DNA from: an uncultured Acetobacteraceae bacterium
GTDB lineage: Bacteria; Pseudomonadota; Alphaproteobacteria; Acetobacterales; Acetobacteraceae
DNA: 38,504 nucleotides
Direction: 5' to 3'
NCBI GenBank assembly: GCA_903895595.1
Contig: CAITUP010000001.1
Coordinates: 1 to 38,504, forward strand
Position 1 is the first letter of the stretch. Each line of letters starts with the position of its first letter. This document shows positions 1 to 38,504 of the stretch, piece after piece. The translations under genes and the position numbers were made by a program. The notes below the pieces were generated by a model. That model did not search any database. It worked only from the letters and a program-made list of their open reading frames with translations, and had not been told where the DNA came from.

Positions 1-65
1 CGCAGGCCAAGGGGGTACCGCCAAAAAAAACCTCGCAATTTCAACGCGCCTCAAATCGCCAGAGT

Positions 66-86
66 TGGTCGGGTCAAGCCCGACCA
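66..86. repeat. REP-like palindrome, copy 1
   Basis: An 8-bp perfect inverted repeat (TGGTCGGG / CCCGACCA, loop TCAAG) is followed by TGAC. The same core recurs near 4891, 32061 and 32148, so this is a dispersed REP-type repeat of this genome. The rest of positions 1-229 shows no credible gene; an ATGGCGG-like stretch near 106-112 (reverse strand) resembles sequence flanking the core in the 32-kb copies. Confidence 0.7.
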
Positions 87-229
87 TGACGATGAAGAGG
101 TGACGACCGCCATAATGAGAACTGCTGTAAGGTGACGGTCTCATATCGTTTGATCCAACCCCTTGCGCCACCATCCCGCGTCTGGCAGTCCATTCGTATA
201 CGCACGATCCAACCGCCGGAGAACCGGGT

Positions 230-667
230 TTGTCATCGCCGCCGCCGCTACCGGAAGACTTCCGGCTCGAAGACCATGTGGGCTTCCTCCTTCGCAAAGC
301 GCACCAACGCCACGCTTCGCTATTCGTGGACGTGTCGGCCGAACACGCGCTGACGCCGACCCAGTTCGCCGCGCTGCAAAAAGTGGTGGAGCTGGGGAAG
401 GTCACGCAGAATCACCTCGGCCGGCAGGTCGCCATGGACCCCGCGACCATTCAGGGCGTGATCCGGCGGCTGACCTTGCGCGGCCTGATCGTGCGCACGC
501 ACGATCCGATGGACCGGCGCACCGCCGTGCTTGCCCCGACGGAAGAGGCCTACGCCCTGATCGCCACCGCCGTGGCATGCGCCCAGCGCGCCCATGCCAA
601 GGCTCTTTCGCCCTTGTCCCCCGAGGAGCAGACCGCTTTCCTCGCCCTGCTCCGCAAGATGGGTTGA
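230..667 (+). CDS. MarR family transcriptional regulator
   Basis: This 145-residue protein has the length and layout of MarR-family winged-helix dimeric repressors, which usually respond to small aromatic or oxidant ligands. The N-terminal helix (about residues 12-40) would form the dimer interface. A helix-turn-helix lies around residues 50-85 (NHLGRQVAMDPATIQGVIRR). The wing carries the family-typical D-P-x-D-R-R (HDPMDRRTAVL, about 92-102). The start is a TTG at 230, with a GGAG-like sequence about 9 nt upstream. The stop at 665-667 is only 4 nt before the GTG start of the large flavoprotein, so the two are probably co-transcribed and the regulator may control that gene. The ligand cannot be read from the sequence. 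Confidence 0.88.
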   Translation: MSSPPPLPEDFRLEDHVGFLLRKAHQRHASLFVDVSAEHALTPTQFAALQKVVELGKVTQNHLGRQVAMDPATIQGVIRRLTLRGLIVRTHDPMDRRTAVLAPTEEAYALIATAVACAQRAHAKALSPLSPEEQTAFLALLRKMG

Positions 668-671
668 TGCT

Positions 672-3600
672 GTGACCGACACTGTTTTGGGTTTTGGATT
701 TTCGTTCGCCGACCTGGCGGAGCGGGAGGGGCTGGTGCGCCTCGACCGGGCATTTCTAACCGAATTGGCGAACGCCGACGCCGATTTGCAGACGCGGCTG
801 CTGACAGCCCGTGCGGCGCCGGACGCGCTGCCGGGCAAGGACGAAAGCGATCTCATCGTCGCGCTCGGCCCGCATCTGGACGGGTTCGTGGCCACGCTGT
901 TCGGGATCGAGGCCGAGACGGCGGCGCTGCGTGGCGAAACCGCGCGTTTGGACCCCGTGCATGCGTGCAAGCGGCTGTTCGTGCAGCGGCAGGCGGTGCG
1001 CAAATACGCCGGTCCCTCGGGCTTCGATGCCGGGGCGCTGCGGGCATCGTTGGAAGCCCGCTTCGGCGCGCCGCTATCCGAACCGGTGTTCGCGTCGCAG
1101 GTCGCGCAATGGGAAAAAGACGGCAACGCCGAGGCCATCGACGAAGCCTTGCGCTACGCCGCCTGGGCCACGATCACCGATGCCGGCAAGGCCGCGCACA
1201 AGGGCGGCACGTTGTTCCGGGTGCCGCACCGGGTCGATCCCGCGCATCTGGTCCCCGTGGAAACCATCGAGCGGGACGGCGTCACCATGCTCCGCCTGCC
1301 CGAACACGAATGGCGCCAGCGGGAGGGATTCTCCCTGGCGGACCCCGGTATGAACACCCAGCAGGCGCTGGACCAGATCAACTACTGCATCTGGTGCCAC
1401 ACGCAGGGGAAGGATTCCTGCAGCCAAGGCCTGAAGGACCGCAAAACCGGAGCGTATCAGAAGTCGCCGTTCGGGGTCACGCTGGCGGGATGCCCGCTGG
1501 ACGAGAAAATCTCCGAGATGCATACGCTGCGGGCGGAGGGTTCGGTCCTCGGGGCCTTCGCGACCATCGCCATCGACAACCCGATGATGGCGGCGACGGG
1601 ACACCGCATCTGCAACGACTGCATGAAGGCCTGCATCTATCAGAAACAGGAACCGGTCGATATTCCCCAGGCCGAGACGCATATTTTGCGGGACGTCCTT
1701 GCCCTGCCCTACGGGTTCGAGATTTACGCGCTGCTGACGCGCTGGAACCCGCTGGATATCCGACGCCCCCTGCCCCGGCCCGACAGCGGCCGGAAGGTTC
1801 TGATTGTCGGCCTCGGCCCGGCCGGGTTCACGCTGGCGCATCATCTGATGAACGACGGCCACACTGTCGTCGCCATCGACGGGCTGAAGATCGAGCCGCT
1901 GGACTTCGACCCGCGCGCGCCCATCCGCGATACCGCGACCTTGTTCGAGAATCTGGACGACCGCGTGCTGGCCGGGTTCGGCGGCGTGGCCGAGTACGGG
2001 ATTACCGTTCGCTGGAACAAGAACTATTTGAAACTCGTTCGCCTGCTACTGGAGCGGCGGTCGCAGTTCGCACATTTCGGCGGCGTGCGGTTCGGCGGCG
2101 GCGCAACGGTGACGATGGACGATGCCTGGGCGATGGGGTTCGACCACATCGCGTTGTGCATGGGCGCGGGCAAGCCGACCGTCCTGGACATCCCCAACGG
2201 GCTGGCGCGCGGCGTCCGGCAGGCGTCGGATTTCCTGATGGCGTTGCAGTTGACCGGCGCGGCCAAGCTCTCGTCCATCGCCAATCTGCAGATCCGGCTG
2301 CCCGTGGTCGTCATCGGCGGCGGGCTGACGGCGATCGATACCGCGACCGAGAGTCTCGCCTACTACGTGCGGCAGGTGGAAAAATTTTCCGCGCGTTATC
2401 GCATCTTGGTCGCCGAGAGAAGCGAGGCCGCGGTGCGCGCCCGTTGGTCGGCCGAGGAAGCCGAAATCGCCGATGAGTTCCTGGCCCACGCCGCAGCCAT
2501 CGCGGCCGAACGCGCCGCCAACCCGGCACATCCCCGCATCGCGCAACTGCTGGATTCCTGGGGCGGCGCCACCGTCGCCTACCGCCGGAAACTAACGGAC
2601 AGCCCGTCCTACACGCTCAACCACGAGGAAGTGGCAAAAGCGATGGAAGAATCTGTTCGCTTCGCCGAGGGCCTGACGCCCACCGCCGTCGACACCGACC
2701 GTTTCGGCCATGCCGCCGCTTTGCGGGTGAAACGCGCCGATGGGACCGATTCCGTGCTGCCGGCTCGCGCGATCCTGGTCGCCGCCGGCACCCAGCCGAA
2801 CACCGTGTTCGCGCGCGAAGACGGGCGCATCCAGCTCGACGGCCGCTACTTCCAGGCGGTGGACGACAACGGCGCCAAGGTCACCCCGGAACGTGCGATG
2901 GCGAAGCCCGAGGTCGCGCAAGTGCTGATGCATCGCGCCGAAAATGGCCGGTTCGTGAGCTTCTTCGGCGATCTGCACCCCAGCTTCTTCGGCAACGTCG
3001 TGAAGGCCATGGGCGGCGCCAAGCGGGGCTATCCCGTGGTGTCGCGCGCTCTGGCCGCTCTGCCGGCGTCTCCGGTTTCGGGTGCCGATCTGATGGAAAC
3101 CTGCCGCGACACGCTGCGCGCCACCGTCCACGCGGTGAACCGGTTGACGCCGACGATCGTCGAAGTCGTGCTGCGTGCCCCCGCCGCCGCCCGGGCCTTC
3201 AAACCCGGCCAGTTCTACCGCCTGCAAAACCACGAAGTCCTGGCCCCCCGCACCGAAGACACCGTGCTGGGGATGGAAGGCCTCGCCATGACCGGCGCCT
3301 GGACCGATCCGGCGCAAGGCCTGGTCAGCGTGATCGCGCTGGAAATGGGTGGGAGTTCCGACCTGTGCGCCATGCTGCGGCCGGGCGAGCGGGTCGTGCT
3401 GATGGGCCCGACCGGCGCGCCCACCCATATTCCGCAGTCGTCGACCGTAGCCTTGGTCGGCGGCGGTTTGGGCAACGCGGTGCTGTTTTCCATCGGCGCC
3501 GCGATGCGGGCCGTGGGGTCGAAGGTGATCTATTTCGCTGGCTACAAGGCGATTCGCGACCGCTACAAGGTGGCGGATATCGAACTGGCCGCCGACGTTA

Positions 3601-4100
3601 TCGTCTGGTGCTGCGATGAGGCCCCCGGCTTCCCCGCTAACCCCGCTCGTCCTCAGGACCGATCCTTCGTCGGCAATATCGTCCAGGCGATGGAAGCATA
3701 CGGCTCCGGCGCGCTGGGCGAGCAAGGCGTGTCCTTGAACGAGGCCGAACATTTGATCGCCATCGGCTCCGACCGCATGATGCACGCGGTCGGCCAAGCG
3801 CGGCATGGCGTGTTGGCGCCTTACCTAAAGCCGGGACACACGGCGATCGGGTCCATCAACTCCCCCATGCAGTGCATGATGAAGGAGGTGTGTGCCCAAT
3901 GCCTCCAACCGCATGTCGATCCGGAAACGGGGGAGCGGACGGTCGTATTCTCCTGCTTCAATCAGGATCAGAAGCTGGATTGGGTCGATTTCGGCGCGTT
4001 GAATGAGCGGCTGCGGCAGAATGGCACGCAGGAGAAGCTGACAGCGCAGTGGGTGGATCGGGCGCTGCGGCGGCTGGAACTGCGGGTTACGGCGGCGTAG
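672..4100 (+). CDS. Large Fe-S flavoprotein: GltD-like oxidoreductase fused to PyrK-like reductase module
   Basis: A 1142-residue multidomain oxidoreductase from GTG 672; the frame is open further upstream but overlaps marR. Residues 1-230 are not recognised. A Cys-rich region begins at C239 (CIWC, GCPLDEKISEMH, CNDCMKAC) and resembles the N-terminal Fe-S domain of GltD-type glutamate synthase small subunits. A dinucleotide fold with VGLGPAG lies near 379-385, and a second with VIGGGLTAID near 547-556. From about residue 817 follows a ferredoxin-reductase/PyrK-like module (FKPGQFYRL, VALVGGGLGNAV). The C-terminus holds C-x5-C-x2-C-x17-C from about 1068, resembling the [2Fe-2S] site of PyrK. 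The layout implies electron transfer between NAD(P)H and an unknown partner through FAD and Fe-S centres. Its end overlaps the convergent permease gene by 14 bp. The physiological substrate is unknown. Confidence 0.85.
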   Translation: MTDTVLGFGFSFADLAEREGLVRLDRAFLTELANADADLQTRLLTARAAPDALPGKDESDLIVALGPHLDGFVATLFGIEAETAALRGETARLDPVHACKRLFVQRQAVRKYAGPSGFDAGALRASLEARFGAPLSEPVFASQVAQWEKDGNAEAIDEALRYAAWATITDAGKAAHKGGTLFRVPHRVDPAHLVPVETIERDGVTMLRLPEHEWRQREGFSLADPGMNTQQALDQINYCIWCHTQGKDSCSQGLKDRKTGAYQKSPFGVTLAGCPLDEKISEMHTLRAEGSVLGAFATIAIDNPMMAATGHRICNDCMKACIYQKQEPVDIPQAETHILRDVLALPYGFEIYALLTRWNPLDIRRPLPRPDSGRKVLIVGLGPAGFTLAHHLMNDGHTVVAIDGLKIEPLDFDPRAPIRDTATLFENLDDRVLAGFGGVAEYGITVRWNKNYLKLVRLLLERRSQFAHFGGVRFGGGATVTMDDAWAMGFDHIALCMGAGKPTVLDIPNGLARGVRQASDFLMALQLTGAAKLSSIANLQIRLPVVVIGGGLTAIDTATESLAYYVRQVEKFSARYRILVAERSEAAVRARWSAEEAEIADEFLAHAAAIAAERAANPAHPRIAQLLDSWGGATVAYRRKLTDSPSYTLNHEEVAKAMEESVRFAEGLTPTAVDTDRFGHAAALRVKRADGTDSVLPARAILVAAGTQPNTVFAREDGRIQLDGRYFQAVDDNGAKVTPERAMAKPEVAQVLMHRAENGRFVSFFGDLHPSFFGNVVKAMGGAKRGYPVVSRALAALPASPVSGADLMETCRDTLRATVHAVNRLTPTIVEVVLRAPAAARAFKPGQFYRLQNHEVLAPRTEDTVLGMEGLAMTGAWTDPAQGLVSVIALEMGGSSDLCAMLRPGERVVLMGPTGAPTHIPQSSTVALVGGGLGNAVLFSIGAAMRAVGSKVIYFAGYKAIRDRYKVADIELAADVIVWCCDEAPGFPANPARPQDRSFVGNIVQAMEAYGSGALGEQGVSLNEAEHLIAIGSDRMMHAVGQARHGVLAPYLKPGHTAIGSINSPMQCMMKEVCAQCLQPHVDPETGERTVVFSCFNQDQKLDWVDFGALNERLRQNGTQEKLTAQWVDRALRRLELRVTAA

Positions 4101-4869
4101 CGCGGCGCCGCGCCAGCCATCCGACGGCCCCAAGTGCCACCGCGACGACGGTGACGATGACGGTCGCGAGCGCGTAAATCTCCGGCGTGACACCCAGCCG
4201 CGTGGCCGAGAACACGACCATCGGCAGAGTGGATGCGCCGGGGCCGCCGGCGAAGCTGGCGACGACCAGATCGTCCATCGACAGGGTGAACGACAGCAGC
4301 CAGCCGGAGATCAGGGCCGGGGCCATCAGGGGCACGGTGATCAGGCGGAATGTCGTCCAGGGGGCCGCGTAAAGGTCCGCGGCCGCGTCTTCCAGCACCG
4401 AACCGGTCTCGGCCAAGCGCGCTCGGACGACGACGGTGACGTAGGCGACCGCGACCGAGGCATGGGCGATGGTGACCGTGCCGGCGCCCCGTCCGGCCGG
4501 CCAGCCGACGGTTTTCTCCAGCGTCACGAACAGGAGCAGGAGCGACAGGCCGGTAATCACCTCGGGCAGGACCAGCGGCGCGGCGAGCATGGTTTGGAAC
4601 AGGCCCCTGCCGCGGAAGGCACCGAAGCAGGCGAGCGCATAGCCGGCCGCGGTTCCGGCGACGGTGGCCAAGGTCGCGGATAGCGCGGCGATGCGGAGGG
4701 ACAGCAGCGCGGCGTCGATCAGCGCGGGATCGTTCCAGAGTGTTGCATACCAACGTGTGGAGAAACCGGCCCAGGATGTAACGAGGCGGGAGTCGTTGAA
4801 GCTCAGCGCGATCAGGTAGGCGATCGGGGCGTACAGGAACGCGTAGATCGCGATGAGCCAGGCCGTCAT
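4087..4869 (-). CDS. ABC transporter permease, PotC/PotI-like
   Basis: A 260-residue inner-membrane permease of the spermidine/putrescine (PotC/PotI, BPD_transp_1) type, with about six hydrophobic segments. An EAA-like loop (EDAAADLYAAPW) would contact the ATPase, and the short N-terminus (MTAWLIAIYAFLYAPIAYLI) is typical of PotC. I chose the ATG at 4867-4869; the reading frame is open further upstream but that stretch lacks hydrophobic character. In most genomes potC follows potB. Here it is divergent from the potD-like gene across a 124-bp spacer, so the two permeases of one presumed transporter come from opposite strands. The 3' end overlaps the flavoprotein gene by 14 bp. Confidence 0.88.
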   Translation of the reverse strand: MTAWLIAIYAFLYAPIAYLIALSFNDSRLVTSWAGFSTRWYATLWNDPALIDAALLSLRIAALSATLATVAGTAAGYALACFGAFRGRGLFQTMLAAPLVLPEVITGLSLLLLFVTLEKTVGWPAGRGAGTVTIAHASVAVAYVTVVVRARLAETGSVLEDAAADLYAAPWTTFRLITVPLMAPALISGWLLSFTLSMDDLVVASFAGGPGASTLPMVVFSATRLGVTPEIYALATVIVTVVAVALGAVGWLARRRATPP

Positions 4870-4890
4870 GCTGGTCCCTTGGCGCGAGGC

Positions 4891-4909
4891 GGTCGGGTCA
4901 CGCCCGGCC
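4891..4909. repeat. REP-like palindrome, copy 2 (degenerate)
   Basis: GGTCGGG and CCCGGCC flank TCACG, followed by ATGAC as in the other copies; one base of the stem has changed to leave a G-T pair. It sits in the spacer between the divergent permease and binding-protein genes, so it may lie within either promoter region. Confidence 0.6.
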
Positions 4910-4993
4910 ATGACAAGGGGGAGAGGTCCCGATGGACATACCTGTAATTCGACATGGCCCCAGGTTAGCATGCCTCAGGTGACGGAGGGACCC

Positions 4994-6079
4994 ATGCGCG
5001 GCCGTTGGATTTTCGTGTTGTTGCTGCTTCTGGCCGCCCTGCCGGCGCGGGCCGAGCGGGTGGTGAATGTCTACAACTGGACCGACTACATCGATCCGGC
5101 GGCGCTCAAGCGCTTCACCGCCGAGACGGGGATCGAAGTCCGGTACGACGTGTTCGACAGTCTGGAAACGCTGGAGGGCAAGCTGCTCGCCGGCCATTCC
5201 AGCTACGATGTGGTGACGCCGAGCAACGAGCCTAGTTTTTCGCGGCTGATCAAGGCGGGGGCGTTGATGCCGCTGGATCGGAGCAAGATCCCGAACTGGG
5301 GGAACCTCGATCCGGGTTTGATGAAGCGTGTCGCGAGTTCGGATCCCGGGAACCGGTTCGGTGGGATTTACCTGTTTGGGACCATCGGGTTGGGCATTAA
5401 CCCCGACAAGATCGCGGCGGTGGCGCCGCATGCGCCACTCGACAGTTGGGACCTGTTGTTCAAGCCCGAGAACGCGCGCCTGCTGGCCAAGTGCGGGATC
5501 GCGATGATGGACTCGGCCATCGACGTGATCCCCTCGGTGTTGAAATATCTGGGGAAAAACCCGGACAGCACCGACGCCGCCGATCTGGCGGCGGTGGAAA
5601 AGACGCTGATGGCCGTGCGCCCGTTCATTCGCACCTTCGCCAGCGGCCGCGCGTTGGAGGCTTTGGCGACCGGGCAAGCCTGCATCGCGTTCGATTACTC
5701 CGGCGACGTGATCCAGGCTTCGGCCCGCGCGGCGGACGCGAAGAAGGGCGTGACGGTACGATATGTCGCGCCGAAGGAGGGGGCGGAGATCGGGTTCGAC
5801 ATGCTGGCCATTCCCGCCGACGCGCCGCACAAGGATGAGGCGCTGGCCTTCATCGATTTCGTGCTGCGGCCGGAGGTGATGGCCGGGATCACCAACGTCG
5901 TGCGCTATCCCAACGCGGTGCCCGCCAGCCGGCCGATGATCCGGCCGGAGTTGCTGGCCGATACCAACGTGTTCCCAACCGAGACGCAGTTGAACGGGTT
6001 CTTCACCATCGGTCCCGTGCCGCCGGCAGCCGAACGCGCGCGCACCCGGCTTTGGTCCCGGTTCAAGGCGGGGAAATGA
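4994..6079 (+). CDS. Polyamine-type ABC transporter substrate-binding protein (PotD/PotF-like)
   Basis: A 361-residue periplasmic binding protein. The N-terminus is a classical signal peptide (MRGRWIFVLLLLLAALPARA, cleavage after about residue 20). It is directly followed by VVNVYNWTDYIDP, the hallmark start of mature PotD/PotF proteins. Further family features are YDVVTPSNE and a long C-terminal lobe. The ATG at 4994 has GGAGG at 4984-4988; the ATG at 4970 is less well placed. The stop overlaps the ATPase start (ATGA at 6076-6079), so the two are translationally coupled. Spermidine, putrescine or another cationic amine or amide is the family expectation. The adjacent amidase operon raises the possibility of a different nitrogenous substrate. 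Confidence 0.9.
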   Translation: MRGRWIFVLLLLLAALPARAERVVNVYNWTDYIDPAALKRFTAETGIEVRYDVFDSLETLEGKLLAGHSSYDVVTPSNEPSFSRLIKAGALMPLDRSKIPNWGNLDPGLMKRVASSDPGNRFGGIYLFGTIGLGINPDKIAAVAPHAPLDSWDLLFKPENARLLAKCGIAMMDSAIDVIPSVLKYLGKNPDSTDAADLAAVEKTLMAVRPFIRTFASGRALEALATGQACIAFDYSGDVIQASARAADAKKGVTVRYVAPKEGAEIGFDMLAIPADAPHKDEALAFIDFVLRPEVMAGITNVVRYPNAVPASRPMIRPELLADTNVFPTETQLNGFFTIGPVPPAAERARTRLWSRFKAGK

Positions 6080-7119
6080 CCCGTCTACTGTCCGTCGAGA
6101 AACTGACGGTTCGGTACGGGGAGAACGCGGTACTGAGCGGCCTCGACCTGACCGTCCGCCGGGATGAGCTGTTCGTGCTGCTGGGGGCCTCGGGTTCGGG
6201 GAAGACGACCTTGCTGCGGGCGATTGCCGGGTTCGCGCCGGCCGCGGGCGGGCGAATTATGCTGGATGGGCGGGATATCGGCAGCGAGCCGCCGCACCGG
6301 CGGCCGGTGAATACCGTGTTCCAGTCCTATGCGCTGTTCCCGCATATGACGGTGGCGGCGAATATCGCCTTTGGGTTGCGCGGCATGGCGCGGGCGGCGG
6401 CGGCGGAACGGGTACGGGAAATGCTGGCGTTGGTGCGGCTGGAGGCTTTGGCCGATCGCCGTCCGCACCAGCTTTCCGGCGGGCAGCAGCAGCGGGTGGC
6501 GCTGGCACGCGGTTTGGCGCCTCGGCCGGCGTTGCTGCTGCTGGATGAGCCGCTGTCGGCGCTGGACCGCGCGCTGCGGGAGGAAACGCGGGACGAGCTG
6601 GTGCGGCTGCGGCGCGCGTTGGGGACGAGTTTTATCCTCGTCACCCACGATCAGCAGGAGGCGCTGACCATGGCCGATCGCATCGGCGTGATGCGCGACG
6701 GCGCCATGGTGCAGGTCGGTACGCCGGCGGAGATTTACGAGCGACCGTCCTGCCGCTTCGTCGCGGAATTTCTGGGGGCGGCGAATATTCTGCCGGGCAT
6801 CGGGCAGCCGGACGGGCGGATCGCGGTCGCGGGCGGGTCGGTTGCGGCGGCGGCTGTCGTTTTTGGTCCGCTGCTTCTCGGTTTGCGGCCGGAGCGTCTG
6901 CGGCTGGGCGACGCCGGCGGGTCAAACCGGTTGAGCGGCGTTTTGGCCGGTTCGGTCTACGCGGGCGATACGCTGACCCATACGGTGCGCTTGGCGGATG
7001 GATCGGCGCTGCGCGTCGCCGAACCTCTGCATGCCGGGTTGCCGGCCGAACGCCCGTCCATCGGTGGGGCGGTGACGGTGTCATGGTCCCCCGACGCCTG
7101 CATCGTGTTGCCGCCGTGA
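6076..7119 (+). CDS. ABC transporter ATP-binding protein, PotA-like
   Basis: A 347-residue ATPase of the polyamine/iron (PotA/FbpC) group. Walker A is GASGSGKT at residues 37-44. The signature LSGGQQQRVALARG, Walker B LLLLDEPLSALD and the H-loop FILVTHDQQEAL follow in order. The C-terminal hundred residues form the TOBE-type regulatory domain (LLLGLRPERLRLGD). The start ATG lies inside the stop of the upstream binding-protein gene, and its own stop overlaps a GTG of the next permease. It would energise import through the PotB-like permease downstream and presumably the divergent PotC-like one. All nucleotide-binding motifs look intact. Confidence 0.92.
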   Translation: MTRLLSVEKLTVRYGENAVLSGLDLTVRRDELFVLLGASGSGKTTLLRAIAGFAPAAGGRIMLDGRDIGSEPPHRRPVNTVFQSYALFPHMTVAANIAFGLRGMARAAAAERVREMLALVRLEALADRRPHQLSGGQQQRVALARGLAPRPALLLLDEPLSALDRALREETRDELVRLRRALGTSFILVTHDQQEALTMADRIGVMRDGAMVQVGTPAEIYERPSCRFVAEFLGAANILPGIGQPDGRIAVAGGSVAAAAVVFGPLLLGLRPERLRLGDAGGSNRLSGVLAGSVYAGDTLTHTVRLADGSALRVAEPLHAGLPAERPSIGGAVTVSWSPDACIVLPP

Positions 7120-7946
7120 ACAAAGCGCTGGTTCTGGCGCCGGTTTGGGTGTGGCTGGCGGTGTTGCTGGCGGCTCCCTTGGCGATCGTGCTGGCGATAT
7201 CCGTCGCCACAACGGCCGACTCGGTACCGCCGTTCGCGCTGGGGTTGTCGCTGGAATCGTTTCGGACGGTACTGACCGATCCGTATTACCGCGACGCGCT
7301 GATCTTGAGTTTGCGGGTGGCATTCGTTTCCACGCTGCTGTGCCTGTCGCTGGGTTATCCGATGGCGCTGGGCCTCGCGCGGGCACCCGAGCGGTGGCGG
7401 GACCCGTTGTTGCTGGCTCTGATGCTGCCGTTCTGGACGGGGTTCCTGATGCGCCTGAATGCCTGGATCGGGCTGCTGGCGGACGATGGGTGGCTCGCCG
7501 GGATCGCGTCCTGGCTGGCCGGAGAGCCGATCCACCTACTCTACACCGACGCCGCTTTGTATCTGGGCATGGTCTATACGTACCTGCCGTTCATGGTGCT
7601 GCCTCTGTTCGCCAGCCTGTCCCGGCTCGATCCGCTGTTGCAGGAGGCCGCCGCGGACCTGGGCGCTCCGCCCTGGGTGCGGTTGGTGCGGGTGACCTTG
7701 CCGCTGTCGCTGCCGGGCGTCGCCGCCGGGAGCGTGCTGGTGTTCGTGCCGGCAGTGGGGGAATACGTGATCCCGGAATTGCTGGGCGGACCCGGCGTAC
7801 AGCTGGCGGGGCGCGTGTTGTGGGGGGAGTTTTTCTCCAACCGGGATTGGCCGATGGCCTCGGCATTGGCCGTTGTTTTATTGGTTTTGCTGCTGGTGCT
7901 TCCGGCCGGGTTACGGTTGGGAGCGGCTCGGCTGACACGCAGTTAG
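7083..7946 (+). CDS. ABC transporter permease, PotB/PotH-like
   Basis: A permease of up to 287 residues with a first membrane segment (LVLAPVWVWLAVLLAAPLAI), about six segments in all, and an EAA loop (QEAAADLGAPPW), as in PotB/PotH. Two starts are possible. The ATG at 7083 overlaps the ATPase gene by 37 bp. The GTG at 7116 forms a GTGA overlap with the ATPase stop and matches the coupling seen elsewhere in this locus. Neither has a strong ribosome-binding site. It should pair with the divergent PotC-like protein to form the membrane channel. A spacer of about 63 bp separates it from the next gene. Confidence 0.9.
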   Translation: MVPRRLHRVAAVNKALVLAPVWVWLAVLLAAPLAIVLAISVATTADSVPPFALGLSLESFRTVLTDPYYRDALILSLRVAFVSTLLCLSLGYPMALGLARAPERWRDPLLLALMLPFWTGFLMRLNAWIGLLADDGWLAGIASWLAGEPIHLLYTDAALYLGMVYTYLPFMVLPLFASLSRLDPLLQEAAADLGAPPWVRLVRVTLPLSLPGVAAGSVLVFVPAVGEYVIPELLGGPGVQLAGRVLWGEFFSNRDWPMASALAVVLLVLLLVLPAGLRLGAARLTRS

Positions 7947-8009
7947 CGCCCTCCCTCTTCCCAACCCGCGCGCCCCGTCCCACAATCGGCCCAGACATTT
8001 CCCAGGGGC

Positions 8010-8198
8010 ATGCTCATGGACAAAGCCGTTATCCAGGCACTGGCACGCGCTGCCGGTCTCGACAAAGCACTCGCCGATTTCCCCGACGACGTTTACACCG
8101 CCGCGGCGCAGGCGATGGACAACGCCGGGGCCGTGAAGGTTCCGACCGACCCCACCGCCGAACCCTGGCCCCCCATGAAAGCGGGAGAAGGCCTATGA
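8010..8198 (+). CDS. Small protein preceding amidase, possible AtzG-like subunit
   Basis: A 62-residue protein (60 if translation starts at the second ATG, 8016, which has CAGGGG at a better spacing). It has predicted N-terminal helices, then FPDDV, and a C-terminal tail with TAEPWPPM. It lies immediately upstream of an amidase and overlaps its start by 4 bp (ATGA at 8195-8198). In cyanuric acid catabolism the tiny AtzG (DUF4089) lies just before the amidase AtzE and forms an obligate complex with it. The position, size and general layout agree with that, but the sequence match by eye is weak. It is real by context (coupled, conserved-looking codon use); the function is inference. Confidence 0.65.
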   Translation: MLMDKAVIQALARAAGLDKALADFPDDVYTAAAQAMDNAGAVKVPTDPTAEPWPPMKAGEGL

Positions 8199-9589
8199 CC
8201 GAACCGCATTGGCTGACCGCGTCCGAGGCCTCCAAAGCCTTTGCCGCCAAAAAACTCTCGCCCGTCGAGCTGGTGCAGGCGCTGCTGACGCGCACCGAGG
8301 CACTCGATCCCAAGCTGAACGCCTATATCCGCCTGGACGCGGAAGGCGCGCTCGACGCCGCTGGGGCAGCCGAGAAGGAAATCGCGCAAGGCCGCATCCG
8401 CGGACCGCTGCACGGCGTGCCGGTCGGGGTGAAGGACATCATCGATGTCGCGACGCTGCCCACCACCTGCCACTCGCACATTCTGGTCGATAACGTCGCC
8501 AAGGCCGACGCGGTCGTGATTCAGAAGCTGCGCCAAGCCGGCGCCATCGTCATGGGCAAACTCTCCACGCATGAGTTCGCACTCGGCGGCCCGAGCTTCG
8601 ATCTGCCGTTTCCGCCGGCGCGCAATCCTTGGAATCCCGATCACCATCCGGGCGGGTCGTCGTCCGGATCGGGCGCGGGCGTGGCCGCCGGGCTGTTCCC
8701 GGTGGCGCTTGGGTCCGATACCGGCGGTTCCGTGCGCAATCCGGCCAGCCAATGCGGCATCGTCGGGCTGAAACCGACGTATGGGCTGGTGTCGCGGCGC
8801 GGCGTATTCCCGCTGTCCTTCACGCTGGATCATGTCGGCCCGCTGACCCGCACCGTCGCCGACAACGCGCTGATGCTGGACGCCATCGCCGGCCACGATC
8901 CGGCCGACCCCGGCAGCGCCGCCACGCAGTCGCGCCATTTCGGCCGCATGCTCGACCGCGGCGTGCGCGATCTGCGCATCGGTTTCGTCCGCCATTTCCA
9001 CGAAACCGACATGCCCGCCCACCCGGAAGTCACCGCCGGCCTGGAGGATGTTGCCCGCGTGCTGCAGGCCGAGGGCGCCGAAGTTCGCACCGTCCACCTC
9101 CCGACGCTGAACGAGTTCTCCGGCATCAACCGCGTGATCCTGTGCAGCGAGGCCTGGTCGATCCATGCCCCCTGGCTGCGCGAGCACCCCGAGAAATACG
9201 GCGAACTCTGCCGCCGCCGGCTGCTGCCGGGCGCGTTCATGACCGCCGGCGATTACGTCGGCGCGCAACGCCGCCGGCTGGAACTGATAGCATCCGTCGA
9301 GGACGCGCTGCGCGACTTCGACATCCTGCTGTGCGCCAGTTCCATGGACCCCTCCAGCCGCATGGACGACCCCGCCGAAACCGCCCGCACCTATCCCCGT
9401 CAGGCTCGGTCGCCGTTCAACGTCACCGGCCACCCGGCCTTGGCGATGATGGCGGGCCTGTCCAGCGGCGGCTTGCCGATATCCGTGCAGTTCGTCGGCC
9501 GCTATTTCGACGATGCCACCGTGCTGCGGGTGGCTGCCGCCTATGAAAGGGCAACGCCTTGGCACACAAAACGGCCTCCGATCGGGTGA
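8195..9589 (+). CDS. Amidase (amidase signature family)
   Basis: A 464-residue amidase-signature enzyme, the usual length for this family. The Ser-cisSer-Lys triad is readable: Lys80 (VGVKDIID), cis-Ser155 in GGSSSGSGAG, and nucleophile Ser179 in GSDTGGSVRNPA. The spacing of 24 between the serines is that of malonamidase/GatA-type enzymes. The family hydrolyses amide or carbamoyl-type C-N bonds in the cytoplasm. It is not GatA: no gatC or gatB is nearby, and the C-terminal half differs. Its start overlaps a small AtzG-like gene and its end overlaps the alpha/beta hydrolase, so it is a central enzyme of the coupled operon. The substrate is unknown. Confidence 0.9.
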   Translation: MTEPHWLTASEASKAFAAKKLSPVELVQALLTRTEALDPKLNAYIRLDAEGALDAAGAAEKEIAQGRIRGPLHGVPVGVKDIIDVATLPTTCHSHILVDNVAKADAVVIQKLRQAGAIVMGKLSTHEFALGGPSFDLPFPPARNPWNPDHHPGGSSSGSGAGVAAGLFPVALGSDTGGSVRNPASQCGIVGLKPTYGLVSRRGVFPLSFTLDHVGPLTRTVADNALMLDAIAGHDPADPGSAATQSRHFGRMLDRGVRDLRIGFVRHFHETDMPAHPEVTAGLEDVARVLQAEGAEVRTVHLPTLNEFSGINRVILCSEAWSIHAPWLREHPEKYGELCRRRLLPGAFMTAGDYVGAQRRRLELIASVEDALRDFDILLCASSMDPSSRMDDPAETARTYPRQARSPFNVTGHPALAMMAGLSSGGLPISVQFVGRYFDDATVLRVAAAYERATPWHTKRPPIG

Positions 9590-10473
9590 CGACACAGCCC
9601 GATACCGGCCCCATATCGCGAGTCTTCTTCTCCCAGCGTCTGCGCATGCACTACGTGGATTGGGGCAACCCGGACGCGCCGCCGATGATCCTGCTGCATG
9701 GCGGGCGGGATCATTGCCGCAACTGGGACTGGATCGCTCGGGCGTTTCGCAAAGACTACCATGTGATCGCGCCCGACCTGCGCGGGCACGGCGATTCCGC
9801 GTGGTCCGCCGCCGGCCACTACACGATGGCGAACTACATCTACGACCTCGCGCAGCTGATCCATCAGCAGAAACTGGCGCCGGTTACCATTATCGCCCAC
9901 TCCCTCGGCGGCAATATTTCGCTCCGCTATACCGGTATTTACCCGGAAACGGTGCATAAGCTGGTCGCCATCGAGGGGTTGGGGCCGGGGCCACGTCAGC
10001 CGGACGCGGCCACGGCGGATAACATCGGCGACCGGATGCGCAACTGGATCGATGAAGCGCGAGCGTATTCGGGCCGTCAGCCGCACCGGTACAAGTCGCT
10101 GGAGGAAGCCTGGGCGCGCATGCGCGAAGCCAACGCCCATCTGAGCGACGAGCAAACCCGGCATCTGACCGAACACGGGGTCAATCAGAACGAAGACGGC
10201 AGTTACTCCTGGAAGTTCGACCAGTATGTCCGGCTCTGGCCGCCCTACGACATGACGCGGCAGATGATCGCCGGGCTATGGGCACGCATTACCTGCCCGA
10301 CTCTGCTGGTCTACGGCGAGGAGAGCTGGGCACGGAACCCCGCCGAGGACGGACGGCTGGAGCATTTCCAAAACGCCGAGGTACTGGCGGTGCCGAACGC
10401 GGGTCACTGGGTGCATCACGACCAGTTCGACTTTTTCCTGCGGGAGGTGCGTGCCTTCCTCGGACGCGCATGA
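9559..10473 (+). CDS. Alpha/beta hydrolase
   Basis: An alpha/beta-hydrolase-fold enzyme of 304 residues from TTG 9559, which has GAAAGG about 8 nt upstream, or 295 residues from GTG 9586, which makes a GTGA overlap with the amidase stop. The oxyanion region is [12 protein letters not shown] (about 45-56), and DLRGHGDS follows the typical strand 4 region. Ser115 in AHSLGG is the nucleophile, and His283 in NAGHWVHH is the catalytic base. The usual acid after strand 6 reads YGEESW, so a glutamate may replace the aspartate. Such enzymes in catabolic operons cleave esters, amides or C-C bonds. The stop overlaps the kinase start (ATGA at 10470). Confidence 0.88.
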
Positions 10474-12350
10474 CAGACCGGATCCCAGCCGTAACCGGCC
10501 TCGGCCACAACCCCGATCAGGAGGATATCGGGGGATTCGCGGACCGCGCCAACCGGCATTCCGGCCGCGTCGTCCGCAAAATTCTGGGTATCGCCAGCGT
10601 CGTCGCGGCGCTGATGTGGCTGTTCATCGGCTGGCTGATCTGGTCGGAACGCGAATCCGCGCTGGCACATAACCGGATCGACGGGCGTAACCTGGCCGCC
10701 GCCTTCGCGGTGGAACTGACCCATACGCTGGATCACATCGACGGCGCGATGGACGCGATCATCGGCCGCATGCCGGTCAATCCGGACGGCAGCCCGAAGT
10801 TTGAGGAGTTGGTGCAATGGAGCCGAGATTTCGCCCTTCTTGCTCGGCCAGCCCGTTATATCGGCTTAATCGACAAACAGGGCATGTTAGTATTTAGCAA
10901 TAACTACTCCCACACTGGCCCGCACGGCGAAAGCACGGTCAGTCTGAAGGACCGCGAACATTTTACCATCCACCGGGATCATCTGGAGTACGGACTGTAT
11001 ATTAGCCCGCCGTTGGCCGGACGCGTGGCCGAGGGCAAAATGCTCTTTATCACCAAGCGTATTCAGACCGCGGATGGGAAATTCGGCGGCGTGCTGGCCT
11101 TCCTGGTGCCGCCGGTCGAACTGACACGGATGCGCGAACACATCGACCTTGGCCAGCGCGGTGCGCTGGCGGTGATCGGAACCGACGGCATCGTGCGCGT
11201 GCGGGTCAGCGCCGACCACCCGGATGGAGAGGTTGGGCTGGGCGCATCGGTGCGCGGCGCTCCATGGCCGGAAAACGTGCCACAAGGTGGATACGGAACG
11301 TATAGCCGCCCCGGCGTGCTGACGCCCGTCGAGCGGCTGTTCAGCTATCGCCGGTTGGAACGCTACCCGCTGATCGTAAATGTCGGCCTCGATCTCGACG
11401 ATATCCTGGGCGAGGCTCGCCGCCACGTCTGGGTGCTGGGTGCGATCGGCATCGCGATGACCGTCCTGGTGTTCGGGCTGGCGATCCTGCTGGTCCGGGA
11501 AATCCGCCGCCGCATCCTGCGCGACGTGCAACTCGCGGCGGAACGCGGCCAGCTGGAAGCGGCCCGAGCACGGATTCTGCTGGAACAAACCAAACTGTCG
11601 CATGCCAATACCGAATTGCTCGGCGCGGTGGAAAAGGCCGAGACCGCCAATCAGGCGAAGTCCCGCTTCCTCGCGCATATGAGCCACGAATTGCGCACGC
11701 CGCTGCACGCGATCATCGGTTTTTCGGAACTGATTCAGGACCAGGTCCCGCGCACCGGCGCGCCAGCCGCCATCGGCGAATATGCGACCGATATTCTGAC
11801 CTCGGGCCGGCATTTGCTGGAATTGATCAATGCCATCCTCGATATTTCGAAAGTAGAATCCGGCACGGACCAATTGGTGGACGCCCGTCTGCGGGTGGCG
11901 GATGAAATCCATACCAGCCTGATCGCGGTGGCCGGACGGGCGCGGGACCGGCAGATCAAGATCGATCTGCGCGTGCCGGAGGCGCTGCCGACGCTGCGGG
12001 CGGATGCGACGAAGCTGCGTCAGGTACTGATCAATCTGATGTCCAACGCGGTCAAATTCACCGAACCCGGCGGCGCCGTGACGGTTTCGGCCGCCATCGC
12101 CGACGACGGCGGGATGCAAATCGCGATCCGGGACACCGGCATCGGCATGACTCCCGCCGAGACCGAAATCGCGTTGCAGCCGTTTGGGCAAGTCGATAAT
12201 TCGCTGGCCCGCGCCCACGAGGGCACCGGTTTGGGGTTACCTCTGGCGTTGCGGCTCGTGGAGTTGCACGGCGGCCAGTTACAGATCGAAAGCGTCAAGG
12301 GAACGGGCACGACCGTGACCGTTTGGTTGCCGCCGGAACGGGTTGGGTGA
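10470..12350 (+). CDS. Membrane-bound sensor histidine kinase
   Basis: A 626-residue hybrid-free sensor kinase. One membrane segment lies at about residues 39-58. An extracytoplasmic sensor of about 260 residues follows, which looks like a double-Cache type ([33 protein letters not shown]). A second membrane segment lies at about 320-342, then a coiled linker. The HisKA domain has phospho-acceptor His406 in [10 protein letters not shown]. The HATPase domain has the N-box [11 protein letters not shown] and the G-boxes DTGIGM and GTGLGLPL. No receiver domain is fused and no response-regulator gene is in the window. It is translationally coupled to the hydrolase upstream and lies 14 bp before the amidohydrolase, so it is part of the operon and may sense its substrate outside the membrane. 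Confidence 0.9.
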
Positions 12351-12364
12351 AAAGGTGACATGCC

Positions 12365-13591
12365 ATGGATTTCATCGTTCGTAATGCTCGGCTGGCCAAT
12401 GGTTCGCTGACCGACATCGGGGTTATCGGGGGGCGCATCGCGGCGATCCAGCCGGGGCTGGCGGCCGATGCGCCGTCGTACGACGCGGAAGGGTGCTTGG
12501 CCTGTGCCGGGCTGGTGGAAACCCATATCCATCTGGACAAATCGCGCATCATCGACCGCTGCACGCCCGAACAGGGGCGCATCCCGCGGTCGATGGAGCG
12601 TGTGGCGGCGGTGAAACACACCTTCACGCAGCAGGATGTCTACGATCGCGCCAGCCGGACGCTGGAGGAATGCATCAAGCATGGCGCAACGCGGATGCGC
12701 ACGCATGTGGAATTGGATGCCGGCGTGGAATTGCGGAGTTTCGAGGCGATCGAGCAACTCCGCCGCGACTACGCCTGGGCGATCGATATCGAGCTGTGCG
12801 TGTTTCCGCAGGAAAGCCTGACCGATAATCCGCGTTCGGATGCGTTGATCGTGGAGGCGTTGAAGCGCGGGGCGAAGGTTATCGGGGCGGCGCCGAATTA
12901 CGATCCGGACAAGACCAGACATCTTCATCGCATTTTCGATCTGGCGCGCGAATACGACGTCGATATCGACATGCACCTGGATTCCGGCAATTCCCCGGAC
13001 GACATGGATATTTACCTCGTTTGCGAATTGACCGAAAAATACGGGTTAGGCGGCCGGGTCGCGGCGGGGCATGGGTGCAAGTATTCGACGATGCCGTTGG
13101 CCGATCTGAAGGTGCTGGCGCGCCGGATCGCCGACGCGGGGGTGGCGATCACGGTGCTGCCGGCGACCGATCTGTTCATGCAGGGCCGCGATCAGGAGTG
13201 TAACGTCCGGCGCGGGCTGGCGGATGCCAATCTGCTGGTGGATCACGGCGTGAACTGCTCCATTTCCACCAACAACGTGCTGAACCCGTTCACGCCGATG
13301 GGCGATGCGTCGCTGATCCGCATGGCGAATTTGCAGGCCAATGTCTGCCAGGTCGGACGCTCGGAACAATTCCGAGAGTGTTTCAACATGCTGACGGAAC
13401 GGTCGGCGCGGTTGATGAATTTGACGGATTACGGGCTGGCCGTGGGGAACCCGGCGGATATCGTCATTATCGACGCAACAACGCCGGAACAGACAATCGC
13501 GGAAATCAGGGCGCCGCTGGCGGCGTTCAAGCGCGGGGTGCGCACCGTCACGCGGCCTCGGGCGCAACTCCACAGACCGGAGCAGGCATGA
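12365..13591 (+). CDS. Amidohydrolase of the cytosine deaminase / AtzC fold, with altered active site
   Basis: A 408-residue protein of the metal-dependent amidohydrolase superfamily, closest by eye to CodA/AtzC-type deaminases (N-terminal VRNARL, GLVETHIHLDKS with H54 and H56, YDVDIDMHLDS with H204, AAGHGCKYS with H236). Two catalytic positions differ. The segment equivalent to CodA DDVFDP (metal ligand Asp313) reads NNVLNP, with Asn at 303, 304 and 307. The Glu of CodA HCDE is Ser207 here. It may therefore be a distinct hydrolase or use other ligands. GGTGAC precedes the ATG, and the stop overlaps the DUF4387 start (ATGA at 13588). It probably acts on a cyclic or acyclic amide or amidine in the operon's pathway. 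Confidence 0.85.
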   Translation: MDFIVRNARLANGSLTDIGVIGGRIAAIQPGLAADAPSYDAEGCLACAGLVETHIHLDKSRIIDRCTPEQGRIPRSMERVAAVKHTFTQQDVYDRASRTLEECIKHGATRMRTHVELDAGVELRSFEAIEQLRRDYAWAIDIELCVFPQESLTDNPRSDALIVEALKRGAKVIGAAPNYDPDKTRHLHRIFDLAREYDVDIDMHLDSGNSPDDMDIYLVCELTEKYGLGGRVAAGHGCKYSTMPLADLKVLARRIADAGVAITVLPATDLFMQGRDQECNVRRGLADANLLVDHGVNCSISTNNVLNPFTPMGDASLIRMANLQANVCQVGRSEQFRECFNMLTERSARLMNLTDYGLAVGNPADIVIIDATTPEQTIAEIRAPLAAFKRGVRTVTRPRAQLHRPEQA

Positions 13592-13890
13592 AACTCTCTG
13601 ACATAGCCCAGGTGATCCGCAGCAAGAACGCGGGACCGCGGCGGCTGACCTTCGACATCATGTTCGGGTCGGACGCCGATTACCAACGCGTCGCGCAGTC
13701 GCCCGCCATTTCCGCCGAGGTCATCGGGCGCCTGTACAGCGTGCCGCCGAGCGAGGTGACGATTTTCCCGTATCCGGTGGGCCGCGCGATCAAGATTGTG
13801 TTGGCGCGCAAAATCATGGCCGGCGATCCCGGCGATTTCGATGTGTACGGCGCGCAGCAGCACGCGCCTTTGCTGGGGATCGAACTATGA
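13588..13890 (+). CDS. DUF4387 domain protein
   Basis: A 100-residue protein that matches the DUF4387 pattern by eye (LSDIAQVIRSKNAGPRRLTFDIMF, FPYPVGRAIKIVLAR). Genes of this type are known to sit directly beside AtuA-family (DUF1446) genes, as here. They may form a two-component enzyme, since some AtuA homologues carry an extra C-terminal domain of similar size. Both ends overlap neighbours by 4 bp (ATGA at 13588 and 13887), arguing for stoichiometric co-expression with the AtuA-like protein. No signal peptide or membrane segment is present. The reaction is unknown. Confidence 0.82.
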   Translation: MKLSDIAQVIRSKNAGPRRLTFDIMFGSDADYQRVAQSPAISAEVIGRLYSVPPSEVTIFPYPVGRAIKIVLARKIMAGDPGDFDVYGAQQHAPLLGIEL

Positions 13891-15281
13891 GCGCCTCGGG
13901 ACGGGTTCTCCGCGAATTGCGGGCGGAGCGGCGGCCGTTGCGGCTGCTGGGGGCATCCGGGCAGTTGGGTTACGGCGTGCCGACACCGGCCTTCAACGCG
14001 GGGTTGGCGCGCAAACCGGACATGATCGGTTGCGATATGGGTTCGATCGATATCGGCCCGACGTATTTGGGCAAGGGCGAGATGGCGACGTCGCCGGAAT
14101 CCACCCGCCGCGATCTGCGCAAAGTGCTGCACGGGGCACTGTCGCTGAATGTGCCGCTGATTATCGGATCGGCCGGGTCGGCGGGCGCGGGCGCGCACCT
14201 GGACGCGACGCTGGCGATTATCCGCGATATCGCGCGCACGGATGCACTATCGTTCCGCATGGCGGTGATTCGGGCCGACATCGATCGCGGCATGCTGCTG
14301 GAAGCGGTGCGCGGCGGGAAGGTCACCGGCCTGGACGACATGCCCGATTTGACCGAGGAAGAGGTCACCGAAGCCTCCAACATCGTTGGCCAAATGGGCA
14401 CCGGACCGTTTCGATCGGCGTTGGAAATGGACGTCGATGTCATCGTCGCCGGCCGCGCCTGCGACACCGGCATTTTCGCGGCACTGCCGACATTGTTGGG
14501 GTTTCCAACCGGGTTGTCGGTGCATATGGCGAAAATCATCGAGTGCGCGTCGTTGTGCTGCGTGCCCGGCGGGCGGGATCCGATCTTGGCCATTCTGGAC
14601 GACGAGGGGTTCATCCTCGAAAGCATGAACCCGGACCGGCGCGCGACACCGATTTCCGTGGCGGCGCACAGTCTTTACGAACAATCCGACCCGTTTACGG
14701 TGCATGAGCCGGACGGCTCGCTCGATCTGACCAACGCGCAATACGTCGCCGTGGACGACCGGCGCGCCAGGGTCAGCGGCGCGGCGTGGAAGGACAGCAC
14801 CGACCCGACGATCAAGCTGGAGGGCGCGCGCTGGATCGGCGAACGGGCACTGCTGCTGGCGGGATCGGCCGATCCCCGGTTCATCGCGCAGAGCAAGGAC
14901 CTGTTGCCGAAAGTCGCCATCGTCGTGCGCGATCTGGTGTGCGAGGACACGCCGGAAGATTATACGTTACGGTTCCGCGTCTACGGCGTCGATGGCGTGC
15001 GGATGAACGTGCCGCCCGGCGAAGCGATGCCCGGCGAGGTGTTCCTGATGGCGGAGTGCATCGCGCCGACGCGGGAACGCGCGTCGGAAGTGGTGCGTAC
15101 CTGCAAGCAGTTCCTGTTGCATTACGGTTATCCCGGCCGCCTGTCGACGGCGGGGAATATCGCGTTTCCGTTCACGCCGCCGGAGATTTCCGTCGGGCCC
15201 GCCTACCGGTTTACGATCTACCATTTGCTGCATGTGGACGACGTGGACGCGTTGTTCCCTGTTACGGTCGAAACGCTGTGA
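13887..15281 (+). CDS. AtuA family (DUF1446) protein
   Basis: A 464-residue cytoplasmic protein of the acyclic terpene utilization AtuA / DUF1446 family. Recognisable features are LLGASGQLGYGVP near the N-terminus, DMGSIDIGPTYLGKGE, IIGSAGSAGAGAHLD, VIVAGRACDTGIFA and a central HMAKIIECASLCC. AtuA is required for citronellol degradation in Pseudomonas, but its chemistry is not established. No other atu genes (acyl-CoA carboxylase, dehydrogenase) are here, so a terpene role is not supported. The company of an amidase, an amidohydrolase and transport proteins points to another substrate. Its start overlaps DUF4387 and its stop overlaps the binding-protein GTG at 15278. Confidence 0.85.
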   Translation: MSASGRVLRELRAERRPLRLLGASGQLGYGVPTPAFNAGLARKPDMIGCDMGSIDIGPTYLGKGEMATSPESTRRDLRKVLHGALSLNVPLIIGSAGSAGAGAHLDATLAIIRDIARTDALSFRMAVIRADIDRGMLLEAVRGGKVTGLDDMPDLTEEEVTEASNIVGQMGTGPFRSALEMDVDVIVAGRACDTGIFAALPTLLGFPTGLSVHMAKIIECASLCCVPGGRDPILAILDDEGFILESMNPDRRATPISVAAHSLYEQSDPFTVHEPDGSLDLTNAQYVAVDDRRARVSGAAWKDSTDPTIKLEGARWIGERALLLAGSADPRFIAQSKDLLPKVAIVVRDLVCEDTPEDYTLRFRVYGVDGVRMNVPPGEAMPGEVFLMAECIAPTRERASEVVRTCKQFLLHYGYPGRLSTAGNIAFPFTPPEISVGPAYRFTIYHLLHVDDVDALFPVTVETL

Positions 15282-16849
15282 AGCGCCGGGCTCTTCTCGC
15301 CGCCGGCGCGGCGGCTTTGGCGCGTCCGGCGATCGGCGGCACCAGCAAGACCCTGCTGTTCGTGCCGCAATCCCCGCTGGGCAGCCTCGATCCGATCTGG
15401 ACCAGCGCGATGACCACGCGCAACGTCGGCTTCATGATCTACGACGTGCTGTTCGGGCGCGACGAGCACATGAATCCGAAGCCGCAGATGCTCGAAGGCT
15501 ACAATATCGAGGATGACGGCAAGCGCTGGGTCATGAAGCTGCGACCCAACCTGTGGTGGCACGACGGGGGAAAAGTGCTGGCGCGCGACTGCGTGGCATC
15601 TTTGAACCGCTGGCGCCAGCGCGATCCCGGCGGGGCGACGTTGTCGGCCCGTATGGACTCGCTGGAGGCCACCGACGACCGCACCATCGTGCTGCGGCTG
15701 AAAAAGCCGTTTCCGGCACTGCCGACCTTGCTGTCGAAATTCCAGACCGCCGCCGTGATGGTGCCGCAACGCATCGCCGAAGGCACCGACCCGTTCAAGC
15801 AGATGACAACGATCATCGGCAGCGGACCGTTCCGCTTCCTGGCCGACGAATATGTCATCGGCAGCCATGCGGCGATGGTCCCGTTCGAGAAATACGTGCC
15901 GCGCGACGAACCCGCGAGCTTTACCTCCGGCGGGCATCGCGTGCTGGTGGATCGGGTCGAATGGAAAATGATCCCCGACGCCGCGACCGCCGCCAACGCA
16001 CTGCTGACCGGGGAGGTCGATTGGCTGGAAATGCCGATGCCCGACCTGCTGCCGATGCTGAAGAAATCCCAGAATATCGTTCTCGGCCGTCTGGACGATT
16101 TCGGCTTCATCAGCCAGCTGCGGCCCAACCATTTGAATTCCCCCACGGATAACGTGCTGTTCCGCCGAGCGCTCATGGCGGCGGTGGATCAGCGGGAGGT
16201 GATGGACGGCATGATGGGCGGCGACCCGGAAAGCACGATGACGCCGCAGGGATTTCTGAACACCGGCAAGAGAGAGGTCGATCTGGCCGGCATCGAGGCC
16301 ACGACGACCCGCAAGAGCGTCGCCGAGATCAAGGCGATGCTGGCGGCGTCCGGCTATAAGGGCGAGAAACTGATCCTCCTGCATACCAGCGATCAGCCGT
16401 TCTACAACGCCGCGACTCAGGTCGTTGCGGATGCGTTGGGGCGTGTCGGAATCGCCCTCGACGATCAGGTCATGGATTGGGGCACGGTGCTGCAACGGCG
16501 GGCCAGCAAGGCGCCGTTGGACAAAGGCGGCTGGTCGCTGTTCGTCAGCGTCACGCCGGTGCCGGAATATCGCGATCCGCTGCTGGGCTCGCTGCTGCGC
16601 GGCAACGGCAAGGACGCCTGGATCGGCTGGCCGGATATTCCGCGGATCGAGACCGCGTACAACACTTGGCTCGATACGGCGGATGAGGCGGAGAAGACGA
16701 AGCTGGAACGAGAGATCTCGCTCGCGGCTTACGAGTCCGTGCCATTCATTCCGCTCGGCCGCTACATGCCGCGGGCGGCGTGGAGCAAGGGGATCAGCAA
16801 CCCGCTGAAGGGGCCGGCGCCGGTGTTTTGGGGCGTGAGCAAGGGCTGA
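15278..16849 (+). CDS. ABC transporter substrate-binding protein, family 5 (DppA/OppA-like)
   Basis: A 523-residue periplasmic binding protein of SBP family 5. The N-terminus MKRRALLAAGAAALARPAIGG has a twin arginine and a hydrophobic stretch, so export may be by Tat. The mature part begins with LLFVPQSPLGSLDPIWTSA, typical of this family. It also shows WVMKLRPNLWWHDG and GSGPFRF. The GTG start at 15278 overlaps the AtuA stop (GTGA). Family members bind peptides, opines, nickel or other solutes and need DppBCDF-type permeases and ATPases. None follows: the next gene is metZ after 208 bp. It is therefore an orphan binding protein, either borrowing a remote transporter or acting as a sensor partner, for example of the kinase. 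Confidence 0.9.
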   Translation: MKRRALLAAGAAALARPAIGGTSKTLLFVPQSPLGSLDPIWTSAMTTRNVGFMIYDVLFGRDEHMNPKPQMLEGYNIEDDGKRWVMKLRPNLWWHDGGKVLARDCVASLNRWRQRDPGGATLSARMDSLEATDDRTIVLRLKKPFPALPTLLSKFQTAAVMVPQRIAEGTDPFKQMTTIIGSGPFRFLADEYVIGSHAAMVPFEKYVPRDEPASFTSGGHRVLVDRVEWKMIPDAATAANALLTGEVDWLEMPMPDLLPMLKKSQNIVLGRLDDFGFISQLRPNHLNSPTDNVLFRRALMAAVDQREVMDGMMGGDPESTMTPQGFLNTGKREVDLAGIEATTTRKSVAEIKAMLAASGYKGEKLILLHTSDQPFYNAATQVVADALGRVGIALDDQVMDWGTVLQRRASKAPLDKGGWSLFVSVTPVPEYRDPLLGSLLRGNGKDAWIGWPDIPRIETAYNTWLDTADEAEKTKLEREISLAAYESVPFIPLGRYMPRAAWSKGISNPLKGPAPVFWGVSKG

Positions 16850-16931
16850 CGCTCCTCGGCCGCGCCGGGAATGTCGCACCATTGACGCGCATCCCGTCAT
16901 CCCTTACCCCTTTCCTCACCGGCCCAGCCGG

Positions 16932-16989
16932 TCCTCGTGATTTGTCCGGCCGGATTGCGGCGAGGTGAAACAAGCGCGCTAAAGAGGCC
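16932..16989 (+). promoter_or_regulatory. SAM-II riboswitch upstream of metZ
   Basis: The layout of the SAM-II aptamer is complete. P1 is CCTCG (16933-16937) with CGAGG (16961-16965), immediately followed by the conserved loop TGATTTG (16938-16944). A small optional hairpin TCCGGCCGGA follows, then ATTGC, TGAAACAA, and the conserved 3' element GCTAAAGAGG (16978-16987) that closes the pseudoknot. SAM-II switches are found mostly in alphaproteobacteria before methionine and SAM biosynthesis genes, which fits metZ 70 nt downstream. Binding of SAM would lower expression. A TTGACG at 16882-16887 may be the -35 box of the promoter. Confidence 0.92.
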
Positions 16990-17057
16990 AGCGTCAGGTC
17001 CGTATCCACGGGCCGAGGCTGCTCGACGGTCGGTCCATCGTGAGAAGGACCCACTTC

Positions 17058-18248
17058 ATGTCTAAAGACCCCTCCACCTACCGCCCCGCCACCCGCCTCG
17101 TGCAGGGGGGCGTCAATCGCAGCCATCACGGCGAAACCGCCGAGGCGCTGTATCTGACCTCCGGCTATGTTTACGACAGCGCCGATCAGGCCGAAGCCAC
17201 GTTCGCGGGCACGGTCGATCACTACCAATACTCCCGCTTCGCCAACCCGACGCTGACCATGCTGGAACAGCGGCTGTGCCTGATCGAGGGGGCGGAGGAA
17301 TGCCGCACCACCGCGACCGGCATGGCGGCGGTGAACGCCGCGCTGCTGGCGCATCTGAAAACCGGCGACCGCGTGGTGGCGTCGCGGGCGCTGTTCGGGT
17401 CCTGCCATTGGATCGTGTCCACGCTACTGCCGAAATTCGGCATCGAATCCGTGTTCGTCGATGGGCACGATCTGGGCCAGTGGAAGGAAGCGCTGTCCAA
17501 GCCCACCAATCTGGTGCTGCTGGAAACGCCGTCCAATCCGATGCTGGACATCGTCGATCTGCCGGCGGTGGCGGACCTCGCGCACAAGGCCGGGGCCATC
17601 GTGGTGGTGGACAACGTGTTCGCCACCCCGCTGTTGCAACAGCCGCTGACGATGGGTGCGGACGTCGTCGTCTACTCCTGCACCAAGCACATCGACGGCC
17701 AGGGCCGCGTGCTCGGCGGGGCGATCCTGTCCAACCGGAAATGGGTCAACGACGTGCTGCAGCCGTTCATCCGCAACACCGGCCCGGCGATGTCGGCGTT
17801 CAACGCCTGGATCCTGTTGAAGGGGATCGAGACCCTTGGGCTGCGCGTCGACGCCGGTTGCCGAGCGGCTTCAAGCATCGCGGATTTCCTGGCGGCGCAG
17901 AAGGGTATCACCCGGGTCTGGTATCCGATGCGCGACGATCACCCTCAAGTGGCGTTGGCGCGCAAGCAAATGACCGCGGGCGGCACCGTCGTGACGTTCG
18001 AGGTCGCGGGCGGCAAGGACGCGGCGTTCAAGGTCATGAACGCGTTCGGGCTGATTGCAATTTCGAATAACCTGGGCGATTCCAAGTCCTTGGCAACGCA
18101 TCCGGCCACCACGACGCATTTGCGCATCGGGGCGGAGGAACGGGCGAAACTGGGAATCACCGACGGCGTCATCCGGGTTTCCATCGGCCTGGAAGATCCC
18201 GAGGATCTGAAAGACGATCTGGCTCAGGCCCTGGCAACGCTGGGCTGA
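17058..18248 (+). CDS. metZ: O-succinylhomoserine sulfhydrylase
   Basis: A 396-residue PLP enzyme of the Cys/Met metabolism family. It replaces succinate (or acetate) of activated homoserine with sulfide to give homocysteine, for methionine synthesis. Typical sequences are RLVQGGVNRS, SRFANPTLTMLEQRL, TATGMAAVNAAL, and the PLP lysine K210 in YSCTKHIDGQGRVLGG, characteristic of MetZ. The ATG at 17058 is chosen because AGAAGGA (17043-17049) precedes it; a GTG at 17040 is in frame but poor. A SAM-II riboswitch in the leader indicates repression by SAM. The following gene is apaG, a common alphaproteobacterial neighbour of metZ. Confidence 0.94.
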   Translation: MSKDPSTYRPATRLVQGGVNRSHHGETAEALYLTSGYVYDSADQAEATFAGTVDHYQYSRFANPTLTMLEQRLCLIEGAEECRTTATGMAAVNAALLAHLKTGDRVVASRALFGSCHWIVSTLLPKFGIESVFVDGHDLGQWKEALSKPTNLVLLETPSNPMLDIVDLPAVADLAHKAGAIVVVDNVFATPLLQQPLTMGADVVVYSCTKHIDGQGRVLGGAILSNRKWVNDVLQPFIRNTGPAMSAFNAWILLKGIETLGLRVDAGCRAASSIADFLAAQKGITRVWYPMRDDHPQVALARKQMTAGGTVVTFEVAGGKDAAFKVMNAFGLIAISNNLGDSKSLATHPATTTHLRIGAEERAKLGITDGVIRVSIGLEDPEDLKDDLAQALATLG

Positions 18249-18300
18249 CAGCGGCATTTTTCGCGCCTCTGGACAGACCCCAGGTGTTGCACGCTAGAAT

Positions 18301-18323
18301 CGCGTCCCCACATAGGGGACGCG
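18301..18323. terminator. Perfect 9-bp hairpin after metZ
   Basis: CGCGTCCCC and GGGGACGCG flank a 5-nt loop. It lies 52 nt after metZ and 22 nt before apaG. There is no T-run, so it may be a rho-type end, an mRNA stabiliser or a protein-binding site in the apaG leader rather than a true intrinsic terminator. Confidence 0.4.
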
Positions 18324-18345
18324 AGGACGGGAGGATGGTCACGGG

Positions 18346-18750
18346 ATGACGGATGCTTATTCGCTGATCACACGGGGTGTGTGCGTGACCGTGCGGTCGT
18401 TCTTTCTGTCGGATCAGTCGCAGCCCGAGGACAACCGGTTCGTCTGGGCCTATCGCGTGCGGATCGAAAACCAGGGCGAAGCGCCGGTGCAACTGCTGAA
18501 GCGCACCTGGGAGATCACCGACGCCACCGGCCACACCCAACAGGTGCACGGACCGGGGGTGATCGGGGAAACGCCGCTGCTCTCGCCGGGGCAGAGTTTT
18601 GAATATACCTCCGGCACGCCGCTGCGTACCCCGTCCGGCTTCATGGTGGGCAAGTACCATATGATCGCGCCTGACACTGGGGAGAATTTCGACGTCGCCA
18701 TCCCAGCCTTCAGTCTGGACAGCCCGCACCAGAGCGGTAGGGTGCATTGA
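18346..18750 (+). CDS. apaG: ApaG domain protein
   Basis: A 134-residue protein with the full ApaG (DUF525) pattern: VTVRSFFLSDQSQPEDNRFVWAYRV, then IENQGEAPVQLLKRTWEITDATG, the GPGVIGETPLLSPGQ stretch and the terminal MVGKYHMIAPDTGE region. The fold is an immunoglobulin/fibronectin-like beta sandwich. ApaG was named from the E. coli ksgA-apaGH locus and affects cobalt/magnesium resistance, though its molecular role is not settled. It follows metZ on the same strand, with a strong hairpin between. No signal peptide is seen. Confidence 0.93.
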   Translation: MTDAYSLITRGVCVTVRSFFLSDQSQPEDNRFVWAYRVRIENQGEAPVQLLKRTWEITDATGHTQQVHGPGVIGETPLLSPGQSFEYTSGTPLRTPSGFMVGKYHMIAPDTGENFDVAIPAFSLDSPHQSGRVH

Positions 18751-18790
18751 ACTGTCACAAAGCATGTGACGAACCAGAGGATTTCCAGCC

Positions 18791-19420
18791 GTGAATATCA
18801 TGGTTCCCCCGCGGCCGGTCGCCGCCATCGAACGCCCGTCCCGGGCGGAAGCGGAAGCCGCGGTCCGCACCTTGCTGCTTTGGGCCGGCGACGATCCGAC
18901 GCGGGAAGGGCTGATCGACACCCCATCCCGCGTGGTCCGCTCGTACGAAGAGTTTTTCGAGGGTTACACGATCGACCCCGTGAACCTGCTGGAACGCACG
19001 TTCGAGGAAACCGACGGCTACGACGAAATCGTGCTGCTGCGCGACATCCGCCTGGAAAGCCATTGCGAGCACCACATGGTGCCGATCATCGGCCGCGCCC
19101 ATGTGGCCTATCTGCCGCATCGGCGCGTGGTGGGGATCAGCAAGCTGGCCCGCGTCGTGGAGGCCTATGCCAAGCGGCTGCAGATCCAGGAGAAGCTGAC
19201 GGCGCAGATCGCCAATACGATCCAGGAAGTGCTGGAGCCTCGGGGTGTGGCGGTGGTGATCGAAGCGGCACACCAGTGCATGACGACGCGCGGGATTCAC
19301 AAGCCTGGGGTGACGATGGTCACGAGCCGGATGCTGGGCGCGTTCCGCGACGATCCGGCGACCCGGCGGGAGTTGCTGGCGATGATCGGGAACCGGGGGA
19401 CGGCTGTTACGGGAGATTGA
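18791..19420 (+). CDS. folE: GTP cyclohydrolase I
   Basis: A 209-residue FolE, the first enzyme of tetrahydrofolate synthesis: GTP to 7,8-dihydroneopterin triphosphate and formate. The zinc ligands are Cys92, His95 and Cys163 (ESHCEHHM and HQCMTTRG), with the 71-residue spacing of the E. coli enzyme. Further family motifs are [29 protein letters not shown] and [16 protein letters not shown]. Translation starts at GTG 18791 or ATG 18800; AGAGGA at 18775-18780 favours the first. It is 40 bp after apaG and may share its transcript. A strong hairpin follows the stop. Confidence 0.95.
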
Positions 19421-19428
19421 TGGGCCCG

Positions 19429-19460
19429 CGCACGTCGGTAACTATGGTAACCGACGTGCG
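19429..19460. terminator. Convergent hairpin between folE and methyltransferase gene
   Basis: CGCACGTCGGT (19429-19439) and ACCGACGTGCG (19450-19460) form a perfect 11-bp stem with a 10-nt loop. It lies in the 69-bp gap between two convergent genes, so it could end transcription from both sides; there is no clear T-run. Confidence 0.55.
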
Positions 19461-19489
19461 AATTCCTCCTGCGGGGGGAGTATCGTGAT

Positions 19490-20545
19490 TTATGCGCTCC
19501 CGCCTCGGCGCATCCAGAATCCAGCGCCATGGCAGCTTATTCCGTTGAGCAGATCGTCGCGTGCCCAAAGCGGCGCAAAGATATTATGCAATTCCGGCTG
19601 ACGTGCCGCCCACATCACCGGTACCAGGATTTCGTCGCTCGCGGCACCGCCCAACAGATAGGCGAGCAGCAAATATTGTTCGTTATAAAACCGGCTGTTC
19701 CATTCTTCCGGATAATCCCATGGGAGGCAGATATCGTGCACGCCGTAAATGGTGCCGGGCTGCAATGCCGGCAGAACTTCGGCGAAGAAGACGGTCACGT
19801 CCGAGTTAGGAAAGCTCCTATGGCTGTTATCGACGAAGAGCATGTCCCCCGGTTCGATATCCGCCCAGAATTGGTTCGGCATATCTTCCATACGACTGAC
19901 GATGATTTCGTCGCAAATCTCCTTGATCGTCGTGTGCGGATGCGGATCGATCGAGATAATTTTGGTCGATAGCCCCAGATCGGCGATGGCCTTTCGGGCG
20001 AATCGCGTCGAAATTCCAGACACCACCTCGAAATAACGGCGAGGTGCCTGTTCGGCGATCAAACCGAACAGCACGGCGCCATCGAATGGCGGGAACCAGT
20101 CATTGGCCCAGAAAGGCGATTGAGCGCGTACTTCATGACGGGGAATTTGGGTCAAAAGATCGATATGTTTGGCCATGCCGCGTAGGGTCGCGGCGTATTG
20201 TTCTCCCTCCGATCGAAAGCGGGCTTGAAGGCGTTGCCCACCTGCAGCGATCTCCATGGGGCGCTTGCGGGGATAATAGGGGTATTCGGTGATAATCAGA
20301 CGGCCTTCGGCACGCGCTATCCGAGCCTCATTATCGGCGCCGCCGAGAGATCCGACGCTTAGACCGACTGGCACGGGCGGAAGGGGCGTGGCGCGTTCCC
20401 CCGCGGCAGCGGGTGGCAGGCTGAGATGTTGCAGAAAATGCCGCGCTGCTAGGAGGTCGTTCGCCATGCCCGGCAGATAATTGAGGCTTTCGAGATGATC
20501 CAGTTTGCCGAGCAGCCGCTTCAAAGTCCGAATTTTGGAAAACAT
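19490..20545 (-). CDS. Class I SAM-dependent methyltransferase
   Basis: A 351-residue protein. An N-terminal 150-residue part of unknown role (with EYPYYPRKRPMEIA) precedes a Rossmann-type methyltransferase domain. Motif I is RYFEVVSGIST (about 170-180) and motif II SIDPHPH (about 198-204). GDMLFVDNSHRS and YGVHDICLPWDYP are typical of a Methyltransf_24-like group found in polysaccharide or small-molecule modification loci. Motif I reads EVVSG instead of the usual E-x-G-x-G. The start at 20545 has AAGGAGA 5 nt upstream, better than the longer frame to 20587. The gene stands alone, visibly less GC-rich than its neighbours and beside gene debris, which suggests acquisition by transfer. The substrate is unknown. 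Confidence 0.82.
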   Translation of the reverse strand: MFSKIRTLKRLLGKLDHLESLNYLPGMANDLLAARHFLQHLSLPPAAAGERATPLPPVPVGLSVGSLGGADNEARIARAEGRLIITEYPYYPRKRPMEIAAGGQRLQARFRSEGEQYAATLRGMAKHIDLLTQIPRHEVRAQSPFWANDWFPPFDGAVLFGLIAEQAPRRYFEVVSGISTRFARKAIADLGLSTKIISIDPHPHTTIKEICDEIIVSRMEDMPNQFWADIEPGDMLFVDNSHRSFPNSDVTVFFAEVLPALQPGTIYGVHDICLPWDYPEEWNSRFYNEQYLLLAYLLGGAASDEILVPVMWAARQPELHNIFAPLWARDDLLNGISCHGAGFWMRRGGSA

Positions 20546-20746
20546 TTTATCTCCTTGGGGCGCGTTCACGGGAACCATTCGTGGCACACGGGGCCTGTAT
20601 AGCGGTTGCCGATAGTCGATTTACGCGTGTTACCCGCTATCTTCCGGTCATAGGCCTGTCAAGACAACGGCAGCTACACTGGCCTCGGTCTCATGACAAC
20701 CACGATCTCGACGTTCGCCAACCCGTGCGAGCCGGACGACCTCGCC

Positions 20747-20900
20747 GCGTACCGTGCTCCATTGCAGGCCCGCGCCGCTCGCGGCCATGGTGCCGGCGAC
20801 GCCACTGGGCAGGGCGCGGGCGGTGGACACCGGCAGGCCGAACACATCGCCGGCGCCGCTCGTCAGCGAGGCGACCATCCCGGCGAAAGCGGATCAAGAC
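20747..20900 (-). pseudogene. C-terminal remnant of an inorganic phosphate (Pit) permease gene
   Basis: On the minus strand a stretch of about 45 codons reads VFGLPVSTARALPSGVAG followed by TMAASGAGLQWSTVR. This closely resembles the second signature of Pit-family phosphate transporters (LPVSTTHVLSSGVAGTM...). Similarity is lost right after STVR, and no upstream permease coding is visible. It is a decayed fragment within the 615-bp gap 20588-21202, which otherwise holds no credible gene. Confidence 0.65.
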
Positions 20901-20970
20901 AGGATCGTCGACCATGCCGGCCAGGATATCACAATGCCGGCGACGCGGTAAGAACTCACGAGACAGCCCC

Positions 20971-21015
20971 CAGGGTGATCGCGTATGGCGGTTTTCCGCC
21001 ATTTATCGTCATGGC
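20971..21015 (+). repeat. REP/MITE-like element fragment
   Basis: CCAGGGTGATCGCGTATGGCGG, continuing through a TTTCCG-type stretch to CGTCATGG, matches the right end (minus strand) of the element at 32022-32210 with few differences. The following palindromic core (CCCGGCGACG...) is degraded. It looks like one end of the same element family stranded in the debris upstream of nrdB. Confidence 0.55.
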
Positions 21016-21202
21016 CCGGCGACGCAACCGGCGCGTACGACGATAGAAAATCGTTCCGGTAACCTGTGACGCAGTTGGGTCCGGCTCGACATGAATTTTT
21101 CAATCCCACGATACCATCGCTTGCGTCCGTCACGCGGCCGACACACTATACCTGGACGTTCGCCCCGATTCTCGTCGCAGATCCATACGGAGCCAAAGCA
21201 GC

Positions 21203-22252
21203 ATGGCCGGCCAACAACCAACAGCGGATGAACATCCCGTCCGGTTCGACCTGCTCACGGAAAATCCCGTCTACAAGCCATTCCGCTACCCCTGGGCCTA
21301 CGACGCCTGGCTGATGCAGCAGCGCGTGCACTGGCTGCCGGAGGAAGTGCCTCTGGCCGACGACGTGAAGGATTGGCACCGCAACCTGTCGGACGGGGAG
21401 CGCAATCTGCTGACGCAGATTTTCCGCTTCTTCACCCAGGCGGATGTCGAGGTGAACAACTGCTACATGAAGCACTACGCGCAGGTGTTCAAACCCACCG
21501 AAGTGCTGATGATGCTGTCGGCGTTTTCGAACATCGAAACCGTGCATATCGCCGCGTACAGCCATCTGCTGGACACCATCGGCATGCCGGAGATCGAGTA
21601 CCAAGCCTTCCTCAAATACAAGGAGATGAAGGACAAGTACGACTACATGCACGGTTTCACGATGGAATCGCGGCATGAGATCGCTCGGACTCTGGCCGCG
21701 TTCGGCGCCTTCACCGAGGGACTGCAGCTGTTCGCGTCCTTCGCCATCCTGCTGAATTTCCCACGGTTCGGGAAAATGAAGGGGATGGGACAGATCGTCA
21801 CGTGGTCGGTCCGCGACGAGTCGCTGCACTGCCAATCGATCATCAAGCTGTTCCGCACCTTCGTGCAGGAAAACCCGGACATCTGGACCGAGGACCTGAA
21901 GCGCGACATCTACATCTCCTGCGCCACGATCGTGAACCACGAGGACGCCTTCATCACCCTGGCGTTCGAACAGGGCGAGATCGAGGGCCTGTCGGCGACC
22001 GAGGTCAAAGCCTACATCCGCTACATCGCCGACCGCCGCCTGATCGAACTCGGGTTGAACAAGATCTACAAGGTGGAGAAGAACCCCCTGCCCTGGCTGG
22101 ACGAGATGCTGAACGCGGTCGAGCACGCCAATTTCTTCGAGAATCGGGCCACGGAATACAGCAAGGCCTCGACGATCGGGACGTGGGAGGAAGCTTTCGC
22201 GGCCTTGACGCCGGTGCTGGCCGGATTGGAGCATGGCACGCCGGCGGAGTAG
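21203..22252 (+). CDS. nrdB: Class Ia ribonucleotide reductase beta subunit
   Basis: A 349-residue NrdB. It holds the diferric-tyrosyl radical cofactor that starts ribonucleotide reduction by NrdA. The ligands can be assigned by spacing to the E. coli protein: Asp81, Glu112, His115, radical Tyr119 (IETVHIAAYSH), Glu172 (FTEGLQ), Glu206 and His209 (VRDESLH). The C-terminal tail for NrdA binding follows. NrdA is not next to it in this window; upstream is gene debris and downstream a small conserved gene. ACACTATA at 21143-21150 resembles half of an NrdR box, but no properly spaced second box was found. Confidence 0.95.
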   Translation: MAGQQPTADEHPVRFDLLTENPVYKPFRYPWAYDAWLMQQRVHWLPEEVPLADDVKDWHRNLSDGERNLLTQIFRFFTQADVEVNNCYMKHYAQVFKPTEVLMMLSAFSNIETVHIAAYSHLLDTIGMPEIEYQAFLKYKEMKDKYDYMHGFTMESRHEIARTLAAFGAFTEGLQLFASFAILLNFPRFGKMKGMGQIVTWSVRDESLHCQSIIKLFRTFVQENPDIWTEDLKRDIYISCATIVNHEDAFITLAFEQGEIEGLSATEVKAYIRYIADRRLIELGLNKIYKVEKNPLPWLDEMLNAVEHANFFENRATEYSKASTIGTWEEAFAALTPVLAGLEHGTPAE

Positions 22253-22420
22253 CCACGGCACCGTGAACTTCCAAGGGGTTGCGGAGCGTTGCCCATCCTG
22301 GCTAGGGTATCGGGGGTTAGCGGAAATTTTAGCCGGACCTCGCGCACCAAGTCCGGTCAAGGGCGGGACGGGAAATCCGATCCAGCGCGCGACATGTCAG
22401 GATCACCATAGGGGTTACGC

Positions 22421-22696
22421 GTGAGCCATACGGATGAAGACCTCAGTCGGGAGACCACGGCAAGCGGTGCACCGCGCTATAGTCGGCGGTTGTCCGACAA
22501 GATTTTGATCGCCTTCCACCACGCCTGCGACCAGGCCGACTTCGAGGTGGCGGAGCAGCTCCTGCATATTCTGGAGATGATGCTGACCCGCCGGCCGCTG
22601 ACGCCGGACGGGACTCGGCGCCGCAACATGGAAAGCCTTGTCGCCGCGCATGAGCGGCTTTGGTACCTGCGGCACCCGAATACCGGGGACCAATAG
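22421..22696 (+). CDS. Conserved small protein of unknown function
   Basis: A 91-residue protein from GTG 22421 with TAGGGG 5-10 nt upstream. The polar N-terminus (DEDLSRETTASGAPRYSRRLSD) leads into two amphipathic helices (KILIAFHHACDQADFEVAEQLLHILEMML), then a basic turn (RRPLTPDGTRRRN) and a final helix. The helix pair resembles a short TPR-like hairpin. No signal peptide or membrane segment is seen. I do not recognise a characterised family, but the composition and codon use look like a real gene. It converges on the trmN6-like gene with a gap of only 3 bp. Confidence 0.7.
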   Translation: MSHTDEDLSRETTASGAPRYSRRLSDKILIAFHHACDQADFEVAEQLLHILEMMLTRRPLTPDGTRRRNMESLVAAHERLWYLRHPNTGDQ

Positions 22697-22699
22697 GCG

Positions 22700-23458
22700 T
22701 CAGGCCAGCGGCAGGGCTTCCCCGTTTCGAAGAATCGCGTCCGCTTCGGGGGTGAATCGGCCGTCCGGGGCGTGCAGAGTCAGGCCCGGCAATAGCTGGG
22801 GTGGGGTGCGGCTACCTTTGATGCCCCGAACGATCGTCAATTTCGCGGGCGCTCCCGCCTTGGGCCATAGCGGCAGGATCGCCGCCACGGGACAATCCGC
22901 CGCCGCCATCGCCGCCAGACAGGCGGGCAGCGACGCAGCGGGCAGAATGAATGTCAGCGTCCCCCGGTGTTTCAACGGTTTGGCGAGGGCGCGCGCCCAA
23001 TCCATCAGCAAGGAAGCCGATCCGGATTTGGCGCGCTGCCGGCCGGGGTCGGGCGAGTCCGTGCCGGGGGCGAGGTGATAGGGCGGATTGGCGAAGGCGT
23101 GGTCGAACGGCGTGTCGGGGACATGCGTTTCGATTAGGCCGTTGATGAAGATCGAATCCGGCATTTCGTTCGCGATGGCATTGGCGCGGGCGCGCGCGAT
23201 CTGATCCGGGTCGATCTCGACGCCGCAGCCGAGGATGCCGGGGACTCGGGCGTTTAGGCAGAGAAGTGCGGCACCGGCGCCGGTTCCGCCCTCCAGCACG
23301 CGCTGGCCGGTCCGAGCCGGAATGGTCGCGGCGAGGAGAACGGGTTCGATGCCGCTGCGGAAGCCGGTGGCCGGTTGGGCGTAGCGGATGCGGCCGTTCA
23401 ACAGGAAGCCGTCGGTGGTTGGGGGAGCGCCTTTTTCGCCCTCAGCGCCTTCGCTCAC
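22700..23458 (-). CDS. tRNA1(Val) (adenine-N6)-methyltransferase-like protein (TrmN6/YfiC)
   Basis: A 252-residue N6-adenine methyltransferase of the TrmN6/YfiC group. The SAM-binding motif is LEGGTGAGAALLCL (about 55-68), the acidic loop GVEIDPDQIARAR, and the catalytic motif NPPY at 124-127 (FANPPYHLAPG), typical for amino-methylation of adenine. The N-terminus DGFLLNGRIRYAQPATGFRSGIEPVLLAA is also characteristic. The start is a GTG at 23458 that overlaps the stop of the DUF2007 gene (GTGA). The exact tRNA target in this lineage is inferred from E. coli. Confidence 0.85.
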   Translation of the reverse strand: MSEGAEGEKGAPPTTDGFLLNGRIRYAQPATGFRSGIEPVLLAATIPARTGQRVLEGGTGAGAALLCLNARVPGILGCGVEIDPDQIARARANAIANEMPDSIFINGLIETHVPDTPFDHAFANPPYHLAPGTDSPDPGRQRAKSGSASLLMDWARALAKPLKHRGTLTFILPAASLPACLAAMAAADCPVAAILPLWPKAGAPAKLTIVRGIKGSRTPPQLLPGLTLHAPDGRFTPEADAILRNGEALPLA

Positions 23459-23661
23459 GGATTACCCGCGTCGCGCAAAATCCGTTCGGCGGCCGCGTGA
23501 TCTTCGTCCGCGACGCACAGCCGGCGGGGAATTGCCCCAATGCTCCCGTCCATGATGCTGGCGTGCGAGTCCAACAGCACGGTCTCGATCCCCGCGTCCG
23601 CCAGCAACGAGGCCAGGAACGAGAGACGGACCGGATCGTTGGACGTCGCGATCGCCCGCAT
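23455..23661 (-). CDS. DUF2007 domain protein
   Basis: A 68-residue protein with the DUF2007 pattern: TSNDPVRLSFLASLLADAGI, then VLLDSHASIMDGSIGAIPRRLCVADED and a final helix. The fold is predicted to be a small ferredoxin-like or GlnB-like domain. Its function is unknown, although it has been called a putative signal-transducing protein. Its stop overlaps the start of the trmN6-like gene by 4 bp, and it starts 6 bp after the formaldehyde dehydrogenase stop, so the three genes form one minus-strand unit. Confidence 0.85.
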   Translation of the reverse strand: MRAIATSNDPVRLSFLASLLADAGIETVLLDSHASIMDGSIGAIPRRLCVADEDHAAAERILRDAGNP

Positions 23662-23667
23662 TGGGCG

Positions 23668-24777
23668 TCAGAACACGACGACGGAGCGGATCGACTCGCC
23701 ACGGCGCATGAGGTCGAAGCCTTCATTGATCTGCTCGAACGGCAGGACGTGGGTGATCAGGCTGTCGATGTCGATCTTCTTGTCCATGTACCAATCGACG
23801 ATGCGCGGCACATCCGTCCGCCCGCGAGCGCCGCCGAACGCCGTGCCCATCCAGGTGCGGCCCGTCACCAGTTGGAACGGACGCGTGGAAATTTCCTGCC
23901 CCGCACCGGCCACGCCGATGATGATGGATTTGCCCCAGCCGCGATGCGCGCATTCCAGCGCCTGACGCATCACATGCGTGTTGCCGATGCACTCGAAACT
24001 GTAATCGGCGCCGCCTTTGGTCAGGGCGACGAGGTAGGGGACCAGATCGCCCTCGACCTCACTCGGGTTGACGAAATGGGTCATGCCGAACTTGGTCGCC
24101 ATCGGAATGCGGCCGGGGTTGAGGTCCACGCCGACGATCATCTCCGCGCCCACCATGCGCAGGCCCTGGATAACGTTCAGGCCGATGCCGCCGAGGCCGA
24201 ACACCACGCAGCGGGCGCCGGCTTCGACTTTGGCCGTGTTCATCACCGCGCCGAGGCCGGTGGTGACCCCGCAGCCGATGTAGCAAACCTTATCGAACGG
24301 CGCGTCCTCGCGGATTTTCGCCAGCGCGATCTCCGGCAACACGGTGAAGTTGGAGAAGGTGGAGGTGCCCATGTAGTGGTACACGGGCGCCCCATCGCAG
24401 GAAAACCGGCTGGACCCGTCGGGCATGACCCCCCTGCCCTGCGTCGCGCGGATCGCCACACACAGGTTGGTTTTGCGGCTCAGGCAATATTCGCACTGGC
24501 GGCATTCCGGGGTGTAGAGCGGGATGACGTGGTCGCCCTTTTTCAGGGACGTGACGTTCTTGCCGACCTCGACCACCACGCCGGCGCCCTCATGCCCGAG
24601 AACGGCGGGAAACAACCCCTCGGGGTCGGCGCCGGACAGGGTGTATTCGTCGGTGTGGCAGATGCCGGTGGCCTTGATCTCCACCAGGACCTCGCCTTCG
24701 CGCGGTCCGCCGAGATCGATGGTTTCCAGGCTCAACGGCTTGCCAGCCCCTCGGGCAACGGCGGCTCGGGTTTTCAT
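23668..24777 (-). CDS. frmA: S-(hydroxymethyl)glutathione dehydrogenase / class III alcohol dehydrogenase
   Basis: A 369-residue zinc alcohol dehydrogenase of class III. It oxidises S-hydroxymethylglutathione with NAD for formaldehyde detoxification and also reduces S-nitrosoglutathione. The catalytic zinc ligands are Cys40 (GICHTDEYTLSG), His62/Glu63 (LGHEGAG) and Cys169 (GCGVTTG). The structural zinc is held by Cys92, Cys95, Cys98 and Cys106. The NAD fold has VFGLGGIGLNV. GADYSFECIGN and the terminal SIRSVVVF are typical of AdhC/FrmA. The start ATG at 24777 lies about 75 bp downstream of the terminator of sRNA copy A on the same strand. Confidence 0.95.
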   Translation of the reverse strand: MKTRAAVARGAGKPLSLETIDLGGPREGEVLVEIKATGICHTDEYTLSGADPEGLFPAVLGHEGAGVVVEVGKNVTSLKKGDHVIPLYTPECRQCEYCLSRKTNLCVAIRATQGRGVMPDGSSRFSCDGAPVYHYMGTSTFSNFTVLPEIALAKIREDAPFDKVCYIGCGVTTGLGAVMNTAKVEAGARCVVFGLGGIGLNVIQGLRMVGAEMIVGVDLNPGRIPMATKFGMTHFVNPSEVEGDLVPYLVALTKGGADYSFECIGNTHVMRQALECAHRGWGKSIIIGVAGAGQEISTRPFQLVTGRTWMGTAFGGARGRTDVPRIVDWYMDKKIDIDSLITHVLPFEQINEGFDLMRRGESIRSVVVF

Positions 24778-24852
24778 CGGGAGACTCCGGTAACGTGATC
24801 GGGCGGCAATGTGCGGGGCGTGGCGCGCGGGATCAAGGGGAGTCGTTCGGAC

Positions 24853-24885
24853 AAAAAAAGTGGCGGCGCCCCGAGGGGCACCGCC
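24853..24885 (-). terminator. Intrinsic terminator of sRNA copy A
   Basis: On the minus strand GGCGGTGCCC-CTCG-GGGCGCCGCC (10-bp stem with one G-U pair) is followed by AC and seven T. This is a canonical Rho-independent terminator, which would also isolate frmA downstream from sRNA transcription. Confidence 0.88.
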
Positions 24886-24936
24886 AAGTTTAGGGAGGAA
24901 ACGTCCAAGAAAGCAGCGCGCCTAAGCAACGCCGCT
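24853..24936 (-). ncRNA. Putative small RNA, copy A
   Basis: A predicted transcript of about 84 nt from A24936 to the T-run at 24853. Three hairpins can be drawn. The 5' stem pairs GCGGCG with CGCUGC. The middle one is GUUU-CCUCCCU-AAAC, whose loop is complementary to Shine-Dalgarno sequences. The third is the GC-rich terminator with a CUCG loop, followed by ACUUUUUUU. A promoter with 17-bp spacing precedes it, and a near-identical second copy lies upstream. The anti-SD loop recalls the CCUCC-type loops of alphaproteobacterial trans-acting sRNAs such as the alpha-r14 and CcsR families. Membership was not tested. Confidence 0.75.
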
Positions 24937-24942
24937 GGGAGG

Positions 24943-24990
24943 TTTATGCCACGGCGATCATAGGCATGCAAGTGAAATTGTGCGGCGCAC
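24943..24990 (-). promoter_or_regulatory. Promoter and upstream palindrome of sRNA copy A
   Basis: On the minus strand TTGCAT (24966-24971) and CATAAA (24943-24948) are 17 bp apart, a sigma70-like arrangement. The palindrome GTGCGGCGCAC (24980-24990) is 8 bp upstream of the -35 box, centred near -49. The same three elements with the same spacing occur before copy B. Confidence 0.6.
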
Positions 24991-25025
24991 CAAAAATACT
25001 TTTTCACGATGAAAGGGTTTTGAGC

Positions 25026-25058
25026 AAAAAAAGTGGCGGCACCCCGAAGGGTACCGCC
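25026..25058 (-). terminator. Intrinsic terminator of sRNA copy B
   Basis: On the minus strand GGCGGTACCC-TTCG-GGGTGCCGCC is followed by AC and seven T. The UUCG loop makes it very stable. It separates copy B from the copy A promoter. Confidence 0.88.
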
Positions 25059-25109
25059 AAGTTTAGGGAGGAAACGTCCAAGAAAGCAGCGCGCCTAAGC
25101 AGCGCCGCT
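25026..25109 (-). ncRNA. Putative small RNA, copy B
   Basis: A predicted transcript of about 84 nt from A25109 to the T-run at 25026. It has the same three-hairpin layout as copy A: a 5' stem of GCGGCGC with GCGCUGC (one pair longer), GUUU-CCUCCCU-AAAC with the anti-SD loop unchanged, and a terminator closed by a UUCG tetraloop. Compared with copy A the terminator stem has a G-C pair replaced by A-U, a compensatory change. The loop sequence is identical in both copies, which suggests selection on RNA structure and on the pairing loop. Confidence 0.75.
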
Positions 25110-25116
25110 GAAGGAG

Positions 25117-25164
25117 TATATAAACCGCCAATCATGGGTATGCAAGCGAGATTGTGCGGCGCAC
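25117..25164 (-). promoter_or_regulatory. Promoter and upstream palindrome of sRNA copy B
   Basis: On the minus strand TTGCAT (25140-25145) and TATATA (25117-25122) are 17 bp apart. The -10 box is closer to consensus than that of copy A, so copy B may be the stronger gene. GTGCGGCGCAC (25154-25164) sits 8 bp upstream of the -35 box, as in copy A. Confidence 0.65.
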
Positions 25165-25201
25165 CAAAATATTTTTTTCAATCTTTAGTTGCGCCCAGGG
25201 A

Positions 25202-25492
25202 TTAGCGGGTGCCGCCGCCGAGCGTCCGCCAATACAGCATGGTGCAGGCGATGCCGGTGGGCATATGCGGGTATTGATCCTGCGCGACCGCATTGGCGAT
25301 GGTGCCGCGCGAGACGCCCTGGAGGAGTTGCCCCAGCAACAGCTCCGGCGAGCCGGCCGGGCGCTGCACTGCCGTTTTGCGCAACATGATGTGTTCCAGC
25401 GCATCGCAGGGGCTGCCCGTGCCCTCGCCGACCAATGGATAGGCATAGAACCCGGCGGCGAGCAGCACGATCACCCACAGCAGCGTTTTCAT
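25202..25492 (-). CDS. Small exported or membrane-anchored protein of unknown function
   Basis: A 96-residue protein with a hydrophobic N-terminus (MKTLLWVIVLLAAGFYAYPLVG) that could be a signal peptide or anchor. A soluble part with two cysteines follows (SPCDALEHIML and GIACTMLYWRTLGGGTR), perhaps forming a disulfide. I do not recognise the family. It lies 9 bp after the mutY stop on the same strand, so it is likely read from the mutY transcript. The twin sRNA genes follow on that strand. Confidence 0.72.
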   Translation of the reverse strand: MKTLLWVIVLLAAGFYAYPLVGEGTGSPCDALEHIMLRKTAVQRPAGSPELLLGQLLQGVSRGTIANAVAQDQYPHMPTGIACTMLYWRTLGGGTR

Positions 25493-25501
25493 GGCGGACT
25501 C

Positions 25502-26551
25502 CTATGCTATGGCGACCTTAACGCATTTCCGCATGACCGAGGGTAGTGCCATGCGGTCCAGATCGGCGATGGGATGCGCGAAGCCCTCCCCGGTCAGGCC
25601 GAGGACCTCGGCTGCGAAGAGGTCGATATAGAGCTCGAAATGGGTGAACCCGTGGCGGATTTGGCCGGCGGGCCGCCAGTCCGCTTGCGCGGGGGCGTGG
25701 GGCATGGCTTGGGCTTCGGTCCACGGTTCCTCCCGCCAGGGGGTGCCCGGCAGCTCGGTCATGCCGCCGAGCAGGCCGGAGGATGGGCGGCGGCGGAGGA
25801 GGATGTGGCCGGCGGGGTCGGTCAGCCAGAAATGCACGCCATAGCGTACGGGGCGGGTCTTTTTCGGGGCTTTGCGCGGTAGCGTGGCGGCGATGCCCCG
25901 GCGGCGGCCGGCGCAATTGTCGGTCCAGGGGCACACGCCGCAAGCGGGCGATGTCGGGGTGCACAAAGTGGCGCCGAGATCGAACAGGGCTTGGGCGAAA
26001 TCGCTGGGCCTCGCTTGGGCGTCCGGGTCGGCGCCGAGGGTTTCGGCGGCGGCGCGCATCGCGGGCTTGGAAGCGGGTAACGGGGTTTCGATGGCGAAGA
26101 CGCGGGACGTGACGCGTTCCACATTGCCGTCGACGGGGACGGTGGGGATACCGAAGGCGATGGCCCCGATCGCCGAGGCGGTGTAGGCGCCGATACCCGG
26201 CAGGGCCAGCAAACCGGCCAAATCTTGGGGAAATCCGCCCATCGCGGCCACCGCCTTTGCGCAAGCATACAGATTGCGGGCGCGGGCGTAGTAGCCAAGA
26301 CCGGCCCAGAGGGACAAAACGTCGTCCAACGGTGCCGCGGCCAGCGCTTCGACCGTCGGGAAGCGGCTTACGAAGCGTTCATAGTAAGGTATGACCGCCG
26401 TCACGGTGGTCTGCTGTAGCATGATCTCGCTGAGCCAGACCCGGTATGGATCCATCGTCTGCCCAGGCGGCGCACGCCAGGGCATGGAACGGCGGTGGCG
26501 GTCGTACCAACGCAGGAGCGACTCGGCCGGGGCAACGACGGATGACGACAT
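25502..26551 (-). CDS. mutY: A/G-specific adenine DNA glycosylase
   Basis: A 349-residue MutY, which removes adenine mispaired with 8-oxoguanine. It has the catalytic Glu42 region (WLSEIMLQQTTV), the helix-hairpin-helix LLALPGIGAYTASAI, and catalytic Asp141 in PVDGNVERV. The [4Fe-4S] cluster is Cys197-x6-Cys204-x2-Cys207-x5-Cys213. The C-terminal Nudix-like domain for 8-oxoG recognition (RRRPSSGLLGGMTELPGTPW) is complete. The ATG at 26549-26551 overlaps, back to back, the ATG of the divergent dciA-like gene within one CATG. AGGCGG on the minus strand is a plausible ribosome-binding site and lies inside the opposing gene. Confidence 0.95.
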   Translation of the reverse strand: MSSSVVAPAESLLRWYDRHRRSMPWRAPPGQTMDPYRVWLSEIMLQQTTVTAVIPYYERFVSRFPTVEALAAAPLDDVLSLWAGLGYYARARNLYACAKAVAAMGGFPQDLAGLLALPGIGAYTASAIGAIAFGIPTVPVDGNVERVTSRVFAIETPLPASKPAMRAAAETLGADPDAQARPSDFAQALFDLGATLCTPTSPACGVCPWTDNCAGRRRGIAATLPRKAPKKTRPVRYGVHFWLTDPAGHILLRRRPSSGLLGGMTELPGTPWREEPWTEAQAMPHAPAQADWRPAGQIRHGFTHFELYIDLFAAEVLGLTGEGFAHPIADLDRMALPSVMRKCVKVAIA

Positions 26552-27044
26552 GAAACCGCCTATGGAAGACGATGCTCGGCACGTCTACGGGCCTCGGCCG
26601 GTGGGCACGCTGGTGCCCACGGTCACGCGGGCGGCGTTCCGCAAACGCTCCCCGGCGGGGGCGCAGCTGATGGCGGATTGGTCTACGATCGTGGGGCCGG
26701 AACTGGGGCGTACGACCGAACCGAAGCGGCTGGTTCGCAACGTGCTGACGATCGGATGCGCCGGGCCGGTGGCGATGGAGTTGCAATACCTGTCGGCGGC
26801 GTTGATGAACCGGATCAACGCCCATCTGGGGTCGCAGGTCGTGTCCCAGTTGAAATTCATCCAGGTCCGGATGGTGGCGCCGGTTTTGGCCAAACCCGCC
26901 GCCATCGCGCCGGCGGTCGCCGCGGCGGCCGATGCGGCGGTGGCCGATCTGCCGGATAGCGATCTACGGGCCGCTCTGGCCGCGCTCGGTCGCGCGGTTT
27001 TGGCTGGTAAAGACCGCTCGACAAGCGGGACGCGTTTACGTTAA
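26550..27044 (+). CDS. DciA-like (DUF721) protein, probable helicase-loading factor
   Basis: A 164-residue protein of the DUF721/DciA family. The KH-like core is visible in RSPAGAQLMADWSTIVGPELGRTTEPKRL, then VLTIGCAGPVAMELQYLSAALMNRINAHLG. An Ala-rich, probably disordered C-terminal tail follows. DciA proteins help load the replicative helicase DnaB in bacteria that lack DnaC. The ATG at 26550 is divergent to and overlapping with mutY; a second in-frame ATG at 26562 would remove the overlap but has no better ribosome-binding site. The order mutY / DUF721 / dsbA-like / smc is seen in other alphaproteobacteria. Confidence 0.82.
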   Translation: MKPPMEDDARHVYGPRPVGTLVPTVTRAAFRKRSPAGAQLMADWSTIVGPELGRTTEPKRLVRNVLTIGCAGPVAMELQYLSAALMNRINAHLGSQVVSQLKFIQVRMVAPVLAKPAAIAPAVAAAADAAVADLPDSDLRAALAALGRAVLAGKDRSTSGTRLR

Positions 27045-27066
27045 ACCACTACATCTAGAGGTTCCA

Positions 27067-27666
27067 ATGCTCTCCACACGCCGCACACTACTATCTGTTG
27101 TAGCTGCTTCCGCCGTCCTGCCGGTTTTGCCGGCGCGGGCGGAGGACCTGACGCGCGCCGAACGCTTCATCGGCAAGGCCGACGCGAAAACGACGGTGAT
27201 CGAGTGCTATTCGATGACCTGTTCGCACTGCGCCGCCTTCGCGGTGGAGACGATGCCGCAAATCAAGCGCGAGCTGATCGACACCGGGCGGATCAAGTAC
27301 GTGTTCCACGACTTCCCGCTGGACGGGGTGGCGATGACCGCATCGATGGTCGCGCGCTATTTGCCGGTCGACCGCTACGCGCCGTTCGTGGACGCGCTGC
27401 TGCACACGCAGGATCGCTGGGCCTTCGCGCGCGGGGTCAACAGCAACGAGGAAATCTGGAAATTCGCGGCGCTGGCGGGCATGAGCCGCGCGACCTTCGA
27501 CAAGGCCGTGGGCGACGAATCCCTCAAGAACTGGATCGCTGAGGAACAGCAGGCCGACTCGACGCGCTGGAAGGTCAACGCCACCCCGACCTTCATTATC
27601 AACGGTGAGATGCATTCCGGCGGGATGGCATACGACGCGTTCCGCAAGCTGATCCCGGACGCATAA
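27067..27666 (+). CDS. DsbA-family thiol-disulfide oxidoreductase
   Basis: A 199-residue periplasmic thioredoxin-fold protein. The signal sequence MLSTRRTLLSVVAASAVLPVLPARA contains a twin arginine, so Tat export is possible. The active site is Cys52-Ser-His-Cys55 (MTCSHCAAF), followed by the DsbA-type helical insertion. The cis-Pro loop is NATPTFIING. It belongs to the DsbA/BdbD-like thioredoxin_4 group rather than to E. coli-type DsbA (CPHC). It lies between the dciA-like gene (22-bp gap) and smc (12-bp gap). Disulfide formation or reshuffling in the envelope is the likely role. Confidence 0.9.
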   Translation: MLSTRRTLLSVVAASAVLPVLPARAEDLTRAERFIGKADAKTTVIECYSMTCSHCAAFAVETMPQIKRELIDTGRIKYVFHDFPLDGVAMTASMVARYLPVDRYAPFVDALLHTQDRWAFARGVNSNEEIWKFAALAGMSRATFDKAVGDESLKNWIAEEQQADSTRWKVNATPTFIINGEMHSGGMAYDAFRKLIPDA

Positions 27667-27678
27667 AGGGGAAACGCA

Positions 27679-30600
27679 TTGCCGGTCAGTTTTCGCCGCC
27701 TCAGCATCGCCGGGTTCAAGAGCTTCGCCGAACCCACGCATGTCGAGATCCTGAGTGGACTGACCGGAATCGTGGGTCCGAACGGCTGCGGCAAGTCCAA
27801 TGTCGTGGAGGCCCTGCGCTGGGCCATGGGCGAAACCAGCGCGCGGAACCTGCGCGGGTCGGAGATGGACGACGTCATCTTCGCGGGGACGACGGGGCGG
27901 AAGTCCCGCGACTCGGCGGAAGTGACGCTGTTCCTGGAAGAGACCATCGGCACCGCGCCGCCGCCGTTCGACGACCAGCCGGAACTGGCGATCTCCCGCC
28001 GGTTGGAGCGTGGCGGCGGGTCTTCCTACAAGGTGAACGGCAAAGACGCGCGCGCCCGCGACGTGCAAACCCTGTTCGCCGATTTGGCGTCGGGCGCGCG
28101 GGCGTCGGCCATGGTCAGTCAGGGCCGGGTCGGCACGCTGGTCAGTGCGCGGCCCGAAGACCGGCGCATGGTGCTGGAGGAAGCGGCCGGCATCACCGGC
28201 CTGCATGCGCGGCGGCGCGAGGCGGAAATCAAGCTGCGGGCGGCCGAGGCAAATCTGGCCCGCGCCGAAGACACCAAGGCGCAATTGGACCAGCAGCTTG
28301 GGACGTTGAAGCGACAAGCGCGTCAGGCCAATCGGTTCCGCAATATCTCCGACCTGATACGCCAAGCGGATTCCGAACTGCTGTCGCTGCAACGGGCGCG
28401 GACGGCGGCGGCACGCGGGGTTGCTCGGGCAGCGCTGGACGCAGCGCGGGCGGCGGCGGCTTTGGCGACGACGGCGGCCGGCGATGCGGCGGAACGCGCG
28501 GCGGCGGCGACCGAGGCTTTGCCCCCGCTGCGCGAGGCCGAGGGCGATGCGCGGACCTATCTGGAGCGCCATCGCGTGGCGCAGGAACAGATCGCGGCGG
28601 AGGAACAGCGGGCGCGGGCGGCTCTGGCGGACTCGGGCAAGCGGCTGGGGCAGTTGCGGCAAGATTTTGTCCATGCCGAACAGTTCCAGCGCGACGCGAA
28701 CAGCGCCGAACAGCGGCTGGCGACCGAAGACGCGGGTCTTGTCGCGGCCATCGACGGGCACGAAACACGGCTGGTCGCGGCGGAAACCGAGGCCGCGCAG
28801 GCCACCGACGCGATCCGCATCGCGGAGACCGCGGCCAATCGGGCGACCGAAGCCGCCGGCGCGGCGACCGCGACCGCTCAGGCCGCGACGCAAATGCTGC
28901 AACAGGCGGACCAGCGGGTCCGGCGCGCGCAGGAACAGCTGACCCGCACGCGCGACGAACATACGCGGCTCACAGCGCAGCAGACCGATCCGGCGCTGCT
29001 GGCGCGGGCAGAAACCGATGCAACCGAGGCCGAAGCCGCCATCGCGGCCGCGCGTGTGGCGGTGGAACAGGCGGAACAGCGCCGGCTCGCCGCCAGTTCG
29101 ACGCTGATCAAAGCGCGGGATGCGCTTTCGGCCGCCGAGTCCGCTCGGTCTCGTCTGGCCGCCGAGGCGCAGGCGTTGGCGGAAGTGCTGGCGGTGAAGG
29201 ACGGCGAGAAATGGCCGCCGATCATCGATTCCGTCACCGTGCCGCCCGGCCTGGAAGCCGCTTTGGGCGCGGTTTTGGGGGAGGAATTGACGTCCGCGCG
29301 CAATCCTGGCGCGGCGCGACATTGGCGGGAATTGCCGGCGTTCGATCCGGCGCCGGCTTTGCCGGGCGGCGGGGAGTCCCTGGCGGGGATCGTGACGGCG
29401 CCAGCGGTGTTGAGCCGAGCGCTGTCGCAGATTGGATTGGTGGAGGACGATGCGGCAGGCGATTCCATGCAATCCGCTCTGGCGCCCGGACAGGTGCTGG
29501 TGTCGCGCGCGGGGGCGATCTGGCGGTGGGATGGGTACACCATCCGCTCCGGCACGCCGACCGCCGCGGCGGTGCGGCTGCGGCAGCGCAACCGGCTGAC
29601 CGATCTGCGGGCGCAGCTCGCGAAGGCGGAAGCGAGTGCCGGGACGGCGCGGGAGGCTCGTGCATCAGCCGATACCGCCGCGCGTGCCGCCGATGTGGCC
29701 GAACAGCAGGCGCGGCAGGCACGGCGGGAGGGCGAACAGCGGCTGGAACGCGCGCGGACAACGCTGGTCGCGCTGCGCAATCAGGCGGCGACGGCGGCTT
29801 CCCGGTTGACGCTGGCGAACGAACAGCTAACGCGGCTGAGTGCGGAATACGACGAGGCGTCGGCCTTTTTCGCGGAGGCTCAAGCGCGGCATGCGGCCCT
29901 GCCCGATATCGCGGCCTTGCGCGCCGCCGTGGACCAGTCGCGCGCCGCTTTATCCGCCGCTCGGTCCCGAGAGAATGCCGCGCGGAATGCGCGGGATACG
30001 TTGATCCGCGAGCATACCACCCGCACGCAGCGACGGCGCGCGATCGAGGCCGAACGGACGGGTTGGGCCGAGCGCAGGCGCGATGCCTCCGGGCGTGTGG
30101 CCGATCTGGGGGCTCGGCGGGCGGAGGCCGAGGCCGAACATGCGGCGCTGGAAGCGGCACCCGGACGGATCGCGGCGCAGCGGGCCGAGGCGCAGGAGGC
30201 CTTGCAGGAAGCCGAAACCCGCCACCGCCGCGCCGCCGCCGCGCTGAATGCCGCTTTGACCGTGGCGTCTGACGCCGATCGCGCCACGCGGGTCGCCGAT
30301 GCGGCGATGGCAGCGCGGCGGGAGGATGCGGTGCGTGCCGAAAGCGGCGTCGAACAGGCCGATCATGCCTGGGGCACCATCGCCGAACGCATCCTGGAAC
30401 GGCTCGGCGTGAATGCAGCTCTGCCGGAACCTCCCGCCGATCTGTCGGCCGAAAACGAGGATCGGGTGCGGAAGAAGCTGGAACGGCTGCAAAAGGAACG
30501 CGATGAGGTCGGGCCGGTGAACCTGCTGGCCGAGGTCGAATCCGAAGCGGTCGAAAAGCAGATGGAAATCCTGGAGCGGGAACGCGATGAAATTCAGACC

Positions 30601-31149
30601 GCGATCGCCAAGCTGCGCGGCTCCATCGGGCATTTGAATCGGGAAGGCCGGGAAAAGCTGAACGCGGTGTTTCAGGAAGTGGACCGTAATTTCCAGCAGC
30701 TGTTTACGCGGATGTTCAACGGCGGGCGGGCGCATCTGGCGCTGGTCGGGTCGGACGATCCGCTGGAGGCCGGGCTGGAGATTTACGCCCAGCCGCCGGG
30801 CAAGCGCTTGACGTCGCTGTCGCTGCTTTCGGGCGGGGAACAGGCGCTGACGGCGCTGTCGCTGATCTTCGCGGTGTTCCGCTGCAACCCCGCGCCCGTG
30901 TGCGTGCTGGATGAGGTCGACGCCCCGCTGGACGATGCGAATGTGGAGCGGTTTTGTCTGCTGCTGGCGGATATGGTGAAGGAAACCGGCACGCGGTTCA
31001 TGGTCGTCACGCACCATCCGATGACGATGGCTCGGATGGACCGTTTGTATGGTGTGACGATGCAGGAACGCGGGGTGTCGCGGCTGCTGTCGGTCGATCT
31101 CGCTCGGGCGACGGAGATGGTGGAGCCGCCGCGGATGGCGGCGGAGTAG
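27679..31149 (+). CDS. smc: Chromosome partition protein SMC
   Basis: A 1156-residue SMC ATPase, the usual length. The N-terminal head has Walker A GPNGCGKSN (33-41) and the start VSFRRLSIAGFKSFAEPT. Long Ala/Arg/Glu-rich coiled coils flank a hinge at about residues 505-640 (WPPIIDSVTVPPGLEAALGAVLGEEL...). The C-terminal head has the signature LSLLSGGEQALTALSLIFA, Walker B VCVLDEVDAPLDDAN and the switch MVVTHHPMTMARMD. It compacts and helps segregate the chromosome with ScpA/ScpB, which are not in the window. It starts at TTG 27679, with AAGGGG 7 nt upstream. Large antisense open frames over the coiled coil are GC artefacts. Confidence 0.96.
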   Translation: MPVSFRRLSIAGFKSFAEPTHVEILSGLTGIVGPNGCGKSNVVEALRWAMGETSARNLRGSEMDDVIFAGTTGRKSRDSAEVTLFLEETIGTAPPPFDDQPELAISRRLERGGGSSYKVNGKDARARDVQTLFADLASGARASAMVSQGRVGTLVSARPEDRRMVLEEAAGITGLHARRREAEIKLRAAEANLARAEDTKAQLDQQLGTLKRQARQANRFRNISDLIRQADSELLSLQRARTAAARGVARAALDAARAAAALATTAAGDAAERAAAATEALPPLREAEGDARTYLERHRVAQEQIAAEEQRARAALADSGKRLGQLRQDFVHAEQFQRDANSAEQRLATEDAGLVAAIDGHETRLVAAETEAAQATDAIRIAETAANRATEAAGAATATAQAATQMLQQADQRVRRAQEQLTRTRDEHTRLTAQQTDPALLARAETDATEAEAAIAAARVAVEQAEQRRLAASSTLIKARDALSAAESARSRLAAEAQALAEVLAVKDGEKWPPIIDSVTVPPGLEAALGAVLGEELTSARNPGAARHWRELPAFDPAPALPGGGESLAGIVTAPAVLSRALSQIGLVEDDAAGDSMQSALAPGQVLVSRAGAIWRWDGYTIRSGTPTAAAVRLRQRNRLTDLRAQLAKAEASAGTAREARASADTAARAADVAEQQARQARREGEQRLERARTTLVALRNQAATAASRLTLANEQLTRLSAEYDEASAFFAEAQARHAALPDIAALRAAVDQSRAALSAARSRENAARNARDTLIREHTTRTQRRRAIEAERTGWAERRRDASGRVADLGARRAEAEAEHAALEAAPGRIAAQRAEAQEALQEAETRHRRAAAALNAALTVASDADRATRVADAAMAARREDAVRAESGVEQADHAWGTIAERILERLGVNAALPEPPADLSAENEDRVRKKLERLQKERDEVGPVNLLAEVESEAVEKQMEILERERDEIQTAIAKLRGSIGHLNREGREKLNAVFQEVDRNFQQLFTRMFNGGRAHLALVGSDDPLEAGLEIYAQPPGKRLTSLSLLSGGEQALTALSLIFAVFRCNPAPVCVLDEVDAPLDDANVERFCLLLADMVKETGTRFMVVTHHPMTMARMDRLYGVTMQERGVSRLLSVDLARATEMVEPPRMAAE

Positions 31150-31198
31150 GTACCGCTTCCCCTTGCGGCGATGGCCTTACATCCTTACTTTCCTCCAC

Positions 31199-31435
31199 AT
31201 GCTCGCGAAACTCACATCCAAAAATCAAGTGACGCTGCCCAAGCGGGCCTTGGACTCGCTTGGCGTCGGCGCTGGCGGCACGTATTTCGAGGTCGATGTC
31301 GTGGACGGACGCCTTATTCTGACGCCTGCCCAGGTCGGATCGGCGGACAGCGTGCGGGGCAAGCTGGCGGCGCTGGGCATTACAGAGGCCGATGTCGCCG
31401 ATGCCGTCGCCTGGGCGCAGGGGCAGCCGTCCTAA
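31199..31435 (+). CDS. AbrB/MazE-like antitoxin
   Basis: A 78-residue protein with a swapped-hairpin AbrB-type DNA-binding fold: LTSKNQVTLPKRALDSLGV, then YFEVDVVDGRLILTPAQ. The C-terminal helix (KLAALGITEADVADAVAWAQ) would cover the toxin. The ATG at 31199 fits the family N-terminus; an in-frame TTG at 31163 would extend it without support. It stops 3 nt before the PIN toxin start. Together they form a type II toxin-antitoxin pair in which the antitoxin neutralises the RNase and probably represses the operon. Confidence 0.85.
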   Translation: MLAKLTSKNQVTLPKRALDSLGVGAGGTYFEVDVVDGRLILTPAQVGSADSVRGKLAALGITEADVADAVAWAQGQPS

Positions 31436-31438
31436 CCA

Positions 31439-31849
31439 ATGCGCGCGGTGTTCGACACCAACGTCGTGATCTCCGCGCTGGTGTTCCGGGGGCGGCTGGA
31501 CTGGCTCCGCCAAGCATGGGCGTCTCGCGCCGTCACGCCCCTTGTCTGCCGGGAGACCGCCCAGGAATTGCTGCGCGTGTTGGCCTATCCGAAATTCCGT
31601 CTGGATGCCGAGGCGCGCGATCTGCTGCTGGCGGAGTATCTGCCGTTCGCGGAAGTCGCTGAGTTGTCAGATCCGCTGCCAGATTTACCGGTTGCGTGCC
31701 GTGACAGGAACGACACGGTGTTTTTGCAACTCGCGATCGGCAGCCGAGCGGATTTTTTGGTAAGCGGGGATGCGGATTTGACGGTGTTGGCAGCGGTTTA
31801 TGCGGTGGTCTCGCCGGCGATGCTGCGAACGGAGCTGGGGTTGCATTAG
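31439..31849 (+). CDS. PIN-domain toxin (putative RNase)
   Basis: A 136-residue PIN-domain protein of the single-domain toxin group (similar to TIGR00305). The acidic active-site residues are present: Asp6 (VFDTNVVIS), Glu43 (TAQELLRVL), Asp92 (DRNDTVFL) and Asp111 or Asp113 (VSGDADL). All appear intact, so it should be an active metal-dependent ribonuclease. It follows its AbrB-type antitoxin by 3 nt. The 3' end abuts the remnant of a mazF gene on the opposite strand, about 8 bp away. Confidence 0.88.
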   Translation: MRAVFDTNVVISALVFRGRLDWLRQAWASRAVTPLVCRETAQELLRVLAYPKFRLDAEARDLLLAEYLPFAEVAELSDPLPDLPVACRDRNDTVFLQLAIGSRADFLVSGDADLTVLAAVYAVVSPAMLRTELGLH

Positions 31850-31856
31850 GCGAGAG

Positions 31857-31916
31857 ACGACGGGGTTTGCCGAAATCTCAGGCCACCGCGACGGTTACGA
31901 CGTCACCGCGCTGCAT
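31857..31916 (-). pseudogene. N-terminal fragment of a MazF toxin gene
   Basis: The minus strand from ATG 31916 reads MQRGDVVTVAVA, then a TGA (31878-31880), then in the same frame DFGKPRRL before similarity ends. This is the start of a MazF-type toxin (RGDxVTVA...DFGKPRP) with one nonsense mutation, probably Gly to stop, and loss of the remainder. Its start overlaps the end of the broken mazE, the normal arrangement of such pairs. Confidence 0.7.
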
Positions 31917-32060
31917 GGAGCGGTTCGGCCTCCGGCTCATCGAATTCGGAGACAGCCTCAATCCAAGACATGGCGGCGTCTTCGTCTGCGCGGGACAGTG
32001 TGGCGACCTGCGCGGCAACCCCAGGGCTATCGCATATGACCTTTGGCGCCCCCGCTCGTC

Positions 32061-32083
32061 ATGGTCGGGCCTGACCCGACCAT
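32061..32083. repeat. REP palindrome, copy 3
   Basis: ATGGTCGGG and CCCGACCAT form a perfect 9-bp stem with loop CCTGA. It is one of two REP units inside the 189-bp element. Confidence 0.8.
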
Positions 32084-32147
32084 CTTCTGCGATTTTACGC
32101 ACCATTGAAAAGGCGGGGTTTTTCGAACGGTGCCCCATTGGCGCGAG

Positions 32148-32170
32148 ATGGTCGGGTCACGCCCGACCAT
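32148..32170. repeat. REP palindrome, copy 4
   Basis: ATGGTCGGG and CCCGACCAT form a perfect 9-bp stem with loop TCACG, followed by GAC as in copy 1. It is the second REP unit of the 189-bp element. Confidence 0.8.
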
Positions 32171-32373
32171 GACGGAAAGTGTCGGAAATCCGCCATATGC
32201 GATCCCCCTGGCGACCTGCGCAGCAACCCTTTCGCGGACGTATGCAGCGCGGGTATCCGGGACGATCAGCCGCACCTCCCGCAGGCCACGGGCGGTCCGG
32301 CGGGTACGCATGGCCTTCATCCAGGTTGCGGCGGCGGTCATGGCGACGACTTTCGCGTTGCGAAGGGCGCGGC

Positions 32374-32387
32374 CGTAACGCGTTACG
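32374..32387. promoter_or_regulatory. Perfect 14-bp palindrome, possible mazE operator
   Basis: CGTAACGCGTTACG is a perfect palindrome 33-46 bp upstream of the mazE-like start on the minus strand, next to a TATACG hexamer. Antitoxins of this type usually repress their own operon by binding such sites. It is also 77 bp upstream of the ABC exporter gene. Confidence 0.4.
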
Positions 32388-32463
32388 TATAAGGGGTACA
32401 AGCACAAACGCATCCCCGGTCAGGGGATTCGATCATCGCGCCCAACCGCCCTACACTCCTCCC

Positions 32464-34329
32464 ATGCTCCGTCGCTTCGAACGTCTCATCGATCCCACCG
32501 GTCTTCAGCCCACGCCGCCGCCAACGGCCGGCTTCGTGCGCTTCTGCTGGCACTATATCCGCCAAGCCCGCGGCCCCACCGCCGCCCTGTTCCTCGGCGG
32601 AGGCATCATCGCTGTCCTGGACATGACAATCCCGACCTTCATCGGGCGCATCGTGTCGCTGATTTCGTCGCACGCGCCGGACACGCTGTTGCGCGACGCC
32701 TGGCCGCAGTTGCTGACAATGGCGCTGGTGCTGCTGTTCGTGCGACCCGCCGGCTTCATGTTCCATGCGATCCTGGTCAACCAGGTCGTCAACCCGAACC
32801 TGACCAACGTCGTCCGCTGGCAGAGCCACTGGCACGTCGTGCGCCAAAGCTGGACGTTCTTTCAGAACGATTTCGCCGGCCGGATCGCCAACCGCGTCAT
32901 GCAGACGGGGCCGTCGATGCGGGAAGGCCTCGTGCTGGCCTTCGACGCCGCCTGGTACATTCTGGTCTACGGCACCAGCGCGGTATTGCTGCTGGCGTCG
33001 CTGGATTGGGTGCTGGCGGTTCCGATGACGCTCTGGTTCGTCTGCTACGCGTCGATGCTGCGATGGTTCGTGCCGCGGCTGCGCGAACGATCGCGCGCGA
33101 TGTCGGAAAAGCGATCCACGCTGCTGGGGAGGGTGGTGGACAGCTACAGCAATATTCTGACCGTCAAATTATTTGCACGCGCGCGGGACGAGGACGCGTT
33201 CGTCAAGGGAGCTGTCAACGAACACACCGAAGCGTCGCGCAATCAGGCGCGTATGATGTCGGCGTATTCGATCATGCTGACGTTCATGAACGCGTCGCTG
33301 ATCGTTTCGACATCCTCGCTGGCGATCTGGCAATGGAGCGTCGGACATATCTCGGTCGGCACGGTCGCGACGGCCATTCCGCTGTCGTGGCAATTGAACA
33401 ATATCGCGGGCTGGGTGGCGCGCAGCATCACCAGCCTGTTCGAGAATATCGGCACGGTACAGGACGGCATGCGATCCATCGACGTGGAGCGGCAGATGCC
33501 CGATCCTCCCGGCGCGACGGAGCTTGTCGTGACCGGCGGGGAAATCGTTTTCGAGAATCTGCATTTCGATTACGGGCGGCTGGAGCGGGCAATTCCGGTG
33601 CTGCACGGGATCGATCTGACGATCGCACCGGGGGAGCGGGTGGGGCTGGTCGGACCCTCCGGCGCCGGGAAATCGACGTTGGTTAATTTGCTGCTGCATT
33701 TCTATGAGCCTTCGGCGGGACGCATTCTGATCGATGGGCAGGATATCGCGGGGGTCACGCAGGAAAGCCTGCGGACGCAGATCGCGATGGTGACGCAGGA
33801 TACGTCGCTGCTGCATCGGTCGATCCGGGAGAACATCGGCTACGGAAGGCCGGATGCGACCGATGCCATGATCGAAAGCGCCGCTCGGCGGGCCGAGGCG
33901 CACGATTTTATCGTGGGTTTGCAGGACTGGAACGATCGGCGTGCCTACGATGCGCATGTGGGCGAACGCGGCGTGAAACTGTCGGGCGGGCAGCGGCAGC
34001 GGATCGCTCTCGCGCGTGTCATTCTAAAGGACGCACCGATCCTGGTGTTGGATGAGGCGACCTCGGCGCTGGATTCGGAAGTCGAAGCGGCGATTCAAAG
34101 CCAGTTGGACGGGCTGATGGAAGGCCGTACGGTCATCGCCATCGCGCACCGGCTGTCCACGATTGCGCGTATGGACCGGCTGGTGGTGCTGGATGCCGGG
34201 CGGATCGTGGAGGTCGGGTCCCACCGGGAACTGCTGGTGCGGGACGGGGTTTATGCGCGTTTGTGGAAGCGGCAGTCGGGCGGGTTCGATGCGGAGGTTT
34301 TGGACACCGCGACATTTTCGCAACACTGA
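32464..34329 (+). CDS. ABC transporter, fused permease and ATPase (exporter type)
   Basis: A 621-residue half-transporter of the MsbA/multidrug exporter group. The N-terminal 330 residues hold about six membrane segments. The ATPase has Walker A GPSGAGKST at 397-405, Q-loop MVTQDTSLLHRS, signature LSGGQRQRIALAR, Walker B ILVLDEATSALD and H-loop AIAHRLST. It probably works as a homodimer exporting lipids, drugs or peptides; the substrate is not evident. The ATG at 32464 is the first that fits the family N-terminus; the open frame continues upstream into the decayed toxin-antitoxin region. No clear ribosome-binding site is seen, so the start is less certain than the gene. Confidence 0.92.
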   Translation: MLRRFERLIDPTGLQPTPPPTAGFVRFCWHYIRQARGPTAALFLGGGIIAVLDMTIPTFIGRIVSLISSHAPDTLLRDAWPQLLTMALVLLFVRPAGFMFHAILVNQVVNPNLTNVVRWQSHWHVVRQSWTFFQNDFAGRIANRVMQTGPSMREGLVLAFDAAWYILVYGTSAVLLLASLDWVLAVPMTLWFVCYASMLRWFVPRLRERSRAMSEKRSTLLGRVVDSYSNILTVKLFARARDEDAFVKGAVNEHTEASRNQARMMSAYSIMLTFMNASLIVSTSSLAIWQWSVGHISVGTVATAIPLSWQLNNIAGWVARSITSLFENIGTVQDGMRSIDVERQMPDPPGATELVVTGGEIVFENLHFDYGRLERAIPVLHGIDLTIAPGERVGLVGPSGAGKSTLVNLLLHFYEPSAGRILIDGQDIAGVTQESLRTQIAMVTQDTSLLHRSIRENIGYGRPDATDAMIESAARRAEAHDFIVGLQDWNDRRAYDAHVGERGVKLSGGQRQRIALARVILKDAPILVLDEATSALDSEVEAAIQSQLDGLMEGRTVIAIAHRLSTIARMDRLVVLDAGRIVEVGSHRELLVRDGVYARLWKRQSGGFDAEVLDTATFSQH

Positions 34330-34337
34330 TCGCAATC

Positions 34338-34371
34338 GGTGTGGCCGGTTGACACAGGTCAACGCCGCACC
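34338..34371 (+). terminator. Imperfect hairpin after the ABC exporter gene
   Basis: GGTGTGGC and GCCGCACC (one G-U pair), then a 2-nt bulge, then GTTGAC-ACAG-GTCAAC at the tip, give about 14 bp of stem. A weak TTTT follows 12 nt later. It may end the exporter transcript. The tip also matches an FNR/FixK-type site. Confidence 0.45.
34349..34362. promoter_or_regulatory. Possible FNR/FixK-type binding site before the ompW-like gene
   Basis: TTGACACAGGTCAA is a perfect TTGAC-N4-GTCAA palindrome, the layout bound by FNR/FixK/Dnr regulators. It lies 71 nt before the ompW-like start, and ompW is FNR-controlled in several bacteria. It also forms the tip of a hairpin, which is the competing explanation. 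Confidence 0.4.
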
Positions 34372-34432
34372 GGCTTAGCGCTGCTTTTGTCCTTTCCAGC
34401 GCGAGAACGCGCGTAACGGAAGGACGAAGACG

Positions 34433-35104
34433 ATGAAGAGGTTCCTGCTTGCCACCAGCCTGCTCAGCGCGATGGCTTTGGCGCATGTGGCATCGGCGCA
34501 GGCACAGACTGCCGCCGATGCGCCGGTCGGGAAAGCCGCCGGAACGTTCATGGTGCGCGGACGGGTGATCGGCCTTATTCCGCAAAACAGCTCCAGTTCG
34601 ATTTCCGGCGCGATCAACACGGGCACCGTCAGCACATCGAACGCGGTCATGCCCGAGGTCGACGTATCCTATTTCTTCACCGACAATATCGCGTTGGAAC
34701 TGATCGCCGCGACCACGAAGCACGATTTGTACGCCGACAACACGCCGCTCGGCAGCCATTACCGAGCGGGCAGCACCTGGGTGCTGCCGCCGACGGTGAC
34801 GTTGCAGTATCATTTCATGCCGCACGAGCGGTTCAGCCCCTATATCGGCGCGGGCCTGAACGTGTCGTTCTTCTATGGCACCACCCCGGCGAATAACGCG
34901 GTGACGCAGTTGGCGATGCAAACGGCCGTCGGGCCGGCGATCCAGGCCGGGTTCGACTACAACTTCTCCGGCCACTGGTTCGGCAACTTCGACGTGAAGC
35001 AGATCTTCTACACCACGACAGCCAGCGTCAATAACGGCCTGATCCATGCGAAGACCGCGCTGAATCCGACCGTGATCGGTGCGGGTGTGGGTTACCGGTT
35101 CTGA
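34433..35104 (+). CDS. OmpW-family outer membrane protein
   Basis: A 223-residue outer membrane protein with a signal peptide (MKRFLLATSLLSAMALAHVASA, cleavage after ASA). Eight-stranded barrel features follow: VRGRVIGLIPQ, MPEVDVSYFFTDNIALELIAAT, the OmpW hallmark LPPTVTLQYHF followed by RFSPYIGAGLNVSFF, and a terminal aromatic residue (GVGYRF) for BAM recognition. OmpW proteins form narrow hydrophobic channels for small molecules and respond to stress and oxygen. GGAAGGA precedes the ATG. A possible FNR/FixK site lies upstream. Confidence 0.92.
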   Translation: MKRFLLATSLLSAMALAHVASAQAQTAADAPVGKAAGTFMVRGRVIGLIPQNSSSSISGAINTGTVSTSNAVMPEVDVSYFFTDNIALELIAATTKHDLYADNTPLGSHYRAGSTWVLPPTVTLQYHFMPHERFSPYIGAGLNVSFFYGTTPANNAVTQLAMQTAVGPAIQAGFDYNFSGHWFGNFDVKQIFYTTTASVNNGLIHAKTALNPTVIGAGVGYRF

Positions 35105-35107
35105 CCG

Positions 35108-35869
35108 TTACTCCGGCGGTTCACCGGGGATCGGGGTGCGGCCGAGGCTGACGATCAGCGTCGTGACATCGGCGATGACCTGTTCCGCCTCGGCCCCGCT
35201 GGTGCCTTTGGCCACCAGCGTGACGCCGTTGCCGGTGGGGCGGTAGAACGGGTAGCTGCCCAGATCGATGTCGGGATGGCGGTTTTGGATGTCCGTCAGG
35301 CCGGCGGCGATGATCCCCTCCGGCAGGCCGAAAGCGTGGACCGAACGGGATTCGATCTTCGCGCCGCCTTCCAGCCGGGGCGCGAGCCATTCGAACATCG
35401 ACTGCATCACGCGCGGCACGCCGGCCATGACGTAGACGTTTTCCATCTGGAAACCGGGTGCGACCGACATGGCGTTATCGATCAGCGCGGCGCCGCGCGG
35501 CATGGTGCCCATGCGTTGCCGAGCCGCGTTGAACTCGCCGGGCTTATAGGCGGCTTCCATGCGGGCGAAGGCGACGGGATGCGGCTCCCACGGGACGCCG
35601 AAGGCGGCGGCGATGCATTCGCTGGTGATGTCGTCGTGCGTCGGCCCGATGCCCCCGGTGGTGAAGACATAGGTGAATTTTTTACGAACTTCGTTCACCG
35701 TATCGACGATGGTTTGCGCGATATCGGGGATGACGCGGACTTCCCGCATCGGGATGCCCAGCTCCCCCAGGCCGCGGGCGAGGTAGCGGATATTGGCGTC
35801 CTGGGTCCTGCCGGACAGGACTTCGTTGCCGATCACCAGCAAGCAGGCGGTGGGGTTTTTCGCGGGCAT
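35108..35869 (-). CDS. CinA-like / molybdopterin-binding domain protein
   Basis: A 253-residue protein consisting of the MoCF_biosynth (MogA/MoaB-like) domain found at the N-terminus of CinA. Motifs are ACLLVIGNEVLSGRTQDAN, VFTTGGIGPTHDDIT and GVPRVMQSMFEWLAPRL. The C-terminal nicotinamide-nucleotide amidase domain of full CinA is absent. Short forms are often annotated as competence/damage-inducible protein A or as ADP-ribose-related pyrophosphatases. Its exact substrate is uncertain. It lies 11 bp after the GNAT-Nudix stop on the same strand and probably shares its transcript. It converges with the ompW-like gene. Confidence 0.85.
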   Translation of the reverse strand: MPAKNPTACLLVIGNEVLSGRTQDANIRYLARGLGELGIPMREVRVIPDIAQTIVDTVNEVRKKFTYVFTTGGIGPTHDDITSECIAAAFGVPWEPHPVAFARMEAAYKPGEFNAARQRMGTMPRGAALIDNAMSVAPGFQMENVYVMAGVPRVMQSMFEWLAPRLEGGAKIESRSVHAFGLPEGIIAAGLTDIQNRHPDIDLGSYPFYRPTGNGVTLVAKGTSGAEAEQVIADVTTLIVSLGRTPIPGEPPE

Positions 35870-35880
35870 GGCAGCGTCCC

Positions 35881-36891
35881 TTAGAGGAAGTCCCGCAGCA
35901 GCGGGATCAATGGTTTATCGGCGGGCGGCATCTCGTAATCGGTCAATTTCTGCGGGCGCACCCAGGCGAGTGCCTGATTCTCACGCCCCGTCGGCGTGCC
36001 CTTCCAGCGGCGGCACAGGAACAGCGGCATCAGCAGATGAAATTTATCGTACGCGTGCGACGCGAACGCAAAGGGTGCGAGGCAGGCGGCGCTGACGTCG
36101 ATGCCGAGTTCTTCCTTCAGTTCGCGGATCAACGCGACTTCCGGCGTTTCGCCGGGGTTGAGCTTGCCGCCGGGGAATTCCCAGAGGCCGGCCATTTTCT
36201 TACCCTCCGGCCGGCGGGCCAGCAGGATGCGGCCGTCGGTGTCGATCAGGGCGCAGGCTGCGACCAGCAGCAGGGGTTTTTCACCGGAATCGCCGGCGGC
36301 GACCTCGGTATGGCCGAAGATGTCGTCGCGGGTGGCCTCGAACGTCCAGATCGGCCCCGAGCCGCCGCGGGCGAGGAATTTTCCCTCGCCTTCACCGGTC
36401 TGGCGCAGGCCGATCCGGCGCAGCACCGCGGCGGAGGCGGGGTTGTCGGTGGCAACATCGGAGATGACGCGGTCGATTCCCAGATTGGCGAAACCCCAGC
36501 GCAGCAGCCGTTCGGCGGCCTCGGTCGCGACTCCGTGGCCCCAGAAGCGGCGACCGACCCAGTAGCCCAGGCGGCCCAATCGAGCGGCCTTGTCCACCCG
36601 CAGCCCGACCACGCCCACCAGCAGTTCCTGCCCGTCCTCATGCCCCGTGATGGCGAGGTGATAGGCGGTGCCGTCGTGCAAGTCGGTGGCGGTGGAGGCG
36701 ATCCATTCGTCCGCCAGTTCCCTCGGGTAGGGAAACGGCACGACTTCCAGGTTGCGGGCAACTTCGAAGTCGTTGACCAGCCGGTGCATCGCCTCCGCAT
36801 CGCCCGACTCCAGCCCGCGCAGCGTCAGCCGCTCGGTTTTTAGCGGTTCGAAGGGGACGGATTTGGGCTTGGCGGGGCGGCGTGCGGGCAT
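35881..36891 (-). CDS. Bifunctional GNAT acetyltransferase / Nudix (MutT-like) pyrophosphohydrolase
   Basis: A 336-residue fusion. Residues 15-185 form a RimJ/RimL-type GNAT domain (TERLTLRGLESGDAEAM, then RRFWGHGVATEAAERLL and the DNPASAAVLRRIG signature). Residues about 205-336 form a MutT-type Nudix domain whose box, residues 241-264, has all consensus positions (GGKLNPGE...RELKEELGI). The second half would clean oxidised dNTPs such as 8-oxo-dGTP; the first would acetylate a protein or small amine. The ATG at 36891 is chosen because upstream codons overlap the divergent phosphoesterase gene. The 8-oxoguanine theme links it to MutY elsewhere in the window, though not physically. Confidence 0.88.
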   Translation of the reverse strand: MPARRPAKPKSVPFEPLKTERLTLRGLESGDAEAMHRLVNDFEVARNLEVVPFPYPRELADEWIASTATDLHDGTAYHLAITGHEDGQELLVGVVGLRVDKAARLGRLGYWVGRRFWGHGVATEAAERLLRWGFANLGIDRVISDVATDNPASAAVLRRIGLRQTGEGEGKFLARGGSGPIWTFEATRDDIFGHTEVAAGDSGEKPLLLVAACALIDTDGRILLARRPEGKKMAGLWEFPGGKLNPGETPEVALIRELKEELGIDVSAACLAPFAFASHAYDKFHLLMPLFLCRRWKGTPTGRENQALAWVRPQKLTDYEMPPADKPLIPLLRDFL

Positions 36892-36991
36892 GGGTGCAAA
36901 GTGGCCCACCCGGCCGGGGTCGCGCAAGGTGGCGTAGTCAGTCCGGGGGGGATCGGGTAGACGGAGCCGCGAATCCGCAGGGAAATATCCG

Positions 36992-38368
36992 ATGTCGCGC
37001 CTGAGACTCCTGGCGATGGTTTTGCTCGCCCCATTGTCCGCCCACGCCGCCGTTCCGGAGTTCTCCAGCTTCGTCGCCTTGGGTTCGGACGGCGTGGCCG
37101 TGGCTCGGGTTTTGACCGAAGGAACGTCCTGTCCTTCCATCCGAATCGATGGCCACGATCAGCCCATGAAAACCCGGGTCGGCCCGGGAATATCGCCGTT
37201 ACGGACGACGATCTCGAAACCCGAGGATTCCAAACCCTCGGCCTTCCCGGTGCGCGCTTGCGAGGCGGTGCTGCCGCGCGGCGCCAAACGCGTGTCCGTG
37301 CTCGGCCGGCGGCTGCCGGTGCCCGCGCCGCGCGTCGACCGAATTGTCGTGATCGGCGACACGGGCTGCCGCTTGAAGGGAAAAGAAGTGCAAGCCTGCA
37401 ACGATCCCACGGTATATCCGTTCGCGCGGGTGGCGCAGGAGGCCGCCGCCTGGCACCCGGATCTGGTGCTGCATGTCGGGGATTATCTGTATCGCGAAAC
37501 CCCCTGCCCCACCGGCCAGCCGGGCTGCGCCGGATCGCCCTGGGGCTATGGCTGGGATGCCTGGTCGGCCGATTTCTTCTCCCCCGGCGAGGATCTGCTT
37601 CGCGCCGCCCCCTGGGTGTTCGTCCGTGGCAATCATGAGAATTGCAACCGTGGCGGCCAGGGTTGGTGGCGCTTCATCGACACGCAACCCTTCGTCCCCG
37701 GCCGCGATTGCTCCGACCCCGCGCGCGATGCGGCGAACGACGATGCGCCACCCTATGCCGTGCCGCTGGGCAGCGGGGCGCAGATCGTGGTGATGGACAT
37801 CGCCTTCGCCGATGAGAACAAGCCGTTGGACCCGGCCGCCCCAGCGGCAGCGCCCATTCGGGCAGCCTATGCGCGGCTGGATGCGCTGTCGCGTCCGGGA
37901 ACGTTTACGTTCGCCGCCACGCACAAGCCGATTTTGGGCTTTGCCGCGACCGCGAAAGGCGGACAGGCCCAGTTGCGGCCCGGTAATATGGCGATCCAGT
38001 CGGTGTTCGGCACGCTGAACCCGGACCTGCTGCCCGCGAAAGTCGATGTGTTGCTCGCCGGACATTACCATGTGTGGGAACAAGTCAGCTTCGCCAGCAA
38101 CCACCCGTCGCAGTTCATCGCGGGATTCTCGGGCACGCAGGAAGATATCGTGCCGATGCCGGAAACCCTGCCGGCCGATGCCACGCCCGCACCGGGGGCA
38201 AAGCCGGATCGCTTCAGTTCCTGGGTCGACGGGTTCGGCTACATGACCATGGAACGGCGCGACGCGCGTCATTGGGACGTGAAGGTGTGGGACTTGTCAG
38301 GCAAAGTCGTGAATACCTGCCGCATCGACGGCAGGCATTCCGAGTGCGACAAGGCGATGGTGCGTTAA
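36992..38368 (+). CDS. Exported metallophosphoesterase
   Basis: A 458-residue calcineurin-like phosphoesterase with a signal peptide (MSRLRLLAMVLLAPLSAHAA). Metal-binding motifs occur in order: GDTG (122-125), GDYLY (163-167), GNHE (213-216), THKP and the C-terminal GHYH. A cysteine-rich insertion (NDPTVYP, PCPTGQPGCAG, GYGWDAW) suggests disulfides and periplasmic location. It could be an acid phosphatase or phosphodiesterase; the substrate is unknown. The AGGGAAAT region precedes the ATG at moderate spacing. The gene is divergent from the GNAT-Nudix gene across 100 bp, and its stop overlaps the stop of the next convergent gene. Confidence 0.9.
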   Translation: MSRLRLLAMVLLAPLSAHAAVPEFSSFVALGSDGVAVARVLTEGTSCPSIRIDGHDQPMKTRVGPGISPLRTTISKPEDSKPSAFPVRACEAVLPRGAKRVSVLGRRLPVPAPRVDRIVVIGDTGCRLKGKEVQACNDPTVYPFARVAQEAAAWHPDLVLHVGDYLYRETPCPTGQPGCAGSPWGYGWDAWSADFFSPGEDLLRAAPWVFVRGNHENCNRGGQGWWRFIDTQPFVPGRDCSDPARDAANDDAPPYAVPLGSGAQIVVMDIAFADENKPLDPAAPAAAPIRAAYARLDALSRPGTFTFAATHKPILGFAATAKGGQAQLRPGNMAIQSVFGTLNPDLLPAKVDVLLAGHYHVWEQVSFASNHPSQFIAGFSGTQEDIVPMPETLPADATPAPGAKPDRFSSWVDGFGYMTMERRDARHWDVKVWDLSGKVVNTCRIDGRHSECDKAMVR

Positions 38369-38504
38369 GCCCCCCGCACGTACCGCTTGGCCAGAATCCG
38401 CAGGTGGTCGCGGAAATGCGGGCGCAGCTTGGCGCTCCATGGCGTGCCGGCGCCGGCTTTCCAGGCGTCGGACATCGTCACTTCCGGCGCGGTCAGGTGG
38501 TATA
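38365..38504 (-). CDS. C-terminal end of an unidentified gene (cut by the window edge)
   Basis: The minus strand has an open frame of 45 codons ending at TAA 38365-38367, entering from beyond the window. The visible residues (YHLTAPEVTMSDAWKAGAGT..., ending in RDHLRILAKRYVRGA) are not recognised. It converges on the phosphoesterase gene, with the two stops sharing bases. Confidence 0.6.
   Translation of the reverse strand, partial: YHLTAPEVTMSDAWKAGAGTPWSAKLRPHFRDHLRILAKRYVRGA

Follow-up and report, generated by a model that had tools for sequence, protein, structure and literature searches.

Introduction

The closest described relatives of the locus reported here are the αR8 sRNAs, among them MmgR of S. 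meliloti and SisA-D of Caulobacter crescentus. According to the account of the Caulobacter RNAs, the core of SisA-D is the 10-mer UUUCCUCCCU, this core pairs with the 5' regions of mRNAs, and a purine-rich RNA complementary to it, CrfA, counteracts the Sis RNAs (PMC12559287). The same source describes a single αR8 copy adjoining an N-formylglutamate amidohydrolase (FGase) gene in most species, and several copies, some of them adjacent, in many genera (PMC12559287). In S. meliloti, loss or depletion of PhaR is reported to raise MmgR, and mmgR is listed both among PhaR-box promoters and among gel-shift fragments, its PhaR site being given as 13 nt away from the start (PMC12542648). A PhaR consensus, TGCRNYGCASMA, has been deduced in Bradyrhizobium (PMC6201568), and phasins are described as PhaR targets in both organisms (PMC12542648, PMC6201568).

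We analysed a stretch of 38,504 nucleotides (the window) from an uncultured Acetobacteraceae bacterium (assembly GCA_903895595.1, contig CAITUP010000001.1; its genome is called G000 below). An initial annotation of this DNA had proposed twin sRNA genes with their own promoters and terminators between mutY and frmA, and had recognised no named family for them. Judged by sequence evidence, the pair is real and conserved and was correctly described there in all but its family.

A predicted tandem pair of αR8 sRNA genes

The two units lie on the minus strand and consist of 86-nt direct repeats, 95% identical at a spacing of 173 (24852-24937 and 25025-25110), preceded by 55-nt upstream direct repeats that are 82% identical at a spacing of 174 (24952-25006 and 25126-25180). 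The tandem arrangement is thus as first proposed, with the following features:

25502..26551, minus strand: mutY, flanking gene (Pfam HhH-GPD and NUDIX_4)
25117..25145 (25145-25117), minus strand: promoter-like TTGCAT-N17-TATATA, copy 1 (pattern match)
25026..25109, minus strand: αR8 (MmgR/SuhB, RF00519) sRNA copy 1, mutY-proximal, predicted 84 nt (RF00519, 51.3 bits over 25020-25094)
25065..25074, minus strand: seed UUUCCUCCCU of copy 1, a 10-mer of anti-Shine-Dalgarno type (sequence; identical to the SisA-D core as given in PMC12559287)
25034..25059, minus strand: intrinsic terminator stem-loop, copy 1, UUCG loop, seven T (terminator scan; covariation)
24943..24971 (24971-24943), minus strand: promoter-like TTGCAT-N17-CATAAA, copy 2 (pattern match)
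24853..24936, minus strand: αR8 (MmgR/SuhB, RF00519) sRNA copy 2, frmA-proximal, predicted 84 nt (RF00519, 51.1 bits over 24847-24921)
24892..24901, minus strand: 10-mer seed UUUCCUCCCU of copy 2 (sequence, exact)
24861..24886, minus strand: intrinsic terminator stem-loop, copy 2, CUCG loop, seven T (terminator scan; covariation)
23668..24777, minus strand: frmA-like zinc alcohol/formaldehyde dehydrogenase, flanking gene (Pfam ADH_N and ADH_zinc_N)

The name frmA is that of the initial annotation; the Pfam matches support a zinc alcohol/formaldehyde dehydrogenase. Both the 84-nt length and the ends of the two sRNAs were derived from the promoter-like pair and the terminator. A 96-aa reading frame at 25202-25492 (minus strand), between mutY and the sRNA pair, had no Pfam match and no tblastn match in the mutY loci of relatives (L046-L074). 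Elsewhere in the window, a SAM_alpha riboswitch (RF00521, 63.5 bits) was found at 16924-17003 on the plus strand.

With regard to family, the initial annotation was mistaken. Both copies exceed the gathering cut-off (41 bits) of Rfam RF00519 (suhB, 'Makes More Granules Regulator RNA (mmgR)'), at 51.1 and 51.3 bits, and this is the sole Rfam match above a gathering score at the pair. None of the eight Rfam matches there up to E 1 is named αR15 or AbcR, although the release may hold no such model. The features of αR8 RNAs are present in both copies: a covariance score above 41 bits, the internal 10-mer UUUCCUCCCU, which agrees letter for letter with the SisA-D core, and a Rho-independent terminator. 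The pair does not adjoin an FGase gene, whereas a third copy in this genome, on contig C103, does; this adjacency is not strictly defining, since it is stated of most species and the extra Caulobacter siblings are located elsewhere. On these grounds both units are almost certainly αR8 sRNA genes. In the predicted fold, seed bases 3-5 (UCC) fall within a weak 3-pair hairpin and the other seed bases are unpaired.

The two promoters with 17-bp spacing fared less well than the terminators. TTGCAT-N17-TATATA and TTGCAT-N17-CATAAA are indeed there, one in front of each copy, but a stricter sigma-70 scan (9/12 consensus bases) over 24780-25200 returned zero promoters, so both pairs are weak matches. 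The terminators were borne out: the two with a 4-nt loop have the longest stems (11 pairs) among four terminator-like sites in the scan (0.8 in shuffles). One stem pair is G-C in one copy and A-U in the other, as had been noted at the outset. If relatives had carried stems that do not covary, the structure would have been in doubt, but covariation was found in two alignments. In the first (28 αR8 sequences that we chose, three of them from the window's genome; 96 seed matches were listed), six of nine terminator stem pairs changed on both sides with pairing kept, against a shuffle mean of 2.4, with 0/500 shuffles reaching six and at most three such pairs in slid controls. In the second (13 units of the mutY-linked group), three of 24 pairs did so; shuffles averaged 0.6, and 5/500 of them came to three. 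Identities between tandem units were mixed when the relatedness of the copies was compared.

Distribution and synteny

RF00519 matches were found in 45 of 59 genomes, the window's own included, with more than one in most members of the genus. The window's genome has five, comprising the pair, the C103 copy and two below the cut-off; the C103 copy is canonical and sits beside the usual αR8 neighbour, the FGase gene (PF05013). The two below-cut-off sequences, L004 (G000:C144:10617-10698) and L005 (G000:C120:1536-1607), differ from it in their seeds (CACUCCCUCCCC and GACUCCUCCCC), and neither showed a PhaR-type box within the stretch examined.

In the genus sample (33 genomes, own included), 30 mutY loci were examined. 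The unit had been expected between mutY and frmA in relatives, and this holds for part of the genus: an αR8 seed adjoins mutY in seven loci (G000, G008, G028, G015, G026, G010 and G002), whereas none was seen in the other 23, of which L074 is uninformative as its contig ends inside mutY. The location is therefore kept in a group of genomes and not family-wide. The order mutY-αR8-frmA is found on one stretch in four genomes (G000, G028, G015, G002) and is implied in G008 and G010, where frmA is on a second contig ending near an αR8 unit; in G026, frmA was not seen at the mutY-αR8 locus. The number of units seen beside mutY is one for G028 and G015 and two for both G000 and G002; G008, G026 and G010, with contigs that break within the αR8 array, have at least two each. 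When contigs were scanned for seed pairs at a distance of 158-188 bp, nine stretches came up, six labelled Acetobacteraceae or Rhodopila and three labelled Hyphomicrobiales or Xanthobacteraceae. Other tandem αR8 copies were seen elsewhere in same-genus genomes (L008 on G009:C4, L013, L081, L084, L087 and L088), and G009 has three copies in a row.

PhaR-type palindromes upstream of αR8 genes

Roughly 50 bp ahead of its inferred start, beyond the -35 element, each copy has a 15-bp palindrome:

25152..25166, no strand assigned: PhaR/AniA-type palindrome TTGTGCGGCGCACCA, upstream of copy 1 (pattern match)
24978..24992, no strand assigned: PhaR/AniA-type palindrome TTGTGCGGCGCACCA, upstream of copy 2 (pattern match)

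At both units TTGTGCGGCGCACCA fits TGCRNYGCASMA on both strands, and the symmetric form occurs at two sites in the window versus 0.01 expected. In the 5.46-Mb genome the symmetric palindrome TKSTGCRNYGCASMA has seven sites and its reversed-pattern control none. Two of the seven are at the pair, one is at the FGase-linked αR8 copy, one is upstream of a phasin gene (Phasin_2, PF09361), one is by proS, and one each is on C70 and C126. The last two (G000:C70:39697-39711 and G000:C126:10734-10748) are near a CoA-transferase/MaoC gene pair and a cupin gene, with no clear PHB link. Single matches to the looser TGCRNYGCASMA mean little, since it matches the genome 113 times and its control 55 times.

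Upstream DNA of 150 nt or more was available for 90 αR8 units; TGCRNYGCA was present in 64 of these upstream regions and absent in 26, and nine control windows had it in 1-6 of 82-87. The laxer YGCRNYGCR was upstream of 76 of the 90 (controls 6-19). PhaR itself is encoded in the window's genome, on C8 (PF07879 and PF05233). Taken together, the palindromes, the box in 64 of 90 units, the presence of PhaR and the link between PhaR and mmgR in S. meliloti make control of both αR8 copies by PhaR quite probable; we infer its binding at the pair and the sign of its effect. With these palindromes, the PhaR-mmgR link would reach beyond S. meliloti to a distant family, and to αR8 genes present in duplicate. 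The leader of the phasin gene held no full seed complement when checked by eye.

Seed complements at solute-binding-protein genes

In the window's genome, AGGGAGGAAA-N2-9-ATG occurs in three places, all of them at solute-binding-protein genes (PF00496 twice and PF13458), and its reversed control once. Across the 33 genus genomes, own included, there were 91 matches and five for the reversed control. We examined 87 of these sites (three at contig ends and one overlapping duplicate were left out), dropped ten with reading frames below 60 aa and Pfam-scanned the remaining 77, some of which may be false genes. Solute-binding proteins accounted for 18 of the 77 (11 Peripla_BP_6, five SBP_bac_5 and two TctC), and the other 59 were of mixed kinds. 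Of the genes behind other GGAGG-type sites, 3/55 were solute-binding when checked protein by protein (L004, L136, L275; Fisher p 0.004 against 18/77), in a small control set taken from loci fetched for other purposes, where 14 of 55 genes lacked a Pfam match at 1e-5 and may be false genes as well. In the 7-genome group the share was 8/17 (p 0.0002).

Solute-binding-protein genes could just favour strong Shine-Dalgarno sites, which may explain the excess. The excess supports, without proving, an uptake-limiting role resembling that of AbcR. That solute uptake is the main target class of these RNAs is about as probable as not.

A proS-linked element complementary to the seed

The extended seed complement AGTTTNGGGAGGAAA has four exact matches in the genome, of which three fall on strands opposite αR8 genes. 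The fourth (C93:13967) is in the interval that separates proS from a DUF1467 gene, with a PhaR palindrome 117 nt before it:

G000:C93:13829-14089 (L159:1830-2090), plus strand: proS-linked element (PhaR palindrome, putative promoter, 17-nt seed-region complement with one G-U)

By DNA search the region was recovered from 11 of 33 genus genomes, from one of them through the box stretch only, and a covariance model of the element matched in 52 of 200 family genomes. We examined 39 proS loci, comprising 30 of the 52 covariance matches and nine further loci of the genus. Because the core and the -10 region are part of the model, their conservation is partly due to how the loci were selected; TGAC and the PhaR box are outside the model. 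TGCRNYGCA was found 100-160 nt upstream in 39/39 loci (controls 0/155), the laxer box in 39/39 versus 30/155, and TGAC on the strand bearing the seed complement (the sponge strand) in 39/39. TGAC-N18-TA was present on that strand in 35/39 loci (0.45 expected from shuffles; 0-3 at other spacings), and the spacers are 32% alike. This constant-spacing pattern reads as a promoter for an anti-αR8 RNA in which the seed complement would be placed between two hairpins.

The odds that the proS-linked RNA is a sponge for αR8 RNAs are nonetheless about even, because the opposite strand resembles RF00519 and this weakens a simple sponge reading. It is just as probable that the element is a further αR8 gene on the proS-facing strand, with no sponge transcript from the other. 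In five of five other-genus loci scanned, the opposite strand scored 34.0-39.1 bits with RF00519 (cut-off 41), and a T-rich tail (at least 6 in 8 bases) was seen in 22 of 27 other-genus loci, with a promoter pattern in 10 of 27; in these genera the element could be an αR8 gene overlapped by an antisense promoter. If so, complementarity to the seed follows trivially. The seed-site duplexes are strong (mean -38.6 versus -12.9 kcal/mol for shuffled sites; -31.6 in this genome), as either reading predicts. With a laxer -10 the 17-nt spacing is also less distinct, with 33 loci at 17 nt, 17 at 18, 8 at 16 and 7-11 at 20-23 nt. Against a further αR8 gene are the 35 loci with TGAC-N18-TA and dissimilar spacers, and the state of the window's own genus, where the opposite strand has the promoter pattern in 0/12 loci and the T-rich tail in 1/12, but the promoter of the sponge strand, the PhaR box and the site are kept. 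In this genome's copy, moreover, Rfam gave nothing up to E 0.5. Of the two strands, the sponge strand has the more stable fold at 11 of the 12 genus loci and at 27 of 39 overall; no intrinsic terminator was noticed on it by eye.

One history that would fit these observations is that in Acetobacteraceae PhaR stands over both the αR8 sRNAs and an antisense-derived sponge at proS, each with a PhaR palindrome of its own, and that the genus lost the αR8 strand and kept the sponge; we offer this tentatively, as a possibility somewhat on the doubtful side. Should the proS-linked element prove to be a sponge, it would illustrate how such an RNA can evolve from the strand antisense to the very sRNA family that it controls, a process for which, to our knowledge, few natural intermediates are known. 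A PhaR-controlled αR8 sponge was not named among the matches listed in our literature searches.

Proposed function of the pair

The mechanism that we consider likely overall is a PhaR-tuned tandem αR8 pair that lowers translation of solute-binding proteins. Each copy would be transcribed from its own promoter and terminated at its own intrinsic terminator. PhaR (AniA), acting at the upstream palindrome, would sense the state of carbon storage (PHB). Both sRNAs would act in trans, presumably with Hfq, through pairing of the largely unpaired UUUCCUCCCU seed with Shine-Dalgarno regions and a resulting reduction in translation. Their chief targets would be the solute-binding proteins of transporters, and uptake would thereby be tuned to the PHB state. 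Several points count against this mechanism: the position of the box beyond the -35 element, unlike the mmgR site of S. meliloti, the promoter-like pairs that the stricter sigma-70 scan passed over, the 26 of 90 αR8 units without the strict box, the phasin leader that lacks the full seed complement, and the limits given above for the seed-complement matches. If the mechanism holds, the coupling of carbon storage to nutrient uptake by αR8 RNAs becomes a general statement that can be tested.

The palindrome might instead be bound by a regulator other than PhaR, or be a promoter feature, with αR8 expression unrelated to PHB. The PhaR link at the pair consists of consensus matches, two of the seven palindromes (C70 and C126) have no clear PHB link, and the Caulobacter siblings are described as having unrelated promoters (PMC12559287). 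However, a palindrome of the same form precedes a phasin gene, and genes of this kind are PhaR targets in both S. meliloti and Bradyrhizobium; mmgR is itself reported as a PhaR target in S. meliloti (PMC12542648). We regard this alternative as unlikely.

A local role, in which the pair regulates frmA or formaldehyde/glutathione metabolism, would find a parallel in the CcsR RNAs, reported to modulate C1 metabolism in Rhodobacter (PMC10253847), and would suit the mutY-αR8-frmA order of four genomes and, by implication, two more. We rate it as very improbable because the frmA leader has no seed complement, the pattern marking three other genes, and because most genus members lack αR8 at mutY: 23 of 30 mutY loci (L074 uninformative) have no adjoining seed, and genus members have αR8 copies elsewhere. 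That the units are inert duplicated DNA or an assembly artefact is the least credible explanation, to the point of being nearly negligible. The contigs of G008, G026 and G010 do end inside the αR8 array, but the RNA body is conserved with compensatory changes, PhaR-type boxes are present, and at least one copy is at the same mutY location in seven genomes.

Comparison with known systems

As a further instance of a known sRNA family the pair is unremarkable; its regulatory context is more out of the ordinary. The αR8 family and its adjacent copies were already known, and tandem αR8 genes are a known arrangement since adjacent copies are in print; a literature search for tandem SuhB in Acetobacter returned no papers. 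What is new are the PhaR boxes, the seed complements at solute-binding-protein genes and the proS-linked element.

Among clustered sRNAs, the CcsR (cuckoo) RNAs are CU-rich. Those of Rhodobacter, CcsR1-4, are homologous and clustered, as the units are here, but are described as co-transcribed with a DUF1127 gene and processed (PMC10253847), whereas each copy here has its own promoter-like pair and terminator. AbcR1 and AbcR2 (αR15) are likewise tandem sRNAs with anti-Shine-Dalgarno motifs and act on ABC transporter mRNAs; they are reported to form a different family with partial RF00519 homology (PMC7143759), and the pair passes only the RF00519 gathering score.

MmgR is like the pair in its family, its terminator, its 10-mer core and the PhaR/AniA site at its promoter (PMC7143759, PMC12559287, PMC12542648). 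It is described as single-copy in S. meliloti, however, whereas here there is a tandem pair with a third copy, and the box is upstream of the -35 element. SisA-D share the 10-mer core and the presence of several siblings (PMC12559287), but the Sis genes are described as dispersed, with unrelated promoters, and the two adjacent copies here have a promoter type and a box in common. CrfA and the candidate proS-linked sponge are alike in being complementary to the αR8 core (PMC12559287).
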